From an uncultured Alphaproteobacteria bacterium (GTDB taxonomy: Bacteria; Pseudomonadota; Alphaproteobacteria; SP197): a stretch of 64,000 nt of DNA. Under the pieces are notes generated by a model that was not told where the DNA came from, ran no database searches, and saw only the letters and a program-made list of their open reading frames with translations. Location of the stretch: NCBI GenBank assembly GCA_943787175.1, contig CALSLK010000011.1, positions 1 to 64,000 on the forward strand. The letters are read 5' to 3'. Below, piece by piece: positions 1 through 64,000 of the stretch. Both the position numbers and the translations under genes were made by a program. Position 1 is the first letter of the stretch, and each line of letters opens with the position of its first letter.

Positions 1-1030
1 CGTGGTGAGCTGGCCTTCGGCACCATCGACTGCTTCCTTCTCTGGCGTCTGACCGGCGGCAAGGTTCACGCCACCGATGCGACCAATGCCAGTCGGACCC
101 TGCTGTTCAACATCGCAACGCAGGACTGGGATGATGCCCTGCTCACGCTTCTCGACATTCCGCGATCCCTGTTGCCGGAGGTTGTGATTCCTCCCATGGG
201 TTCGGAGAGACGCAGTCTGATCTGCTGGGCGGCACGATCGCCATTGGCGGCATCGCCGGGGACCAGCAGGCGGCAACCGTTGGCCAGGCCTGCTTTGCGC
301 CCGGCATGGCCAAGAGCACCTATGGCACCGGCTGTTTCATGGTGGCCAATACAGGGCCGGAGATCGTGCGCTCCAGCGTTCCGGGCTGCTGACCACTGTG
401 GCCTATCGGCTGGGCGGCAGGACGACCTATGCGCTGGAGGGCAGCATCTTTGTTGCCGGGGCCGCCATGCAGTGGCTGCGCGATGGCCTCCACCTCTTCA
501 AGGACGCTGCCGAAAGTGAGGAGCTGGTGAAGGTCAGGCCAGCGACGACCATCACGTCTACATGGTGCCGGCCTTCACGGGCCTGGGCGCACCCTACTGG
601 GATCCTCATGCGCGTGGCGCCCTGCTGGGCATGACCCGCGACACCGGCATCGCCGACATTACCCGCGCTGCCGCACTGGATGCCGTCTGCCACCAGACCC
701 ATGACCTGCTGCGCGCCATGGCGCGCGACGGCACCCGGCCCGATGTGCTGCGTGTGGATGGCGGCATGACGCGCAAACGGCTGGTTCCTGCAGCGCCTGG
801 CCGATCTCACCGGCGCTACGGTCGAACGCCCCGAGGTCGAGGAGACCACGGCACTGGGGGCGGCCTGCCTTGCGGGCATGCAGGCCTGGTGCGCTGGGAC
901 GGCCCGCAAGACATCGCCAGGCGCTGGTCTGCCTCGCGCCCATCATGCGCCCGTCATGGATGACGCGACCCGCAACGCGTCTTTATGAAGGATGGCAGGA
1001 CGCGGTCAGCCGCATCCGAAGCAATCACGG
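1..1030 (+). pseudogene. glpK: glycerol kinase (FGGY family), 5'-truncated by the window and frame-broken
   Basis: Glycerol kinase phosphorylates glycerol to sn-glycerol 3-phosphate with ATP in the cytoplasm. The window opens about one third into the protein. Family blocks appear in order but hop between frames: [119 protein letters not shown]. Breaks sit near 187, 378, 533, 780, 885 and 970. Several are repaired by one homopolymer base: adding a t near 184 gives [10 protein letters not shown], adding a g near 377 gives PGLLTTV, and removing an a near 777 gives [13 protein letters not shown]. Conservation continues after every break, so sequencing error is more likely than decay. The true stop is unresolved (about 1020-1060). 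Identity is secure. Confidence 0.85.
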
Positions 1031-1056
1031 CATCCATCAAGGGGAGTACAGCTATC

Positions 1057-1985
1057 ATGACACGACCGGCACCAGATCAGGTCCAGACAGATCGCCTGCG
1101 TGGGCGGTGGCTACATTGGCGCGGGCTGGGCGGCAGCCTTCCTGGCCGCCGGCAAGGATGTCGTGATGAGCGATCCCGGCCCCGATGCCGAAAGCCAAGG
1201 CCCGCGTCATCATTGCTCAGGCCTGGGACCTACCTCGCCGAACTGGGCCTTGCTGACGGCGCCAGCCAGGACCGGTTCAGCTTTGCAGCTTCCGCGGAAG
1301 AAGCCGTCGCCGATGCCGACTTCGTCCAGGAAAGCGCGCCCGACCGCGAAGACCTCAAGATCGCGCTTCTTTGCCCCAGATGGATGCCGCGGCAGCGCGC
1401 CCCGACACCATCCTCGCCAGCTCGTCCTCGGCCTTCATTCCCACCAACCTGCAGTCGGAATGCAAACACCCCGAGCGGGTCATCATCGGCCACCCCTTTG
1501 CGCCCAGCTACCTCATTCCCCTGGTCGAGGTCGTGGGCGGCAAGAAGACCGACCCTGCTGCCATGGACTGGGCCTTCGACTTCTATGAAGCGGTCGGCAA
1601 GAAGTCCGATGAAGCTGAAGAACGAGATCGAGGCCTATGTTGCCAACCGCATCCAGCATGTCGTGTTCGAGGAGGCCGCCAGCCTCGTGGCCCACGGTAT
1701 CTGCGACTACGAGGACATCGACACCGCCGTGGCCTATGGCCCCGGCCTGCGCTGGGCTTTTGCCGGCCCGGTGAGCTGCTATCACCTGGGCGGCGGCAAG
1801 GGCGGCGTGCGCCACATGATCGATCACTTCGGCTGGAAGCGTGACGAGAAGGCCAAGAACGACCTCATCGCCGCCGTCGACAACATGTATGGCCACCTCT
1901 CCATTGGACGAGCTCGAGCGCTGGCGCGACGAGAACCTGCTGGTCATGCTCAAGGGCCTGAAAGCCGGCACCGGGCAAGGGCTGA
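1057..1985 (+). pseudogene. 3-hydroxyacyl-CoA dehydrogenase family protein, carnitine/L-gulonate 3-dehydrogenase-like, frame-broken
   Basis: NAD-dependent 3-hydroxy dehydrogenase of the short 3HCDH type, about 310 codons, resembling carnitine 3-dehydrogenase and L-gulonate 3-dehydrogenase. Visible blocks: Rossmann ACVGGGYIGAGWAAAFLA, AVADADFVQESAPDREDLK, SSSSAFIPTNLQ, ERVIIGHPFAPSYLIPLVEVV, then the C-terminal domain EIEAYVANRIQHVVFEEA, GLRWAFAGP and a final HLSI-ELERWRDENL. The start ATG at 1057 has GGGGAG about 10 bases upstream. Reading frame changes near 1090, 1190, 1225, 1370, 1610 and 1910; length and motif order are normal once repaired. It follows glpK closely and is followed by a kinase-fold gene. 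Carnitine dehydrogenase is favoured only because other onium-compound genes lie in the window; substrate is not proven. Confidence 0.7.
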
Positions 1986-3001
1986 CCCCATCACGGATTC
2001 CGGCAACAGCGCGCGCCCCTGGTCACGCACCGGGGCGGCGCTTGGTTCCGGAGTTCGACGCCCTTGACCGTTTTCTCGACGGCCTGCTCAAGGGGCGAGC
2101 GCCTTGAATCCTTTGAGGTTCTTGAGCGGCGGCAAGGCCAACACCAACCTGCGCCTGGTCTGCAAGGGCTTCGACGCCGGATCTGGTCCTGCGCCTCTAC
2201 CAGCGCGATCCGGCTCAGCGGGAGAAGGAGGTCGCGATCTGCGGGCTGCTGCGGCAGCGGGTGCCCGTGCCCGACATCGTCGTCCACGGGGGCCGATTCC
2301 GCGGTCCTCCACGAGCCCTATGCCCTCATGAAGCCTTTGTCGAAGGGCCAGACGATCGAGGCGCGGTTTCACGACCTCGATGCTCGCCGAGCGACGCGCC
2401 CTGGGCCATTCGCTCGGTTCCACCCTGGCGACCATCCACGCCGAAGACCTATGAATCCGCCGGGTTCCTGAACGAAGACCTCCAGGTCGCCACACCCCTG
2501 CCCAATGGCGGCCAGGGCCTCTGTTCGGGGTTGCTCGATTGGCTCCTGGACGAAAACGAGGCGTGCCGACCGCCTCGGGCCGGATCGTTGCGACCGCGCT
2601 CTACGCACGACACATGGCACAGCGTGTCGAGATGAGCTGACTGCCTGGCCCCCGCTGCCGCGTCTGGTGCACGGCGTATTTCGGGTTTCTCCAACATCCT
2701 GATCGCGGGCGAGGCGAGCGACGTCACGGTCGCTGCCGTCCTCGACTGGGAATTCGCGCTTGCTGCCACACCACTGCTCGATCTTGGCAATCTGATCCGG
2801 CCTCCCGCCGGTGATGATGCGGCGTTTCTGCAATCCGTTGCGCAGGGATATCGCAGTGTCGATCCTGACCTGCCCGATGACTGGGTTGATCTTGCCCGCG
2901 CAGTCGACCTGACCGCATGGGTCGAATTTGTCGGGCGCCCCGATGCGCCGGATGATCTGCTTGATCATGCCCGGTTCATGATCGACAGCATCATTAACTG
3001 A
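1986..3001 (+). pseudogene. phosphotransferase, aminoglycoside phosphotransferase (APH) fold, frame-broken
   Basis: Small-molecule kinase of the APH/choline kinase fold, presumably cytoplasmic, using ATP. Pieces in three frames assemble into one protein: FLDGLLKG, GGKANTNLRLVCKGFD, DLVLRLYQRDPAQREKEVAI, PYALMKPLSKGQTIEARFHD, a damaged catalytic loop near 2672 that reads LVHG then FGFSNIL, and an intact last stretch with VAAVLDWEFALA and LLDLGNLIR, ending ...FMIDSIIN at a TGA at 2999. The HGD catalytic aspartate falls in a frame break. At least six indels lie between 2040 and 2690, then the last 300 bases are clean. The start is unresolved; 1986 is an estimate just after the preceding gene. 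Kinases of this fold often accompany dehydrogenases of carnitine-like compounds, but the substrate is unknown. Confidence 0.6.
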
Positions 3002-3010
3002 AGCCATGAC

Positions 3011-3043
3011 AAAAAAAACGGGGCGCCCCGGAAGGGCGCCCCG
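3011..3043 (-). terminator. rho-independent terminator of ald
   Basis: Perfect 10 bp stem (3019-3028 with 3034-3043, five-base loop) of pure G/C, followed on the minus strand by eight T (3018-3011). It lies 28 bases beyond the ald stop and 10 bases past the stop of the opposing kinase-fold gene. Confidence 0.92.
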
Positions 3044-3070
3044 CAATTGTTCGTCGAAGTCCCGCAGCGA

Positions 3071-4183
3071 TCAGATCAGGCTGTCGGCACTCGCGTACTT
3101 GTAGCCCAGTGCGTCGGCAACGGCCTTGTAGGCCACCTTGCCGTCATGGACGTTCAGGCCTTCCTTCAGATGTGCATCGTCCTTGCACGCCTGCTTCCAG
3201 CCCTTGTTGGCAAGCTGGACCGTAAACGGCAGGGTCGCGTTGTTGAGTGCGAAAGTCGAGGTGCGCGCCACGCCACCGGGCATGTTGGCAACGCAGTAAT
3301 GCACGACGCCATGGACCCGATAGGTCGGTTTGGCATGGGTCGTGGCATAACTCGTCTCGAAGCAGCCGCCCTGATCGATGGCAACGTCGACCAGCACGGA
3401 ACCACGGCGCATCTTCTTGATCTGCGCATCGGTCACCAGCTTGGGCGCGGCGGCACCAGGGATCAGCACGGCGCCAATCACGGCGTCTGCATCCAGCACA
3501 TGCTCTTCGAGAACGTCCACGGTCGAATAGAGAACCTTGGCACGACCTTCGAACAGATCGTCGAGCTCGCGCAGACGCTGGATCGAACGATCAAAGATCG
3601 TCACCTCAGCGCCCAGGCCAACGGCCATGCGTGCTGCATGCGTACCAACGACGCCACCGCCGATGACAACGACCTTGCCTGGTGCAACACCCGGCACGCC
3701 GCCCAGCAGAACGCCGGAACCGCGCTGTGCCTTCTCAAGGCAATGCGCCGCAGCCTGGATTGACATGCGACCGGCAACTTCGCTCATGGGGGCCAGCAGG
3801 GGCAGGCCGCCGTGGGCATCGGTCACGGTCTCATAGGCAATCGCGGTGCAGCCCGATTCGACCAGCAGCTTGGTCTGATCGGGATCCGGGGCCAGATGCA
3901 GATACGTGAAGAGAAGCTGGCCCTTGCGCAGCATGCGGCATTCGTTGGGCTGGGGCTCCTTGACCTTCACGATCATGTCGGCCTTTGCGAAGATCTCCTC
4001 GGGTGTGTCGATGATTTCGGCACCCGCGCGGACATACATCTTGTCATCGAGTCCGATCTCCCGGCCCGCACCCTTCTGCACCATGACCTGATGGCCGTGA
4101 TGACAGATTTCGCGAACCGATGCGGGCGTCATGCCTACGCGGTACTCGTGGTTTTTAATTTCCTTCGGCACGCCAAGAAGCAT
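3071..4183 (-). CDS. ald: alanine dehydrogenase
   Basis: NAD-dependent L-alanine dehydrogenase (EC 1.4.1.1), interconverting L-alanine and pyruvate plus ammonium; a cytoplasmic hexamer in the family. Length is 370 aa, normal for the family. Visible: N-terminal [17 protein letters not shown], the substrate region with Lys75 (VKVKEP) and His96 (TYLHLA), and the NAD-binding GGGVVG at 175-180. I take the ATG at 4183, because GGAG lies six bases upstream and the family begins with M-x-x-GVPKEIK; a longer start at 4195 has no Shine-Dalgarno. It is a single-gene unit with its own terminator. It would supply pyruvate from alanine released by the peptide and amino-acid catabolism encoded nearby. No frame problems. 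Confidence 0.95.
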
Positions 4184-4329
4184 CACCGACTCCATATTTG
4201 TGAAAAGGGATAGGGCAAATCAGGAAAACGCGCACTTTTGCCGCCTGAATGCCCGGAACGGGGCTAGAAACCACGTTGCGGGCGTGAAATCAACATAGGT
4301 CTGATTTCACGCCTGTGTATGGCTGGAAG

Positions 4330-4643
4330 TTTTGTTGCCCCCTCAAGCGCCGGGCGTTCGCTCCGCTTTATCTTTCAGCCTCAGTCGCCGGCACTCGCTC
4401 CGCTCGCTTGGCTAACGCCGCATGCGCGGCGGGGTCGCCGTCGCTCCCCGTCGGCCCAAGCGGGCCTCCCCATGAACGCACCACCTGAGCTGATAGTGAT
4501 ACGCACCCACCACCGCTGGTGAGCAGGCATTCGGCGGCGAGAGCGAAGCGGCCGCCGACCGGTGCGACTGCGCCGGCGCGCCGCCAGGCGCGTAAGCCAA
4601 GCGTGCGGAGCACGCGCCCGGCGTCTGAGGAAACAAACAAAAA
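4330..4643. repeat. dispersed structured repeat element, copy 1 (one 60 bp unit)
   Basis: The 470-base gap between ald and the flavin reductase gene is filled by a GC-rich element. Its ends are inverted repeats of about 26 bases: CCTCAAGCGCCGGGCG on the left and CGCCCGGCGTCTGAGG on the right, each flanked by T- or A-rich tails. Inside are several hairpins, for example CGCCGCATGCGCGGCG and CGTGCGGAGCACG. A 60 bp unit lies at 4471-4530. A second copy at 56692-57064 has the same ends and the same arms but two 60 bp units. There is no convincing ORF in it. Confidence 0.85.
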
Positions 4644-4656
4644 CTAGCGGCTAAGC

Positions 4657-5262
4657 CTACAATCCCGGCCGCAGCATCCGGAAGGTGCCGCCGGCGACGG
4701 CATAGTTGGCATAACCCAGCCGCGCGATGATCTTCTGGGCTTCAGGGTCGAATCGGCCCTCTTCCAGGGCATCGTCGCGGATGTGGATGCCGATCACTTC
4801 GCCGAAGACCAGAAGGTTGGGCCCGCCGTCCCCATTCTGGGGAATCTCCAGCGTGTGCATGTAGCGGCATTCAAACGACGCCGGACTGGCCGCGATACGT
4901 GGTGTCTTGATCAGTTCGCAAGGCGCCAGCTCCAACTCGGCCAGCTTGGATTCGTCTACACCCGGATCGACCTCTTCAGAGGTCGCATTCATCTTTTCAC
5001 GCAGATCCCAGGTCACCAGATTGTGCACGAACTCACCCTGTTCGGCGGCGTTGCGTGCGCTGTCCTTGGCCTGCCCCGACCCTCCAGCGGAAAAGAAAAT
5101 CACCGGTGGGTCATCAGCTACCGCATTGAAGTAGCTGTAGGGAGCAACATTGTTCGAACCGTCCTGGTTCAAGGTCGTGAACCAGCCGATCGGCCGTGGT
5201 GTGACCAATGCCTTAAAGGGATCGCGCGGCAGTCCGTGGCCATTTTTGGGTTCATAGAACAT
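4657..5262 (-). CDS. flavin reductase-like domain protein (FMN-binding split barrel)
   Basis: A 201 aa protein of the flavin reductase-like FMN-binding family. It carries TPRPIGWFTTLNQDG (residues about 26-40), NVAPYSYFNAVADDPP and FVHNLVTWDLREKMN, all typical of this split-barrel family; family members reduce or bind FMN. It is the last gene of a minus-strand run, adenosine kinase then GST then this gene, with only 14 bases after the GST stop. A GAGGAA sequence overlaps the GST stop region and may serve as its ribosome site. The partner oxygenase or substrate cannot be told. Intact frame. Confidence 0.85.
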   Translation of the reverse strand: MFYEPKNGHGLPRDPFKALVTPRPIGWFTTLNQDGSNNVAPYSYFNAVADDPPVIFFSAGGSGQAKDSARNAAEQGEFVHNLVTWDLREKMNATSEEVDPGVDESKLAELELAPCELIKTPRIAASPASFECRYMHTLEIPQNGDGGPNLLVFGEVIGIHIRDDALEEGRFDPEAQKIIARLGYANYAVAGGTFRMLRPGL

Positions 5263-5276
5263 GTTCGGTTTGTTCC

Positions 5277-5930
5277 TCAGTCTTCTGCGTACTTGGTGTA
5301 ACGCCCGATGTAATAGGCGTCGTCATGCATCGTGGCTTTGACCGATTCGCGCTCGCGCATCAGGTTCAACCAGCGGATCAGGCGCAGGCAATCATCGGGG
5401 ATTGCCACGTTGCGATAATGGCTCAGCATGCCGAAGCGTTCGAAGAACGGATAGAACGTCATGTCGACCAGGGATATGTCCGCGCCCAGCCAGAAGGGTC
5501 CGTCTGACAGCTTTGCCATGCCATCAAACTCCATGGTGCGCATATCTGCGATCACCTTGTCGCGCAGCACAGCCTGTTTGCCGGGCTCACGTTCCGACAG
5601 CAGGTCATAGAAGTCATCGACCCAACGTGAATTGCAGTAGTCGATCCAGATGCGCGCCTGAGCCCGCAGGAAGGGATCACTGGGCATCATCGGCTTTTCG
5701 GGAAACTGCTCATCAATGAATTCGTTGATGACAGAGGATTCCCAGACGACCTGGTCACCGATCTTCACCACGGGCACCTTGGAATAGGGCGACACTTCCT
5801 CGAACCAGTCAGGTTTGTTGGAGAGGTCGACCTCACGGCGCTCAAACGCCAGCCCTTTTTCAAGCAGCGTCATATGTGTCCGCTGGGCAAACGGGCAGAC
5901 TTCCGCTGTAATCAGTTCAATGGTTGTCAT
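5277..5930 (-). CDS. glutathione S-transferase family protein
   Basis: A 217 aa protein with an N-terminal thioredoxin-like half containing CPFAQRTHMTLLEKGL (about residues 9-24), the glutathione-contact region KVPVVKIGDQVVWESSVI with its cis-proline and E-S pair, and an all-helical C-terminal half. Such proteins conjugate or reduce substrates with glutathione in the cytoplasm. I start at 5930, where GGAGGA lies four to five bases upstream; an upstream start at 5957 lacks support. It sits between adenosine kinase (28-base gap) and the flavin reductase-like gene, so one transcript is likely. Substrate unknown. Confidence 0.87.
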   Translation of the reverse strand: MTTIELITAEVCPFAQRTHMTLLEKGLAFERREVDLSNKPDWFEEVSPYSKVPVVKIGDQVVWESSVINEFIDEQFPEKPMMPSDPFLRAQARIWIDYCNSRWVDDFYDLLSEREPGKQAVLRDKVIADMRTMEFDGMAKLSDGPFWLGADISLVDMTFYPFFERFGMLSHYRNVAIPDDCLRLIRWLNLMRERESVKATMHDDAYYIGRYTKYAED

Positions 5931-5958
5931 GGCGTCCTCCGGTTCTGGAGATGCCACT

Positions 5959-6948
5959 CTACCCCAAATTCTCTGTCACCAGAGTCCGCAGGTTGGCATG
6001 GGGGCGTGCGCCCAGATGGCTGATGACTTCGGCAGCACAGATGCCGCCGATGCGTGCGGCACGGTCCAGGCTGGTGCCTTGCGTATAACCATAGAGGAAG
6101 CCAGCGGCATAGAGGTCGCCTGCGCCAGTGGTGTCGACAACGCTGGCCGTGACGGCATCGACAGCTGCGCGCTCTCTGCCCGAGACCACAACGGATCCCT
6201 TTTCGCTGCGCGTGAGAGCTGCCAGCTTGACGTCTTCAGCCATCGCCTTGGCTGCTTCATCGAAGTTGTCGGCTTCATAAAGCGAGATCACCTCGTCCTC
6301 GTTGGCAAAGACGATATCGACATGCTCGCGGATGAAGGCCAGGAAATCGGTGCGATGGCGATCGACGCAGAACGGATCCGAAAGGGTCATGGCGACCTCC
6401 TGTCCGGCGGCGGCAGCCGCTGTGGCGGCTGCCGCAAACAGCGCGGGGCCAGCCGGCGCGTCCCACAGGTAGCCTTCCAGATAGGTCACCTTCGAGGCGG
6501 CAACATCGGCAGGGTCAAGGTCATTGACCGAGATACCGATCGCCGCACCCAGGAAGGTGTTCAGCGTGCGTTGTGCATCGGGCGTCACCAGGACCATGCA
6601 GCGTGCGGTCAGCGGGCCTTCTGCGGCCGTTGGAGTCGTGAAGCTCACGCCCTGAGCGCGGATATCATGGGCGAACACGTCACCCAGCTGATCGTCACGT
6701 ACCTTGCCGACAAAGCTGCCACGGCCGCCAAGGGCAGCAACGCCTGCAATGGTGTTGGCTGCGGAACCGCCCGACACTTCCGTGCCCGGTCCCATGCCGT
6801 CATAGATGCGGCCAGCCTCGTCTTCGTCAATCAGGCGCATCGAACCCTTGATCAGGTCGTGTGTGCCCAGAAAGTCATCGCTGGTTTCAGCAATAACGTC
6901 AACGATGGCATTGCCAATGCCCAGGACATCAAAGCGGGTGTCGGTCAT
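5959..6948 (-). CDS. adenosine kinase / PfkB family sugar kinase
   Basis: 329 aa PfkB-family kinase most like bacterial adenosine kinases, which phosphorylate adenosine to AMP. Visible: the N-terminal FDVLGIGNAIVDVIAE, the glycine-rich VSGGSAANTIAGVAALGG near residue 60, TYLEGYLW near 155, FANEDEVISLY near 219, and the anion-hole and catalytic motif DTTGAGDLYAAGFLYG near 270. It is the first gene of the minus-strand run with GST and the flavin reductase. A role in recycling adenosine from S-adenosylhomocysteine is plausible beside methyl-transfer genes elsewhere in the window, but this is inference. Intact. Confidence 0.88.
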   Translation of the reverse strand: MTDTRFDVLGIGNAIVDVIAETSDDFLGTHDLIKGSMRLIDEDEAGRIYDGMGPGTEVSGGSAANTIAGVAALGGRGSFVGKVRDDQLGDVFAHDIRAQGVSFTTPTAAEGPLTARCMVLVTPDAQRTLNTFLGAAIGISVNDLDPADVAASKVTYLEGYLWDAPAGPALFAAAATAAAAAGQEVAMTLSDPFCVDRHRTDFLAFIREHVDIVFANEDEVISLYEADNFDEAAKAMAEDVKLAALTRSEKGSVVVSGRERAAVDAVTASVVDTTGAGDLYAAGFLYGYTQGTSLDRAARIGGICAAEVISHLGARPHANLRTLVTENLG

Positions 6949-7109
6949 GATCTCTTGCGCCCGTGAATGAAAGGTTCCAAAGCCGACTGGGAAGGCCGCA
7001 ACTTTGGGGTGCGCGAGTATAGGGAGACACCGCCGTCGAGCAAGCCTTGCCGTGCTCTTTGTCGGCGCGCCATACTCACGGCCTGATTTAAGGCCTGGGA
7101 GGGTCCTGG

Positions 7110-8585
7110 ATGTCTGAACTTTGGAAACTGACGGCCCTTGAAGCCTCGGACCTGCTCAAGAAAAAGGAAATCTCGCCGCTCGAGATGGTGGATTCCTGTG
7201 CAGAGCGGATTGACGCGACGGAAGATGGCCTCAACGCCATCCCGACGCGCTGTTATGACCGTGCACGCGATCATGCCCGGCGTCTGATGGACGATTCCAA
7301 CCATGCCTATGAAGGGCCTGGCGCTCTGCACGGCCTTCCGATTGCCGTGAAGGAACTCGAAGATGTCGCTGGGGTGCGCACGACCTACGGCGCGCCGCTC
7401 TGGAAGGACCACGTGCCGGAACGTTCCGACATCATGGTCGAACGTCTCGAGGAGCGGGGCGGCATCGTCATGGGCAAATCCAATGTTCCTGAATACGGGG
7501 CAGGCGGGGTCAGCTTCAACGAGGTGCTGGGTTCCTCAGCCAACCCCTGGGATCAGCAACGCACGCCCGGTGGTTCCTCAGGCGGCTCGGCCGCAGCGTT
7601 GGCTGCCGGTCAGGTGCCGCTGGCCACGGGCTCGGACCTGGGCGGCAGCCTGCGTATTCCGGCCAGCTTCTGTGGGATTGTCGGGTATCGACCCAGCCCG
7701 GGAATTGTCGCCAAGGGTCCTGATGCGGGGTGTTTTGCCGATATGCCGGTCGTCGGGCCCATGGCGCGCAACGTGCCCGACACCGCGTTCATGCTCGACG
7801 CCATGGCAGGCACGCATATGGAAGACCCGCTTTCGCGTCCCGAACCGGTGGTCCCCTATCTCGACCATGTCCTGACCGCGCTTGAAGACGGCGCACATCC
7901 GCGTCGTATCGGCTATTCGCCCGATCTGGGCGTCACGCCGGTCGATGCGGAGGTCGATGCGATATGCCGCGCGGCTATCGCAAAGCTGGAATCGCTGGGA
8001 TCGGAAATCGGGGATGCACAAATCGATTTTTCCGGGGGACCCGAAGCGTTCCACACCTTGCGGGCTCTGGGTTTTGCCGGCGGTCACGAGGATGAACTGC
8101 GCGACCATCGCGACAAACTGAAGCCCGAAAACATCTGGAACACCCAGAAGGGCCTCGATCTCACGCGCGAGGAGATCACCCGCGCCAACCAGATTCGCGG
8201 CGCACTGTTCCACCGTGTCGCAGCGTTCTTCAAGGATCACGACGTGCTGGCGCTGCCATCGACCATTGTGCCCGCGATCCCGATGAACCAGCGTTATCTC
8301 AAGGAACTGAACGGCCACAAATTCGGCAACTATGTCGATTGGATCATTCTCACCTCGGTTGTCACGCTGACGGTCTGCCCGGCAATCTCGATCAACTGCG
8401 GTTTCACCAAATCAGGTCTGCCGGTTGGTCTCCAGCTTGTCGGGGCACCCCATGGCGATGGCCAGTTGCTCGCTTGGGCAGCGGTTGCCGAGAGGCTTTT
8501 TGGCCTTGCCGACCAGCTTCCCATCGATCCTCGTGGAGAACGCGGCGAGCATCCGGGACCAGAGGCAGAACCCCACGGCGATTGA
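7110..8585 (+). CDS. amidase (amidase signature family)
   Basis: 491 aa hydrolase of carboxylic amides. The Ser-cisSer-Lys triad is visible: Lys81 in LPIAVKELED, cis-Ser156 in TPGGSSGGSAAALAAG, and nucleophile Ser180 in GSDLGGSLRIPASFCG. GGGAGG lies seven to eight bases before the ATG. The C-terminal third (YVDWIILTSVVTLTVCPA, GLPVGLQLVGAPHGDGQLL) is typical of the family. It is separate from the minus-strand genes to its left and is followed after 49 bases by a membrane-protein gene. The family covers aliphatic amides, peptide amides and glutamyl-tRNA amidation; the lack of gatB/gatC nearby and the sequence argue for a catabolic amidase. Substrate unknown. Confidence 0.92.
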   Translation: MSELWKLTALEASDLLKKKEISPLEMVDSCAERIDATEDGLNAIPTRCYDRARDHARRLMDDSNHAYEGPGALHGLPIAVKELEDVAGVRTTYGAPLWKDHVPERSDIMVERLEERGGIVMGKSNVPEYGAGGVSFNEVLGSSANPWDQQRTPGGSSGGSAAALAAGQVPLATGSDLGGSLRIPASFCGIVGYRPSPGIVAKGPDAGCFADMPVVGPMARNVPDTAFMLDAMAGTHMEDPLSRPEPVVPYLDHVLTALEDGAHPRRIGYSPDLGVTPVDAEVDAICRAAIAKLESLGSEIGDAQIDFSGGPEAFHTLRALGFAGGHEDELRDHRDKLKPENIWNTQKGLDLTREEITRANQIRGALFHRVAAFFKDHDVLALPSTIVPAIPMNQRYLKELNGHKFGNYVDWIILTSVVTLTVCPAISINCGFTKSGLPVGLQLVGAPHGDGQLLAWAAVAERLFGLADQLPIDPRGERGEHPGPEAEPHGD

Positions 8586-8634
8586 TTCTTCACCTGCGCG
8601 GACCCATCTCAACGCAAACGAGAACGGAGCTTTC

Positions 8635-9363
8635 ATGTTTGCAGCGCTGAACAAGGCCTTTGGTGATTTACGCGACCCCATGTTGCGCAAATCGCTCTAC
8701 GCGATCGCGGCCTGGAGTCTGGGATTTTTCATTGTCCTGATGATCGTGTTGTTTGGCGGCATCGGGGCCTGGAATCCCGGTGTCTGGGTCGAAAATCAGG
8801 CTTCCTGGCTACCAAGCTGGATGGACTGGCTGGTCAACGCGCTTGCGGCCATCGTTGTCTTCATGACCTGGATTGCGCTCGTGTGGTTCGGATTTGTCGT
8901 GGTGTCCCAGAACGTCGCTGCCTTCTACTTTGACAGCATCGTGGAACGGGTTGAGGAGCTCCACTATGGCGACCTGCCAAAGGCCAAAGGCACCACCATC
9001 GCAGCGGATGTGATCTCGACCATTCGCTTCACATGTGTTCTGCTGCTCCTGAACATGCTGGCCCTGCCGTTCTATCTGCTTGGCATGTTCTTTCCGCCGG
9101 TCAGTCTCATCATGTTCTATCTGGTGAATGGTTATCTGTTTGGCCGTGAATACGCCGAAACCGTCACCTTGCGGCGCATGCCCCCGGAACAGGCCGCCGC
9201 CTGGCGCAAGGCCAATGGTACAAAGGTCTGGCTGGCTGGTGCCCTGATCGCCTTTGGCATGACCGTGCCGATACTCAACTTCCTGGGCCCGGTCATCGCG
9301 GCGTCCTTCATGACCCACATCTTCCATGCCAACCGGCCTGGAAATCTTCCTGCCAGAGGCTGA
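8635..9363 (+). CDS. EI24/CysZ-like integral membrane protein
   Basis: 242 aa membrane protein. Hydrophobic segments are visible at about 22-42 (AAWSLGFFIVLMIVLFGGIG), 64-88, 132-165 and 203-230. The C-terminal pattern LVNGYLFGREYAETVTLRR followed by a long hydrophobic stretch and FMTHIFH is typical of the EI24 domain family, which includes the sulfate transporter CysZ. I start at ATG 8635 with CGGAGC upstream; longer in-frame starts run into the amidase gene. No sulfur-assimilation genes are nearby, so I do not call it cysZ. Intact. Confidence 0.75.
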   Translation: MFAALNKAFGDLRDPMLRKSLYAIAAWSLGFFIVLMIVLFGGIGAWNPGVWVENQASWLPSWMDWLVNALAAIVVFMTWIALVWFGFVVVSQNVAAFYFDSIVERVEELHYGDLPKAKGTTIAADVISTIRFTCVLLLLNMLALPFYLLGMFFPPVSLIMFYLVNGYLFGREYAETVTLRRMPPEQAAAWRKANGTKVWLAGALIAFGMTVPILNFLGPVIAASFMTHIFHANRPGNLPARG

Positions 9364-9454
9364 TACCCGGATTTTGCGTGACTGCGGCCTCAATCCTCCG
9401 GATTTCGCTTGCCTTGACTGGTCCACCGGTGAATGAAGCGGTCAGGTTGCTGGA

Positions 9455-9871
9455 ATGGATGAGATGACGCATAAATCGGTTGGGAACAGGAGGTATGGCG
9501 TTTTGGCTTGCTTTGGCGCGCTTACCATCAGTCTTGCATTGGTCGCCTGCACCGCAGGTTCGACGCATGGCCCTTCGACTGGCGATGTTGATGTCGCTGC
9601 GGTCGAAGCGCCTGATGCGATGCTGGTTTCCGCGCCTGAGAGTCTGCTCCATCTCAGTGAAGCCGATCTGAAATCCACCATGGGCGAGCCGGAATTCGTC
9701 TGGGAGGAAGCCGGGGCTTCCATGTGGCGTTACGACGCCACGGGTTGCGCGGTCTTCGTCTATCTCTATCCAGATGGCGTGCGGCACGTGGATGTACGCG
9801 GTGAAGGTCTCAGCGCCTCCGAACGTTCCGACTGTTTCCACGACATGGTCGTCTCGCGCGCAAAGAGCTGA
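9455..9871 (+). CDS. small predicted lipoprotein
   Basis: 138 aa protein with an N-terminal basic stretch, hydrophobic core GVLACFGALTISLALVAC and a lipobox (LVAC, cysteine near residue 32), so it should be lipidated and membrane-anchored facing the periplasm. The mature part contains SEADLKSTMGEPEFVWEE and a cysteine pair (TGCAVFVYLYPDG and SDCFHDM) that may form a disulfide; this layout resembles small outer-membrane assembly-type folds, but I recognise no named family. The start could be 9455 or the ATG at 9464; neither has a strong ribosome site. Followed by palindromic repeats. Confidence 0.7.
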   Translation: MDEMTHKSVGNRRYGVLACFGALTISLALVACTAGSTHGPSTGDVDVAAVEAPDAMLVSAPESLLHLSEADLKSTMGEPEFVWEEAGASMWRYDATGCAVFVYLYPDGVRHVDVRGEGLSASERSDCFHDMVVSRAKS

Positions 9872-9889
9872 TTGGCTCCAGAGCATATC

Positions 9890-9940
9890 AAGCTTGCATG
9901 AGATCGCTTGCGATCTCCTTCAAGCTTTTGAAGATGCTCT
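9890..9940. repeat. REP-like palindrome, AGAGCAT...ATGCTCT family
   Basis: Begins AGAGCATATC and ends GAAGATGCTCT, forming complementary ends; the core GAGATCGC-TT-GCGATCTC is a perfect hairpin. A related element with the same ends lies at 31594-31655. Confidence 0.75.
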
Positions 9941-9953
9941 TGTTTATTGAGGT

Positions 9954-10016
9954 AGAGCGGATTCACAAGATCGCGTGAAACCACGGAGTGGTTCCACGTA
10001 ATCTTGATCCGATCAG
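9954..10016. repeat. REP-like palindrome, CGGATTCAC...GATCCGATC family
   Basis: Imperfect inverted repeat whose arms begin GAGCGGATTCAC and end CTTGATCCGATC around a short centre at about 9983-9990. It overlaps the last codons of the Lrp-type gene. A relative lies at 33238-33303. Confidence 0.7.
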
Positions 10017-10999
10017 CCTTTCTCGTCGCGAATCGGTGTCAGGCGTTTGTAGTGCAGGTGCTGATAGATTGACGCTTCGGCGCGATGGACACCTGCCATC
10101 ATGCGGATATCCTCATCCATGACCGCCAGTAGCTCCTCTTCGGAGGTGCACATGACTTCGGCAAAGATATCAAAGCGTCCGGCACAGATGGCAACATAGG
10201 TGATGCGTGAAAGGTCGGCCAGCGCGCTGGCGACCAAGCTGACCTGTTGCCCCTCGCCAACCTTGATCGCGACCCATGCAACTGTGCCGTATTCCACGCT
10301 CATTGGATTGACGATTGCCATAACGTTCATGACACCGGCATCGACCATGTCGCCGACACGGTTGCGCACCTGCGATTCGGAAATGGACAGGTCGTCTGCG
10401 ATGGTCTGAAGCGGCGTGCGCCCATCAATCGAAAGCGCCTGGATGATGGCGCGGTCGGTGTCAGTCAGAGCACGGGGCCGCACGCCCAGCTCGCTTGTCG
10501 TCTTGCTTTGGGCGGCATGAAACCTGGCGAGCTGATAGTGAATCTGGAGGTAGGGGTAGCTCTCGATCCCCGCGATGCCGGGCACACGCCCGATTTCGTT
10601 TTCGATGACGGCTTGCAGCGTTTCACGGTCACGGCATATCAGCTCGGCAAAGATGCCGTACCGGCCCGTGGCCACCACGACGTAATCGACGGATTCGATC
10701 TCCAAAAGGGAAAGAGCAATGTCTGATGCGGGTACGGCCGGGTCCGTCGTGATGCCCAGCAGCGCAGAGGCAAGGTAGCCCAGGGCCTGGGGGTTGGTGA
10801 CGGCAGCAATCTGGATGATGTCGTCATCCAGCAGATTGCGCACGCGGTTACGCACGGTCTTTTCGGCCAGCCCGGTCTCACGTGCGATCTGGACAAACGG
10901 GCGCCGCCCGTCTTCCTGCAAAAGGCGAATAATCGCGCGGTCGCTTTCAGAGACATGGGGTGCCTGTTTGAGAAACTGATCGGCCGGTGCCCGCGCCAT
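10013..10999 (-). CDS. double-length Lrp/AsnC family transcriptional regulator
   Basis: 328 aa protein that is two complete Lrp/AsnC units in tandem. Unit 1 (about 15-160) has the helix-turn-helix DRAIIRLLQEDGRRPF..IARETGLAEKTVRNRV and a RAM-like effector domain with GRYGIFAELICRD. Unit 2 (about 180-315) repeats this with DRAIIQALSIDGRTPL...ISESQVRNRV and GRFDIFAEVMCTS. Standard Lrp proteins are about 150-165 aa and dimerise, so this fusion may act as a built-in dimer. Such proteins bind DNA and sense amino acids. It lies downstream of, and on the same strand as, the formamidase-like hydrolase (18-base gap between that gene's stop and this start), so co-transcription is possible. Confidence 0.92.
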   Translation of the reverse strand: MARAPADQFLKQAPHVSESDRAIIRLLQEDGRRPFVQIARETGLAEKTVRNRVRNLLDDDIIQIAAVTNPQALGYLASALLGITTDPAVPASDIALSLLEIESVDYVVVATGRYGIFAELICRDRETLQAVIENEIGRVPGIAGIESYPYLQIHYQLARFHAAQSKTTSELGVRPRALTDTDRAIIQALSIDGRTPLQTIADDLSISESQVRNRVGDMVDAGVMNVMAIVNPMSVEYGTVAWVAIKVGEGQQVSLVASALADLSRITYVAICAGRFDIFAEVMCTSEEELLAVMDEDIRMMAGVHRAEASIYQHLHYKRLTPIRDEKG

Positions 11000-11016
11000 C
11001 GCGTGTGCTGAACCCT

Positions 11017-11876
11017 TCAGCCCTTGATCAAGGCCAGGGATTTCTGGAACACCGCACTGTCGGATTCCGCAAGACGCTCAAGCTCCCGGAAGTGGTTGGA
11101 ATGGGGAACGTCGTGACGTTCCATCCGGCGCGTCTCCGTGCCGAATTTTTCAACATAAGCATCCGACTGACGCTTGAATTCGGGCGTCTCGTCGCCGCCG
11201 GCAATCACCAGCTGAGGTGCATCGGTCGCAGGCTCCATGAACAGCGGGCTTTCGCGGATCGCTTCTGGAACGTCCATGCCCGGGCCGTCGTTGATCGAGG
11301 TATGAACAAGCGGTTCCAGTTCGAAGATGCCAGAAATCGGCATGCCGGCCTTCACCGTATCGACAGGCATGGCGGCATCAAAGGCCGGCCAGTCTACTGC
11401 CATCATCATGGCGGTCAGGTGGCCGCCGGCAGAATGGCCCATGACGGAAATCGCATTGCGATCAATCTTGAGTTCCTCGGCGTTGATGCCACAATCCAGC
11501 CAATGGCGCGCCGCACCTGGGGTGCAATGTCACCCAGCCTGCAGGCCGGCGTCAGCGTGTAGTTGATGACTGCGACATTGACGCCTGCGGCCATGAATGG
11601 TTCGGCAACAAAGCTGTACATCGCCTTGTCGCCGCGCTGCCAGTAGCCACCGTGGATATAGACCAGAACAGGACCGCCCTCGGCGCCCCGGAACAGATCC
11701 AGTTTCTCGCGTTCGCCCTTGCCATAAACCAGATCCACCGCAACATCGCTGGCATCGCGGAAGTCCTGACAACGCTTGATCCATTCTGCGGCTAGGCCGT
11801 CGAAATCGGCCTCCTTGCTGCGCAGTTCGTACTGGAACTCAAGCTCATCGGCATTCATGCCTCGGTAAAGGCTCAT
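11017..11876 (-). CDS. alpha/beta hydrolase, kynurenine formamidase-like, one frameshift
   Basis: Serine hydrolase of the BD-FAE/kynurenine-formamidase-like group, about 285 aa. The N-terminal part has the oxyanion motif VYIHGGYWQRGDKAMY. The C-terminal part has the nucleophile elbow VMGHSAGGHLTAMM, the acid region QLVIAGGDETPEF, and a catalytic His in DVPHSNHFREL. The two halves are in different frames; one indel near 11490-11500 joins RRAI or RHWL to DCGINAEELKIDRNAISV. I start at 11876 (GGGAGA seven bases upstream); a 20-residue N-terminal extension is possible but weak. No kynurenine genes are adjacent, so the substrate is open. Likely intact in the organism. Confidence 0.8.
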
Positions 11877-12028
11877 CGCGCGGTCTCCCAGAAATGTTGG
11901 CCCAGCATGCCTTCGGGCACATCGGTTTGTCATCATGTGGCGGAACGAATGCTTGACGCAAGGCGAAAAAACGAATTACGGTCATTCCAGTTGCATGAAT
12001 GACGAAATACGGAATCAGGAGACAGGCA

Positions 12029-13115
12029 ATGCAGGTGGGACTTCTTCAGGAAGCGGAGTTGATGGAAGGCGTCGATGTGCGCCAGCGCTATATGGAGATG
12101 ATCGAGGAGGTTGCCCTTGCCGACAAACTCGGGTTCTCGACCTGGGGCACGTCCGAACAGCATTTCAGCCCGCCGCGCTTTGCCGTTGCGGCGCCCGAGG
12201 TGCTGTATGCCGCAGTCGCCCAGCACACCGAGAACATCAAGCTGCGCGTCATGTGCGCGGTGCTGCTTTCCTGGAACCATCCCATCCTGGTTGCCGAACG
12301 GCTCGCCACGCTTGATATCGTCTCGAATGGTCGCGCCGAACTGGCCACGGCCCGCTCCAACAACCTGCACACGCTCGAAGCCTTCGGCGTCGATCCCGCC
12401 GACACCCGCAAGCAGTGGGCCGATTCCATCGAGGTCATCGCCAAGGCCTTCACCGACGATGTGCTCGAACACGACGGGCCCGTCTGGAAGATCCCGCCCC
12501 GTCGAGATCATGCCCAAGCCCGTGCAGAAACCGCACCCGCCGCTGTTCGTTGTCGCAGCCTCCAGCAGGGAGTCCCACATCGTGGCTGGCGAACGCGGCA
12601 TCGGCTCGCTTTGTGTTTCGAGAGCTACTTCGGGTTCGACTATCTCCAGGAATGCATCGACGGCTACCGCGAGGGCCTTTCCAAGGGCACCCAGATGGCG
12701 CCGCTGCCGCACCGAGCATATGGGGCTCTATGTCGCCACGGCCTTCTGTGCGGAAACCCGCGAGGAGGCCAACCGCATCGCCCACGATGTCGCCATGGGC
12801 TACTACCAGTTCCTGGTCGATATCTATGTCCCGCTGGGCAAGCAGAAGTCCTACGAATATCTCGACGACAAGCTCAAGCGCCTGGTCGAGAACCGCGAGA
12901 ACTTCGATTACCTCCTGACCGAAACGCCCTCGATCATGATCGGCACACCTGCCGACTTCATCGAACGCATCGAGCGGCTCGAGGAGATGGGCGTCGACGA
13001 GATCCTCATGCGCATCGACGGCGTCGCCCATACCGACATCATGAAAAGCTTCGAACTCATCGGCGACGAAGTCATCCCGAAGGTCTCCTCCAAGGTGAAG
13101 CTGGAGGTCGCGTGA
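12029..13115 (+). pseudogene. luciferase-like flavin-dependent monooxygenase, frame-broken
   Basis: About 360 codons of a bacterial-luciferase-fold monooxygenase that would use reduced flavin supplied by the reductase encoded next door. Visible: MQVGLLQEAELMEGVD, STWGTSEQHFSPP, LRVMCAVLLSWNHPILVAER, GRAELATARSNN, PPLFVVAASS, ESYFGFDYLQECIDGYREG, TPADFIERIERLEEMGVDEI. AGGAG lies seven bases before the ATG at 12029. Frame changes occur near 12500 (extra base in a GC run), 12610 and 12710, with full conservation after each one, so I expect a working gene. First gene of an operon with flavin reductase, EthD-like and cupin genes. Substrate unknown. Confidence 0.82.
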
Positions 13116-13135
13116 CATGCAGCCCGCACCAGGCC

Positions 13136-13624
13136 ATGACCACGGTCGACCAGCCCCGCTTCACCCATGCCATGTCGGAGTTTCCCTCCGGCGTGACCGT
13201 CGCGGTCTGCCGCAGTCAGCGATGGCGAGGGTCGTCGGCGCCACGCTTTCTTCCTTCACCTCGCTCTCCATGGACCCGCCCATGGTGCTGGTCTGTTTCG
13301 ATCAGAAGTCCAATACGCTCAAGGAGCTGCCGCCCGGCGCACAGCTTTGCGCTGCATGTCCTGGCCGAAGGTCAGGAGGCCATCGCCATGGCCTTTGCCG
13401 GCAAGGGCGAGGACAAGCTCAAGGACGTGCCCTGGCGCGATGCCATGCGCGAGGTGCCCCACATCGATGGCTGCGCCGTCGTGCTCGATTGCACCGTGGC
13501 TGATATCCTGCCCGGCGGAGACCATCGCATTGTTACGGCGCTGGTTGCCGAGGCCGATGTTGCTGGCGAACGCGCCCCGTTGCTCTATCATCGCCGCCGC
13601 ATGGCTGCGATGCCGACCCGTTAG
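13136..13624 (+). pseudogene. flavin reductase, small component of a two-component monooxygenase, frame-broken
   Basis: About 162 codons of the FMN-binding flavin reductase domain: FPSGVTVAVC at the start, then VVGATLSSFTSLSMDPPMVLVC, and after another break FALHVLAEGQEAIAMAFAGKG, PHIDGCAVVLDCTVADILPGGDH, APLLYHRRR. This order (S-F-x-S-L-S-x-x-P-P and late HRR) is typical of reductases that feed luciferase-type oxygenases. Indels near 13217 and 13345 split it. It begins 20 bases after the monooxygenase stop and ends 13 bases before the EthD gene, so the four genes form one transcript. Confidence 0.78.
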
Positions 13625-13637
13625 AGAGGACTTCGAA

Positions 13638-13946
13638 ATGATCCGTATGTTCGTGATGTATGGCGCCCCTACCGACGCTGATGCCTTCGACAAGTATTAT
13701 CAGGATGTGCACATCCCGCTCGTGCGCAAGATGCCGCATATGGTGTCGTGCGAGGTGAGCACGGGCCCGGCTGCCATCGGCCCTGAGGGCGGCGAATACC
13801 ATCTGGTCGCCATCCTCAACTTCAACACCAAGGCCGACATGGATGCGTCCATGTCCTCGCCCGAAGGTCAGGCCGTTGTTGCCGACGTTCCCAACTACGC
13901 CACGGGCGGCGTCACGCTGGTCACGGCCGAATACGCCGAGGTCTGA
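13638..13946 (+). CDS. EthD domain protein
   Basis: 102 aa, one compact ferredoxin-like alpha/beta barrel domain of the EthD/dimeric alpha-beta barrel type: VMYGAPTDADAFDKYYQDVHIPLVRKMPHM near the start contains the family's Y-x-x-x-H-x-P-L pattern, and the end has a typical SSPEGQAVVADVPNYA. AGAGGA precedes the ATG. Proteins of this type often accompany oxygenases as small accessory or cyclase-like enzymes. Third gene of the monooxygenase operon. Intact. Confidence 0.85.
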   Translation: MIRMFVMYGAPTDADAFDKYYQDVHIPLVRKMPHMVSCEVSTGPAAIGPEGGEYHLVAILNFNTKADMDASMSSPEGQAVVADVPNYATGGVTLVTAEYAEV

Positions 13947-13949
13947 GCC

Positions 13950-14348
13950 TTGGCCATCAGGCCAGTTCATATCCAGACGGCGCTGGAAGGCCTGCCGGTC
14001 CTCGACGGGCGCTCCGAAACGACCGAGGCCCAGGCCGGCGAAGCCTTCGCCACGCTTGCCCAATTCGGCAATGGCGGCCTTTTCGCCGGCAGCTTCTCGG
14101 GCCAGAGCCCGTGGGAGCGCCACCGCAACGGTGATGAACTGGTCCAGGTGATCGCTGGTTCCACCACGCTCACAGTCATGGAAGAATCGGGCCCGACAAG
14201 CTTCGAGATGTCCGCGGGCATGGTCGTCGTCGTGCCCCAGGGCCTCTGGCACCGTTTCAACGCACCTGACGGCGTCACTGTCATGACCGCAACACCTCAG
14301 CCGACCGATCACACCTTTGCCGACGATCCCCGCTCAAGACCGGGATGA
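13950..14348 (+). CDS. cupin domain protein
   Basis: 132 aa single-domain cupin starting with TTG three bases after the EthD stop. Motif 1 is H-x-N-x-D-E-L-x-x-V (about residues 57-66: HRNGDELVQV) and motif 2 has P-x-x-x-W-H-R-F (about 101-108). A metal centre is therefore likely. Last gene of the monooxygenase operon; cupins in such settings are often dioxygenases or isomerases, but the activity here is unknown. The final codons (DDPRSRPG) are encoded by a copy of the widespread CTCAAGxCCGGGATGACA intergenic repeat, so the natural C terminus may have been altered by repeat insertion. Confidence 0.82.
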   Translation: MAIRPVHIQTALEGLPVLDGRSETTEAQAGEAFATLAQFGNGGLFAGSFSGQSPWERHRNGDELVQVIAGSTTLTVMEESGPTSFEMSAGMVVVVPQGLWHRFNAPDGVTVMTATPQPTDHTFADDPRSRPG

Positions 14349-14356
14349 CACGTTGG

Positions 14357-16727
14357 CTATCTGGCCTGCAGCGCCTGCCACACGCGTAGCGGAGTCGCTG
14401 GCATATCGAAATGAGTGACGCCGGCCGATGCCAGGGCGTCCATCACGGCGTTGCCGGCAGCAGCAGGGGCAGCAAAGGTGCCGGCTTCGCCTGCGCCCTT
14501 GGCACCCAGCGGATTGGATTGCGCGCGGGTCGCGATGCGTTCTGAGGTGATCAGGGGCAGGGCTGCTGCCCGCGGCATGGTGTAGTCCATGAAACTGCCG
14601 GTCACGAGCTGGCCTGTGTCGTCGTGACACAGCCGCTCCATCAGGGCCTGACCCACGCCCTGGACGACACCGCCATGGATCTGGCCTTCCACGATCATGG
14701 GATTGATCTCGACCCCGAGGTCGTCGACGGCCGTATAGCTGATCAGCTGCGTCACACCGGTCGCGGGGTCAATTTCGACTTCGGCAATATGGGCACCGAA
14801 GGGAAAGGTGAACCCCTGGGGGTCATGGAACGCGGTTTCATCCAGGCCCGGTTCGCGGCCGTCCTCACCGAACCCTCCCGCGCTGTAGGCGTTTTTGGCG
14901 ACGGCACTGAACGCCACGCGGTGGTCGGTGCCAGCCACGGTGAAATGCCCATCTTTGAGTTCAATGTCTGATGTTGCGGCTTCCAGCATGTGGGCGGCCA
15001 GATTGCGTGCCTTGTCGATCACCCGTTCACAGGCCAACGTAATGGCGGGCCCGCACACCACTGCGGAACGTGAGCCAAAGGTGCCCAGTCCGCGCTGGAC
15101 CCGGCGTGTATCGCCGAACACGACCTCGATGTTATCGAGGTCCAGGCCCGTGCGTTCGCTTACCAGTTGGGCAAAGGCTGTCTCGTGTCCCTGACCATGG
15201 TTGTGTGTGCCGACAAACAAGGTGGCGCCACCTGATGGCTGGATCTGAAGTCGTGCGCTCTCCCAGGTGCCGCCCAGGGCTCCCACGGATTGGCTGTCGG
15301 CAGACGTGCAGCCGCCACAGCTTGCTGCATACATGGCAAGACCCAGCCCGCGCAGCAGACCCTTTCCGCGCGCCTCCTCGCGCCGCGCCGCGAATCCCTG
15401 ATTCCAGCGCGACGGTCCCGCGCGCGTTCCAGCAGTGCGGCGGCATTGCCGCTGTCGAGCAGGCTGCCCACCGCCGTGGTGTAGGGAAGGTCGCTTTCGG
15501 CCACCAGGTTCTTCGCGCGAAGCTCCGCGCCGCTTACGCCCAGCTCGCGCGCGGCATGGTCGATCAGGCGTTCGGTGACATAGACCGCTTCGGACCGTCC
15601 CGGCACCCCGGTAGGCGTCGATCGGCGTGCTGTGGGTGAAGACGTTGCGCGGTCCTGACGAACGCGGCGTCGAACCGATAGGGCCCCGGCGCGACATAGC
15701 TGTAATAGACCGTCGGCACGGCCGGTGCGTGCTGGCTGAGATAGGCGCCCATGTTGGCATCGGTGCGGATGCGCAGGGCAAGGAACCGGTGTTCGGCGTC
15801 CAGCGCCAGTTCGGCATGGGTCTGGTGGTCCCGCGCACCGGTGTCGGATAGGAACGCTTCGGACCGGTCGCTCTCTCCACGCGACCTCGCGCTCCAGCTT
15901 GCGCGCCGCCCACAGCACCGTGACGTCCTCTGGGATAGACATAGGACTTCATGCCGAAGCCGCCTCCGATATCGGGCGCGACCAGGTCCAGCTTGGTTTC
16001 GGAGACCCCGAACACGCTCTGGGCCAGCATGCGCTGGACCTCGTGCGGGCACTGGCTGGTCGTCGTGATCGTCATGTGGTCGAGGCCGCGGTCGTAACTG
16101 ACCGATGGAAAGGCGCGGCTCGATCGGCATGGGCGCGATGCGCTGGTTGACGAGATCAAGGCCGATGACATGGGCGGCGGCATCAAACGCCGCCGTGGGT
16201 CGCGGCCTTCATCGCCGTTGGTCCAGTAGCAGGCTCACATTGTCGGGTTTCTCGTCCCAGACCACGGGCGCGCCTTCGGCCAGGGCCGCCTCCAGCGTGG
16301 CGGCGGCCTCCAGATCCTCGAAATCGACCTCGACCAGTTCGGCGGCATCGCGCGCCTGCTCCTCGGTCTCGGCGATGACGACGGCATAGGCCTGGCCGAC
16401 AAAACGCACGGTCTCGCTTGCCAGCCCCTCATAGGGGGGAATGTACATCGGCTCGCCGTCGGCGCCGGGGATCGCCCATTGCGTGGGGATCGTGCCCAGC
16501 CCGTCGGCCTTCATGTCCGCACCCGTCAGCACGGCAACCACACCGGGCTGCTGCAGGGCCTCGCGCCTGTCGGTCACGGCGACGCGGGCATGGGCGTGGG
16601 GCGAACGCAGGAAGACCGCGCGCAACATGCCGGGGCCGATCAGGTCGCCGACATACCGCCCGCGTCCGGTGATGAACCGCCGGTCCTCCTTGCGCAGAAC
16701 CGATGCGCCGATGCCTTGTTCGTTCAT
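14357..16727 (-). pseudogene. xanthine dehydrogenase/CO dehydrogenase family molybdopterin-binding large subunit, frame-broken
   Basis: About 790 codons, the normal size of a CoxL-type molybdenum hydroxylase large subunit. The N-terminal part is clean: IGASVLRKEDRRFITGRGRY, VFLRSPHAHARV, VGQAYAVVIAET. The middle (about 15380-16205) hops frames several times but keeps VAPDIGGGFGMKSYVYP, TDANMGAYLS, STPIDAYRGAG, YVTERLIDHAARELG. The C-terminal part is clean: VGTHNHGQGHETAFAQL, VFGDTRRVQRGLGTFGSRS, GVVQGVGQALMERL, NPLGAKGAGEAGT with the catalytic glutamate of the E-x-G motif. No FAD or 2Fe-2S subunit gene is adjacent. It converges on the monooxygenase operon. Substrate unknown. Confidence 0.85.
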
Positions 16728-16810
16728 GCCGCCTCCCGCCCGCTTTCTAGCGTGGATTTCGCATTGATGCCAAAGCCCGTAATCTCCCCGCGAGAGTTCG
16801 GGAGGACATC

Positions 16811-18256
16811 ATGAGCGAACACGGCATCATTCTGCGCGGGGCGGAGGTCATCGACGGCACGAAACGGCTGCGCTTCCGCGCCGACGTGGCCATCGACGAT
16901 GATCGTATCGCTGCCATCGGCGATCTCTCGGACGCCACGGCGGATCGCGAGATTGATGCGGCAGGCCGCATTGTCTGTCCCGGCTTCATCGACGTGCACA
17001 CCCACGATGACCGTATGCTGCGTGATGCCGGCGACATGACGCCCAAGGTCAGCCAGGGTGTCACCACGGTGGTGGCGGGCAATTGCGGCATCAGTCTTGC
17101 CCCCTTCATCGCGAGTGATCCCGTCATGGCGCCGCTCGATCTGGTCGGCCAGGCCGGCGACTACCGCTATCCCAGCTTCGCGGCCTATGTCGATGACCTC
17201 GAACATCACGCTCCTGCCAGCAATGCCGCGCTGATGGTCGGCCACGGCACCCTGCGCCTTGCCAGTATGTCCGACACCCAGCGTCCGGCTAGTGCGGATG
17301 AAACTGCCGTCATGAAGGAAAAGGTCAGCGAAGCGATGGCGGCCGGTGCCGTCGGGTTTTCGACCGGTCTGGAGTATCCGCCAGCGCGCAAATGCGAGAC
17401 ATCAGAAGTCATTGAACTCGCCAGTGCTGCCGCCGCTGCCGGTGGCGTCTATGCCACCCATATGCGCAGTTACCACCTGGAAGCCCGTTCTTCCTATGAC
17501 GAGGCCGCGCGCATCGGGCGCGAAGCCGGCCTGCCGGTCGTCATTTCCCACTTCCACTGTCATGTGGAGGAGCGCCCGGAGGTCTGCGTTGAGGCCCTGG
17601 GCTGGTACGAAACGAGCCGCGAGGCAGGCGAGGACATCATCGCCGATGCCTATCCCTATGAAGCCTCCAGTACCTCGATTCTGCCGGAATTCGTCGAGAA
17701 GCGGACGAAGACCCTGGTTACCTGGTCCAAACCCCATCCGGAAATGAACGGGCGTTATCTCGATGACATTGCCGGTGAATGGGGCATGGACCGCAAGGAG
17801 GCCGCGCTGCGTCTCGCGCCCGGCGGGGCGATCTATTTCGGGCGGGACGAGGAAAACGTGAAACGCCTGATGGCCCATCCAGCCATCCTCATCGGCTCGG
17901 ACGGCATTCCCATGAACCGCCACCCCCATCCCCGCCTGTGGGGCACGTTCCCGCGTGTGCTGGGCCATTACGCACGGGATCTGGGCCTGATGGAAATGGA
18001 AGATGCGATCCACCGCATGACGGCTGCCTCGGCTGACCGTTTCGGCCTGAAGGGGCGCGGGCGAATCGAGGTGGGTTGTGCCGCCGACATCGTCGTCTTT
18101 GATCCCGCCACGATCATCGACAAGGCCGATTTCATGGATCCCGAACAACCCGCCGCTGGTATCGACCATGTCTTTGTCAACGGCGCGGAAGTGTGGAACA
18201 ACGACGGCCACACCGGCGCTGCGCCCGGTCGGGTCGTCGGCCAACGCGCGGCCTGA
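16811..18256 (+). CDS. N-acyl-D-amino-acid deacylase / D-aminoacylase family amidohydrolase
   Basis: 481 aa metal-dependent amidohydrolase. The metal motif HTHDD (DVHTHDDRML near residue 60), GVTTVVAGNCGIS near 80, GFSTGLEYPPA near 177, GVYATHMRSY with a metal His near 215, VVISHFHCH near 240 and the late Asp in ILIGSDGIPM near 360 match D-aminoacylase-like enzymes, which release D-amino acids from N-acyl derivatives. GGGAGGA lies four bases before the ATG. It is divergent from the molybdopterin oxidase gene and followed by the GFA gene. Intact; exact acyl or amino specificity unknown. Confidence 0.9.
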   Translation: MSEHGIILRGAEVIDGTKRLRFRADVAIDDDRIAAIGDLSDATADREIDAAGRIVCPGFIDVHTHDDRMLRDAGDMTPKVSQGVTTVVAGNCGISLAPFIASDPVMAPLDLVGQAGDYRYPSFAAYVDDLEHHAPASNAALMVGHGTLRLASMSDTQRPASADETAVMKEKVSEAMAAGAVGFSTGLEYPPARKCETSEVIELASAAAAAGGVYATHMRSYHLEARSSYDEAARIGREAGLPVVISHFHCHVEERPEVCVEALGWYETSREAGEDIIADAYPYEASSTSILPEFVEKRTKTLVTWSKPHPEMNGRYLDDIAGEWGMDRKEAALRLAPGGAIYFGRDEENVKRLMAHPAILIGSDGIPMNRHPHPRLWGTFPRVLGHYARDLGLMEMEDAIHRMTAASADRFGLKGRGRIEVGCAADIVVFDPATIIDKADFMDPEQPAAGIDHVFVNGAEVWNNDGHTGAAPGRVVGQRAA

Positions 18257-18331
18257 GCGCCGCAGAACGGCTGGTGCTCACGCACAACTGCGTTATGCTC
18301 CGGCAGTGTTTCCGAGCCTCTGGAGAAAACC

Positions 18332-18838
18332 ATGGCAGAGATAAAACACACCGGCGGCTGCATGTGCGGTGCCATCCGTTATGAAGCGGGCCGCGACCCA
18401 AGATTCTCTGCGCTCTGCCATTGCCACATGTGCCAGCAATGGACCGGTAGCGCGATGCTGGGAACCGCAGCCTTTGACCGTGATGCCGTCGCCTTCACCG
18501 CCGGGGAGCCGAAAATCTTCTGGTCATCGGAGGTTTGCGAACGCGGCTTCTGTGGTGCATGCGGCAGCTCACTCTTCACCCGGTATTCGTCAGGCGGCGC
18601 CTTCGATGTCGTCCTGTTCGTCGGGCTGGGCACACTCGACGACCCCGAAATTGCACCGCCCGATGTGCATTACGGCGCTGAAGGCGAACTCTCCTGGATG
18701 CGTCGCGATGACGGGTTGACCCGCATCTGTATCGACGTGACCGATCCCGCCGAGCAAAACGCCCTGTTTGAATCCATGCTCGCGACATCGACCGGACACG
18801 TTGCGTCGAAACCCTCGACGTCAGGTGATCAGGCATGA
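18332..18838 (+). CDS. GFA family (glutathione-dependent formaldehyde-activating enzyme-like) zinc protein
   Basis: 168 aa Mss4-like zinc-binding protein. Cysteine pairs are visible: GGCMCGAIRYE near 8-18, CHCHMCQQWTGS near 30-41, and FCGACGSSL near 71-79. These match the GFA family; many members do not act on formaldehyde, so this is a family call and not a reaction. GGAG precedes the ATG at 18332. Its stop overlaps the start of the CmcJ-like gene by four bases (ATGA), so the two are translationally coupled. Intact. Confidence 0.87.
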   Translation: MAEIKHTGGCMCGAIRYEAGRDPRFSALCHCHMCQQWTGSAMLGTAAFDRDAVAFTAGEPKIFWSSEVCERGFCGACGSSLFTRYSSGGAFDVVLFVGLGTLDDPEIAPPDVHYGAEGELSWMRRDDGLTRICIDVTDPAEQNALFESMLATSTGHVASKPSTSGDQA

Positions 18839-19854
18839 GCACTGGCCAGCCGATGAAGGCACAGGAGGCTTTGTGTGTGCCAACCACGCCCGGTTTGATC
18901 AGCTACATGGTGGAGACCTCGGAATCATCGCTCTTCCGCAATGGCAAGGTCTTCACCACGACGTGACCTTGACGGCAGCGACGATAGCTATGTCGGTGTC
19001 GACACAGAGGAACGCACCGTGCCGATCGGCGACGCGCGCGCACTCACGGGTGATGCGCGCCGCACCATCGGAACCCATGGGTTCGAGCTTATCGACCGGC
19101 CCCTGGCCGATCCGGCGCTGGATTTCTACGACCATCAGGCGGTGGTGCAGCACTACTATCCCGAATGCGCTGATGCGGTGCGCGCCGCGACCGGCGCATC
19201 ACGTGTCTTTGCGTTCGATCACAACATCCGTTCGGCGGCAGAGAATGCCGCTGCCAAACGCATCAAGGGTGGCCAGCAGGTTCAGGGTCCGGCGCATCTG
19301 GTCCATGGTGACTATACGCTGACCAGCGGGCCACAGCGCCTGCGCGACCTTGCCAAGCCGCCCGGCCTCAACGACACCGTGCGGTCCGTCCTGGCCGAAG
19401 GCGAAGCGCTGCTCGATCAGGCCACCGTCGAGGGCGGCGCTGGGCGCAGACGGGCGGTTTGCCATCATCAACCTTTGGCGCAACATCGATTCCGAGCCGG
19501 TCCAGTGTGAGGCCATGACGCTGTGTGACGGCCAGACCGTGATCCCCGAAGATCTCGTTGTTTTCGAAATCCATTACCAGGAACGCATCGGCGAAAACTA
19601 CTTCGCCAAACCGTGCGCCCGGGCATGGCTGGTGGTGGTATCCCCAGATGACGCGCGACGAAGGCCTGCTGATCAAGCAGTGGGATTCCGCGGGCGAAAT
19701 GGCGCAGTCAGGTGGTGTGCGCGCCGATTCCAGTGCCGGGAGCGATGCACCCTGCAGCTTCAGTTTCCACACCGCCTTCAAGAACCCGTCGACCCCGCCC
19801 GATGCACGTGACCGCCGGAGCATCGAGGTGCGCTGTATCGTGCTTTACGACTGA
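18835..19854 (+). pseudogene. CmcJ/NvfI family oxidoreductase, frame-broken
   Basis: About 335 codons of the CmcJ-like family, related to Fe(II)/2-oxoglutarate-type hydroxylases of secondary metabolism. Blocks in order: YDHQAVVQHYYPECADA, VFAFDHNIRSAAENAA, VHGDYT, IINLWRNIDSEPVQCEAM, YQERIGENYFA, HGWWWYPQMTRDEGLLIKQ, SFHTAFKNPSTPPDA, SIEVRCIVLYD. Indels near 18960, 19440 and 19615-19630 split it into three frames. The D and H residues in VHGDYT and the R in NLWRNI match family positions. It overlaps the GFA stop by four bases. Likely intact in the organism; substrate unknown. Confidence 0.8.
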
Positions 19855-19858
19855 GGCG

Positions 19859-20369
19859 GTGTTGGAACGCGACGGCATTACCTTCCGACCTGTCGCGCCT
19901 GATGACGGGCAAGCGCTCTGTGACGTTCACCGCTCGGCCATCCTCACGCTTGCGCGCGATGCCTACTCCTCAGGCCGAGCTTGAAAGCTGGAGCTATGGC
20001 ATTACGCCGGAATCTGATCTGAGGGCCATGGCGGCAGAGAACCATATCGCCGAGGTCGCGGTCGATGATCACGGTCGCGTCGTGGCCTTCTGTTCGCTCA
20101 GGGATGATGAGGTCAAGGCGCTCTATGTCCACCCCGAGGCGGCAGGCATGGGGCTGGGCCGGCAATTGATGCAACGCGCCGAGGACCTGATCGTTTCGTG
20201 TGGCCACCGTCAGGTCCGCGTCGAGGCCAGCGCCTCTGCCCTCACCTTCTATGAAGGGCTGGGTTATGTGGTCGAGGAATCGGGCGACTTTCCATCACGC
20301 GGCGGTCTGATGTTAAGGGCGCACGAGCTCACGAAGCCTCTTTTGCGCCGTGACCCATCAGGCGCTTGA
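19859..20369 (+). CDS. GNAT family N-acetyltransferase, one frameshift
   Basis: About 168 codons. The N-terminal part (VLERDGITFRPVAPDDGQALCDVHRSAI) begins at GTG 19859, five bases after the CmcJ stop, with GAGG just upstream. After an indel near 19970 the frame continues with LESWSYGITPE, the acetyl-CoA core VKALYVHPEAAGMGLGRQLMQRAED and the C-terminal VRVEASASALTFYEGLGY. The R/Q-x-x-G-x-G/A pattern for acetyl-CoA binding is AGMGLGRQL. It is third in an operon with GFA and CmcJ. Its last 41 bases overlap the end of the convergent peptide transporter gene. Substrate unknown. Confidence 0.8.
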
Positions 20370-21801
20370 GCCAGGGCACAAGCGCGAAGAGAAGCAAGCC
20401 GCCGCCAAGACCGATCCAACCGTAGTCGGTAAAGGCCGTGCTGTAGATCGATTCCATCTGGGCGTCGGTTGCCTTGTCGGGCACAGCAGCGATGCCTGCG
20501 GCCAGGCCGGCCAGATAGAAACTGACCGAAGTCGCGAGTAGCCACAGTCCCATGGAAAGCCCCAGCAGGCGCTTGGGGGCAAGGGCCGTCACCATGGCAA
20601 GGCCGACCGGTGAAAGCACCATTTCGGCAGCGGTGTAGAGCGCGAAGAACAGCACCAGCCATTCCCACGGCACCTTGCCGGGCGAAGCCAGGATCGCCAG
20701 CACAAGGCTGAAGAACGCTGCAGCAATCAGCAGGTGACCCAGCACGAACTTCATGGGGATCGAGGGGTTCCAGCCCCGCTTGGCAAGCCAGACCCACAAT
20801 GCGGCAAAGGGACCGCCCATGAGCAGGATGAACATGGGGTTGAGCGACAGGAATTCGCTGGGGGGTACGATGATCGAGAAGAGATCACGGTCCACCAGCC
20901 GTTCCGTGAAGAGAATGAAGGACGTGCCCACTTGATTGTAAGCTGTCCAGAAGACGATGGAGGAGGCTGTCAGCACGATCATCGCGATCAGCTTGCGCCG
21001 GGTCTCGCCTTCCTCGCGGAAGGTCTCGAACAGCAGATATCCAAACGCGATAAGGCCGATTGTGGCGAGCAGGTACCCGGCCAGAAGGTCGTGACGCATG
21101 AGTACGGCGGTGATCAGCGCAACGCCTGCGCCGCCGATCAGGACCAGCGCGGTCGGACTGATGAAACCCAGATGGCGGGCTTCCAGAAGCGTGGGATGGG
21201 GCGGATGGCCCTTGTCGTCGAGCCAGCGCTGGCCGATCACAAAGGTGAGGAGCGAAATCAGCTTGCCGATGCCTGCAATGGCAAAGGCAATGTCATAGCC
21301 GAAGGTTGCGCCGATCCAGCCGGCGATCAGCGTTGCGGCAAAGGCACCGGTATTGATGCCCAGATAGAAGATCGTGAAACCCGATTCCCGGCGCGGATCG
21401 TCCTTGTCATAGAGCAGGCCCAGCAGGCTGCCGACATTGGGTTTGAACAAGCCGTTGCCGACAATCAAGACGGCAAGCGACCACGTGATCGTCGCAGGCG
21501 TGGAGTACAGCAGGGAGAGATAACCCAGCGCCATAATGGCCGCGCCCATGATGATCGCGCGCCGGAAGCCCAGCAGCCGGTCGGCCAGGAAGCCACCGGG
21601 CAGGGTCGTCATATAGGCAAAGGACGCAAAGGTGCCATAGAGCAGCGCCGCATCGGCATCGCCCAGCCCGACCTTCTGGGTGAGGTAGAGCACCAGCAGG
21701 CTGAACATCGTGTAGAAGCCGAAGCGCTCCCACATCTCCGTCAGGAACAGGACATAAAGCCCCTTGGGCTGACGGCGGCGCACGGCAGTGGCATCAGACA
21801 T
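20329..21801 (-). CDS. proton-dependent oligopeptide transporter (POT/PTR family MFS)
   Basis: About 490 aa inner-membrane symporter that takes up di- and tripeptides with protons. The family marks are clear: FLTEMWERFGFYTMFSLLVLY near 20-40 (the ExxERFxYY-type motif, here EMWERFGFY), GNGLFKPNVGSLLG near 115, and GFTIFYLGINTGAF near 140. About 14 hydrophobic helices can be counted. The upstream AGGGGAGA fits the ATG at 21801 better than the one at 21807. The 3' end overlaps the GNAT gene on the other strand by 41 bases. Fits a peptide/amino-acid scavenging lifestyle. Intact. Confidence 0.93.
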   Translation of the reverse strand: MSDATAVRRRQPKGLYVLFLTEMWERFGFYTMFSLLVLYLTQKVGLGDADAALLYGTFASFAYMTTLPGGFLADRLLGFRRAIIMGAAIMALGYLSLLYSTPATITWSLAVLIVGNGLFKPNVGSLLGLLYDKDDPRRESGFTIFYLGINTGAFAATLIAGWIGATFGYDIAFAIAGIGKLISLLTFVIGQRWLDDKGHPPHPTLLEARHLGFISPTALVLIGGAGVALITAVLMRHDLLAGYLLATIGLIAFGYLLFETFREEGETRRKLIAMIVLTASSIVFWTAYNQVGTSFILFTERLVDRDLFSIIVPPSEFLSLNPMFILLMGGPFAALWVWLAKRGWNPSIPMKFVLGHLLIAAAFFSLVLAILASPGKVPWEWLVLFFALYTAAEMVLSPVGLAMVTALAPKRLLGLSMGLWLLATSVSFYLAGLAAGIAAVPDKATDAQMESIYSTAFTDYGWIGLGGGLLLFALVPWLKRLMGHGAKEAS

Positions 21802-21875
21802 CGGCATTCTCCCCTGCCGCTATCGTCACCGCATCGGTTCGGTCGTGGCAAGGGCAGGAGTGCCGTGCCGTGTCT

Positions 21876-22341
21876 TCAGGTTTCTTCGGCCAGGAAGGGC
21901 TGCAGGGCGTTCATGGCCCGGGCAATATCGTCGCGTGCGGCGTTCAGGGCAGAGTCCAGCTTTGCCGGGATATCATGGCTCCGTGCAGCCTCGACCGCGT
22001 TGAAGGCGCGGGTCTCCAGGGTCAGGCATTCACCCGCCAACACGGCATCGGTATCGGACGCAACCGCTGCCTTGACGCGTGAAAATGCATCTTTCAGGGC
22101 AACAGCCTCATGTTTCAGGGCAACAGCCTCATGGGGTGTCCGGGTTGCCTGTGGTGCATCGTCCCACGCCGCCAGAATGGCCTGGGCTGCCGCCTCCCGG
22201 CGTGCAGCCAGACCTTCCAGCAGGGATTGCAGTTCGGGCGTCTCGCTGTGGACGCCATCATCCTTAGTGGCGCAATGCGGCTTCGCGCAGGGCGCGGATG
22301 GCATCGTTGATCTCGGAATTCTTGCTTGTTTGCATCGTCAT
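21876..22341 (-). CDS. hypothetical alpha-helical protein, probable one-base frameshift
   Basis: I do not recognise a family. The reading frame ending at 21876 is rich in A, E, L and R and predicted helical (LQSLLEGLAARREAAAQAIL, MNALQPFLAEET). Its apparent start at 22304 has no ribosome site. A better start is ATG 22341 (or 22335) with GGA six bases upstream, encoding MTMQTSKNSEINDAIRALRE in another frame; removing one base near 22266 joins the two into one protein of about 154 aa. A 21 bp tandem duplication at about 22089-22130 encodes HEAVALK twice. Lies between POT and CocE genes. Confidence 0.5.
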
Positions 22342-22475
22342 TTTATTCCGTCTGCGGGTTCAGAGCATCTTGCAAGTCCGGCAGCTTTGGTGCTGTCCTG
22401 TCTCACATCATATCACCGCACTGCCAAGCCCGCTGCGCGCTACGGTGACTGCATAGTTTTTACCCGGAGGTGTCG

Positions 22476-24494
22476 ATGGCTCGTGTTGTGACGCGTTTTC
22501 CCCACAAGGTTACGAAGCTTGATCCTGTCTGGATCCCCATGCCTGACGGCGTGAAGCTGGCAGCAACGATCTGGCTTCCGGCCGGCACGGAAGATGACCC
22601 GGTTCCTGCCGTGCTGGAGTTCATTCCCTATCGCCGCCGTGATTTCACCGTCATGGGCGATGGCCATCATACCTATATGGCGGGCCACGGCTTTGCCGCG
22701 GTGCGTTGCGATACGCGCGGCAATGGTGATTCCGAAGGCCTGTTCGATGATGAGTATTCCAAACAGGAACTCGACGACGGCTACCACGTTCTGGAATGGC
22801 TGGCGGCGCAGCCCTGGTGTTCGGGCAATACCGGCATGATGGGGATCAGCTGGGGAGGCTTTAACTGCCTGCAGGTTGCTGCCTTGCGTCCGCCCTCGCT
22901 CAAGGCGGTCTATTCCGTTGCCTCGACCGACGACCGCTATGCCGATGACGTTCATTACATGGGTGGCTGCCTGCTCAACGACAATCTCAATTGGGGCGGC
23001 ACCATGTCGACCTTTGCCATGCGCCCGCCCGACCCTGAGATCGTTGGTGATCGCTGGCGCGACATGTGGTTGGAGCGTCTGGAGAATGCTCCCAATCTTG
23101 CCTCCATCTGGCTCAACCACCAGACCCGTGATGACCAGTGGAAGCATGGTTCGGTGTGCGAGAACTATGACGATATCGAAGCCGCGGTTTATGCCGTGGG
23201 CGGCTGGGCAGATGGTTACACCAACACCGTGTTCCGGCTGGCTGGAGGACTGAAGGCACCGTTCCGCGGGCTGGTCGGCCCCTGGACCCATGCCTATCCC
23301 TGGAAGGCGATACCCGGCCCTGCCATCGATGGGCTCAAGGATCTGTGCCGCTGGTGGGACCATTGGCTCAAGGGTAACGACACCGGCATGATGGATGAGC
23401 CGCGCCTGCGCTGCTGGATGCAGGAAAGTGCACCGCCGCAGACCTCTTATGATCACAGGCCCGGCCGCTGGGTGGGTGAGGCAAACTGGCCCAGCGAACG
23501 GATCGAGCGTTTTATGCTCCATCTCAACGCCGATGGCCTGGCGCCGCGTGCAAAACGCAGCCGGACCCTGATCCATCGCGGCTCCGTGCTGGATGGCACA
23601 AGCCATGGTGACTGGTGCCCCTATGGCCATGATGCTGAAATGCCCGGAGATCAGCGCGAGGAAGACGGCCGCAGCCTGGCGTTTGATACTGCACCCCTGG
23701 CGCGTCGGACCGAGATTCTGGGTCAGCCTGTGCTGGAACTCGATGTCTCGAGCGACATGCCCCAGGGCCTGCTTTATGTCCGGCTCAACGATGTTGCGCC
23801 CGATGGTGCTTCAACCCGGGTCACATACGGCCTGCTTAACCTGACGCACCGCAATGGCCACGAATCGCCTGCGGACCTGGAGCCCGGAACGACCTATCGC
23901 GTGCGTGTGACGCTGAACGATTGCGCCCATGTGTTCCCCAGGGGGCACCGTGTCCGCCTTACGGTCCAGACCGGCGCATGGCCGTTGATCTGGCAATCGG
24001 CGCAACTCCCCACGATCAAGGTTGAAACCGGATCGAGCGTTTTCATGTTGCCCGTGCGGCCCCGCGATGCTGCGGATTCGAAACTTCCCTCGCTTGGGAC
24101 CTCCGTTGTGGTGGCTCCGCCTGCAAGCGAGACCTGGCGCCCCTATCATCGCGAACGCACCATGAGCCGGGATTATGTCACCGGGGAAGCGTGCATCAAA
24201 ATGCTCAAGGACCGCGGCCACCATCGTCTCGAGGAAACCGATACAGAGTTTTCCGGCGGCGGTGTCGAAACCTACACGGTGCGCGAAGGAGAACCGCTGT
24301 CAGCACGGGCACGGTTGGATTATCATGCCACGCTTAAACGCGGTGATGCGTGGGATACGCGCGTCGAAGCGATTTATGAACTGACCGCCACGGAGGATTC
24401 GTTCCTGTTGTCATGCCGTGCCGAAGCCCATGATCAGGGCGTTCGGTTCTGGTCGAAAAGCTGGGACGAGGAGATTCCGCGCCATGGCGTTTGA
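22476..24494 (+). CDS. CocE/NonD family hydrolase (X-Pro dipeptidyl-peptidase S15-like)
   Basis: 672 aa alpha/beta hydrolase. The N-terminal half has the VWIPMPDGVKLAATIWLP entry, RGNGDSEGLFDDEYSKQELDD, and the nucleophile elbow MMGISWGGFNCLQVAAL (Ser near 128); PWTHAYP near 272 carries a catalytic His candidate. The C-terminal half is the jelly-roll PepX_C domain (RTEILGQPVLELDVSSDMPQ, FPRGHRVRLTVQT). GGAGG lies five bases before the ATG at 22476. Enzymes of this family cleave esters or X-Pro peptides. It is immediately upstream of two oligo-compound binding proteins, so it may process what they bring in; that is inference. Intact. Confidence 0.92.
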   Translation: MARVVTRFPHKVTKLDPVWIPMPDGVKLAATIWLPAGTEDDPVPAVLEFIPYRRRDFTVMGDGHHTYMAGHGFAAVRCDTRGNGDSEGLFDDEYSKQELDDGYHVLEWLAAQPWCSGNTGMMGISWGGFNCLQVAALRPPSLKAVYSVASTDDRYADDVHYMGGCLLNDNLNWGGTMSTFAMRPPDPEIVGDRWRDMWLERLENAPNLASIWLNHQTRDDQWKHGSVCENYDDIEAAVYAVGGWADGYTNTVFRLAGGLKAPFRGLVGPWTHAYPWKAIPGPAIDGLKDLCRWWDHWLKGNDTGMMDEPRLRCWMQESAPPQTSYDHRPGRWVGEANWPSERIERFMLHLNADGLAPRAKRSRTLIHRGSVLDGTSHGDWCPYGHDAEMPGDQREEDGRSLAFDTAPLARRTEILGQPVLELDVSSDMPQGLLYVRLNDVAPDGASTRVTYGLLNLTHRNGHESPADLEPGTTYRVRVTLNDCAHVFPRGHRVRLTVQTGAWPLIWQSAQLPTIKVETGSSVFMLPVRPRDAADSKLPSLGTSVVVAPPASETWRPYHRERTMSRDYVTGEACIKMLKDRGHHRLEETDTEFSGGGVETYTVREGEPLSARARLDYHATLKRGDAWDTRVEAIYELTATEDSFLLSCRAEAHDQGVRFWSKSWDEEIPRHGV

Positions 24495-24514
24495 TGGACA
24501 CTTGTCCAACTCAC

Positions 24515-24543
24515 TTGACCGCTTGCACCCCGCCTGAAAAGAT
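24515..24543 (+). promoter_or_regulatory. candidate sigma70-type promoter of the first solute-binding protein gene
   Basis: TTGACC (24515-24520), 17 bases, AAAGAT (24538-24543), about 40 bases before the ATG. The same boxes plus the shared GCCTGAAAAGAT occur before the second paralog at 26260-26289, which supports it. Confidence 0.5.
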
Positions 24544-24584
24544 TACTCACAAGTACAAACATAAACGCCTTGGGAGGCACCTTA

Positions 24585-26180
24585 ATGAAATCACCGCAAT
24601 TCGATCGCCGCGACATACTGAAGGCCTCAGCGGCATCTATCGCTGCTGCGGGCCTTGTTGACGGTCTGCTCGATCCCAACAGTGCCTGGGCACAATCAAA
24701 CAAGCCCCTGCGCATCCGCACCAACCGCGCGATCCTCTCGACCGACCCTGGTTACATGATCGGTGGTTTCGAGATCATCCTGCAGTATTCCTGCCTTGCA
24801 CGCCTCTCCAAGTTCACCAACAGCGCCGATTCATGGGGCTGGGAGAAGAGCGAGTTTGTCGAGGTGCTCGAGCAGATCGACCCTCAGACCATCGGCTTCA
24901 CCCTGAACAAGGGCATCATGTGGTACGACGGCACCACGCATGAGGAAATCGGCGAGTTGAACGCCGAGGACGTGAAGTTCTCGCTTGAGCGCATCAAGGA
25001 TTCCGAGTGGAAGGACAAGGCTGCTTCGCTCGACCATGTCGAAATCACGGGCAGTCACTCCGGCCTCATCCACCTCAACCAGCCGTTTGCCCCTATCTGG
25101 TACACATGGCTCAGCGGTGGTACCGGCTCGATCCTTTCCAAGATCGCGGTTGAAGCTGAAGGCGGTAAATACGACGGCATCTTCAATTTCTATTGCGGTT
25201 ATTACCGCGTTGCCGAGTGGGTCCAGAAGCAGAGCTACACGCTCGAAGCCAATCCCAACTGGAAAGGCACACCTGCGGGCATCTCCGACGTCAAGTTCCT
25301 CATCATCGATGATGCCAAGTCGGCTGAAATTGCGTTTGAAACCGGCGAGATCGATATAACCCATATCTCGGTCGATTCCATCTCGCGTCTGGTGGAAAAC
25401 CCACCCGCCGACGGTATCGTCAAGGAATACAGCGGTACTGAGTGGATCTGGATGGGCCTGAACACCGAACATCCCAACCTTCAGGACATTCGTGTTCGCC
25501 AGGCCATTCAGCATGCTGTTGATGTGGATCTGGTGCTCGAAGGCGCCTGGGCCGGTGTCGGCACACGCTCCTACGGCATTGTGCCTCCGGGTGTGATTGG
25601 CCATCGCGAGACGGGCAAGTACGCTACGCCTGATCTCGACGCGGCACGTGCCCTGATCAAGGAGGCCGGTGCTGAAGGTCTCACGATCACGCTCAAAACC
25701 ATCAACCAGACCGACCGCATCGCTGCGGCCACGATCATTCAGGCAAACCTGGCTGAAATCGGCATCAACGTCGATGTGATCCCCATGGATGCCGGTCCGT
25801 TCTGGAACCTTGGCCTCGAGTCTGAAGGTGACGACTGGAAAGATCTGGAAATGTGGATCATCGCGTATCTCGATGCGCCTGACCCCAGCCAGATGGCACA
25901 GTGGTACATCAAGGATCAGGTTGGTGTCTGGAACTGGGAGCGCTGGTCAGATCCTGAATTTGACGAGTTGTACCAGGCTGGTCTTTCCGAGACCGACGAA
26001 CAGAAGCGCCACGACATCTATATCCGCATGCAGGAAATCATGGAGGATACGGGTGCCTATGTGTGGCTCACCTTCCCGCCGACGGGCATTCTCTATCGTG
26101 ATGGCCTGGAGCCGGTTGTTACCCCGAACGGTTACACCTGGCAGATCCAGAACTTCGAATGGAATGACGGCTCTTCCTGA
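24585..26180 (+). CDS. ABC transporter substrate-binding protein, family 5 (peptide/opine type), Tat-exported, paralog 1
   Basis: 531 aa periplasmic binding protein of the DppA/OppA superfamily. A twin-arginine leader is visible (FDRRDILKASAASIAAAGL) with likely cleavage after SAWA. The mature protein has the family pattern DPHTIGFTLN-like DPQTIGFTLNKGIMWYDG, LNAEDVKFSLERI, LHLNQP-like GLIHLNQPFAPIW, and IRVRQAIQHAVDVDLVLEGAW. GGGAGG lies about eight bases before the ATG at 24585. It binds small peptides, opines or similar. No permease or ATPase genes lie beside it. The next gene is a close paralog, and this one has its own terminator. Confidence 0.93.
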   Translation: MKSPQFDRRDILKASAASIAAAGLVDGLLDPNSAWAQSNKPLRIRTNRAILSTDPGYMIGGFEIILQYSCLARLSKFTNSADSWGWEKSEFVEVLEQIDPQTIGFTLNKGIMWYDGTTHEEIGELNAEDVKFSLERIKDSEWKDKAASLDHVEITGSHSGLIHLNQPFAPIWYTWLSGGTGSILSKIAVEAEGGKYDGIFNFYCGYYRVAEWVQKQSYTLEANPNWKGTPAGISDVKFLIIDDAKSAEIAFETGEIDITHISVDSISRLVENPPADGIVKEYSGTEWIWMGLNTEHPNLQDIRVRQAIQHAVDVDLVLEGAWAGVGTRSYGIVPPGVIGHRETGKYATPDLDAARALIKEAGAEGLTITLKTINQTDRIAAATIIQANLAEIGINVDVIPMDAGPFWNLGLESEGDDWKDLEMWIIAYLDAPDPSQMAQWYIKDQVGVWNWERWSDPEFDELYQAGLSETDEQKRHDIYIRMQEIMEDTGAYVWLTFPPTGILYRDGLEPVVTPNGYTWQIQNFEWNDGSS

Positions 26181-26205
26181 GCCTGCCTTTCTTTGAAACG
26201 TCAGA

Positions 26206-26235
26206 CCCCCGGAGCGCTTGCTCCGGGGGTTTTTC
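26206..26235 (+). terminator. rho-independent terminator after paralog 1
   Basis: Perfect 10 bp stem CCCCCGGAGC/GCTCCGGGGG (26206-26215 with 26220-26229) with GCTT loop and six T. Confidence 0.95.
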
Positions 26236-26259
26236 GTTATTAACTGCAGAGATGAATCC

Positions 26260-26289
26260 TTGACCTGTTCAATAAGTGCCTGAAAAGAT
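26260..26289 (+). promoter_or_regulatory. candidate promoter of the second solute-binding protein gene
   Basis: TTGACC (26260-26265), 18 bases, AAAGAT (26284-26289), matching the boxes before paralog 1. It follows the terminator directly, so paralog 2 is separately transcribed. Confidence 0.5.
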
Positions 26290-26329
26290 GGCCGATAAGT
26301 TCAAAAGGCCTTTGGGAGGCACGCTTAAA

Positions 26330-27913
26330 ATGACGACACCACAACTTTCACGCCGCGCCATGATGGCGGCCACTGCTGCTTCGGCTTCGGCCGCCGCATT
26401 TGTTGGGGGCTTGCTCGATCCGTCGAGTGCCTGGGCACAATCCGACAGATTGCTGCGTGTGCGCGCCAATCGCACGATCCTTTCAACCGATCCTGGTTAC
26501 ATGATCGGCGGCATCGAGATGATGCTGCAATATGCCTGCCTTGCGCGTCTGGCGACCTATACCGACAGCGCTGATTCATGGGACTGGCAAGCCAGTGAGT
26601 TTGTCTCCTCGCTTGAGCAGGTCGATGCCCAGACGATCTCCTTCGAAATGAAAAAAGGGATCATGTGGTACGACGGCACGACCCATGAGGAAATTGCCGA
26701 ACTCGACGCTGAAGACGTCAAGTATTCGCTCGAACGCATGCAGGTCTCCGAGTGGAAGGACAAGGCGGTTGCGCTCGACCACGTCGAAGTCACCGGCAGC
26801 CATTCGGGCATCATCCATCTCAACCAGCCCTTTGCACCGATCTGGCTGACCTGGCTTTGTGACGGCACAGGCTCGATCGTCTCAAAGGTCGCGGTGGAAG
26901 CCGTTGGCGGCAAGTATGACGGTATCTTCAATTTCTATTGCGGTTACTACCGCGTCAGCGAATGGGTTCAGAAGCAGAGCTTCTCTCTTGAACCCAATCC
27001 CAATTGGGGCGGAACACAGCCTGCCATTTCCAACGTCAAGTTCATCGTCATCGAAGACGAGAAGACGGCTGAGATTGCCTTTGAGGCAGATGAAATCGAT
27101 CTCACCAACATCGCGATCGATGCCATTCCGCGTCTGGTCGCAGACCCGCCTGCGGGAGGAGTCGTCAAGGAATATGCCGGGACCCAGTGGTTCTGGATGG
27201 GACTTAATGTCGACCACCCGAACTTGCAGGACATCCGGGTTCGCCAGGCAATTCAGCATGCCGTCGATGTGCAGACGGTCATTGATGGCGCCTGGGCCGG
27301 TGTTGGCACACGTGCCCATGGTATCGTTCCCCCGGGTCTGGTCGGCTTCCGCGAGGAAGGCAAATACGACACGCCTGATCTCGACGCAGCTCGCGCCCTG
27401 ATCGCCGAAGCTGGCGCCGAGGGCATGTCGCTTACCCTGAAGACGATTAACGTGGCAGACCGTGTTGCCGCGGCGACCATCATCCAGGCAAACCTTGCCG
27501 AGATCGGCCTCAATGTTGAAGTCGTACCGGTCGATCCCGGCCCGTTCTGGAACCTGGGTCTCGAGTCAGAAGGCGATGACTGGAAAGATCTGGAACTCTG
27601 GATCATGGCCTATCTGGACTCGCCCGATCCCAGCCAGATGACCCAGTGGTACATCTCCGACCAGGTCGGTGTGTGGAACTGGGAGCGCTGGTCGGATCCT
27701 GAGTATGACGAGCTCTTCGCAGCCGGTCTTGCAGAGACCGATCTTGAGAAGCGCCATGACATCTATATCCGCATGCAGGAAATCATGGAGGACACCGGAG
27801 GTTACGTCTTCCTGATGTTCCCGCCCAACGGGGTCTTGTACCGTGAAGGCCTGGAACCGGTGATCACGCCAAACGGCTATCTCTTCCTGTTGCCCGGATT
27901 TGCCTGGGCCTGA
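26330..27913 (+). CDS. ABC transporter substrate-binding protein, family 5, Tat-exported, paralog 2
   Basis: 527 aa, very similar to the preceding protein along its whole length, with long identical stretches such as ILSTDPGYMIGG, FWNLGLESEGDDWKDLE and KRHDIYIRMQEIMEDTG. Twin-arginine leader LSRRAMMAATAASASAAAF, likely cleavage after SAWA. The region that contacts ligand in this superfamily differs in places (WYTWLSGGTGSIL against WLTWLCDGTGSIV), so the two may bind different but related solutes. GGGAGGC precedes the ATG at 26330; longer in-frame starts lack the signal context. Own promoter and terminator. Arose by local tandem duplication including the leader region. Confidence 0.93.
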   Translation: MTTPQLSRRAMMAATAASASAAAFVGGLLDPSSAWAQSDRLLRVRANRTILSTDPGYMIGGIEMMLQYACLARLATYTDSADSWDWQASEFVSSLEQVDAQTISFEMKKGIMWYDGTTHEEIAELDAEDVKYSLERMQVSEWKDKAVALDHVEVTGSHSGIIHLNQPFAPIWLTWLCDGTGSIVSKVAVEAVGGKYDGIFNFYCGYYRVSEWVQKQSFSLEPNPNWGGTQPAISNVKFIVIEDEKTAEIAFEADEIDLTNIAIDAIPRLVADPPAGGVVKEYAGTQWFWMGLNVDHPNLQDIRVRQAIQHAVDVQTVIDGAWAGVGTRAHGIVPPGLVGFREEGKYDTPDLDAARALIAEAGAEGMSLTLKTINVADRVAAATIIQANLAEIGLNVEVVPVDPGPFWNLGLESEGDDWKDLELWIMAYLDSPDPSQMTQWYISDQVGVWNWERWSDPEYDELFAAGLAETDLEKRHDIYIRMQEIMEDTGGYVFLMFPPNGVLYREGLEPVITPNGYLFLLPGFAWA

Positions 27914-27941
27914 GCCTTCTGAGATTAGCTTCAGAGAAAAA

Positions 27942-27971
27942 CCCCCGGTGCTTTTGCGCCGGGGGTTTTTT
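27942..27971 (+). terminator. rho-independent terminator after paralog 2
   Basis: Stem CCCCCGGTGC/GCGCCGGGGG (27942-27951 with 27956-27965, one G-U pair), TTTT loop, then six T. It may also serve the convergent mscS-type gene. Confidence 0.93.
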
Positions 27972-27987
27972 GATCGGTGCAGGCGGC

Positions 27988-29593
27988 TCAGGCTTTCCTG
28001 GGCTCTACTGGTGCAATCTTTGGCTCCTCGGGATCGCGATCATAGGCCGGCGTCATGATCTGGACCTTCTCTTCGTTGAAGACATCGAGAATGTTGGCAT
28101 GGAGGCCCGAACGCAGACGCGGCATCGCTTCGACCGAAGCGGGGTAGATGAAGAGTTCATAAACCACGGCAAAATCGGCAAGTTCACTGCGCAGAACAAA
28201 GGCGCCCGGGCTGGCCTTCAGGCCCTTCGTGCGTGATGCCGCTTCAAGAAGCATCGCTTCGACCTTTGCCTGAGGCTCTTCGTAACCAATGCCCACACGG
28301 GTAGAAAGGATCACGCCATCTGATGCGCCAGGCCTGCTGTAGTTGGTCAGATTGGCGTTCAACAGCCGCGAATTGGGGATCGAGATCAGCTTCGCTGCGC
28401 GGCGTGCGCAGAAGTGTTTCAAGAACCAGGACGGATTCGACCCGTCCTGTGAAACCGTCGATCTCAATGATATCGCCACGGTTGACGCCGCGTCGGTAGA
28501 TGACAACCAGGCCGGCCAGCAGGTTCCCGATGACCGAGCTTGACCCCAGGGACAGGATCACGCCCAGGAAAATTGTCATGCCCTGGAAAGCGTCGCTGCC
28601 AGATCCGGGAATGTAGGGAAAAGCAACGACAATCGAGCAGATCACCATGATCGCGCGCACGATCCGGAAGGTCGGCCAGGTCCAGTCCTGCTCGAATCCC
28701 GGAATGGCGATGACACCCAGTTCGATGTTCTGAAACAGCAACCTGACGATCTTCAGCAGATAGCGGGTCAGGAAAAAGATGACGCCCAGGGCCACAAAAT
28801 CGGGAATCTGCTCAACAAAGGTGATGCCCAGATTCAGGACCGGCTCGGTGAAGACGTGCAAAAGGATCGCGGCAAATCCCCGGGTCGTAGGGAACGAATA
28901 GAGGACCTGCGACAGGTAGTAATAGAGCGCCATGAAAAAGAGCGCGAAGGCAATCATCCATAACGTCAGGCGAATGACGGTTATCAGGACATCGGTTTCT
29001 GCCAGTTTTCCGGTCGTCTCCTCGACCTTCTTGACCCATCGTTCGACACGCCAGTTGGTGTGATGCAACGCAAACCGGAACACGATCACAAGCAGCGTGC
29101 AGAACGCAAGAAACACTCCAGTCCAGCCTGCAGCCACGATCCAGCTGTGCTGGATGGATTCGTCGGACCGACGTTCCCGGTAGTTGGCAACAGCCTGATC
29201 GATGATCAGACCCCAGGCTTCAGCCAGCGTCTCGGCGTCGATGTTCTCAGCCTGGGTGTCAATCTCCAGGACGGCCATGACCTGGATCTCGTCCAGCCAA
29301 ACGTCCATGCCGTACTTGCCGGGCGCAACATGATGAGAGATGCCCAGGTTACCGTGCTCGGCAAACTGCACGATGCGTTCGGCGATTGCTGAAGCGCGCT
29401 GATCCGAATCGAAACCTGATATCCCGCGCACTTCGAACAGTTCGTCGCCGTCAATGGTGACCCAGACGGGTAACTCCTCGACCGATTCAGCGGCGGAATC
29501 TTCCTGAGCCCATACAGACCCGGAGAAACCAAATGCAATCACAAGCAGGCCAACCAGGCCGGCAGCACGCAGCAGTGTCGTCATGTAACGCAT
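27988..29593 (-). CDS. MscS family mechanosensitive channel protein, one frameshift
   Basis: About 535 codons. Signal peptide at the N terminus (LVGLLVIAFGFSGSVWAQ, cleavage before ED), a periplasmic domain of about 130 residues, then several transmembrane helices (WTGVFLAFCTLLVIVFRF, LWMIAFALFFMALYYYL, VALGVIFFLTRYLL, AIMVICSIVVAFPYI), and the MscS pore/beta domain GVILSLGSSSVIGNLLAGLV, YRRGVNRGDIIEIDGFTGRV. The frame shifts near 28415 within the beta domain (after VLVLETLLRTPR) and resumes at LISIPNSRLLNANLTNY and the C-terminal alpha-beta domain. One indel restores the gene. I chose ATG 29593 for the signal peptide; 29584 is an alternative. Protects against osmotic downshock in this family. 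Confidence 0.88.
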
Positions 29594-29733
29594 GGATGTT
29601 CGTTTGCCCCCTACAAAACCTCCGGGTCCAGAATTGATCAGACCAGAGGAACCCAAGGCTAGCCCGCATTTCTTGCCAGCACCACGGCCTGTTCGCTCAG
29701 GCGGAGCTTTGGGTAGGGTTTTATCGCCCGTGC

Positions 29734-30582
29734 TCAGGTTTCGGACACAGGCGCGCCGTCATAAATGGCCGTGTTCTGGGTCCCGACGATGCGCCGGTGC
29801 CAGGCCAGTGCTTCCGGGGTCAGGTCATCCTGGGGTCCGGGAACGGAAATGAAATGGCCATGGTTGTCCTGGCCGCGCACCAGCATGGCGAAATCCTCGG
29901 ATGCCACGACCTGATGCATGCTTGGCGCCAGGTAGTTCACGACGAAGCCAACGCGGCGTTGATCAGCCTGGTTAGGGCCCGATGAATGCAGAAGACGGCC
30001 GTGATGCATGGAGGCCTGCCCTGCCTCCAGTTCAACCAGAACGGTTTCGTCTTCACTGATGTCGATCACGGCTTCCTGCCCGCGGGTCAGAAAATTGGCA
30101 CCATCAAACGTGTCGCGATGTTCGAGCATGTCGAACTTGTGGGAGCCCGGGACAAAACGCATGCAGCCATGTTCGCGTTTGGCCGGACCCAGGGCGATCC
30201 AGACCGATACCAGATCGTCGCTGGAAAGGCCCCAATAGCGCAGGTCCTGGTGCCAGCTCACATAGGACGGACTCTGCGCTTCCTTGGTGAAAAACGTTGA
30301 TCCCCATACCAGAATATCGGGGCCGATCAGTTCTTCGACCGCGTCCAGGATTGTCGGGTTGCGTACCAGATTGTTGGCGAACCTGAAGATGGTGTGTGCC
30401 TGGCTGAGTTGGCCCTTGTTGCCAAGCCTCTGGCCGATGATCTGCGACTCCAGGCGCTCGAGCTCCCCACGATTGGCCATGGCTTCATCTGCGCTGATCA
30501 CGTCGAGAGGCGCGAAATAGCCATCACGCTCAAAATCTGTGCGGATGCTGGTTCTGGTTTGTGCCACTGCAGCCTGGGCCAT
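29734..30582 (-). CDS. phytanoyl-CoA dioxygenase (PhyH) family protein
   Basis: 282 aa Fe(II)/2-oxoglutarate-dependent oxygenase. The iron ligands are visible: H-x-D in SYVSWHQDLRYWG (about residues 117-129) and the distal His in ASMHHGRLLHSSGPN (about 195-209) followed by an arginine that would bind 2-oxoglutarate. GGGAGG lies six bases before ATG 30582. It is divergent from a LysR gene 122 bases away with an operator-like palindrome between them, so it is probably that regulator's target. Substrates in this family range from phytanoyl-CoA to ectoine and small metabolites; not determinable here. Confidence 0.88.
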   Translation of the reverse strand: MAQAAVAQTRTSIRTDFERDGYFAPLDVISADEAMANRGELERLESQIIGQRLGNKGQLSQAHTIFRFANNLVRNPTILDAVEELIGPDILVWGSTFFTKEAQSPSYVSWHQDLRYWGLSSDDLVSVWIALGPAKREHGCMRFVPGSHKFDMLEHRDTFDGANFLTRGQEAVIDISEDETVLVELEAGQASMHHGRLLHSSGPNQADQRRVGFVVNYLAPSMHQVVASEDFAMLVRGQDNHGHFISVPGPQDDLTPEALAWHRRIVGTQNTAIYDGAPVSET

Positions 30583-30656
30583 GGGTCGCCTCCCGTTGTC
30601 GCGACCCATAGGAATGCAGCGCAGGGGGCACGGCAAGTCATGATTCTTGCCCTGAT

Positions 30657-30675
30657 GCGTAAGCTCAACTTATGC
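30657..30675. promoter_or_regulatory. candidate LysR-type operator
   Basis: GCGTAAG-CTCAA-CTTATGC, a 7-5-7 inverted repeat with one mismatch, containing the T-N11-A core (30660-30672). It sits between the divergent LysR and PhyH genes. Confidence 0.6.
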
Positions 30676-30704
30676 TCATGACCTGACGCCATCAGGAGCA
30701 AGCC

Positions 30705-31595
30705 ATGCCAATCCGGCGCATTCCTTCACTTAACTGGCTTCGCGTCTTTGAAGCTGCCGCCCGTCACCAGAGTTTCAGCCGTGCCGGCAACGATCTAAAT
30801 ATGAGCGGACCAGCCATCAGCCAGCAGATCAAGGCGTTGGAGGGCCATCTCGACGCGAAACTGTTCGAACGTGGATCCCGCGCCGTCACGTTGACGGAAG
30901 CCGGTCGCGCTTTCCTGCCGGTGGTGCGTCAGTCCCTGCTATCGGTTGAAACCACAGCAGCCTCGCTTTTCGGACAGGCGCGTCATCGCACGGTGACGAT
31001 CAAGGCGCCGACCATCTTTGCTGCCTCGTGGCTTGCCCGGAACCTGCCCGACTTTCATGCGGCCAACCCTGATATTCAGGTCCACGTCATGAGCGATGAT
31101 GGTGATGACCTCATGAGTCGCGAGGGAATTGATCTCAGCATCATTTACGGTGGCACACCGGTCAGCGAGGGTGACAGCACGGCCCTTTTCGGTGAGACCA
31201 TCTATCCTCTTGCGACACCTGATCTTGCTGCAGCGATTACCGATCCCGCTGAGCTTCTGGGTCACACACTGATCGAGATTTCTTCTCATCGTACAAGCTG
31301 GCTCAGCCTGTTCGAGGCGGCTGGCGTGACCGACCTTGTGCAGGCCCGGTTCTGCTTCACCGATTCGACCGTCATTGCCATGAGCATGGCCGCAGCCGGG
31401 CAGGGTATCGCGCTGGCCCGCGCACCGGCCTCCGGATTTCTCAGCCAACGCCTGGGCCTCGTGCGTTGTCTCGATGGACTGGACGTCAAAAGCGGACTCT
31501 CCTACCACCTCGCCATGCGGTCACTGGGCGCGCTCTCACCTGCCTCGGTGCTGTTCCGCGACTGGTTGCTGAAAATCACGGCATCCCTGCGCTAG
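30705..31595 (+). CDS. LysR-type transcriptional regulator (GcvA-like)
   Basis: 296 aa. N-terminal winged helix LNWLRVFEAAARHQSFSRAG...MSGPAISQQIKALEGHLDAKLFERG (residues about 9-60), then a type-2 periplasmic-binding effector domain with VTIKAPTIFAASWLARNLPDF and the late GQGIALARAPA. The xxLNxLRxFEAAARHxSF start is typical of the GcvA-like subfamily. AGGAG lies seven bases before the ATG. Divergent from the PhyH oxygenase gene. The effector is unknown. Intact. Confidence 0.93.
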   Translation: MPIRRIPSLNWLRVFEAAARHQSFSRAGNDLNMSGPAISQQIKALEGHLDAKLFERGSRAVTLTEAGRAFLPVVRQSLLSVETTAASLFGQARHRTVTIKAPTIFAASWLARNLPDFHAANPDIQVHVMSDDGDDLMSREGIDLSIIYGGTPVSEGDSTALFGETIYPLATPDLAAAITDPAELLGHTLIEISSHRTSWLSLFEAAGVTDLVQARFCFTDSTVIAMSMAAAGQGIALARAPASGFLSQRLGLVRCLDGLDVKSGLSYHLAMRSLGALSPASVLFRDWLLKITASLR

Positions 31596-31655
31596 AGCAT
31601 ATCCTGTTTTGATCGGATCGCTTTGCGATGCGAACAGTGCAGGTGAAGATGCTCT
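31594..31655. repeat. REP-like palindrome, AGAGCAT...ATGCTCT family
   Basis: Complementary ends AGAGCATATC and GAAGATGCTCT around GATCGGATCGCTTTGCGATG; same family as 9890-9940. It overlaps the stop of the LysR gene, which suggests insertion at a gene end. Confidence 0.75.
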
Positions 31656-31682
31656 AACTATCTGAATCTGGTCTGGACGCTC

Positions 31683-33197
31683 CTACCACTTGGCAATCAG
31701 ATCGGTTCCTGCGTGGGGTGCTGGTGCGAAGTCTTCGTTCAGGCGCTGTGTCAGACGATCACGGATGAAGTCATAATCGGCGTCATGGAACAGGTTCCGG
31801 TGTTCGCCTGGGTCATCGCGCAGGTCGAACAATTCGCCCCAATCCTCTCCAGATTGCGGATAAAGCGTCAGCCGCCAGGCCTCGGTAACGATCGTGTGGT
31901 TGTAGACCCGCTGGTCGATGCGCGGGTGAAACTCCAGATACCGCGCCTGGCGTTCCGGCGCGCGCCCTTCCAGCACCGGAACCAGACTTTCACCGTCCTG
32001 GCGGGTGCCGCCGTCACCAGCACCGGCCAGTTCCAGCAGCGTGGGCATGATGTCGAGATGGCTGCTGGGCGCCAGAGAAGTCAGGCCTTCGGGAACATAA
32101 GGCCCTGCCATCACGAAGCTCACCCGGCTGAGATCGCCATAGGGCGGTGGCCCCTTGTGGAGCAGGCCGTGCTGACCCAGGAACTCGCCATGGTCTGATG
32201 TAAACAGGATAATCGTGTCCTCGGTCTTGCCCAGCGCCTCAAGCTTCTCCAACACGCGCCCGATCTGGTGGTCAATCTGGGCCTCCATGCCCCGTGTCAG
32301 GGCAATGGCATGCGCCATGCTCACTGGCGAAATCTCATCGGTCAGCGTCATGCCGCCCTGTTCGACGGCGGGTGCGTCGTTGTCGATCCAGTCCGCGCTC
32401 AACCGGGCGCGCACATAGTCGGGCATCCGGTCCAGTTCTCCTGGAAGCACATCGGGTGCCGGCATGTCGGTGGCATCGAACAGATCAGCCCATGGCCGTG
32501 GTGGGCTGAACGGGTGGTGGGGATCAGGAGAAGACACGAACATCATGAACGGGCCTTCGGTCTGATCCAGAAAGTCGATCGCCCGGTCGGCAATCCAGGT
32601 GTTGTAGTGCAACGCGTCAGGCACGCCGGCGGTCCAGGCTTCCGCAAGGTCAGTCAGGGGGCCGGCCAGTGCTGCATCAGGCTGATAAAGCGGGATCACC
32701 TCAGGGTGCTGCCCGGCCAGCCACGCCGCGTAATGCCCACCCTGCGTTGCCAGGAGCGATTCCCCGATCATCAGGTCCACGGTTTCATAGCCGAAATAGG
32801 GCCCATTCCAGTCGGCACCGTGCCCGGACCGCCAGAACGGCACGGATTCGGGATAACGCAGTGCGGCATCGGCCATGATCGGCTGCAGATGGAGTTTCCC
32901 AACTGCATGAGTCCGGTAACCGGCTTCGTTCAAAAGTCCCGGCAGGGTTGGCAATCCCTCATGCAGCGTGCGCCCGTTGGTCGTCATGCCGTGATGACGC
33001 GGATACAGGCCGGTGATCATGGTGCCCCGGCTGGGGCAACAGATCTGGTTGGGCGTCATGTGGTTATCAAAGCGCATGCCGCGTGCCGCCAGACCATCGA
33101 CCGCCGGCGTGCGCGCCAGGTCGTTGCCGTAACAGCCCAGGCTGTCTGCGCGCTGCTGGTCGGTACAGAAAATCAGGATGTTGGGGCGCTGCGCCAT
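31683..33197 (-). CDS. sulfatase (formylglycine-dependent)
   Basis: 504 aa. The N-terminal NILIFCTDQQRADSLG holds a calcium aspartate (D13), and the formylglycine motif C-x-P-S-R is CCPSRGTMITG with the modified Cys near residue 53. Further family marks: GYRTHAVGKLHLQP near 110 and IILFTSDHGEFLGQHGLLHKGPP near 340. GGAG lies eight bases before ATG 33197; in-frame upstream codons run through a repeat and are not coding. No signal peptide is seen, so it is probably cytoplasmic, like choline-sulfatase or phosphonate monoester hydrolase groups. Substrate unknown. Divergent from the creatininase gene. Confidence 0.92.
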   Translation of the reverse strand: MAQRPNILIFCTDQQRADSLGCYGNDLARTPAVDGLAARGMRFDNHMTPNQICCPSRGTMITGLYPRHHGMTTNGRTLHEGLPTLPGLLNEAGYRTHAVGKLHLQPIMADAALRYPESVPFWRSGHGADWNGPYFGYETVDLMIGESLLATQGGHYAAWLAGQHPEVIPLYQPDAALAGPLTDLAEAWTAGVPDALHYNTWIADRAIDFLDQTEGPFMMFVSSPDPHHPFSPPRPWADLFDATDMPAPDVLPGELDRMPDYVRARLSADWIDNDAPAVEQGGMTLTDEISPVSMAHAIALTRGMEAQIDHQIGRVLEKLEALGKTEDTIILFTSDHGEFLGQHGLLHKGPPPYGDLSRVSFVMAGPYVPEGLTSLAPSSHLDIMPTLLELAGAGDGGTRQDGESLVPVLEGRAPERQARYLEFHPRIDQRVYNHTIVTEAWRLTLYPQSGEDWGELFDLRDDPGEHRNLFHDADYDFIRDRLTQRLNEDFAPAPHAGTDLIAKW

Positions 33198-33237
33198 AGG
33201 TGCACTCCGGCTTGTCGTTGGGCTCACGCATTTAGGA

Positions 33238-33303
33238 TAGATCGGATTCACGCAATTCGGTGGGATCAAAAATGATCCCACCAAACTGCGATCCGATCTA
33301 AGC
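33238..33303. repeat. REP-like palindrome between sulfatase and creatininase genes
   Basis: Large imperfect hairpin: left arm from AGATCGGATTCACG to GTGGGATCA, short A-rich loop near 33271, right arm TGATCCCACC to GATCCGATCT. Related to 9954-10016. It occupies most of the divergent promoter region. Confidence 0.75.
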
Positions 33304-33310
33304 TCATACC

Positions 33311-34081
33311 ATGCAAGGTACGTGGATTGAGGATTTAACATGGCCGGAGGTCGCCGAACGGTTGGCCAGTTCCGTCGTCATTGTGCCTGTGGGCGCGGTG
33401 GCAAAGGAGCACGGCCTCCATTTGCCCATGAAGACCGACTGGCTGCTGGCCCGTGAACTCTCGCGGCGCATCGCCGGGGAACTTCCCGTGCTGATCGCCC
33501 CGGTGGTTGCCTTTGGTTACTACCCGGCCTTCCGCCACTGGCCCGGCAGCCAGCACCTCTCGCCCGAGACCTTTACCGCGCTGATCAACGATCTCATCGG
33601 GGGCCTCATTGCACAGGGTGCGCGCCACATTGCCATCGTCAACACCGGTGTCTCGACCGAACCGGTCCTGCAGGTCGCCACGCGTGAACTCTATGAAACC
33701 ACAGGCCTGCGTATTCCTGTCGCTGATATCACGCGTCTGGGCGCAGGTGCTGCGCATCTCATGGAACACGACATCGATGGCCATGCCGACGAGGAAGAAA
33801 CCTCCATGATGCTCGTCATTGCACCAGAGCTGGTTCAGCTCAGCCGCGCCCGGCGTGACGATGGCAACATGCGCGGGGCTCCCACAACCGTCTTCCGCCA
33901 GCCCAGCGTTTTCCGCAACGATCCCGATGGCGGCATCGATCACAGCGCCACGGGCGCACGCGGTGACCCTTCTCTTGCCACGCCCGAAAAGGGCGAAGCC
34001 GCGCTGGCCGCCATGGCTGATGACCTCATCAGCGGCCTCATGGCCCTCTTTCCCGAACAACTCGGAATTCCAGGCCGTTGA
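33311..34081 (+). CDS. creatininase family amidohydrolase
   Basis: 256 aa. Family marks: VIVPVGAVAKEHGLHLPMKTD (E-H-G-x-H-L-P metal site, about residues 24-44), FGYYPAFRHWPGSQHLSPETF near 68-88, and HADEEETSMMLVIAPELV near 157-174 with the metal glutamates. The family includes creatininase and mycofactocin or lactonase-type enzymes acting on cyclic amides; the reaction here is unknown. The start has no strong ribosome site and lies eight bases after a palindromic repeat. Intact. Confidence 0.87.
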   Translation: MQGTWIEDLTWPEVAERLASSVVIVPVGAVAKEHGLHLPMKTDWLLARELSRRIAGELPVLIAPVVAFGYYPAFRHWPGSQHLSPETFTALINDLIGGLIAQGARHIAIVNTGVSTEPVLQVATRELYETTGLRIPVADITRLGAGAAHLMEHDIDGHADEEETSMMLVIAPELVQLSRARRDDGNMRGAPTTVFRQPSVFRNDPDGGIDHSATGARGDPSLATPEKGEAALAAMADDLISGLMALFPEQLGIPGR

Positions 34082-34113
34082 TTCCTCCCGGCCACTCCTC
34101 CCACCACCCCCAC

Positions 34114-34284
34114 CGTCATGGCCCCACTTGATGGAGCCATCTATGCCAGAGGCCGCGCAGCATCACACCGATGGTTGGATTGACCCATCCGCCAGCCGCG
34201 ATCACAATTGTGGAAACCCGTTACCATTGGGAAGGTTGTTCCAGTTCTCCGGCATGGATGGCCCGGTCAAGCCGTGCCATGACG
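34114..34284. repeat. long imperfect inverted repeat in the creatininase to ligase gap
   Basis: The 270-base gap holds no gene. Two 38-base arms, 34114-34151 (starts CGTCATGGCCCC) and 34247-34284 (ends GTGCCATGACG), match at about 30 of 38 positions in inverted orientation and enclose 95 bases. It resembles intergenic repeats of the GCATGGATGGCCGGGTCAAGCC type. Confidence 0.65.
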
Positions 34285-34351
34285 GAGTGGGGGTGGAGGC
34301 TGATGTGCAGCTCACAAGATCGATCAGGACCCGAACCATGAACGGAGCACC

Positions 34352-35914
34352 ATGATGGACGCCAGGCGTCAGAACAATCTGGGCTACTTCAGCCACGAAC
34401 CCGCGCTCGCCATGCCCGAGCGCATCGCGATGATCGACCTCACACAGGCCTCGCCGCGCGAAGTCACCTATGGAGAGATGGAAGAACGGCTCAACCGTGC
34501 GGCCAATCTTGTTGTCTCCATGGGTCTCAAGCCCGGTGACAGGCTCGCCATGTGTGTGGGCAACCGCTTCGAGTTCATCGAGATCATGTATGGCGCCATG
34601 CGCGCGGGTGTCGTGCCGGTCACGCTCAACACCAAACTGGGCGCTGACGTGCTCGATTTCACGGTGCGCGACAGCGACAGTGCCGCGGCCATCATCGAAC
34701 CCTCAAGCAACCGCTTTGTTGTCGAGGTCTGCGAAGCCGCCGGCCTCAAGCCGCGCATCGCGTTCGATCCTGCACCGGCGGGTTGGCAGGACTACGAAAC
34801 CCTGCTGATGGAACAGCCCACCAGCTTTGATCCGCCGGAGCTTGCCGCTGATCACCCCTCGTTCCAGCCCTATACCTCTGGCTCAACGGGCAGGCCAAAG
34901 GGCGTGGTGCTCACCCATGAAGGCCAGCTCTGGGGTATCCGCATCTTCCAGGAACACTGGCCCGAAAAGCTGGAAAACCGCTCGCTTGCGGCCGTGCCCA
35001 TGTACCACAAGAACGCCATGGCCGGCGCCTTCAAGCCGCTGCTCCATGTCGGCGGATCGGTCGTCATCCTGCCCGATTTCAAGCCCGAGCCGTTCCTGCG
35101 TGCGCTGTCAGATTATCAATGCACCAACACCGGTGGCGTGCCTGCGGTCTATACCGCGCTGCTCCAGCACCGCGAGCTCATCAACCAGCTCGATCTCTCC
35201 CATCTCAAGGGGCTTTCGGTCGGCTCGGCGCCGGTCCAGCCGGAATTGCTGAGCGACATCATGGAGACCTTTGGTGTGAACTGTGTCGAAAGTTACGGCC
35301 TTACCGAAGGTGGGCCCGTGCCCGTCGCTGTGCCGCCTGGCGTCACCGCCGTACCACCTGGAAGCTGCGGCAAAATCCTGCCCGAAGGTGATGTGAAGCT
35401 GGTCGGCACGGATGGTACGGAATCCGACTATGGCGAGATGTGGGTATGCAATCCCGGTGTCACGCCGGGTTACTACAAACGCGATGACGTCAACGCCGAG
35501 AAGCTGGTCGACGGCTGGCTCAAGACCGGCGATCTCTTCCGCGTCGATGAAGACGGCTGGTACTATTTCATGGGCCGCACCGACGACATGTTCAACTGCG
35601 GCGGCGAGAACATCTATCCCAAGGAAGTCGAGAACCTGCTGCTCGCCCATCCCGATGTCACCGATGCCTCGGTCGTGCCGCTGCCTCACCGCATCAAAGG
35701 TGAAGCGCCGGTTGCCATGATCACCGTGATTGCCGGCAGCACGTTCGATGAAGCCGCAGCCAAGGCCTGGTGCCTCGAAAACGGCCCGGCCTACGCCCAC
35801 CCCCGCCGTGTCGCCGTGCTCGACGACCTGCCGCTCAACGGCGCGGCCAAGATCGACCGCCTGATCGTGCAGAAACAGGCACGGGAGCTGTTCGGTGAGG
35901 AGATAGGTGGGTGA
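34352..35914 (+). CDS. acyl-CoA synthetase / AMP-binding ligase
   Basis: 520 aa adenylate-forming enzyme that activates a carboxylic acid to an acyl-adenylate and then the CoA thioester. The P-loop PYTSGSTGRPKGVVLTHEG lies near 175-193, VESYGLTEGGPVPV near 312, GWLKTGDLFRVDEDGWYYF near 388-406 with the hinge, and the catalytic lysine in LPLNGAAKIDR near 500. GGAG lies four bases before ATG 34352; the next ATG (34355) is equally possible. The stop overlaps the start of the VOC gene. Chain specificity cannot be told. Confidence 0.93.
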   Translation: MMDARRQNNLGYFSHEPALAMPERIAMIDLTQASPREVTYGEMEERLNRAANLVVSMGLKPGDRLAMCVGNRFEFIEIMYGAMRAGVVPVTLNTKLGADVLDFTVRDSDSAAAIIEPSSNRFVVEVCEAAGLKPRIAFDPAPAGWQDYETLLMEQPTSFDPPELAADHPSFQPYTSGSTGRPKGVVLTHEGQLWGIRIFQEHWPEKLENRSLAAVPMYHKNAMAGAFKPLLHVGGSVVILPDFKPEPFLRALSDYQCTNTGGVPAVYTALLQHRELINQLDLSHLKGLSVGSAPVQPELLSDIMETFGVNCVESYGLTEGGPVPVAVPPGVTAVPPGSCGKILPEGDVKLVGTDGTESDYGEMWVCNPGVTPGYYKRDDVNAEKLVDGWLKTGDLFRVDEDGWYYFMGRTDDMFNCGGENIYPKEVENLLLAHPDVTDASVVPLPHRIKGEAPVAMITVIAGSTFDEAAAKAWCLENGPAYAHPRRVAVLDDLPLNGAAKIDRLIVQKQARELFGEEIGG

Positions 35915-36755
35915 GGCCCTGACCCCCTGGCTCGACCATGCCGCGCTGGCGACCGACTTGCTCGATCGTGCCGCTGCCGCCTGGGAGCGGCTGGGGTTCA
36001 CATTGACGCGGCGCTCAAGCCATAGCGGGGCGGACGGGCCCTGGGGTACGGGAAACCACTGCATGATGTTTCGCGAAGGGTATTTCGAGCTCATCGGCGT
36101 GACCGATGCCGCGCTCTATCATGAACATCTGCGTGTCCTGCTAGACCGCTACACCGGCCTGCATCTGGTCGCGCTGGGCACCGATGACAGCGATGCCACC
36201 TTTGCCGATGTGCGTTCGCGTATTGATGCGATCCAGGAACCCTATGCCATCGCGCGCCAGGTGCCGTTTGGCGAAGGCAGCCGGGAAGGGCGCTTTCGTA
36301 TTACCGAGATTGATCCCGCATGGTTTCCAGAAGCAGACCTCTTCTTCTGTCAGCACGACACACCAGACGCGCTCTGGCAGAACGACCTGATGGGTCATGC
36401 CAATGGTGCCACGTCTCTGGCCGGTGTCGTGTTGGTTTGTGATGAACCCGACGCGGTGGCCGGACGACTGCAGCAGGTCACGGGTGTTGCACCGACATCC
36501 GGTGAAGCTGGACTGGTTCTCAATCTTCAGCGCGGACGTGTGGAACTCCAGACCCCGCAGGCCTTCTCGGAAAGCCATGCCGGAGCCGCACCGCCCGTCA
36601 CGCCCTGGGTTGGCGCGGTGATCTTTGGCGTCGCCGATCTGGCGGTTATCCGCTCGGTCCTGTCGGCTAACGGCGTGGAATACACGGCCCGTGACGGCAG
36701 CCTGCTGATTGCGCCAGATGAAACCGATGGCGCCTGCGTCGTGTTCGAGAGCTGA
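35907..36755 (+). CDS. VOC family protein (glyoxalase-like domain)
   Basis: 282 aa starting at GTG 35907, with AGGAGATAG five bases upstream; it overlaps the ligase stop by eight bases, so the two are coupled. The N-terminal LDHAALATDLLDRAAAAWERLGFTL and GTGNHCMMFREGYFELIGV are typical of the glyoxalase_3-like group with a metal His in the first strand (LDHAAL) and Glu in YFELIG. A second, weaker repeat of the fold begins at LAGVVLVCDEPDAVAGRL. Function unknown, presumably acting on the product of the ligase or its precursor. Intact. Confidence 0.82.
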   Translation: MGEALTPWLDHAALATDLLDRAAAAWERLGFTLTRRSSHSGADGPWGTGNHCMMFREGYFELIGVTDAALYHEHLRVLLDRYTGLHLVALGTDDSDATFADVRSRIDAIQEPYAIARQVPFGEGSREGRFRITEIDPAWFPEADLFFCQHDTPDALWQNDLMGHANGATSLAGVVLVCDEPDAVAGRLQQVTGVAPTSGEAGLVLNLQRGRVELQTPQAFSESHAGAAPPVTPWVGAVIFGVADLAVIRSVLSANGVEYTARDGSLLIAPDETDGACVVFES

Positions 36756-36770
36756 TCAAATCTCATTCGT

Positions 36771-36868
36771 GTCATCCCGGAATATGCAAAGCGGATATTC
36801 GGGATCTCGGTCCGCACGAAGCTTTTGAAACCTGTCATGACGAGATCCCGGCTCAAGGCCGGGATGAC
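36771..36868. repeat. GTCATCCCGG-type intergenic palindromic repeat
   Basis: Ends GTCATCCCGG and CCGGGATGAC, with inner copies of CGGGATCTCG/CGAGATCCCG; two hairpins in inverted arrangement. It fills the gap between the VOC gene and the convergent thioesterase gene. A partial copy is at 14332-14347. Confidence 0.8.
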
Positions 36869-36886
36869 ACAGTAGAGTGGTGTTAA

Positions 36887-37312
36887 CTACCCGGCTGCCG
36901 TCGCATAGGCGCCGCGACCGACTGCGCAGAGACGGCCTTTGGCGTCGTAGACCTCAACCTCGGCAACCCCGATGGTGCGGCCCTTCTTGATCGTGCGCGC
37001 CTTGGCGGTCATGTCGCCGTTCGATGCCATGCGCAGATAGTCGATTCGAAGATCGATTGTGGGGAACCCCATGCGGTTCATCGCGACGGCCAGTGCGAAG
37101 TCTGCCGCGATGTCGATGATGCTTGCCAGGACGCCGCCATGGATGCCTTCTTCACCTGCCGTGCGCGCGTAAGCCTCCTTGAACGGGATGTTGAAGGTGG
37201 CCGTACCGGCCTCGCGGTCGAATGCTTCCAGGTCCATGTGAAGAAAGCTGTGAAACGGCGAGCGCAGCCAGCCGCGCCACAGCCGTTCGATATCGAGTTC
37301 TTTTTCTTCCAT
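36887..37312 (-). CDS. PaaI family thioesterase (hot-dog fold)
   Basis: 141 aa single hot-dog domain. The conserved helix region reads EEGIHGGVLASIIDIAADFALAVA (about residues 53-76), with the H-G-G motif of the PaaI/4HBT family, and the C-terminal strands TIDLRIDYLRMA and GVAEVEVYDAKGRLCAVG. These enzymes hydrolyse acyl-CoA thioesters. It is convergent with the acyl-CoA ligase operon and so could act on the same type of intermediates. Intact. Confidence 0.88.
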   Translation of the reverse strand: MEEKELDIERLWRGWLRSPFHSFLHMDLEAFDREAGTATFNIPFKEAYARTAGEEGIHGGVLASIIDIAADFALAVAMNRMGFPTIDLRIDYLRMASNGDMTAKARTIKKGRTIGVAEVEVYDAKGRLCAVGRGAYATAAG

Positions 37313-37428
37313 CGGTTCTGCCTGCTTTCTCTAAAGGTGGCGGCCCTCACCACGGCTTCTCCCGTTCCCGGAAGGTGGATGGGTTTGCAGCATAAGCTAT
37401 GGGAGGGTGAGGGAGATGTGGTCTGCTG

Positions 37429-38772
37429 TTAGTAGGGCCCCGGCTTGATGGGCGAGCCGTCAAAGAAGCGTTCCGGGCGGAAGCGGCTTAGGTCATGGCC
37501 TGCGTCCCGTCCCGTAATCACATCAGCCATGATGCGGCCCACTGCCGGACCGATGCCGAAGCCGTGGCCTGAAAGGCCGGTCGCGACATAGAGGCCTGGA
37601 AGGTCGAGGGCTCCCAGGGTCGGCACGGCATCGGGTGTCACGTCGATCATGCCGGCCCAGGATTCCGCGAGCTTGACGCCCGCCAGCTTCGGGAACCGCT
37701 GGGGCAGGCGTTCTTCCATGCGGCGCACGGCCTTTTGCGATGGTTCGGGGTTCAGCACCCGCATGCGCTCGAAGGGTGTTGTCTCGTCGCCGCTCCAGCG
37801 TCGCGCCATGCCCCAGCTTCCGGGGTAGCCCTTCGGCGCAGCCGGGCGGATCTGGATATCGCGGGAGGCCACCTTCATCAGGGCCAGGAAGCGGGTGAAA
37901 TAGCGGAACGATTTGGGCGAGACATAGTGTTCGGCAATGTCGCCGGTCGAGACGGTATAGCCGCCATCGCTGCGCCGCCGCAGCGCCAGGCCCGGGACAT
38001 AGATGTTGTTGCTGTAGAACTCAGGCGTTGCTTCCGTGCGTCCAGCCGTGGAGCGCACCGCAAGTTGCGGCAGATTGATGCCGGAATTGTCGGCAAAGAA
38101 GGTCGACCACGCGCCCGCCGCCAACAGGACCTGCTCGCAGGCCACGCGGCCCTTCTCGGTCACGACGCCCGTGACCCGGCCGCCGTTGAGATCAAGCGTG
38201 CGCACCGCACAGTTCTCGATCACGGCAACGCCTTTCTTCTGGGCTGCGCGTGCCAGTGCGGGCACCGCCAGCCACGGCTCGCCACGCCCGTCGGACGGCG
38301 TATCCATGCCGCCGACGAAGTTGCCGTTCACATCAGGAAAACGTTCGGCGACCTCTTCTACGGTCAGGATGTTGGTTTCCAGCTGATGCTGCATGGAGAG
38401 TTCACGCCAGGCTTCGTAACCCGCAAGCGTCTCGGCACTTTCAGCAAGTTTGATGTTGGAGGATTGCGTGAAGGCCAGATCCGGCTCGCCGGTTTCCTGG
38501 GCCAGGCCGCGCCAGATGCGGTTGGATTCCATCATGATCGGCAGCTCGGCCCAGTCGCGGCCCTGCTGGCGCACCCAGCCCCAGTTGCGGCTGGATTGTT
38601 CGCCCGCCACGCGACCCTTTTCGGCTACCAGGACCTTCTTGCCGCGCTGCGCCAGGAACCATGCTGTCGCCACGCCTGCGATGCCGCCGCCGATCACCAC
38701 CACATCGACGGCTTCGGGCAAGGCGTCGTTGAAACGAACCGGCGTGTTCTCGGAAAACGTACCTTGGGTCAT
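37429..38772 (-). CDS. FAD-dependent oxidoreductase, DAO family
   Basis: 447 aa. Dinucleotide-binding motif VDVVVIGGGIAGVATAWFLAQRG (residues about 22-44), the family signature SSRNWGWVRQQGRD near 60-73, and the C-terminal FAD contact GLYVATGLSGHGFGIGPAVG near 398-417. DAO-family enzymes oxidise amines such as sarcosine, dimethylglycine or D-amino acids. The nearby onium-compound genes make an N-methyl amine a reasonable guess, but this is inference. Nine bases separate it from the upstream oxidoreductase gene, so they form one operon. Intact. Confidence 0.92.
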   Translation of the reverse strand: MTQGTFSENTPVRFNDALPEAVDVVVIGGGIAGVATAWFLAQRGKKVLVAEKGRVAGEQSSRNWGWVRQQGRDWAELPIMMESNRIWRGLAQETGEPDLAFTQSSNIKLAESAETLAGYEAWRELSMQHQLETNILTVEEVAERFPDVNGNFVGGMDTPSDGRGEPWLAVPALARAAQKKGVAVIENCAVRTLDLNGGRVTGVVTEKGRVACEQVLLAAGAWSTFFADNSGINLPQLAVRSTAGRTEATPEFYSNNIYVPGLALRRRSDGGYTVSTGDIAEHYVSPKSFRYFTRFLALMKVASRDIQIRPAAPKGYPGSWGMARRWSGDETTPFERMRVLNPEPSQKAVRRMEERLPQRFPKLAGVKLAESWAGMIDVTPDAVPTLGALDLPGLYVATGLSGHGFGIGPAVGRIMADVITGRDAGHDLSRFRPERFFDGSPIKPGPY

Positions 38773-38780
38773 CGTCTCTC

Positions 38781-39758
38781 TCAGGGTTCCAGGAGAATCT
38801 TGCCGAAGACCTGCCGGTCTTCCAGTTTGCGCTGGGCATCCTGAATAGCGCTCAGCGGAAAGACGGAATCGATGACAGGTTCCATGGCACCCTTTGCGAT
38901 CTCCTCCAGCAGCCAGGCAATGCCGTCAACAGACCAGCCGTTGGCACCGATGATGTTGAGCTCGCGCGTCCAGATGTAGCGAATGTCGGTCTGGGGCTCG
39001 AACCCGGCCGAGGCGCCGCAGGTCACCACGCGCCCGTTCTGTTTCATGGTGCGCAAGGCGGGCACCCAGGTCGGCCCGCCGATATAGTTCACGCAGACAT
39101 CGACGCCCTTCTTTTCCGAAAGTTTCCAGGCCGCCCGGCTGAAGTCTTCTTCCGAGGTATTGATGACATGGTCTGCGCCCAGTGCGGTGAGTTTCTCCAG
39201 GCTCTCGGCCCGTGATGAAACACAGATCGTGCGCGCACCGATCGCCTGGGCAATCTGCAGACAGCCTAGGCCCACGCCGCCAGCAGCACCCAGGATCAGC
39301 ACCAGTTCGTCCTTCTGCACTTTCGCGCGGTCGAACATCATGCGATGTGCCGTGCCGTAACCCACCGGCAGGGCGGCGGCCTGGAGGAAACTCACGTTAT
39401 CGGGGATATGGATGATCTGTTCGTCCGGCACCTTGGCAAGTTCAGCCAGTGCGCCCTGGCAATCCTCGCCCATCATGCCATCGCGCCCGAACGGGTCGAG
39501 CACAACGCGGTCGCCGGGTTTGGTGCGTGTGACGTCCTTGCCTACGGCTTGAACCACGCCGGCGGCATCACCGCCTGAAATCCACGGCGTCTCAATCGGG
39601 AAACCCGGCATACCACGGCGCACTTCAAGATCCAGATAGTTCAGCGCGCAGGCCTTCACGGCCACCAGAACCTCATCGTCGCCAATGACCGGATCGGGCC
39701 AGTCGTCATAAACGATGTTCTCGACCGGGCCCTGTTCCTTGATCACTGCTGCTTTCAT
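38781..39758 (-). CDS. zinc-type alcohol dehydrogenase / quinone oxidoreductase-like protein
   Basis: 325 aa medium-chain dehydrogenase/reductase. N-terminal GroES-like domain (VKACALNYLDLEVRRG, SGGDAAGVVQAVGKDVT) and Rossmann domain with VLILGAAGGVGLGCLQIAQAIGA near 145-167, ALGADHVINTSEEDF near 183 and GRVVTCGASAGFE near 230. The zinc-ligand cysteines of classical alcohol dehydrogenases are absent, which favours the quinone oxidoreductase-like branch using NADPH. First gene of a two-gene operon with the DAO oxidase. Intact. Confidence 0.88.
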   Translation of the reverse strand: MKAAVIKEQGPVENIVYDDWPDPVIGDDEVLVAVKACALNYLDLEVRRGMPGFPIETPWISGGDAAGVVQAVGKDVTRTKPGDRVVLDPFGRDGMMGEDCQGALAELAKVPDEQIIHIPDNVSFLQAAALPVGYGTAHRMMFDRAKVQKDELVLILGAAGGVGLGCLQIAQAIGARTICVSSRAESLEKLTALGADHVINTSEEDFSRAAWKLSEKKGVDVCVNYIGGPTWVPALRTMKQNGRVVTCGASAGFEPQTDIRYIWTRELNIIGANGWSVDGIAWLLEEIAKGAMEPVIDSVFPLSAIQDAQRKLEDRQVFGKILLEP

Positions 39759-39823
39759 GGCACCTCACTTGTCGGCGCAATGGTAGGTCGGCACGGGTGT
39801 CAGGTGAAGGCGATTCGCGAGGT

Positions 39824-40168
39824 TTACTCTGCCCGGCCTGCACACTTGATGCAGGTCTGGATGGCAGGATCGAAATCCAGGCGTTTGAAGCCGATTTCTT
39901 CGCCGCATTGGCCGCAATAGCCGTATTCGCCGTCGGCCAGGCGCTCAAGTGCCTGTTCGACCCGCACGCGTTCACAGCGTCGGCGGCGTTCCTGGGCTTC
40001 GGCCATGGCCTGGACCTGCATGGCGTCCATGCGTGACAGGCGACCCACACTCTGCTGATCCAGCTCGACCGGGGCACGCGATTGTGCCGCCACCTGCTGG
40101 TCGGCATCGAGCTCCTCCAGCTTGGCATGGAGCAATGAGGCGACGTCGACTTTCTTTGATCCACTCAT
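39824..40168 (-). CDS. TraR/DksA family zinc-finger protein
   Basis: 114 aa. A helical N-terminal coiled-coil-like region (RMDAMQVQAMAEAQERRRR) is followed by the C4 zinc finger GYCGQCGEEIGFKRL and CIKCAG (cysteines near 85, 88, 106 and 109). Shorter than DksA (about 150 aa), and the D-x-x-D-A tip of true DksA is not evident, so it is a DksA-like protein that may bind RNA polymerase's secondary channel. It is alone, upstream of and divergent from the Rieske oxygenase. Intact. Confidence 0.88.
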   Translation of the reverse strand: MSGSKKVDVASLLHAKLEELDADQQVAAQSRAPVELDQQSVGRLSRMDAMQVQAMAEAQERRRRCERVRVEQALERLADGEYGYCGQCGEEIGFKRLDFDPAIQTCIKCAGRAE

Positions 40169-40308
40169 GATGGAACAAAGCGTAGTCCCGAACGATGCGT
40201 GTGGGTATCGTTCAGTTCACATTGTTTGTGGCCTGTGCCGCAGTCGTTGAGGCTACGCGGTTTTTATTGTATGTGTGTTCAAGAACCCGATTCGAGAAGG
40301 ATCCTGTC

Positions 40309-41427
40309 ATGGCTTCTGTAACCGCAATGCCTGTTACCGGTTTCAGCGACGATCCCATGCGTTCGCAGACCATGACGGCGTCGTTCTATTACGACCCGGC
40401 GGTTTATGAGCGCGAGAAGGCGGCGGTGTTCTACAGCACCTGGCAGTATGTGGGGCATGTCTCGATGCTGCCGGAGCCTGGCAACTTCATCGTGCGCGAC
40501 ATCCACGATCAGAGCATTGTCGTGTTGCGTCGCCAGGACGGAAGCCTGACCAGCTACTTCAACGTCTGCCAGCATCGCGCCCATCGCCTGCTCGAAGGCG
40601 AAGGCAAGCTTGGCCCGGTCCTGACCTGCCCCTATCACGGCTGGGCCTATGGCCAGGATGGCAAGCTTCGCACCGCGCGCGGTCGCGAGAACGAAGCCGA
40701 TTTTGACAACGATGCCTACTGCCTGGAATCGATCAATCTGGGCGAGATGCTGGGCTTCATCTTCGTCAATCTGGACGGCACAGCGCCCGACTTCGACATC
40801 GTCACCGCAGGTATCAAAGCCGAACTCGAAGCCTTCTCACCGAATGCTGCTGATCTCAAATGCGCAGATCGCAGTGAGTACGTCCTGGAAGCCAACTGGA
40901 AGAATTCGGTCGAAAACTATGACGAGTGTTTCCACTGCCCCAACCAGCACCGCTCGCTGATCGAGGAAGCGCTGGATTACGACACCTACCGGATCACGAC
41001 TCACGAGTACCACCACAGCCATCGCACCCGCGAAAAGAACGTTGCTTATGGCAACGTTACTGAAGGCGCTGCCTTGCCCGACGAATTCGCCAGCCTGCTG
41101 CTGTGGCCCAACTGGGTGATCGAGGCCTATCCCGGCGGCAACCTGACGGTGTTCCATCACGTTCCGGATGGTCCGGAAACCACGGTGCAGAAATGCGAGT
41201 GGTATTTCCCCCAGGAGAAGCCGAGCAAGGAAGAGCAGGCCGTCATCGACTTCGTTCACGAAGTCCGGTTGGAAGACATTCCCCTGTGCGCGAGTGTGCA
41301 GAAGGGCCTGCACAGCCTGGGATACAAACAGGGTCGCTTCAACGTCGACCAGGACCGCACGGAAGTCAGCGAACATGCCGTCCACGACTTTCAGCTCAAA
41401 TGGCTCACGGCCATGGGCGAGCTATAA
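40309..41427 (+). CDS. Rieske-type aromatic ring-hydroxylating / onium demethylating oxygenase, alpha subunit
   Basis: 372 aa. Rieske 2Fe-2S site C87-x-H89 and C107-x2-H110 (NVCQHRAHRLL, LTCPYHGWAYG), then the mononuclear iron site in SVENYDECFHCPNQH (E206, H209, H214). The sequence style resembles GbcA-like and CntA-like enzymes that demethylate glycine betaine or cleave carnitine. Start 40309 follows AAGGAT; an in-frame upstream extension to 40195 is not family-like. The reductase partner is not in the window. Intact; substrate inferred from context only. Confidence 0.9.
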   Translation: MASVTAMPVTGFSDDPMRSQTMTASFYYDPAVYEREKAAVFYSTWQYVGHVSMLPEPGNFIVRDIHDQSIVVLRRQDGSLTSYFNVCQHRAHRLLEGEGKLGPVLTCPYHGWAYGQDGKLRTARGRENEADFDNDAYCLESINLGEMLGFIFVNLDGTAPDFDIVTAGIKAELEAFSPNAADLKCADRSEYVLEANWKNSVENYDECFHCPNQHRSLIEEALDYDTYRITTHEYHHSHRTREKNVAYGNVTEGAALPDEFASLLLWPNWVIEAYPGGNLTVFHHVPDGPETTVQKCEWYFPQEKPSKEEQAVIDFVHEVRLEDIPLCASVQKGLHSLGYKQGRFNVDQDRTEVSEHAVHDFQLKWLTAMGEL

Positions 41428-41457
41428 GGCAACGCTCTTTTCCTGACAGGCTTCGCG

Positions 41458-41494
41458 AAAAAAAAGGGGCGCGGAACCCAGCGGTTCCGCGCCC
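41458..41494 (-). terminator. rho-independent terminator of the binding-protein gene
   Basis: Perfect 12 bp stem (41467-41478 with 41483-41494, CAGC loop), followed on the minus strand by C and then eight T. On the plus strand it could also end the Rieske transcript, as AAATTTT follows. Confidence 0.93.
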
Positions 41495-41517
41495 AAATTT
41501 TAAGACCTCAGCTAGGT

Positions 41518-42642
41518 CTAGAGACCAGCCTGGATGTCTTCCCAGAGCTGAAGCTGTTTGGCATCCGATTCCGGACTCGCCGGCACGAAAAACGTCGTGC
41601 CGCTCATCAGGGCATTGGGATCGTCGTAACCCAGAGCCGTGAGCGTTGACGGGTCAACCAGATCGAACGACTTGGCATTGCCATGACCGTAACCATAGGC
41701 CTCGATCAGGAACTTGCCTGATTCCGGAGCCAGCCAGGCGTCGATGAAGTCATAGACCATATCGCCGTCGGCTTCCGAACCGGTCATGTGCACCAGACCG
41801 CAGGCCCAGCCGAAAGCGCCTTCCTTCGGCGCGGCAAAGGCGACGGGAATGCCCTGTTCGGTCAGGTTCACCAGGGCCTCGTTCCAGGCGTAACCCATGA
41901 CGCACTCGCCCGATGCAATCGCATGCTCCATGTCCGTCTGGCTTTCCCAGTAGAACCGAACCAGAGGACGCTGCTTGCGTGTCAGTTCACCGGCCTCGGC
42001 AAGCTGCTCGTCGGTCGGCTCGAAGACGTCATAGCCCAGCATCTTCAGAGCAATGGACAGGTTGACGAAGGTGCCGCGCGCGCAGATGCGACCGGCATAA
42101 TCCTCATCGAACAACATGCCCCAGGTCTCTTCACCCTCATAGATGTCGGTGCGATAGATGATCGAGGAAAGACCGAAATCGGTCAGGACCATGTAGAGGT
42201 CATTGTCGACTACGGCACCGGTCATGGTGTGCAGCGCCGGAAACATGTCGTCCCAATAGGACACGCGGCTGGTATCGATCGGCTGGATCACGCCGGCGGC
42301 CTGCCATTTCGGCACATTGTCCACGCAGGGATGCGACAGGTCCGTCTGGAACCCGGCTCGGATCTTCTGCAGGCCGTCCTCGGCCGAGGCAAACACCGAC
42401 CAACCCGGTGATCCGCCGTACTCGTCGATGTAAGCCTGGTGCAGTTCGGGAATCTCGTAACCCGACCAGGTAAAGTAGCTGAGATCCGCAGCATCCGCGC
42501 GCACAGACTGCGGTGCCATGGAGGATGCGACCGGCGCCAGGCCGGCCACGGCGGTCGCCTGAACGAACTGACGACGGCTGATATGACCGTGGATCAGCTG
42601 ATTCTGCAGCTTTTCCACGTTTGGTTTTTTAAGAAAATGCAT
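41518..42642 (-). CDS. ABC transporter substrate-binding protein, spermidine/putrescine type, Tat-exported
   Basis: 374 aa PotD-like family-1 binding protein. Twin-arginine leader HISRRQFVQATAVAGLAP with the mature protein starting near ADAADLSYFTWSGYEIPELH. Further family marks: GLQKIRAGFQTDLSHPC, WGMLFDEDYAGRI, GECVMGYAWNEALVNLTEQG, and a C-terminal FIDAWLAPESGKFLIEAYGYG. GGGAGA lies nine bases before ATG 42642. No permease or ATPase genes adjoin. The divergent neighbour pair ends in a gamma-glutamyl-ligase-like gene, consistent with polyamine or amine use. Intact. Confidence 0.91.
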   Translation of the reverse strand: MHFLKKPNVEKLQNQLIHGHISRRQFVQATAVAGLAPVASSMAPQSVRADAADLSYFTWSGYEIPELHQAYIDEYGGSPGWSVFASAEDGLQKIRAGFQTDLSHPCVDNVPKWQAAGVIQPIDTSRVSYWDDMFPALHTMTGAVVDNDLYMVLTDFGLSSIIYRTDIYEGEETWGMLFDEDYAGRICARGTFVNLSIALKMLGYDVFEPTDEQLAEAGELTRKQRPLVRFYWESQTDMEHAIASGECVMGYAWNEALVNLTEQGIPVAFAAPKEGAFGWACGLVHMTGSEADGDMVYDFIDAWLAPESGKFLIEAYGYGHGNAKSFDLVDPSTLTALGYDDPNALMSGTTFFVPASPESDAKQLQLWEDIQAGL

Positions 42643-42840
42643 AATTTCACTCTCCCAGGTTGAAGGTGGCAACCGGCATTTTTTTGCTCTTTGTTGCCCT
42701 CGCTCAGGTGCTAGCACACTGAAACGGCAAAAAATCGTATCCAACCAAGCGTAACTCGCCAACTAAGAAAATCTCGTCGCTTGCTTCCGGGCTCAGGCTT
42801 GGTCAAGCTTGGGAGGGGAAAGTGATCAAAGGGGAATATA

Positions 42841-43212
42841 ATGACTGACAATAATGTACCGGTCGTCGACAAGGGCGATACCGGAATGGCGATTATCATC
42901 TATGCGCTCTATCTGGCCTCGTTTGTGGTGGGTATCTCATCCATCGTGGGCGTGATCATGGCCTATGTATCGCGCGGAAACGCGCCGGCATGGCTGGAAA
43001 GCCACTACCGGTTCCAGATCAGAACGTTCTGGCTGTTCTTTCTGTTTGCCGTCATCTCGGCGCTTCTCATGTTTGTGTTCATCGGAATCCTGACCGCGGG
43101 GCTGGCTGCCATCTGGTTCATCGTGCGCTGCGTCAAGGGCATCATGTGGGTGCAGAAGGGTCAGGAAGTCCCTGATCCGGGTTCCTGGATGTTCGGGGAA
43201 GCCAAGAAGTGA
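42841..43212 (+). CDS. DUF4870-like small membrane protein
   Basis: 123 aa with three hydrophobic segments (about 16-40, 61-80, 82-102: IIIYALYLASFVVGISSIVG, FWLFFLFAVISALLMFVFIG, ILTAGLAAIWFIVRCVKG). The ESHYRFQIRTFW link and late VRCVKGIMWVQKGQ fit DUF4870/Tic20-like proteins. Function unknown. GGGGAA lies shortly before the ATG. Its TGA overlaps the GTG start of the ligase gene (GTGA), so translation of the two is coupled. Confidence 0.82.
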   Translation: MTDNNVPVVDKGDTGMAIIIYALYLASFVVGISSIVGVIMAYVSRGNAPAWLESHYRFQIRTFWLFFLFAVISALLMFVFIGILTAGLAAIWFIVRCVKGIMWVQKGQEVPDPGSWMFGEAKK

Positions 43213-44555
43213 GCCATGGCGCTGAGCCGGTTGTTGTCGAACAGGTCACTGCACAGCTCGAATCCCAGGGGATTCGAGCTGTGCATATCGGCATCTTCGA
43301 CATCGACAGCCGGTTCCGCGTCAAGCGCGTAGAGACCGACAAGTTCCTGAAACTGTTGGCCGGTGGTCAGGACTTCTGCAAGGTCCTCTACAACTGGGAT
43401 GTGGCAGAGGTGCCTTATGGCCAGGGTGACTGGGCGGATGAACCCGCGCCGATCGATCCGGCCACCGGACGCCTTTTCCCTTTTGTTGAAGGTGAGGCAG
43501 TCTTCATCGCTGATTTTGCTGGTGAGATCGGCAAGCTGTCGCCACGCAATCTTCTGAAAACCCAGTTATCCAAAGCAGCAGAGATGGGCTTTTCCGTCAC
43601 TGCCGGATTTGAGTACGAGTTTTTCGTGCTCGAGGAAACGCCCGCCAGCGTACGTGCAAAGGACTACACTGGTCTGACGTCATGGCAGCCGGGCAACCAC
43701 ACCTATTCTATGGTTCCGGCCATCGCCCATGAGTTCTTTTCCGGCCTGGAGGCGACGCTGCTGCCCCTGTGTATCGGCCTTGATGCTATTCACACAGAGC
43801 AGGGTCCCGGCTGTGTTGAAACGCCGCTGAAACCTGCCGAAGGTCTGATTGCCGCCGACAACGCGGCGCTCTTCAAGACCTTCACAAAGGCCTATTGCGA
43901 ACGTCAGGGCCTGATGGCGACCTTCATGGCCAAGTGGTCCAACGAAACCAACGGTCAGTCGGGCCATACCCATATCTCGTTCCAGACTGAGGATGGCGGT
44001 CAGGCGTTTTATGATCCCGATGCGCCCCATGGTATTTCAGCGACCATGCGCCATTTTATCGGCGGACTGGTCTCGATGCTGCCTGAAACGCTGGCCATGT
44101 GCAGTCACACCATGAACGCCTATCGGCGCATGGTGCCGGGCATCTGGGCACCCATTACCGCGACCTGGGGCGTGCAGAACCGTACCTCGGCCGTGCGTGT
44201 TATTCCGGGTTCGCCCGGCGCCACCCGTGTCGAGTTCCGGGTTCCCGCCGCCGATGCAAACCCCCACATGGTGCTGGCACAGGTTCTGGGTGCCGGTCTG
44301 TGGGGTATCGAAAACAAGATCGACCCCGGCGAGCCATCGGTGGGCGAGGCCACGCTCGACAATGTGCCTGAGGAAGCACGCCTTCCGCGTGATCTCGGCG
44401 AAGCGGCTGATCGCCTGCATGGCTCGGAACGGGCCCGCGCCATGTTCGGTGATGCCTTTGTCGATTGGTTCAGTTTCACGCGCCGTCATGAAGCCGATCA
44501 GTTCCGCCGTCACGTCAGCGACCTCGACCGACGCCGATATCTCGACGTCTACTGA
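43209..44555 (+). CDS. glutamine synthetase family ligase (GlnA3/gamma-glutamylamine synthetase-like)
   Basis: 448 aa. Family marks: AGFEYEFFVLEE near 137 (metal glutamates), GCVETPLKPAEG near 200, SNETNGQSGHTHISFQ near 245 with the metal His, WGVQNRTSAVRVIPG near 320 and RVEFRVPAADANPHM near 340. It lacks the Tyr adenylylation-loop sequence of housekeeping GlnA and belongs to the diverged group that ligates glutamate to amines or polyamines. Start GTG 43209 overlaps the upstream stop. A perfect 16 bp inverted repeat lies at codons 15-26. Its end overlaps the convergent cyclase gene by seven bases. Intact. Confidence 0.9.
   Translation: MSHGAEPVVVEQVTAQLESQGIRAVHIGIFDIDSRFRVKRVETDKFLKLLAGGQDFCKVLYNWDVAEVPYGQGDWADEPAPIDPATGRLFPFVEGEAVFIADFAGEIGKLSPRNLLKTQLSKAAEMGFSVTAGFEYEFFVLEETPASVRAKDYTGLTSWQPGNHTYSMVPAIAHEFFSGLEATLLPLCIGLDAIHTEQGPGCVETPLKPAEGLIAADNAALFKTFTKAYCERQGLMATFMAKWSNETNGQSGHTHISFQTEDGGQAFYDPDAPHGISATMRHFIGGLVSMLPETLAMCSHTMNAYRRMVPGIWAPITATWGVQNRTSAVRVIPGSPGATRVEFRVPAADANPHMVLAQVLGAGLWGIENKIDPGEPSVGEATLDNVPEEARLPRDLGEAADRLHGSERARAMFGDAFVDWFSFTRRHEADQFRRHVSDLDRRRYLDVY
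43251..43284. repeat. perfect 16 bp inverted repeat inside the ligase gene
   Basis: GCACAGCTCGAATCCC (43251-43266), AG, GGGATTCGAGCTGTGC (43269-43284). It lies 42 bases downstream of the start codon and is fully coding (AQLESQGIRAVHI). Confidence 0.95.
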
Positions 44556-45766
44556 TCGCCTTCGGGCTTGAGGGCATAAAGCGTCCGGCCTTCTTCCACG
44601 CCGCGCAGCACGTGTTCTCCCACGCTGACCATCTGACCACGACAGTTCTGTGCCTTGTCGGCAAAAGACTGGGACATCAGGATTGGATGACCCAGGGCCG
44701 TGCACAGGGACTCGATGCGTGAGGCCTCATTGACGGCCGGGCCCAGGATCGTGAAATCCAACCGGTCGGCAGCGCCCACATTGCCATAGAACACCTCTCC
44801 CAGATGCAGGGCGGCATCCAGTTGCATTCTGACATCGGGTTCACCGGGACGCTCGATCAGGCCAACAGCGTCAACGGCTTCCCGTGCTGCATTCAAGGCC
44901 TCCAGGCACAGATCAGCCTCTTCGTTGCCACGGTGCTCGAACACGGCAAGCAATCCATCGCCCAGAAATTTGAGCACCTCGCCCCCATGATCGCGTATTG
45001 GAGCGACCATGGCGTCGAAACACTGGTTCAGCACCTGGGTGACGGCTTTCTGATCGACACGGTTGGCCAGCGTCGTGAAACCTTTGAGATCGGTGATCAG
45101 GATGATGGCCGGAATCATGCGGAACGATCCGCGGCGGTAGGCACCGGCCAGAATCTCGCCGCTGGCATGGCGCCCCACATAGGCACGCAGCAGGTTCTGG
45201 GCGATCTCGTAGTCGACGCTCGATTTCACCGAAAGAGCCAGGCGCGGCATCAACCGTTCCAGGATGGCGACGTCACGTTCCGCGAACCCGCCTTGGCGGT
45301 CCGTCGTCCAGGTCATCATCACGCCGGTGTTGCCGGTCGTGGCGCCATCAAGGCCAAAGGAGACCAGTTTGGCGAGATGTTCTGTCGCACCCGCGGCGCG
45401 AAACTCTGCAAAGACAGGCCAGCGTTCGGTCTCGCGCGGGTCGGTGAGATCCGAGCGCTTCAGTCTGGTATCCGCGCTTTCCACCAGGGCACGCATGGGG
45501 CTTTGCAGCCATCGCGGACTGGTGGCCTGCTCAAGCGTGTTGGGGCTGGTTTCAACACCCCTGCCACGCCGCCAGACGTTCGAGACCGAATCAATCAGCG
45601 GGTGCATGGTGCGCGCCGATACATTGCCGCGATGCAAGGGCAGGCCCAGAGCGACAAGGCGCTCACAGAATTCCTGCATCTGCTGGTGTACGGGAGCCTG
45701 CAGGAGACCAAGTTCAATCAGCCTGTCGCTGATGATCTGGATCGCCCGGGCATCATCGTCATGCAT
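44549..45766 (-). CDS. class III adenylate/guanylate cyclase domain protein
   Basis: 405 aa. The C-terminal catalytic domain (about 215-390) has IILITDLKGFTTLANR with the metal aspartate, HGGEVLKFLGDGLLAVFE with the second metal aspartate, and LGEVFYGNVGAADRLDFTILGPAVNEASRIE with purine and transition-state residues. The N-terminal half looks GAF-like without membrane segments, so the enzyme is probably cytosolic and regulated by a small ligand or partner. It would make cAMP or cGMP; base choice is not clear from sequence. Convergent, seven-base overlap with the ligase gene. Intact. Confidence 0.9.
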   Translation of the reverse strand: MHDDDARAIQIISDRLIELGLLQAPVHQQMQEFCERLVALGLPLHRGNVSARTMHPLIDSVSNVWRRGRGVETSPNTLEQATSPRWLQSPMRALVESADTRLKRSDLTDPRETERWPVFAEFRAAGATEHLAKLVSFGLDGATTGNTGVMMTWTTDRQGGFAERDVAILERLMPRLALSVKSSVDYEIAQNLLRAYVGRHASGEILAGAYRRGSFRMIPAIILITDLKGFTTLANRVDQKAVTQVLNQCFDAMVAPIRDHGGEVLKFLGDGLLAVFEHRGNEEADLCLEALNAAREAVDAVGLIERPGEPDVRMQLDAALHLGEVFYGNVGAADRLDFTILGPAVNEASRIESLCTALGHPILMSQSFADKAQNCRGQMVSVGEHVLRGVEEGRTLYALKPEGDQ

Positions 45767-45825
45767 GACGAGGAACCTTCCGGCGCAATCGTTGCTAAGT
45801 GCGGTATGCCGCGAGAAGCAAAAAC

Positions 45826-46365
45826 CTAGGCCAGTTCGACCCAGGTTGCGAGAGGTCCGCGATCACCATCATGGCAGCGCAGGTGAACCCGCTGGTTTGG
45901 CTCCAGGCGCACGATGCCGGTTTTGGGCAGGATGCGTGCAGGCACAAAGACATCACGACTGCCGTCCTCGGGCGTGACGAAACCAAATCCCTTGTTGGCA
46001 TCAAAGAACTTCACGACGCCGGTAACTTCGTGTTCCTCGCCTTCGTCGCGTTCAAAGCGTTCCGGGCGATGACGGTGCTCCTCGCCATGGCCGGTGCCTG
46101 GCTGCTCTGCAGTCGAGAGATCGACGTGATGGATGTGCGAGACCTGAAAGCCGCGGTCACTTTTGGTGACATCGCATTCAATCGTCGCGCCGTTGGGAAG
46201 CTCGTGCAGGCCGGCCTTGGTCACGACTGAAGCGTGGACGAACACGTCCGGTTCGCCTTCGGCAACCTGCGCAAACCCGAAGCCTTTGGTCGTGTTGAAC
46301 CACTTCACCGTGGCCTTCACGTTTGTGCGTTCGTTCTGTGGACCTGATCCGTAAGTATCTGACAT
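45826..46365 (-). CDS. cold-shock protein with two CSD domains
   Basis: 179 aa. Two cold-shock domains, ATVKWFNTTKGFGFAQV...DVFVHASVV (about 16-80) and GVVKFFDANKGFGFVTPEDG...DVFVPARIL (about 113-178), joined by a charged His/Glu-rich linker (GHGEEHRHRPERFERDEG). The RNP1-like KGFGF and RNP2-like VFVHA motifs bind single-stranded RNA or DNA. Double-CSD proteins of this kind are common in alphaproteobacteria. I start at ATG 46365; upstream in-frame codons to 46434 have poor coding character. No clear ribosome site. The 215-base gap upstream holds no gene and may contain a structured 5' leader. Confidence 0.9.
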   Translation of the reverse strand: MSDTYGSGPQNERTNVKATVKWFNTTKGFGFAQVAEGEPDVFVHASVVTKAGLHELPNGATIECDVTKSDRGFQVSHIHHVDLSTAEQPGTGHGEEHRHRPERFERDEGEEHEVTGVVKFFDANKGFGFVTPEDGSRDVFVPARILPKTGIVRLEPNQRVHLRCHDGDRGPLATWVELA

Positions 46366-46580
46366 CGCGGTAACCCGGACTCTGATCCGGTCGGCTGACA
46401 CGGGAGATTCCGACCGAATAACCCAGTACATCAAACCCAGGAGGCGCTTCTATCCAGCAAACTCGTAGCGGATAGCCATGTCACTGCTACGCCACCTGAA
46501 CCAGCATCATGGTGCGCCAATTCCCAACACAAACAAGAAAAAACTTGCGCACCAACGGCTGGTTTGGATCGGATCGAGAG

Positions 46581-48122
46581 TCACGAACCCTTGGAAATCT
46601 CAGCCTTTCTGCGCGTCACGAAGGCATCGAGTTCTTCCCCGATTGCAGGATCAAGCGGTGGCTCCTCATAGTCTGCCAGCAGCTGTTTCCATACCCTGTT
46701 GGCGTTTTGCGCCGTGGTCGGGCTGCCCGAGTCCTGCCAGGTCTCGAAGTTGCGCACGTCCGATACCAGCGGCTGATAGAACGCATGTTCATAGCGCTCC
46801 AGCGTATGGCTGGTGCCGAAAAAGTGACCGCCGGGGCCCACCTCATCCATGGCCTCCAGGCCAAATTCGGCGTCGTCGATCTTGGGAGGCGTAACAAAGG
46901 CACGCATCATCTGGAGCATCTCGGCATCCAGAATGAACTTCTCGAAACTGGCGGTCAGGCCGCCCTCGATCCATCCGGCACCCTGTTTGATCAGGCCTGC
47001 CTGGCCCAGGAACGCACCCCACAGCGACATCATCGATTCCCAGGCGGCCTGCGCATCGGGCGCGTTAGACGAGGTCACGTTGCTCGTGCGGTAGGGTACG
47101 CCCAGCCGCCGGGCAAGCTGACAGCCGATCAGCACAGCCTGTGAATATTCGGGCGTTCCAAACGCCGGCGCTCCGGTCTTCATGTCGACATTGCTGGTGA
47201 ACCCGCCATAAATCACCGGCGCGCCGGGGCGTACACACTGGGCCAGCACGATCATCGCCATGGCTTCGGCATGCTGCTGCACGCTTGCACCCGCAATGGT
47301 CGCTGGTGCCATGGCGCCGGCCAGGGTGAACGGTGTTGCCGCAAAGGGCTGGCCCGCACCGGCATAGGCCATAAGACCTTCCGACATGGGTCCGTCCAGC
47401 AGACGCGGCGAGTTCGAGTTGATCACGGTCAGGATCGCAGGGCGCTCCAGAAGCCCCGCCCTGTCGGTGCCCATGGCAATGGCCGCCATGTCGATGCCGT
47501 CATCGGCGCGGAAGCCGCCCAGGGCATATCCGCTCCAGACCTTGTCGGTCAGCGTAATGAAGGCCTGATACATGTCGAGATGGCGCGTCTCGGCTGGCAG
47601 ATCGGTGGGTTCGATGGCACCGCCGCCTTCCATGTTGATGACATCGAGCATCTGAATCAGGCGGCTGAAATCCTTCATGTCGGCGAAGTTTGCGTTGCGA
47701 CGACCACGGTCCAAATCGGTCGCGAAAGCAGGCCCGCCCACGGCACACACGACGGTGCTGCCGGGCTGGATCGTCACATTACGGGCCGGGTTGCGTGCAT
47801 GTAGCGTCACTTTGTCAGGCGCCGTGGTGACCTTTTCCTCGACCATGGCCGGATCGAAACGAACCATATCGCCTTCCACCGTTGCGCCGTGTTCCTTCAA
47901 CAGGTCGCATGCAGGTGGGTGCGTGATTTGCATGCCCTGCTCGGCCAGCACACGCAGAGCCGCGCGATGGATCGCCACGATCTGATCGGCGCTGATGATC
48001 TGGAAGGGTGGGTAAGGGCTGGTTGCCACACCCCAGCCTGCCTGCGTGATTGCACCTTTCTCGCGTGCGCTTCCTGCTGCACCGCCACGGCGTCCGCGCC
48101 GCATACGCTGGGGTTCGCTCAT
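46581..48122 (-). CDS. MttB-superfamily corrinoid-dependent methyltransferase (non-pyrrolysine)
   Basis: 513 aa protein of the trimethylamine methyltransferase superfamily. Visible: PPFQIISADQIVAIHRAALRVLAEQGMQI, VTLHARNPARNVTIQPG, VCAVGGPAFATDLDRGRR, MAYAGAGQPFAATPFTLAGAM, VIYGGFTSNVDMKTGAPAFG, and the late HFFGTSHTLERYEHAFYQPL. There is no in-frame amber codon, so it is of the MtgB-like kind, whose characterised member demethylates glycine betaine; substrate here is open. AAGGAG lies nine bases before ATG 48122, inside the upstream hydrolase gene, with ATGA overlap. No corrinoid protein gene is adjacent. Intact. Confidence 0.9.
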   Translation of the reverse strand: MSEPQRMRRGRRGGAAGSAREKGAITQAGWGVATSPYPPFQIISADQIVAIHRAALRVLAEQGMQITHPPACDLLKEHGATVEGDMVRFDPAMVEEKVTTAPDKVTLHARNPARNVTIQPGSTVVCAVGGPAFATDLDRGRRNANFADMKDFSRLIQMLDVINMEGGGAIEPTDLPAETRHLDMYQAFITLTDKVWSGYALGGFRADDGIDMAAIAMGTDRAGLLERPAILTVINSNSPRLLDGPMSEGLMAYAGAGQPFAATPFTLAGAMAPATIAGASVQQHAEAMAMIVLAQCVRPGAPVIYGGFTSNVDMKTGAPAFGTPEYSQAVLIGCQLARRLGVPYRTSNVTSSNAPDAQAAWESMMSLWGAFLGQAGLIKQGAGWIEGGLTASFEKFILDAEMLQMMRAFVTPPKIDDAEFGLEAMDEVGPGGHFFGTSHTLERYEHAFYQPLVSDVRNFETWQDSGSPTTAQNANRVWKQLLADYEEPPLDPAIGEELDAFVTRRKAEISKGS

Positions 48123-48934
48123 AACTTGTGCTCCTTGAGAAAGCTGTCGACGACAGCGTTGAACCGATCCGCGAACTCCCAGAACATGAAGTGGTAACCA
48201 AGCGGTACGACCTTTGCAGACGGGCAATGCCTGTCGGCAAACGCCTGTGCTGCCAGGCCTTTGTCTTCATGGACGACATGGAGCATGGGAACGGCACCAT
48301 CGGTTGCGATGGCAAGGTCGGTCTCGTCACGGGTCATGCCGTCTGCGGTCATCAGCAAGGCGGCATATTGCGGCGTCTTCAGCGACTCGCTCACAACCCA
48401 GTCCAGCTCCTCAGGTGGCGCGTCGCCCTGCCACATGGCCTCGCAGAAGGCCCTGGTTGCGGCGCGGTACTGGTCGGTCAGATCGCGCTGCATACCCAGA
48501 ACGTCGTCGATCACACCCTCGGCCCAATCTCCCGTCGCGCGTTCGATCTGTTGGGGCGAAAGGTCGATCCAGACCACGCCCGCAAGACCATCGGTGCCGT
48601 TCTGGCGGATCAATTCCCAGACCTTGGTGCAGCCATAGGACCAGGGCACCAGCACCGGCTCTTCCAGCTCCAGCCTCCTGATCACCGTGGCAAGGTCGCG
48701 GCCATGCTGGGGATAGTTGACCCCCCGCAAGGTCTTGCCGGACCTGCCATGGCATCGCGGGTCATAGGTGATGACGCGGTAGGCTTTTGAAAAATGCGCG
48801 ACCTGTTTGGCAAACACTTCCGTCGTCATGGTCCAGCCGGGAATGAAGACCAGAGGTCGGCCCTCGCCGGTTTCCTCGATATAGAGATCAAGTCCGGGTT
48901 CGATTTCCAGATAGGTCGACTTGGTTTCCGGCAT
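48119..48934 (-). CDS. alpha/beta hydrolase
   Basis: 271 aa. Typical fold marks: PLVFIPGWTMTTEVFAKQ (oxyanion HGW-like region, here PGW), YDPRCHGRSGKTLRG, the nucleophile elbow VPWSYGCTKVWEL with Ser near 100 in a W-S-Y-G context instead of G-x-S-x-G, and a late His in LGYHFMFWEFADRF. It lies between the TMADH-like gene (15-base gap) and the MttB-like gene (four-base overlap), so it belongs to that operon. Its substrate is presumably an ester or amide linked to the same pathway; unknown. Intact. Confidence 0.88.
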   Translation of the reverse strand: MPETKSTYLEIEPGLDLYIEETGEGRPLVFIPGWTMTTEVFAKQVAHFSKAYRVITYDPRCHGRSGKTLRGVNYPQHGRDLATVIRRLELEEPVLVPWSYGCTKVWELIRQNGTDGLAGVVWIDLSPQQIERATGDWAEGVIDDVLGMQRDLTDQYRAATRAFCEAMWQGDAPPEELDWVVSESLKTPQYAALLMTADGMTRDETDLAIATDGAVPMLHVVHEDKGLAAQAFADRHCPSAKVVPLGYHFMFWEFADRFNAVVDSFLKEHKL

Positions 48935-48949
48935 GGTTCTTTTCCCTGA

Positions 48950-51059
<2,110 letters not shown>

Positions 51060-51071
51060 TAGTTTTTCGTC

Positions 51072-51686
51072 ATGTCCGGATTGAGAGAACGCCAGAAACA
51101 GGCCCGACGCGAGGCCATTTACCGCGCTGCTGCGCGCCTTTTCGCCGAAAACGGCTATGGCGCGACCACCGTGGAAGAGATTGCCGAAGAAGCCGGCGTC
51201 TCGGTCCCCACGCTCTATTCCTATGTTTCCAGCAAGGCTGACCTGGTGGTAGCGATCTACGCGCTCGACCACGAGCTCATCAATGCCCAGAAGCAGGCCA
51301 TCATCAACGATCCCGACGATGATCCCGCTGCGGCCATTGCCGCCATTCTGCTCACCGAGCTCAAAAGTGGCGAGGAAGCCCTGGGCCACAAGGTCTGGCG
51401 CGAAGTCGTGGTCACGGCAATCCGCGGGCGCGGTGACTTCAACGAAGGCCTCGACAGCCTCAACCGCCGCGCCTTCGACGAACCCGTCGCACGCCTGCTG
51501 CGCGTCCTCGCGCGCCGTGGTCAGATCGCAGCCACCACCGACATCGATGCCGCCGTCGCCCTCTTCTCGGACCTCGTCATGGCCGTATTCCACCAGCAAC
51601 TTGCCCGCAACCACCCCTGGGACTGGGTCGAACAACGCTTCGTCCAGCATGTCGGGATCGCCATGGCGGGCCTTCGGCCGGTTTGA
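51072..51686 (+). CDS. TetR/AcrR family transcriptional regulator
   Basis: 204 aa. N-terminal helix-turn-helix ARREAIYRAAARLFAENGYGATTVEEIAEEAGVSVPTLYSYVSSK in the TetR pattern (described in two parts: IYRAAARLFAENGYG near 16-30 and VSVPTLYSYVSSKADLV near 42-58). The helical C-terminal domain senses an unknown ligand. Divergent from the TMADH-like/hydrolase/MttB-like operon with 84 AT-rich bases between, so repression of that operon and of itself is likely. No clear Shine-Dalgarno. Intact. Confidence 0.92.
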   Translation: MSGLRERQKQARREAIYRAAARLFAENGYGATTVEEIAEEAGVSVPTLYSYVSSKADLVVAIYALDHELINAQKQAIINDPDDDPAAAIAAILLTELKSGEEALGHKVWREVVVTAIRGRGDFNEGLDSLNRRAFDEPVARLLRVLARRGQIAATTDIDAAVALFSDLVMAVFHQQLARNHPWDWVEQRFVQHVGIAMAGLRPV

Positions 51687-51690
51687 CGCC

Positions 51691-52088
51691 TTAAGTCGTC
51701 AGTTCCTTGTGCTCGGTTCCCCGGCCATAGGTGATGAACAGCAGGCGCCCATCTTTGACCACGTTGATGCGGTGCCAGACGCCGCGGGGATGACCGTGGC
51801 GGGGTGTTCTGGGTCCAGACGTGCGGGTTCGCCCAGATCGCCTTCCAGGATGATGTCGTAGGCGCCGGACTGGCAGATCAGGATTTCCTCGCCATCTGGA
51901 TGCATTTCCCAATGCTCCATGTTGCGGCTCATCTCGGTTGCCATCATCAGACGACCCTGATCGAGATCGAGTTTGCCGCTGGTCAGGTCTTCCCAGAAGC
52001 TGCCGTCGAGGTCCAGCCGCTCTACCGCGCCGCCATCGGCGAGGTAGAGATAGGTTTCGGCCGGATCAAGAACGTCACGTGCGCTCAT
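51691..52088 (-). CDS. cupin-like domain protein, one frameshift
   Basis: About 132 codons. MSARDVLDPAETYLYLADGG at the start, then the cupin motif EHWEMHPDGEEILICQSGAY (H and E metal ligands, about residues 56-75) and after an indel VWHRINVVKDGRLLFITYG. Adding one c in the CCCC run near 51784 restores IPRGVWHRI, the second cupin motif with its His. The start ATG overlaps the last base of the GST stop (TGATG), so the two are coupled. Function unknown. Confidence 0.75.
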
Positions 52089-52717
52089 CAGAGGTCGACC
52101 GTTTCGATCTCGTGGCGTTTCAGCATCGCGGCTACCTTCGGGCGCGCCTGGATGCGGCCCACCAGCGCGGCCACGTTCTTCTCGCGCGCGAACATGGCGG
52201 GATAGTCGTAGTGCATATAGGCCTCCACCAGGAACAGGATGTCGGCGGTGGTGTAGCCGTCGCCACAAAGCCAGGTGTTGCCGGCAATGCGTTTGTCGAT
52301 CTGGCTCCACTGGTCATCGGCGCGTTTGAAGGCCGAGCGCTGCACGCCTTCGATGCCGCTTTCCTCATCGGTGTACCAATCGGGATGGAACCCGTTGGCA
52401 ACCGTGGGGTGGACCATGGAATTGAGATACAGCATCCACTCGTACCAGTCCGTGCGCGCCTTGCTGCCCAGAGGCGGGGCGAGCTTGGCATCAGGGTATT
52501 TGTCGGCCAGATGCATGGCGATGGCTGAACCTTCGATCACGACATGGTCGCCATCCACCAGCGTGGGTACCAGGCCGTCGGCACGCAGGGCCAGATAGTC
52601 GGGGTCGGTGGAAATGCCGTCGGGCATGTTGATCAGTTCGTACTCCGCACCGATCTCGTCCATTGCGACTTCGGGCACCATCGACATGGTGTAGGGCTTG
52701 CCATAGAGGCGATACAT
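52088..52717 (-). CDS. glutathione S-transferase family protein
   Basis: 209 aa. Thioredoxin-like half with LYGKPYTMSMVPEVAMDEIG and the substrate contact DGLVPTLVDGDHVVIEGSAI (cis-Pro, E-S-like E-G-S), then a helical half with GYTTADILFLVEAYMHYDY, the N-capping S/T-x-x-D box (TTAD). I use ATG 52717, where AGGAG lies eight bases upstream; GTG 52726 is too close to it. Operon with the cupin gene downstream. Substrate unknown. Intact. Confidence 0.87.
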   Translation of the reverse strand: MYRLYGKPYTMSMVPEVAMDEIGAEYELINMPDGISTDPDYLALRADGLVPTLVDGDHVVIEGSAIAMHLADKYPDAKLAPPLGSKARTDWYEWMLYLNSMVHPTVANGFHPDWYTDEESGIEGVQRSAFKRADDQWSQIDKRIAGNTWLCGDGYTTADILFLVEAYMHYDYPAMFAREKNVAALVGRIQARPKVAAMLKRHEIETVDL

Positions 52718-52803
52718 CAGCGTCACTCCTGTTCAGATTTCCATGACAACCTAATAGCCCGCTAAGATGACCGCCACACACCATTGCATCACAAAGGCAC
52801 GCC

Positions 52804-53694
52804 ATGCCCCATATCCAGGCCAACGGCATCGAGATCTACGTCGAGACCCACGGTGAACCCAGCGCCACACCGCTTGTTCTGGTGCGCGGCCTGGGCAGCC
52901 AGATCATCAGCTGGCCCCAATCCATGCTTGAGCATCTGGTGGAGCAGGGTTTTTTCGTCATCGCCGCAGACAACCGCGATGCCGGCCTGTCACAGAAGTT
53001 CGACGACTTCGGGCCGATCGATGAAGAAGAACTCGCCCGCCAGGTCGAGCAGCGCCTGCCGATCAATGCGCCTTATGACGTCACGGCCTTCTGCGACGAC
53101 CAGTTCGCCGTCATGGACCATTTCGACATCAAGGCCGCGCATATCTTTGGTGTTTCCATGGGCGGCATGATCGTCCAGACCATGGCGGCAAGGTGCCCCG
53201 CGCGTGTGCTTTCCATGACCTCGGTCATGTCCTCGTCAGGCAACCCGGATATTCCCATGGGCACGCCCGAAGTGCGCGCGCTTCTGCTTGCCCAGCCTGA
53301 AGATCCCAACGACCGCGACAGCGTCATCGCGTTCACCCTTGAATGTGACAGAGCATGGGGCAGCCCCGGTTACCCCTTCGATGCGGCAGAACATGCCGAC
53401 TTCATCGGACGTGCCTATGACCGTTGCTGGACGCCCGAAGGCGTGAAGCGCCAATACGCGGCGGTCCGCTCAAGCGGCTCGCGCACAGACATGCTCAAGA
53501 CCATCACCGCACCCAGTCTGATCATCCATGGTCTTGATGACACGCTGCTGCAGCCTGAACACGGGCGCGATACCGCCGCCAACATTCCAGGCGCCATGCT
53601 CGTCGAAATCCCGGGTATGGGTCATGACCTCCACGGCGGTCTGGGAGACATGATCGCCGGTCACGTCATACGGTTTATCGACGCTCTCGCGTAG
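52804..53694 (+). CDS. alpha/beta hydrolase
   Basis: 296 aa. LVLVRGLGSQIISWPQ (oxyanion region), the D-x-R loop AADNRDAGLSQKF, nucleophile elbow IFGVSMGGMIVQTMAA with Ser near 120, acid region PSLIIHGLDDTLLQPEHG and a catalytic His in GMGHDLHGGLGD. This arrangement is close to carboxylesterase or epoxide-hydrolase-like enzymes with an additional cap. AAAGGCACGCC precedes the ATG. Single gene, divergent from the GST. Substrate unknown. Intact. Confidence 0.9.
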   Translation: MPHIQANGIEIYVETHGEPSATPLVLVRGLGSQIISWPQSMLEHLVEQGFFVIAADNRDAGLSQKFDDFGPIDEEELARQVEQRLPINAPYDVTAFCDDQFAVMDHFDIKAAHIFGVSMGGMIVQTMAARCPARVLSMTSVMSSSGNPDIPMGTPEVRALLLAQPEDPNDRDSVIAFTLECDRAWGSPGYPFDAAEHADFIGRAYDRCWTPEGVKRQYAAVRSSGSRTDMLKTITAPSLIIHGLDDTLLQPEHGRDTAANIPGAMLVEIPGMGHDLHGGLGDMIAGHVIRFIDALA

Positions 53695-53711
53695 ACAGGG
53701 CTTTGGGCGCC

Positions 53712-54638
53712 CTATCCGGATTTTCCGAACTCGCTCAGAACCCAGGAACGAAACGCAGCAACAGCGGGGCGTTCCAGCGCGCGATGACTGCATACAAAAT
53801 AGATTCCCAGATCGACTTCCATGGCGTCGTGACCTTCAAAGGGTCGGATCAACGTGCCTGATTCCAGATCGGTCATGGCCAGGTCCGTCGTTGCCAGCGC
53901 CACACCGCGACCCAGTGTTGCGGCCTGCTGTGTCAGCACGGCGTTGTCGAACCGTACGCCGCGTGAGGCGTCGACTCCCTCCACACCCATGGTGCGCAGC
54001 CACATGTCCCATCCCGGTATCATGTCGCGGTCCATGGCCCAGCTGTCGTCATGGAGCAGCAGGTGGTGGGCAAGATCGGTCGGCTTGCTAAGGGGTTTGT
54101 CCGCGCTGGACAGGCCCGGTGCACAGACCGGGAAAAGATCGACATCGGCCAGACAGTCGATATGCAATCCGGGATACCTGCCGCTGCCGAACCGCAGGCC
54201 GGCATCAGCATCTCCGCGCTCCAGGTCGACCACATCGTTGGTCGCCGAAATCCTGATCTCCAGGTCGGGATGACGCTGTTCCAGCCGATCCAGGCGGGGT
54301 AGCAGCCAGCGCGCCGCCATGGACGGTGACGCGGTGATCGTCAGGGCCTGATCGTCGCGCTGCACAGACAGGCGCGCCAGGCCCTTCTGCAGCGTCTGGA
54401 ACCCCTGGCTGGTTTCGGGCAACAGCAAAAGACCAGCCTGTGTCAGTGCAATGGCGCGCGTCCGCCGCTCGAACAGCTGCATACCCAAGCGCTCCTCCAG
54501 CCCCTTGATCTGATGGCTGATGGCCGCTGGTGTGACCGCCAGCTCATCGGCTGCATCGCGGAATGAGAGATGGCGTGCGGCCGCTTCAAAGGCGCGCAGG
54601 CCATTAAGCGGCAGGTTTGAAAGGCGAAGGTCGATCAT
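53712..54638 (-). CDS. LysR-type transcriptional regulator (GcvA-like) 2
   Basis: 308 aa. Winged helix LPLNGLRAFEAAARHLSFRD and PAAISHQIKGLEERLGMQLFER (residues about 8-58), effector domain with LTITASPSMAARWLLPRLDRL and GRGVALATTDLAM. Paralogous to the regulators at 30705 and 57073. Divergent from the DUF1127 gene with a T-N11-A palindrome (54642-54654) just upstream of its own start, consistent with autoregulation. Intact. Confidence 0.93.
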   Translation of the reverse strand: MIDLRLSNLPLNGLRAFEAAARHLSFRDAADELAVTPAAISHQIKGLEERLGMQLFERRTRAIALTQAGLLLLPETSQGFQTLQKGLARLSVQRDDQALTITASPSMAARWLLPRLDRLEQRHPDLEIRISATNDVVDLERGDADAGLRFGSGRYPGLHIDCLADVDLFPVCAPGLSSADKPLSKPTDLAHHLLLHDDSWAMDRDMIPGWDMWLRTMGVEGVDASRGVRFDNAVLTQQAATLGRGVALATTDLAMTDLESGTLIRPFEGHDAMEVDLGIYFVCSHRALERPAVAAFRSWVLSEFGKSG

Positions 54639-54641
54639 TTC

Positions 54642-54654
54642 TATAACTTAGTTA
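54642..54654. promoter_or_regulatory. candidate LysR operator (T-N11-A palindrome)
   Basis: TATAACTTAGTTA contains a 6-1-6 palindrome ATAACT-T-AGTTAT, four bases upstream of the regulator's start codon. Confidence 0.55.
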
Positions 54655-54677
54655 TTCTTAATCATCAGGCAAGGACT

Positions 54678-54699
54678 TGTCGTTCGTCAAACGGTCTGT
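54678..54699. promoter_or_regulatory. motif shared with the other LysR divergon, copy 1
   Basis: TGTCGTTCGTCAAACGGTCTGT resembles 58021-58043 (TGTCGTTTGTCGAAAACGG then CTGT), in the same position between a LysR gene and a small-protein gene. Confidence 0.5.
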
Positions 54700-54762
54700 T
54701 CATAGCGATATTCCTCTCATCAGCGGCCGTCAATGTGCCGCCAACACCTGAGAGGAACTCAC

Positions 54763-55065
54763 ATGGTACATGATCATCCCACGATCTGGACGATTCTCGA
54801 AACCGAACGTCAGTCCAACCTGATCACTTCGGCGGCACGCCGTGCTTCTGCACCTGAGCGGTTCCTGGCCACACTGCGCGAGGCCTGGAAGCATTTGCGA
54901 GCCGTTCAGGCGACACGACGCGCCTTGAGGAAACTCAACGATCGCCAGCTTCGTGACATCGGTGTCGAGCCCGGGGCGATCGATTCGATTGCCCGCGCCT
55001 CCGTCCTCGCCCACCTCACGGTCGCTGGTCTCGACCACGTGGATCACCGGCCGAACCGCCGTTAG
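54763..55065 (+). CDS. DUF1127 small protein
   Basis: 100 aa basic protein. The C-terminal half carries the DUF1127 signature: TRRALRKLNDRQLRDIGVEPGAID (about residues 58-81, RRxLxxLxxRxLxDIGl). Characterised members of the family in other alphaproteobacteria are small regulators of phosphate, carbon or RNA metabolism. GAGAGGAAC precedes ATG 54763. It is divergent from a GcvA-like LysR gene. The longer N terminus (about 50 residues before the domain) is unusual but helical. Intact. Confidence 0.88.
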   Translation: MVHDHPTIWTILETERQSNLITSAARRASAPERFLATLREAWKHLRAVQATRRALRKLNDRQLRDIGVEPGAIDSIARASVLAHLTVAGLDHVDHRPNRR

Positions 55066-55141
55066 GTCAGAGCTGTGAATACGGGTTCAATCCGGCGGTG
55101 AGGCAGGCTAGCTTGCCCGCCTGCTGGAAAAGGGCCGTTCC

Positions 55142-55822
55142 ATGGCTTCGATGTCACCATCATCATCACCGCCTTCCGTCGCTGGTCTGCTTGCCGCGGC
55201 CGGCGGCGGCATGCGGCTTGGTGGTCAGCCCAAAGCCTTTTTGCGCCACCGCGGCCGCACCATGCTGGAACATGGCGTCGACTACCTGCGTCTGGTCGCA
55301 GAGCAATTGATGGTGGGTTTGCCTGGCGACAGGCTCGAGGAGGGCCGCGCGCTTTTGTCTGGCACTGGGGCGCAATGCCTGGCTGGTGGCGCGACCAAAC
55401 AGGAAACAACGCGGTTTCTGCTGGAGGGCTGCACGCAAGAGGTTGTCATTGTTCATGACGTCAGCCAGTTCATGCCTTCGCCCGATCTGCTGGCCCGCGC
55501 TCTGGCCGGGCTTGTGGATGCCGATGCCTGCACACCATCTGTGTTGCTCCCGGTTCGCGGTGCCCTGGCAACCCGCGACCAGGAAGGTTGGATGACCGAT
55601 GTGATTGATCGTGAAAACGCCGTCATGTCCCACACGCCCCAGGCCTTTCGCAGATTGGCGCTGGTGGACGCGCTCGAACGCGCGCAGCGTGAAGGCTGGT
55701 TGGAAAGTGGCCTCTATGCTCTGGTTCACCGCAATGGCGGGCGGGTTCGCATGATCGAGGGCGACCCCGGACAGTTAAAACTGACCTACCCTGAAGACCT
55801 CGCAGTTCTGGAGCAGGCATGA
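55142..55822 (+). CDS. IspD-like nucleotidyltransferase (diverged)
   Basis: 226 aa with the architecture of 2-C-methyl-D-erythritol 4-phosphate cytidylyltransferase. The nucleotide loop AAAGGGMRLGGQPKAFLRH (about 18-36) keeps the Arg and Lys used in catalysis, VVIVHDVSQFMPSPDLLARAL (about 101-120) replaces the usual HDxARP, and HTPQAFRRLALVDAL and GQLKLTYPEDLAVLE are family-like at the C terminus. The change at the HDxARP motif suggests a different sugar or alcohol phosphate. It is coupled (ATGA) to the HAD gene. Start 55142 has only a weak ribosome site. Intact. Confidence 0.75.
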   Translation: MASMSPSSSPPSVAGLLAAAGGGMRLGGQPKAFLRHRGRTMLEHGVDYLRLVAEQLMVGLPGDRLEEGRALLSGTGAQCLAGGATKQETTRFLLEGCTQEVVIVHDVSQFMPSPDLLARALAGLVDADACTPSVLLPVRGALATRDQEGWMTDVIDRENAVMSHTPQAFRRLALVDALERAQREGWLESGLYALVHRNGGRVRMIEGDPGQLKLTYPEDLAVLEQA

Positions 55823-56685
55823 GTGCATCAATGCCACGAATCGAGACGGGCCTGCGTCATGTTGTGGACGGTCACGACGGGTTTTTCGTCGATCTCTGGG
55901 GCACGCTCCATGATGGCCATGATCCCTTGCCGGGCGCCGCAGAATGTCTGCAGGCCCTGCGCAGGTTCGGACCGGTCTGTCTGCTCTCCAATTCGCATCG
56001 CCGGCGCGAGGTCGAAGTGCAGCGCCTGGAAACCATGGGTTTCAGTACCGGCGATTACGACGGTCTGGTCACCGCAGGCGAGGTTTGTCGCGAGCGTCTG
56101 AAGGGCGATTTACCGCCTGGATGCGGCAACCGGTTCTTCTTTGTCGGTCTGGAAGAAAACGCCAGCCTGTTTGATGATCTTGATGTTGTCAGAGCCGACG
56201 CCATTGATGAGGCCGATTTTGTCCTGATTGGTGATCCTGAGAACGACAAGCAGAACGTCGAAGCCTACGAACCCCTGTTGCGGGCTGCGTTGGAACGCGC
56301 ACTTGTTGTCGTCTGCCCCAACCCCGATCGCTGGTCGTTCTGGGGCACCCAGCGGCGCGTCAAACCAGGCGCCATTGCCGACCACTATGAAGCAATGGGC
56401 GGGCAGGCGCTCTGGTACGGCAAGCCCTGCGCCAACACCTTCGAGGCGGGTATGGATGCCCTCACCACGCGGCCGACAAAGGTCATGGTGATCGGCGACG
56501 GCATCAGCAACGACATGGCCGGTGCCCGCGATGCCGGTATGGACGCCTGCTTTGTCGCCGGTGGCCGCGAAGCCCCGGGCCTGGGGATTGCGGCAGGCGA
56601 AGCGCCTGACCCCACTGCGCTGAAACGGTTGTTCGCAGAGGAAGACGTGAACCCTCTGGCGACCGTGGCATTGTTTGTTTTTTAG
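55819..56685 (+). CDS. HAD superfamily class IIA phosphatase
   Basis: 288 aa. Motif I FFVDLWGTLHDGHDPLPGA (residues about 22-40, nucleophile Asp25 in the D-x-W-G-x-x-H form), motif II VCLLSNSHRRRE near 54, and motif IV VMVIGDGISNDMAGARDAG near 222. This matches the NagD-like IIA group with the D-x-W-G start. Start ATG 55819 overlaps the stop of the IspD-like gene by four bases, so the pair may form and remove or activate the same sugar or polyol phosphate. Its stop is seven bases before repeat element copy 2. Intact. Confidence 0.87.
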   Translation: MSASMPRIETGLRHVVDGHDGFFVDLWGTLHDGHDPLPGAAECLQALRRFGPVCLLSNSHRRREVEVQRLETMGFSTGDYDGLVTAGEVCRERLKGDLPPGCGNRFFFVGLEENASLFDDLDVVRADAIDEADFVLIGDPENDKQNVEAYEPLLRAALERALVVVCPNPDRWSFWGTQRRVKPGAIADHYEAMGGQALWYGKPCANTFEAGMDALTTRPTKVMVIGDGISNDMAGARDAGMDACFVAGGREAPGLGIAAGEAPDPTALKRLFAEEDVNPLATVALFVF

Positions 56686-56691
56686 GATTCT

Positions 56692-57064
56692 TTTTGTTCC
56701 CTCAAGCGCCGGGCGCGTGTTCCGCTTTGTCTTTTAGCCTCAGTCGCCGGCGTTCACTCCGTTCACTTGGCTAACGCCGCTTGCGCGGCGGGGTCGCAGT
56801 CGCTCCCCGTCGGCCCAAGTAGGCCTCCCCATGAACAAACCACCTGCGCTAATAGTGAAACGTTCCTTGCTCCAGCGTTGAGCAGGCATCATGCACGCAC
56901 CACCTGAGCTATTGGTTAGACGCACCCTGCACCACTGGTGAGCAGGCATTCGGCGGCGAGAGCGAAGCGGCCGCCGACCGGTGCGACCGCACCGGCGCGC
57001 CGATAGGCGCGTAAGCCAAGCGATGCGGAGCATGCGCCCGGCGCCTGAGGGAACAAACAAAAGA
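56692..57064. repeat. dispersed structured repeat element, copy 2 (two 60 bp units)
   Basis: Same element as 4330-4643: ends TGTTCCCTCAAGCGCC on the left and GGCGCCTGAGGGAACA on the right, T/A-rich flanks, and the same arms. It has two 60 bp units (56830-56889 and 56890-56949) where copy 1 has one. Fills the gap between the convergent HAD and LysR genes; no ORF seen. Confidence 0.88.
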
Positions 57065-57072
57065 CTCCCCAC

Positions 57073-57984
57073 TCACTTCCGGTCAATCGCATCCTGGGCG
57101 TGCTCGGCTTCTTCCAGAAGCCAGGCGCGGAAGGCTGCAACCTTTGGCTTTCGGGCGGTGCCCTTTGGGTAGACCAGCCAGTGTGACAGGTTCTCGTCGG
57201 TCAGGTCGCCAAAGGGCGTCACCAGACGTCCGTCTTCCAGGTCGTCCTGCATGATGATCTGGCTGCCCAGTGCCACTCCCAGACCGGCCGCCGCAGCTTC
57301 CAATGCAAGATCGCTGCTGTCGAAGAACAGCCCCTTGCTGCCGTCCACGCCTTTGATGTGCAGCGCGGCCAGCCAGTAACGCCAGTCTTCGTCGTTGCCT
57401 TCATGGAGCAGGGTATGATGGCGCAGGTCTTCGGGCGTGCGCAGGGGCGGGTCGCGTTCCATCAGTTCGCGATTGCAGACCGCGACAAAGCGATCCTCGA
57501 ACAGCTTGTCGGAATCCAGATTGGGCCAGTCGCCCGTGCCATAACGGATGCCGCAATCAACATCCTCGCGGCCAAAATCGACATTGCGTTCGGTGGTGCC
57601 GATGCGCACTTCGATATCGGAATGTTTGATCTGGAAGTCGCGCAGGCGCGGAATGAACCAGCGCACCGCAAAGGTCGGCAACATGGAGACCGAAAGTGGC
57701 CCATGGGCGTCGTGACTCTGGATCAGATCGGTGCCATCGGCGATCAGGTCAAATGCCTGGCGCAGGAAAGGCAAATAGATCTCACCCTCGTCGGTCAGCC
57801 ACAGCCCGCGCCCGTGGCGCTCGAACAGGCGCATGTCCAGCCGCTCCTCCAGCGCCTTGACCTGATGGCTGACGGCGGCCTGAGTCACATTGAGTTCCGC
57901 AGCCGCCTTGGTGAACGAAAGGTGGCGTGCCGCTGCTTCAAAAGCGCGCAGAGCGTTCAGGGGAGGGAGGCGGCGTGAACTCAT
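57073..57984 (-). CDS. LysR-type transcriptional regulator (GcvA-like) 3
   Basis: 303 aa. Winged helix LPPLNALRAFEAAARHLSFT and VTQAAVSHQVKALEERLDMRL near 6-57, effector domain with LSVSMLPTFAVRWFIPRLRDF and GLGVALGSQIIMQDDLEDG. Closely related to the regulator at 53712. Divergent from a 43-aa ORF at 58128 with a T-N11-A site just upstream of its start and the shared 22-base motif between them. Intact. Confidence 0.93.
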   Translation of the reverse strand: MSSRRLPPLNALRAFEAAARHLSFTKAAAELNVTQAAVSHQVKALEERLDMRLFERHGRGLWLTDEGEIYLPFLRQAFDLIADGTDLIQSHDAHGPLSVSMLPTFAVRWFIPRLRDFQIKHSDIEVRIGTTERNVDFGREDVDCGIRYGTGDWPNLDSDKLFEDRFVAVCNRELMERDPPLRTPEDLRHHTLLHEGNDEDWRYWLAALHIKGVDGSKGLFFDSSDLALEAAAAGLGVALGSQIIMQDDLEDGRLVTPFGDLTDENLSHWLVYPKGTARKPKVAAFRAWLLEEAEHAQDAIDRK

Positions 57985-57990
57985 GAGCCA

Positions 57991-58003
57991 TGATAATTTC
58001 TCA
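57991..58003. promoter_or_regulatory. candidate LysR operator (T-N11-A)
   Basis: TGATAATTTCTCA within ATGA-N7-TCAT (57990-58004), six bases upstream of the regulator's start, the same position as the site in the DUF1127 divergon. Confidence 0.5.
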
Positions 58004-58020
58004 TAGGTGGCGTGACAAGA

Positions 58021-58043
58021 TGTCGTTTGTCGAAAACGGCTGT
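58021..58043. promoter_or_regulatory. motif shared with the other LysR divergon, copy 2
   Basis: TGTCGTTTGTCGAAAACGG then CTGT, matching 54678-54699 apart from short gaps and a few substitutions. Confidence 0.5.
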
Positions 58044-58127
58044 AATTCCTATCTTCTCAACAAGACGGAAGTCTGAACCACCGGATGAACCGGTGAATTC
58101 GCCGCAAATCCCATAAGGAGAAGTACC

Positions 58128-58259
58128 ATGAAGTCACTGTTCAAGAAGACACAGAACCAGAACGAAAACCACGAGATTCGCCGCAGGATCGAGAACCGTC
58201 AGGCGCCCATGTCGCCCTTTGGCGTGTCGCTCAACTCTCTCCGGCCGCTGATTTCCTGA
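58128..58259 (+). CDS. 43-aa basic small protein, candidate
   Basis: Unrecognised 43 aa peptide, starts MKSLFKKTQNQNENHE and ends SPFGVSLNSLRPLIS; basic, polar, no membrane segment. Support: a strong AAGGAG eight bases before the ATG; position opposite a GcvA-like regulator, the place a DUF1127 gene occupies in the neighbouring divergon; and a strong terminator 70 bases after its stop. The terminal half may be helical (RRRIENRQ). It is too short to judge coding bias, so conservation is needed. Confidence 0.6.
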   Translation: MKSLFKKTQNQNENHEIRRRIENRQAPMSPFGVSLNSLRPLIS

Positions 58260-58328
58260 ACAGACTGCGGTCATGCTGTCCCTGCCGAAGAGCGGCGGCG
58301 GAGGTAGGCGGCAGTTGGCCGAAGACAG

Positions 58329-58365
58329 GGCGGGATCACCGAAAGGTGGTCCCGCCTTTTCTTTT
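58329..58365 (+). terminator. rho-independent terminator after the 43-aa ORF
   Basis: 12 bp stem GGCGGGATCACC/GGTGGTCCCGCC (58329-58340 with 58345-58356, one G-U pair), GAAA loop, then TTTTCTTTT. Remaining bases to 58489 hold no other feature I can support. Confidence 0.93.
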
Positions 58366-58489
58366 GTTGAAGAGCCTGGCGTTTCCCAACGCGCCTGAAC
58401 AGGCAACGTGGAACGGACAACGACGCCCGGTGTGATCTGTCTTAAGGTGTCGCAGACCGACCCGATCATCACCATTGCGCCCGTTACCC

Positions 58490-59590
58490 ATGACTCAGAA
58501 AACCGCACCGGCAAAAGCCACCGGCACGGGCAAGACCTGGCACGCCACCGTCTTTGCCATCGCACTGGGTGCTGCCGGCGGCGCGCTGTTCTGGCGTCTG
58601 GGCCTGCCGCTTCCCTGGATGATGGGGGCCATGTGTTTCACCACCCTGGCTGCCGTATCGGGCCTGCCCATGCGCCTCCCGCTCAACCTGCGTTCGGTCA
58701 TGGTGGCCGTCCTGGGTGTTATGCTGGGCAGCGCGTTCACACCGGCCCTGCTGGATCAGGTCGGGTTGTGGTCCGTCTCGCTCCTGGCGCTGATACCTTA
58801 CCTGCTGATTGCCACCTTGCTCTGTGATCTCTATTTCCGGCGCCTTGGCCAATACGACCAGACCACTGCATTTTTTGCCGCTGTCCCCGGCGGTCTGAGC
58901 GAAATGATCATTCTTGGCGATCAGCGCGGCGGTGATTCGCGCACCATCTCCCTGGCTCATGCTACCCGCATTCTGCTGGTTGTCTTCACCATCCCGTTCT
59001 GGTTCCGTGTGATGTATGGGGCCGGTGACAGCACAGGCAATGCCCTGGCGTTACAGCTTCATTTGCCAGAGATGCCGCTATCAGAGCTGGCTATTCTGGC
59101 ATTGATCGCCCTGGTCGGCGGTCTGATAGGGCGACGATTGCCGATCCCTGCCGGTGTGCTGATCGTGCCCATGGTGCTCAGCGCGGTTCTGCATCTGGCT
59201 GCGGTTTCGACCGTGCCTCCACCTCTCGAGGTGGTCGCAGCCGCGCAGATTGTGCTGGGTACTGCAATCGGCTGCCGTTTTGCAGGCACGGCTGCCCGGC
59301 TGGTTGGTCGCGCGACGGTTCTGGCATTGGGCGCGCTGGTCATCCTGTTGCTGGTCGCCATTGCCTTTGCATTCGCTCTTTCGGCACTGACTGGCCTGGA
59401 TGCAGAAGCGCTTCTGCTTGCCTATGCTCCCGGCGGGCTGGCGGAAATGTCGTTGATTGCACTTGCACAGGATATCGACCCAGCTTTTGTCAGTGCCCAT
59501 CACATCACACGTATCGGGCTGGTGGTTACCCTGGCGCCAGCGCTGTTTGCCCTGCTGGAACGTCGCAGAACCGGGAAAAAGGCGCGTTAA
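58490..59590 (+). CDS. AbrB family membrane protein (COG3180-like)
   Basis: 366 aa with about 10 hydrophobic helices and an internal duplication: FAAVPGGLSEMIILG near residue 130 and LAYAPGGLAEMSLIAL near 310 are equivalent P-G-G-L-x-E-M motifs of the AbrB duplication family. These proteins are annotated as regulators in some databases but look like transporters. I start at ATG 58490; a start at 58475 is possible. No clear ribosome site. Followed after about 90 bases by the pilin gene. Intact; transported substrate unknown. Confidence 0.87.
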   Translation: MTQKTAPAKATGTGKTWHATVFAIALGAAGGALFWRLGLPLPWMMGAMCFTTLAAVSGLPMRLPLNLRSVMVAVLGVMLGSAFTPALLDQVGLWSVSLLALIPYLLIATLLCDLYFRRLGQYDQTTAFFAAVPGGLSEMIILGDQRGGDSRTISLAHATRILLVVFTIPFWFRVMYGAGDSTGNALALQLHLPEMPLSELAILALIALVGGLIGRRLPIPAGVLIVPMVLSAVLHLAAVSTVPPPLEVVAAAQIVLGTAIGCRFAGTAARLVGRATVLALGALVILLLVAIAFAFALSALTGLDAEALLLAYAPGGLAEMSLIALAQDIDPAFVSAHHITRIGLVVTLAPALFALLERRRTGKKAR

Positions 59591-59681
59591 TGACTCCTCA
59601 ACACTCTTGCGCCATGGTGTCGGTGACACTGGGGGGTGTCCTGCACTTAGAATGGCTGGAATGACGCCGGAGGAACCCTTC

Positions 59682-59903
59682 ATGTCCAAATGTCGCTACG
59701 CAACCTTGCGCCAGAATCTTGCTAAACTGCGCCGATTTCGCGATGCCGAAGATGGCGTCACGGCTATCGAGTACGGCCTGATCGCGTCCTCCATCGCCCT
59801 GGCGTTTGTCGCCATCGCCATTCTGCTGGGCGACGATGTCGGTGCCATGTTTACCAGTCTGGCTGAAGCCGTGCAGGATGCTACGGGCAGTGGTGGCGAC
59901 TGA
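59682..59903 (+). CDS. Flp family type IVb pilin
   Basis: 73 aa. RRFRDAEDGVTAIEYGLIAS then a hydrophobic stretch IALAFVAIAILLG (residues about 18-50) is the Flp pattern: cleavage after Gly in EDG-VTAIEYGLI by a prepilin peptidase, Glu5 and Tyr6 of the mature form present. GGAGGA lies seven bases before ATG 59682. No tad or cpa assembly genes are in the window, so it is either an orphan or served from elsewhere. Intact. Confidence 0.92.
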   Translation: MSKCRYATLRQNLAKLRRFRDAEDGVTAIEYGLIASSIALAFVAIAILLGDDVGAMFTSLAEAVQDATGSGGD

Positions 59904-59982
59904 GGCCTTGCGGCCCTGATTCGGACGTGTCAGAAACACTTTAACTCCGCCGCCTAAACGCTAGAAGCGCAGGGCCCTGAAC

Positions 59983-61009
59983 GTGACTTTTCATAATCTT
60001 CCCTATGGCGAACGCCTTGGGCATTTGCTCGCCAATCGCGAGGTGCTGATTGCCGATGGTGCAACCGGTACCAACCTCTTTGCCCGTGGTCTTGAAACCG
60101 GCGATGCGCCGGAACTCTGGAATGTCGACTTCCCTGAGCGGGTGCTCGACCATCACCAGGCCATGGTGCGTGCTGGTGCCGACCTCATTCTCACCAACAC
60201 CTTCGGCGGCACACGCCACCGCATGAAACTCCATAAGTTGCAGGATCGCGTGGCAGAGCTTAACCGTGCCGCCGCCGTTCTGGCCCGCCAGGCTGCCGAT
60301 GAAGCCGATCATCCCGTCCTTGTGGCTGGATCCATGGGCCCCACCGGTGAGATCATGCTGCCCGTGGGAGAGCTTGATCCCGATGATGCCGCCTCAGCGT
60401 TCGGCGATCAGGCAGAGGCTCTGGCCGATGGCGGTGCTGACCTGCTCTGGATCGAAACCATGTCGTCGACCGAAGAAGCCGCTGCCGCCATCAAGGGCGC
60501 AGCACGCACCGGTCTTCCCATTGTCTGCACCATGACGTTCGATACCAACGGGCGCACCATGATGGGCATCACGCCCGAAGGTGCTGCGGAATTTTATGCC
60601 GCAAGCCAACCGGGCCTGGCCGCGCTGCGGCGCCAATTGCGGCAACGGTTTTGGCGAACTGGTCGCTGCCGTCGCAGGCATTGATGCCGCCGCAGATGGC
60701 AGTCAGGTCCTTGTGGCAAAGGCCAATTGCGGCATCCCCGAATATGTCGATGGCGAGATTCGCTATACCGGCACGCCCGAGATCATGAAGAACTATGCCC
60801 GTCTGGCACGCGATGCCGGTGCACGCATCATCGGCGGTTGCTGCGGCTCGACACCTGAACACATCACCGCTCTGGTCGATGCCCTTCGGGATCATAAACG
60901 CCGTGAACGCCCCACGCTCGAGGTTATCGATTCAGAACTGGGCCTCTCACGGGTCACGCCCAAACCCGACGGCGAAACCCGCACGCGCCGCTCACGCCGA
61001 CACGCCTGA
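59983..61009 (+). CDS. betaine-homocysteine S-methyltransferase-like (BmtB/homocysteine S-methyltransferase family), one frameshift
   Basis: About 340 codons. Zinc-thiolate methyltransferase that moves a methyl group to homocysteine to give methionine. LIADGATGTNLFARGLETGD, ILTNTFGGTRHRMKLHKLQDR, VAGSMGPTGEIMLPVGEL, ANCGNGFGELV with the first Cys and ARIIGGCCGSTPEHI with the Cys pair. This is the style of the BmtB group annotated as using glycine betaine. An indel near 60622 breaks AALG-ANCGNG; the sequence after it is conserved, so the gene is probably intact. Donor could be betaine or another onium compound such as dimethylsulfoniopropionate. Confidence 0.85.
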
Positions 61010-61047
61010 AGCAACGGTTCGGACGAGGCATCCAGGCCGGCAACAGA

Positions 61048-62277
61048 CTAGCTGGTGGACATGCCAGGCGCCGGAGAGTCCCCCAGGCTGTCGACAAGCA
61101 TGAAATCTCCGACATCAAAGATGGCGGGATCCTTGGACGTGATGCAGACATCGCGCAGCGTCCTGATGAGCACGGCGGCCTGGGTTTCGAACCAGAACCA
61201 CTGCAACACGGCTTCTGACGACCCAGATCCCGGCTGTGCGGTTGCTGCTTCGAAGTAGTAGGCCTTGATATCCTCGGCAGACAGCCGCAGGGCATCGGCT
61301 ACTGCGACGCCTTCGAGCGGACTTTGCGTCATCATGTCAGCGGCAAAGCTGGCGAGGTAACGGGCCGCATCTTCGGTCTTGAGGCCCGAAGCGCCCACCG
61401 TGGTGCGCCCACGCAAGCCCAGACTGACCTCGTACCAGGGCGCAAGTTCCTGGATCTCGGCAAGCACCCTGTCGAGCTGTTCCCCTTCGCTGGCAGCGAC
61501 CGGCTTGGGGAAGTTCACCGGACAGACCCAGCCCTCACCGTCGTCGGCCACGGGATCGGCTGGAGCATCCTCGGGGAAGTCTTCAAGGATCGGACCCGAA
61601 GGTCGGTCGAGGAGCGCCAGCGCCGATTTCAGCACGCGGGTCTGGAACGGGGCATCGTTGGGCACGCCGAAGGGACGGCCCAGTGGGAACGGCACCCACA
61701 GCGCGCGCGGCGGCGACACGTCTTCAGCCTGCTGGCGCACAAGGGCGATCAGGGTTGTTGCAAGGCCTTCGTCTTCCAGAAACTTCGCGAGTCCGCTCAC
61801 GGCGCACGTGCAAAGGGGTCAGACGGGGGCCAGGACAACCGTGTTCACACCATCGGCCTTCATGACACCGGCGAGCTGGCGGGCCTTGGCCTCCATCTCG
61901 TTGGGGTTCGTCGCGCCCATGAAGGAGTAGTGGAAATCGGCCACGCTGCCGATCACGCCTTCTCCCGCCAGTTCCTGCAGCCGTTCCAGCGGGAAGACGA
62001 TGTTGACGTCATGATGGAAACCGGTGCGGTCGTGGGAGGTCGAGATGTGGTCCATCACGACGTCCCCGGCGCGTTCGGCGGGAATGGCCCGGTAATCGTT
62101 GGAGCCTTCGGAAAACGGGCGATCCCCCGGCAGTTTGAGACCGGCCGACGAAATCAGCGCGACGCGCCGTTCCCCTGGCGGTGGTGGTGTGACCCAGGCG
62201 TTCCCCGGCACATCCGGCGTTTGCCAGTCGCGCAGGAACGAGGCCAGGCCCTCATCCATATCTTCAAGACGAGCCAT
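61048..62277 (-). CDS. GrdB-family (glycine/sarcosine/betaine/D-proline reductase selenoprotein B-like) protein, candidate selenoprotein with in-frame UGA
   Basis: About 409 codons read through one UGA at 61821-61819 (codon 153). Part 1 (153 codons from ATG 62277; GGAG about 11 bases upstream) has RRVALISSAGLKLPGDRPF, VNIVFPLERLQELAGEGV, IGSVADFHYSFMGATNP, KADGVNTVVLAPV, all typical of the GRDB family. Directly after the UGA, in the same frame without indel, comes PLCTCAVSGLAKFLEDEG, then PPRALWVPFPLGRPFGVPN and a further C-terminal region to TAG at 61050-61048. UGA-P-L-C is a U-x-x-C redox motif at the family's selenocysteine position. Reductases of this family are reductive deaminases; the aerobic members' reaction is unknown. 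Downstream of the amidohydrolase, 55 bases apart. Confidence 0.8.
61783..61815 (-). promoter_or_regulatory. candidate bacterial SECIS hairpin downstream of the UGA
   Basis: On the minus strand, outer stem CTTTGC/GCGAAG (61815-61810 with 61788-61783, one G-U), internal loop, inner stem CCG/CGG with loop TGAG (61799-61796). The loop lies 19 nt after the UGA, has G at its second position, and so fits the general bacterial SECIS layout. Weak inner stem. Confidence 0.4.
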
Positions 62278-62332
62278 GAAATACGTCTCTCCAGCTTGTT
62301 CGCCTGTAGGGTGGTCCATGGGCGTGATGAAG

Positions 62333-63778
62333 TCAATTCACAGAATCGGTGGTTTCAAGAACCATGGGTGCCATCTGGTCGGTGCCGCGCCCGGCCCAGT
62401 CGCGCTCGGGCACGCGTGCCATCATGAGTTTCTGGGCCTCTTCAAGGCGTTCGAGTTCAACCGGCAGGTCGATGGTCGTGAGTGCGCCATCGGCGACGAC
62501 GCGATGGCCGTCGACATAAACGTCCCGCACGGCACGTTCACCGGCAACGACCATGAGACTGCGCAGAGGTTCACGCACCGGCATCATGGCGGGGTGCTTG
62601 AGATCGACGCTGACGAAATCGGCGCGCGCGCCCACGGCCAGGCGTCCAAGGTCATCCCGGCGCAGGGCTTTGGCACCGGCGATGGTCGCGGCATGGAAGA
62701 CATCGCCGTAGCTGAGGTCGGCCACGCTTTCGCCGATCACGCGGGCAGCAACGGCAGCCGTGCGCATCTCATCAAGCATGTTGTGGGGATAGGTATCGGT
62801 GCCCAGGCCCACATTGATGCCGTGGCGGATGTAGCCGCCAAGGGTGCGCAGGGTGATGCCCCGGCGCGAGAATACGGTGGGGCAATGTGCCACCGTGGCA
62901 CCGGAATCGCGCATGCGGTCAAGATCGCCACGGCTGGTCCAGTGCAGCCAGGGATGGTGATCCAGGAAGATGCAGTGGGCAATGATGCTGCGGTCGGTCA
63001 GAACACCCATGTCATGCATCCACTCAATCGGCGTCTTGCCGTGGCGGCGCTGCATTTCATAGAACTCGGTCGCCGATTGGGCGGCATGAATCGTCCAGGG
63101 CAGGTTGCGCTCTTCGGCATAGGCATGGCTGTCGCGCAGCAATTCCTCCGAACAGGTATCGACCTGGCTGGGCGAGACCATGCCCGAGAGGCGGCCCGAC
63201 GGGTGTTGATGTGCCAGATCGATGACGCGGCAGGCCGTCTCGAACCGTTCGCGACCGGCTTTTTTGTCCCAGTCGTATTTCAGCTCGTGGCCGTCATCGG
63301 TGTACCAGCGGGCATCGCGGAAGAAAGGTGCGGCAACTGCGCGGATGCCGCTGTCGGCCAGCGCATCGAGCCAGCCGTCAAACGGGCCGGAAAGATCGAC
63401 CACCGTGGTGACACCAGAAAGCAGCAATTCGCCCAGCGAAACGTTAAGGCAGGCGCGATGGCCGGCCTCGTCAACGGGATCAAAGACCGGAAGATGTTCA
63501 TAGAGTGAGCTGTGCCAAAAACCCGGCGAGCGGGTCTCGTCGGTAATGCCCTTGCGCATCGCCTCGCTCTGGGCGTGGGTGTGCACGTTGACCAGACCGG
63601 GCATGACCATGCGGTTGCGCCCATCGACCTCATGATCGGCATGGCCGTCATAAGCCTTGCCGACAAAGGTGACCGCACCGCCGGAAAACGCAAGATCTGC
63701 ATTGCGCAGATAGACGTGGTTCTGGCCGTCCCAGCCGACAAGCCAGGCGATGTTTCGAATGACGGTGGTTTCGGTCAT
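62333..63778 (-). CDS. amidohydrolase, cytosine deaminase/TRZ-ATZ-type
   Basis: 481 aa metal-dependent hydrolase of the chlorohydrolase/deaminase group. Metal motif NVHTHAQSEAMRKG near 60-73, GVTTVVDLSG near 118, HAAQSATEF near 225 with a metal His, IIAHCIFLDHHP near 260, and GTDTYPHNMLDEMR near 320 with the catalytic Asp. GGGGAG precedes ATG 63778. Members hydrolyse amino or halo groups from rings or purine-like compounds, for example S-adenosylhomocysteine deaminase. It is upstream of and on the same strand as the GrdB-like gene, so co-transcription is likely. Intact. Confidence 0.9.
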   Translation of the reverse strand: MTETTVIRNIAWLVGWDGQNHVYLRNADLAFSGGAVTFVGKAYDGHADHEVDGRNRMVMPGLVNVHTHAQSEAMRKGITDETRSPGFWHSSLYEHLPVFDPVDEAGHRACLNVSLGELLLSGVTTVVDLSGPFDGWLDALADSGIRAVAAPFFRDARWYTDDGHELKYDWDKKAGRERFETACRVIDLAHQHPSGRLSGMVSPSQVDTCSEELLRDSHAYAEERNLPWTIHAAQSATEFYEMQRRHGKTPIEWMHDMGVLTDRSIIAHCIFLDHHPWLHWTSRGDLDRMRDSGATVAHCPTVFSRRGITLRTLGGYIRHGINVGLGTDTYPHNMLDEMRTAAVAARVIGESVADLSYGDVFHAATIAGAKALRRDDLGRLAVGARADFVSVDLKHPAMMPVREPLRSLMVVAGERAVRDVYVDGHRVVADGALTTIDLPVELERLEEAQKLMMARVPERDWAGRGTDQMAPMVLETTDSVN

Positions 63779-63866
63779 GGTTTTCTCCCCAGGCGGCATC
63801 ATAGACATAGCCTTGCACCGTGAAAGCGTTGTCCGTTTCAGTCGACTGCCGTTATCGTCCTACCTC

Positions 63867-64000
63867 ATGCGAACCCTGCAGTACGACGAAATCGAGCCGC
63901 TTGCCACCGGAGCCTGGATACTGGGCGCAGGCGGTGGTGGCAGCCCCTATGACGGCTTTCTCAACCTGCGGGAACTCTACCGGCAGGGCACGCGCATTGA
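63867..64000 (+). CDS. DUF917 family protein, cut off by the window end
   Basis: The first 44 codons are present: MRTLQYDEIEPLATGAWILG, then AGGGGSPYDGF, matching the start of DUF917 proteins (E-D-I-x-x-x-A-x-G-A-x-x-L-G-x-G-G-G-G), which are often encoded near hydantoinase- or amidohydrolase-type genes. Divergent from the amidohydrolase with 88 bases between. No clear ribosome site; the rest lies outside the window. Confidence 0.8.
   Translation, partial: MRTLQYDEIEPLATGAWILGAGGGGSPYDGFLNLRELYRQGTRI

What the first reader, a model, noticed from the sequence alone, without database searches (positions are those of the whole stretch)
4330..4643. A 314-373 bp structured repeat element of unknown type, present twice
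Copies at 4330-4643 and 56692-57064 share inverted terminal repeats of about 26 bases with T/A-rich outer tails, several strong hairpins, and no ORF. It is neither a simple REP nor an obvious IS, and both copies sit in intergenic gaps next to gene ends. It could be a MITE-like non-autonomous element or a structured RNA.
Basis: seen in the sequence. Interest (0 to 1): 0.7.

Follow-up and report, generated by a model that had tools for sequence, protein, structure and literature searches.

The report
Nested, REPIN-like palindromic gene-end repeat
The two copies are members of a ~25-copy family of small gene-less palindromic repeats that sit just after genes in a group of uncultured Rhodospirillaceae-like marine bacteria; they behave like non-autonomous mobile DNA whose new copies repeatedly end up at the hairpin tip of older copies of the same family, which is unusual because the enzyme that would move them was not found.

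Summary
Confirmed and extended. The elements at 4330-4643 and 56692-57064 are real insertions. The genome holds 60 half-units forming about 23 outward-facing inverted pairs. Sister genomes have the same gene junctions without the element: copy 1 in G005 and G002, copy 2 in G005 and G009. The element is an inverted pair of a ~110-nt unit with three covarying hairpins, ending in T/G-rich tails. There is no Rfam match, target-site duplication, shared ORF, Y1/RAYT gene, or autonomous element with these ends. About 40 nested ends in five genomes break at one point, the tip of terminal hairpin 1. At gene junctions shared with G004 the insertion point is mostly the same, but the resident element is usually inverted and of another subtype, and its closest relatives are in its own genome. 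Best reading: a non-autonomous REPIN-like mobile repeat that re-occupies its own old sites; a new family, a variant of a known kind. The shared unit, mostly solo, occurs in 20 of 289 sampled alphaproteobacterial genomes.

The parts
4330..4366 (+). Outer T-rich tail plus nested terminal remnant 't' of copy 1 (CCTCAAGCGCCGGGCGTTCGCTCCGC, cut at the hairpin-1 tip)
4367..4466 (+). Left half-unit of copy 1 (tail TTTATCTTTCAG, tag CCTCA, hairpins 1-3)
   Evidence: CM R1 match, 84 bits; HMM
4467..4530 (.). Variable middle of copy 1 (one 60-nt unit, short 'S' type)
4531..4643 (-). Right half-unit of copy 1, inverted, tag and tail outward
   Evidence: CM R1 match at 4531-4642, 126.8 bits, E 2.7e-27
4596..4622 (-). 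Terminal hairpin 1 of the right half (GCCGGGCGCGTGCTCCGCACGCTTGGC, with conserved G.T pairs)
56688..56725 (+). Outer tail and nested terminal remnant of copy 2, 87% complementary to 57025-57062
56726..56830 (+). Left half-unit of copy 2
   Evidence: CM R1 match, 92.4 bits
56830..56949 (.). Middle of copy 2: two 60-nt direct repeats, 75% identical, explaining the length difference
56950..57062 (-). Right half-unit of copy 2, inverted
   Evidence: CM R1 match, 124.5 bits
3071..4195 (-). Flanking gene: alanine dehydrogenase (start codon ~135 bp from copy 1)
   Evidence: Pfam AlaDh_PNT_N/C; ORF
4657..5262 (-). Flanking gene: flavin-reductase-like protein; its stop codon is 14 bp from copy 1
   Evidence: Pfam Flavin_Reduct
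55819..56685 (+). Flanking gene: HAD-family hydrolase; stop codon 6 bp before copy 2
   Evidence: Pfam Hydrolase_6
57073..57984 (-). Flanking gene: LysR regulator, convergent; stop codon 10 bp after copy 2
   Evidence: Pfam LysR_substrate/HTH_1

Best explanation
The element is a non-autonomous mobile repeat that works like a REPIN: two copies of a small multi-hairpin unit arranged as an outward-facing inverted pair. SHOWN: dispersed copies, precise empty sites, no target-site duplication, lineage-specific amplification, positions next to stop codons, and nested ends that break at one point, the TCC tip of terminal hairpin 1. INFERRED: an unidentified enzyme acting in trans recognises the CCTCA-tagged, wobble-bearing hairpin as single-stranded or cruciform DNA and inserts new copies at gene ends, preferentially into the hairpin tip of a resident copy, most of whose remainder is then lost. 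This would explain why gene junctions stay occupied across species while the resident element changes orientation and subtype.
For: Copy number and architecture: 60 half-units in G000, close pairs outward-facing, ~23 inverted pairs of 211-388 bp. Empty sites at both window loci. Covariation of three helices within the genome (48 double-change cells against 15.7 in shuffles) and across genomes (46 against 19.5). No TSD in 55 two-ended elements. Nested junctions: 48 with a T-tail, 41 of them at a tag-to-tag spacing of 34-45 nt, i.e. at the hairpin tip; outer and inner ends differ in type in 29 of 42 typed cases, against simple slippage of one end. At sites shared by G000 and G004 (flanks 75-99%, mostly 85-92% identical): 8 of 12 full pairs inverted, 9 of 12 of different middle type; insertion points mostly the same, and one site shares an old nested end but carries different inner elements. 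Nearest relative of a right-half unit is in its own genome for 18/22 (G000) and 22/24 (G004). Gene context 44 convergent / 43 tandem / 12 divergent, against 46/203/72 at element-free junctions.
Against: No mobilising gene identified; no Y1/RAYT, and IS110 presence does not track the elements. No copy pair flanks a transposase-sized gene in G000. Sequence ends are not sharp: the T-rich tail fades over ~12 nt. Closest full-length copies in G000 are only ~92% identical, so activity is not demonstrably current. All genomes compared are unnamed or MAG assemblies and orthologous sites are not statistically independent.
Confidence: 0.6

Rival explanations
1. Ancient insertions kept at the same sites, with ectopic gene conversion and inversion between copies (recombination between the inverted ends) swapping interiors; no transposition in recent time.
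For: Insertion points mostly identical between G000 and G004 at shared sites; species-wise homogenisation of units; inverted ends allow either orientation.
Against: Does not by itself explain why nested old ends are cut at one position, the hairpin tip, in most of 48 cases, nor the empty sites at both window loci in sister species unless the elements were lost precisely there. Shared end homology is only ~40 nt.
Confidence: 0.2
2. A classical MITE: an internal-deletion derivative of a DDE insertion sequence, moved by that IS's transposase, with duplications eroded by age.
For: Inverted ends of ~38 nt, no coding capacity, precise empty sites.
Against: No TSD signal in 55 elements; no autonomous copy with these ends among the model matches in G000 or in near-complete G008 and G002; the ends are covarying hairpins shared with solo units across the class, unlike typical IS ends.
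Confidence: 0.12
3. A selected structured RNA or DNA element at gene ends (termination, 3' end stabilisation) that happens to be repetitive.
For: Strong folding and covariation, bias towards gene 3' ends and convergent junctions, conserved positions.
Against: Empty sites in sister species; orientation flips at the same site; the two halves keep their wobble pairs on opposite strands; T-runs lie at the 5' side of the hairpins rather than after them, and terminator scans are at chance; no Rfam match.
Confidence: 0.08

Closest known systems
REPINs (REP doublets) with RAYT transposases, Bertels and Rainey 2011 (PMC3116915)
   Same: Inverted pair of palindromic units forming a larger hairpin, intergenic, non-coding, amplified within a genome.
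   Different: No Y1/RAYT gene in the genome or its nine congeners; unit is ~110 nt with three hairpins and a CCTCA tag, not a short GTAG-tagged hairpin; self-nesting at the hairpin tip.
CGTC-tagged REPs of Alphaproteobacteria, Di Nocera et al. 2013 (PMC3733652)
   Same: Alphaproteobacterial, tag at hairpin foot (CCTC is listed there as a variant of CGTC), dimers common, no dedicated transposase known.
   Different: Those are single hairpins with 8-9-bp stems that begin with A-T pairs and end in a CCA-like tail; here the stem begins GCC and there are three hairpins. A TGTC-tagged repeat of that look sits inside many T-type copies of this element.
Correia/NEMIS, ERIC, RUP, YPAL and other bacterial MITEs (review PMC2229807)
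   Same: Small intergenic inverted-repeat elements with internal length variants and stable folding; YPAL targets are near dyad symmetries.
   Different: Most of those listed duplicate a target (often TA); none was detected here. No sequence relation was found.

Membership tests
REPIN/RAYT system | Inverted doublet of palindromic REP units | tested here: met
   Outward-facing inverted pairs of half-units in five genomes
REPIN/RAYT system | RAYT / Y1 transposase gene in the genome, adjacent to REPs | tested here: not met
   PF01797: no match in G000 or nine congeners, while controls ring; G000 is ~92% complete
REPIN/RAYT system | GTAG-type tetranucleotide tag and short single-hairpin unit | tested here: not met
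   Tag is CCTCA; unit has three hairpins over ~75-110 nt
MITE (IS-derived) | Terminal inverted repeats, no coding capacity | tested here: met
MITE (IS-derived) | Target-site duplication | tested here: not met
   No k-mer excess at fixed offsets in 55 elements
MITE (IS-derived) | Autonomous IS with matching ends | tested here: inconclusive
   None seen among model matches in G000 and in near-complete G008, G002; not all transposase families were searched
CGTC-tagged REP (Di Nocera) | CGTC/TGTC/CCTC tag, 8-9-bp stem starting with A-T pairs, CCA-like tail | tested here: not met
   Tag can read CCTC, but the stem starts G-C, C-G, C-G and the unit has three hairpins
Rfam structured RNA | Match above gathering score | tested here: not met
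Integron attC / group IIC intron | attC boxes; domain V or reverse transcriptase | not tested
   Considered from the sequence only

The most novel reading that the evidence does not exclude
A self-targeting mobile element: a dedicated, unknown hairpin-specific enzyme inserts new copies precisely at the tip of the terminal hairpin of resident copies, so that old sites are serially re-occupied (nested 'matryoshka' turnover) without target duplication, in a class-wide CCTCA-tagged repeat superfamily that was not found in the papers searched.
Probability: 0.35. Interest if true: 0.72.

Novelty: new variant of a known kind. Interest (0 to 1): 0.5.

Why it matters
It adds an apparently undescribed family of REP-like repeats spread over Alphaproteobacteria and, in this genus, a derived mobile form with an unusual signature: positions are conserved between species while the occupying copy is swapped and flipped. 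That signature can be read from genomes alone and makes the open question of how transposase-less palindromic repeats (such as CGTC REPs) spread testable: look for an enzyme that acts at hairpin tips. It also warns against reading shared positions of bacterial repeats as orthology.

Tried and rejected
(1) Parent IS among distant matches L014-L017: ORFs are ordinary genes, apart from a transposase-like fragment in L016; the matches are solo repeat units. (2) C8:108726 and 110087, 1.3 kb apart, as ends of an autonomous element: same orientation, enclosing a monooxygenase-like gene. (3) RAYT: absent. (4) IS110/IS1111 (suggested by insertion into palindromes): absent in element-bearing G005, G002 and G008, abundant in element-free G003. 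(5) TSDs. (6) Idea that nested ends restore matching end types on both sides: concordance 15/30 nested against 13/29 simple, p = 0.80. (7) Nested ends as slippage duplicates of one end: outer and inner types differ in 29/42 typed cases. (8) Conserved ORF. (9) Bidirectional terminator: T-runs on the wrong side, terminator hits at chance. (10) Literature search for the sequence strings gave no paper. (11) Plasmids: one weak match, annotated acyl-CoA dehydrogenase, in Niveispirillum.

Full report
OBSERVATION. The terminal sequence CCTCAAGCGCCGGGCG is exact at 4341 and 56700, with inverted partners at the other ends. In copy 2 the two 38-nt arms are 87% complementary. Both fold far better than shuffles. 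A search of the source genome (G000, 38 contigs, ~92% complete; the window is contig C11) gave 54 matches. A covariance model of the half-unit gave 60. So the family has roughly 25 full or near-full copies plus fragments.

ANATOMY. Each element is an outward-facing inverted pair of one ~110-nt unit: a T/G-rich tail of ~12 nt (TTTTGTTTGTTC or TTTGTCTTTTAG), the tag CCTCA, hairpin 1 (GCCGG...TCC...TTGGC), hairpin 2 (CGCnnC...GnnGCG), and hairpin 3 (around GCnGTCGC); right halves carry a fourth palindrome. Left and right halves align to each other. Helices covary: 48 cells with changes on both sides against 15.7 +/- 2.9 in shuffles. Hairpin 1 keeps two G.T wobble pairs in all 26 aligned units of the genome and in most units from other families. 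Because the two halves lie on opposite strands, one transcript cannot show both wobbles, so I infer recognition of DNA rather than RNA. The middle is variable: one ~60-nt unit in copy 1, two in copy 2, and in 'T-type' copies a TGTCATCCCGG...CCGGGATGACA palindrome at the centre. That palindrome looks like a CGTC/TGTC-tagged REP (PMC3733652). The T tail belongs to the element, since the empty copy-1 site lacks it.

WHERE IT SITS. In 105 element loci from six genomes, element junctions are 44 convergent, 43 tandem and 12 divergent (6 at contig edges), against 46, 203 and 72 at element-free junctions of the same loci (heuristic gene calls, called with a home-made hexamer score, and sites shared between genomes are not independent). 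Copy 2 fills the gap between two convergent stop codons, leaving 6 and 10 bp. Copy 1 lies 14 bp after the flavin-reductase gene and ~135 bp before ald.

IT INSERTS. The flanking genes of both window copies are adjacent without the element in sister genomes: copy 1 site in G005, G002, G006 and G007, where G005 and G002 have an intergenic gap of ~155-160 bp against 461 bp in the window; copy 2 site in G005 and G009, with no element between the two genes. No target-site duplication is detectable in 55 two-ended elements.

SITES ARE SHARED, OCCUPANTS ARE NOT. Comparing flanks of 105 loci, 17 of 30 G000 elements match a sampled G004 element locus on one or both flanks, and others match G009, G005, G002 or G008. 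At the 12 sites with full elements and both flanks matched in G000 and G004, 8 elements are inverted relative to the flanks and 9 have a different middle type. The insertion points are mostly the same. Right-half units are nearest to another unit of their own genome in 18 of 22 (G000) and 22 of 24 (G004) cases, and the occupant of the orthologous site is usually not the closest unit of the other genome. So positions are conserved but content turns over.

NESTING AT THE HAIRPIN TIP. Many elements carry extra terminal pieces outside the full element. Among 48 junctions with a T tail, 41 have a tag-to-tag spacing of 34-45 nt, meaning the older end is cut just after the TCC(G) tip of hairpin 1 and a new tail starts there. 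At one site (G000 C5:208528 / G004 C2:23259) both genomes share the same old end, recognisable by a GCGTCGG variant, but have different inner elements in opposite orientation. Outer and inner end types differ in 29 of 42 typed cases, which argues against simple slippage of one end.

WHO MOVES IT. No Y1/RAYT gene was found in G000 or nine congeners. IS110 does not track the elements. No pair of ends enclosing a transposase-sized gene appears among the matches in G000, nor in near-complete G008 and G002. The enzyme is unknown. REPIN excision footprints that do not span the whole element are reported for RAYT systems (PMC3116915). That is a suggestive parallel only.

DISTRIBUTION. Model matches by genome: G000 60, G004 72, G009 72, G005 26, G002 6, G008 4, a few in sister genera, and none in G001, G003, G006, G007. 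A pattern scan of genome-contig hit only two named assemblies: an uncultured Alphaproteobacteria MAG and Rhodospirillaceae bacterium SI072_bin42. At E <= 1e-5 the unit occurs in 20 of 289 sampled alphaproteobacterial genomes, 17 of them outside the genus, in the examined cases as solo or tandem units. Seven decayed solo units also exist in G000. Structure covaries across those genomes: 46 double-change cells against 19.5 in shuffles.

VERDICT. Best explanation: a non-autonomous, REPIN-like mobile repeat family, with new copies apparently inserted into the hairpin tips of resident copies. Mobility by insertion is well supported. Self-targeting is inferred and could be mimicked by conversion between copies. 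It works like a REPIN but is not filed as one, because RAYT and tag criteria were tested and not met. The searched library holds no paper with its sequence. Novelty: new variant of a known kind.

LIMITS.

Noticed in passing
L158, L160, L161-L167 and L014-L017 (other alphaproteobacterial genomes); L149-L155 in G000: A solo ~75-nt, CCTCA-tagged three-hairpin unit is dispersed in 20 of 289 sampled alphaproteobacterial genomes, sometimes in tandem (L161, L162); it looks like the parent of this element and was not found described.
   Followed up: partly
L158, L160, L014, L016: In other families the unit is itself nested between arms such as CTCGATGATCG..CGATCATCGAG, in several cases with outer ends ATACCA..TTGGTAT, i.e. 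palindromes within palindromes.
   Followed up: no
L149 (G000 C6:373713-373845): A solo unit whose hairpin-1 tip holds another palindrome (ACCCGACCTGATCGGGTT).
   Followed up: no
G000 C24:14384-14771, C11:78784-79157, C8:108726 and C8:110087; most G004 copies: A TGTC-tagged REP (TGTCATCCCGG..CCGGGATGACA) sits at the centre of, or directly beside, elements of this family.
   Followed up: partly
G005 C16:954-1179 and C2:442398-442623: Two loci of G005 are identical over at least 685 bp on one side of the element and 99.9% on the other: a recent duplication or redundant assembly.
   Followed up: no

Follow-up and report, generated by a model that had tools for sequence, protein, structure and literature searches.

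A probable selenoprotein gene of a long, partnerless PrdB/GrdB-like subfamily in an alphaproteobacterial genome

The minus-strand gene located at 61048..62277 of the window, as we call the whole stretch of 64,000 nucleotides that was analysed, very probably encodes a single selenoprotein, member of a long (ca. 400 aa) and partnerless subfamily of PrdB/GrdB-like proteins. This confidence refers to the encoded protein and leaves its substrate aside.

Reading frame, in-frame UGA and putative SECIS hairpin

The gene starts with an ATG at 62277, upstream of which the sequence GGAGAG (62287..62292, minus strand), similar to a Shine-Dalgarno element, is a probable ribosome-binding site, and it stops with a TAG at 61050-61048. 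The frame is interrupted solely by a TGA at 61821-61819 (codon 153), which is followed by six sense codons (CCC CTT TGC ACG TGC GCC) and by the GTG at 61800 with which the downstream open frame begins. The original prediction, that both open reading frames share one minus-strand frame with only the TGA and six codons between them, was exact in its coordinates, and the U-x-x-C motif that it described (...VVLAPV-U-PLCTC...) can be read in the joined translation of 409 residues. It was also right in that no indel is needed here, unlike in the other broken genes, since the breaks in those are frame changes and this one is a TGA. The plus strand carries at 59983-61009 a gene convergent with that of the selenoprotein and split over two frames, which by its sequence would encode a homocysteine S-methyltransferase-like protein. 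By itself, the split-frame geometry is weak evidence, no better than chance in this window: the GC-rich 64 kb contain 26 in-frame pairs split by a single TGA with at least 120 codons per side, and 15 with at least 150 codons per side. Because such a geometry is common in the window, the evidence must come from conservation.

The read-through protein matches, with identities of 96-56%, homologs from its own genus and family, as well as relatives across the class, relatives of the protein being present in 28 of the 276 alphaproteobacterial genera sampled; a long homolog was not found in the plasmid collection. In two paralogous groups of homologs (a and b), with identities of 96-37% to the read-through frame, the codon at 61819..61821 (minus strand), putatively read as selenocysteine (Sec), is TGA in every row read and never TAA or TAG. 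The genome of the window itself carries a paralog, 41% identical, with an in-frame TGA at the same place (G000 contig C6:85926-87038, L018/L020). TGA was the codon in 30 of the 31 first-round sequences, the exception (G013) having Cys in the alignment, and the survey of the class rendered TGC or TGT at the exact column in three long homologs (G151, G360 and G157) and a shorter one (G210), none of whose genomes has a tRNA-Sec. Such Cys-form homologs encode one continuous protein across the codon. A phylogeny of 49 proteins places the long Cys forms, all three, in one clade joined to a Sec form with 99/99 support, and the nesting of this clade inside the Sec forms points to a Sec-to-Cys replacement. 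The original prediction had proposed to look for Sec or Cys at codon 153 of other family members, and both a putative Sec codon and Cys codons do occur there.

Between the gene and its closest relative (G004), dN/dS was 0.024/0.38 before the UGA and 0.018/0.39 after it, indicating that purifying selection acts on both sides of the codon. Homologs ending at the UGA with nothing conserved beyond it, which had been named as evidence against a selenoprotein, are not what the class displays, the downstream part being conserved under purifying selection. Moreover, when 220 segments were compared in 13 orthologs, synonymous variation was lowest in the 13 codons that begin with the UGA (0.093 vs. 0.448 elsewhere, p = 9e-6), and the six codons from the UGA to the GTG, which contain the Cys motif, are invariant in the main group.

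A putative SECIS hairpin (61783..61815, minus strand) begins 3 nt downstream of the UGA, and is proposed on the basis of its MFE, covariation and synonymous constraint. Its lower stem pairs 61815-61810 with 61788-61783 and its upper stem 61807-61802 with 61796-61791, the latter with one G.G mismatch and otherwise 5 bp, all on the minus strand, as is the apical loop CGUGA (61801-61797). With this loop, located 17 nt after the UGA, and an MFE of -13.1 kcal/mol, the hairpin agrees with the rules for bacterial SECIS elements given in PMC13188914. In 22 distinct sequences, the covariation score of the hairpin register was 0.378 vs. 0.039-0.107 in slid registers, and 33 double-change cells were observed vs. 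13.4 in shuffles, which ignore the relatedness of the sequences. The stability of the single-sequence hairpin compared to shuffles was modest (z = -1.47), and a Rfam search around the UGA rendered nothing. Some shorter relatives (L039, L040 and L050), with a UPVCHQT or UPLDHQT motif, also carry the TGA; their upper stem is longer, and the core of the loop is likewise CGUG.

Selenocysteine machinery and gene neighbourhood

The original prediction was to be doubted if selB and selC were lacking from the genome. We found a tRNA-Sec (68.4 bits) and an intact selA, as well as recognisable selB and fused oxidoreductase-SelD genes on contig C31 (L017:4335-8564), both frame-broken in the assembly. Both selB and selD are intact in congeners, and the breaks may be assembly indels; if they were real, the strain would be without a working decoder, and the gene is nonetheless under purifying selection. 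In our counts, tRNA-Sec was accepted only above ca. 60 bits, the search at the default E-value matching every genome, probably through other tRNAs such as tRNA-Ser. Across the class, a tRNA-Sec was detected in 25 of the 27 UGA-form genomes, all except G276 and G377, vs. none of the five non-UGA-form genomes (Fisher p = 1e-4), in four of which the codon itself was read. Among 61 relatives, 13 of the 14 carriers of the gene had a tRNA-Sec vs. 3 of the 47 non-carriers (p = 1e-9), and in the 14th carrier (G006) the contig ends within selD. In G026, from the group of the shorter relatives, no tRNA-Sec scored above 60 bits. The claim that the gene makes a selenoprotein is therefore supported, by comparison, through the conservation of the codon, its replacement by Cys, the co-occurrence with tRNA-Sec, the coding constraint and the candidate SECIS element.

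The selenoprotein gene adjoins selD or the tRNA-Sec gene in many genomes, namely 13 of the 14 genomes of the family (selD) and 11 genomes of other families, in which the tRNA-Sec gene is 57-4850 bp away. The window's genome is an exception, with the sel genes on C31 and the selenoprotein gene on C11. An amidohydrolase gene of the TRZ/ATZ deaminase superfamily (62333..63808, minus strand; PF01979, 152.7 bits) is located 55 nt upstream on the same strand and is a probable operon partner. A genetic link to an amidohydrolase, as originally proposed, stood within the family, where such a gene neighbours the selenoprotein gene in 12 of 14 genomes, and did not extend to other families. An S-methyl-thiohydantoin-desulfurase-like gene is also near it in 10 of these 14 genomes and an oligopeptide-type ABC importer is common around it, but the set of amidohydrolase, desulfurase and importer was not seen again in the further families that we examined, which weakens this cluster as a definer of function. 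Thus, the wider linkage of the gene is to the sel genes and not to the amidohydrolase, and suggests that this gene is a main reason why some of these bacteria keep Sec.

The neighbours other than sel genes vary between families. In one Sec-form family, genes resembling glutathione S-transferase (GST) are found near the gene (L116:5276-5968, L119:1678-2370, L121:5470-6162 and L118:7773-8495), the scanned L116 copy matching GST. A related gene is present near all three long Cys-form loci (L107:5161-6012, L108:969-1892 and L109:3397-4326), its scanned L107 copy being a TauD/TfdA-family dioxygenase, and GST-like genes lie near two of the three, in a thin sampling. In G352, near a sel locus, the PrdB-like gene is adjoined by a thioredoxin-like gene and by one (L111:8709-8987, continuing past a TGA) for a UGSC-motif protein (ALAD-U-GSCTTCS) similar to the UGSC selenoproteins reported by the GOS survey.

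Protein family, possible chemistry and alternative readings

The protein consists of a PrdB/GrdB-like core, residues 35-223 (61609..62175, minus strand), which holds the motif U153xxC156xC158, and a C-terminal extension, residues 224-409 (61051..61608, minus strand), which is mostly helical in the model, matches no family and is present in the long homologs. The Pfam model GRDB (PF07355) matches residues 38-150 with 31.1 bits, above its gathering score of 22, a partial match limited to positions 227-345 of the 347 in GRDB, its C-terminal third. The NCBIfam model PrdB (TIGR04483) crosses the UGA, over residues 35-223, and its score rises from 63.6 bits with the first half to 95.6 with the joined protein, short of the 300 bits set for membership; the equivalog or exception cut-offs of TIGR01917, NF040794 and NF040795 (602-800 bits) are not reached either, the scores being 30-49 bits. 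The protein is a distant relative of PrdB and GrdB and a member of neither family as defined. Of the earlier statement that both halves match GRDB, the part on the first half stood, and the PrdB model does continue past the UGA to residue 223; on the other hand, the second half alone matched no family model, and residues ca. 224-409 lie outside the Pfam and NCBIfam models. Confident AlphaFold models of the full-length protein (pLDDT 85.4, pTM 0.86) and of the core (pLDDT 92.7, pTM 0.91) were obtained, in which U153 comes after a strand (146-150) and adjoins the start of a helix (154-169). Foldseek searches with both models found no PDB structure at E <= 0.001 and sequence searches of the PDB no convincing relative, so that no function can be drawn from the fold.

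According to the mechanism that we propose, the UGA would be decoded as Sec by SelB and tRNA-Sec under the direction of the SECIS hairpin. Sec153, at the start of a helix after a beta strand, could act as a nucleophile on a polarised C-X bond or another electrophile of a small substrate, Cys156 could be the resolving thiol that converts the selenium adduct into a selenenylsulfide, and cellular thiols would then reduce the latter. Both the substrate and the reaction are extrapolated from distant relatives, and the chemistry taken as a whole is tentative, a little on the doubtful side. Without a pyruvoyl partner, activation of the substrate would have to come by another route. It is doubtful that, within the family, the protein acts jointly with the amidohydrolase, the thiohydantoin-desulfurase-like protein and the oligopeptide-type importer in the breakdown of an N- or S-containing compound. 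A broader proposal is equally speculative, and we consider it unlikely: a distinct, stand-alone family of alphaproteobacterial selenoenzymes with aerobic potential, made up of a PrdB-like core and a new helical domain, with no pyruvoyl partner, which would be the resident client of co-located sel genes and catalyse a new Se-dependent cleavage, e.g., of thiohydantoin-like or other N/S compounds.

The main rival to a role in one catabolic pathway is that of a selenoprotein for general thiol/peroxide redox functions or detoxification, which is possible although on balance improbable. The differing neighbours in different families, the GST-like genes near one Sec-form family and two of three Cys-form loci, the thioredoxin-like and UGSC-family genes adjoining the G352 copy, and the U-x-x-C motif itself, a redox motif, would fit such a role; however, neither a thioredoxin-like nor any other PDB fold was retrieved at E <= 0.001, and the relatives of known function act on small molecules.

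In spite of the homology and the U-x-x-C motif, it is very unlikely that the protein is a true subunit of D-proline reductase (PrdB) or glycine reductase (GrdB) in Stickland fermentation. The equivalog scores are far under the cut-offs and the protein has a 185-residue extension. PrdA was not found in the 14 family genomes and five others, in a search that matched a control plasmid at 976.7 bits, nor was the Gly_reductase/GrdE-type subunit (PF09338) in any of 21 alphaproteobacterial genomes, with the control plasmid also matching. As no pyruvoyl subunit (PrdA/GrdE) was found, the enzyme is not expected to work as a reductase of D-proline or glycine, which fits the non-Stickland role originally proposed. 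The genome also contains a COX1 gene, and hence aerobic respiratory potential, which is at odds with such a fermentation; the part of the proposal that called the role aerobic is consistent with this gene, a trait of the genome and not of the protein itself. One COX1-like gene (G000:C5:193569-194840) is broken over several frames in the assembly.

Another reading is that of two distinct genes, or of an N-terminal protein (ca. 152-166 residues) that terminates at the UGA and precedes an unrelated or decayed frame. It would be compatible with the GTG that, directly after the UGA, opens a frame of 250 codons and with the abundance of TGA-split pairs in the window, but the continuous Cys-containing homologs of genomes without tRNA-Sec, the invariant codons that hold the Cys motif and the purifying selection on both sides make this reading highly improbable. 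A recent nonsense mutation or an error of sequencing, which the frame-broken selB, selD and homocysteine methyltransferase-like genes of the same genome might suggest, can practically be dismissed, since those breaks are frame changes and the same TGA recurs in dozens of other genomes, with Cys codons where tRNA-Sec is absent.

If the locus encodes one selenoprotein, as we favour, gene calling with table 11 cuts the gene at the catalytic residue, so that a selenoenzyme which many of the sampled alphaproteobacterial genera possess may easily be mis-annotated. Its Sec and Cys versions, which go with the presence or absence of tRNA-Sec, constitute a ready natural comparison, and the missing pyruvoyl partner makes the reaction a testable question.

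Comparison with known systems

PrdB and GrdB are listed among the known selenoproteins (PMC13188914). The protein described here shares with PrdB, the 26-kDa Sec subunit of D-proline reductase, a homologous core, aligned over residues 35-223, and Sec at the same column. Identity to PrdB of Terrisporobacter petrolearius (L123) is about 30%, the motif is UPLCTC here vs. UGTCHR, and the clostridial protein, of 241 vs. 409 residues, is without the C-terminal extension. PrdB has PrdA as a partner, whereas none was found for the window protein, whose TIGR04483 score is below the cut-off. The locus L123 (pTP2, NZ_CP102985.1) is a 21-kb plasmid with prdA, prdB, selD, selA and selB. With GrdB, GrdF and GrdH, the selenoprotein B of glycine, sarcosine and betaine reductases, the likeness consists of the PF07355 match above the gathering score and of Sec with a downstream Cys; the differences are the restriction of the match to the last third of GRDB, the absence of a GrdE-type subunit and scores far under the equivalog cut-offs.

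Sec-containing PF07355 proteins named PrdB, with a UxxC motif, were reported in 2005 and 2008 to abound in marine samples, with 42 genes from the Sargasso Sea and 235 from GOS (PMC1088965, PMC2398784). By that published description they resemble our protein in PF07355 homology and in the UxxC motif, and these sets probably include relatives of it. A selenoprotein of this kind is therefore already known since 2005. In the available parts of both surveys we found neither the C-terminal extension nor the lack of a partner nor the sel linkage described, and the subfamily, being long, partnerless and sel-linked, seems to be a new variant, no earlier description having been found in an incomplete coverage of the literature.

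For GrdB-type selenoproteins, an attack on a polarised C-N or C-F bond has been suggested (PMC10838667). FarB/FarE of Cloacibacillus porcorum MFA1 differs from our case in that it belongs to an anaerobe, has the FarE partner and lies in another gene context, but it likewise involves a GrdB-like selenoprotein, for which an attack on a polarised C-X bond without a pyruvoyl group has been proposed (PMC10838667).
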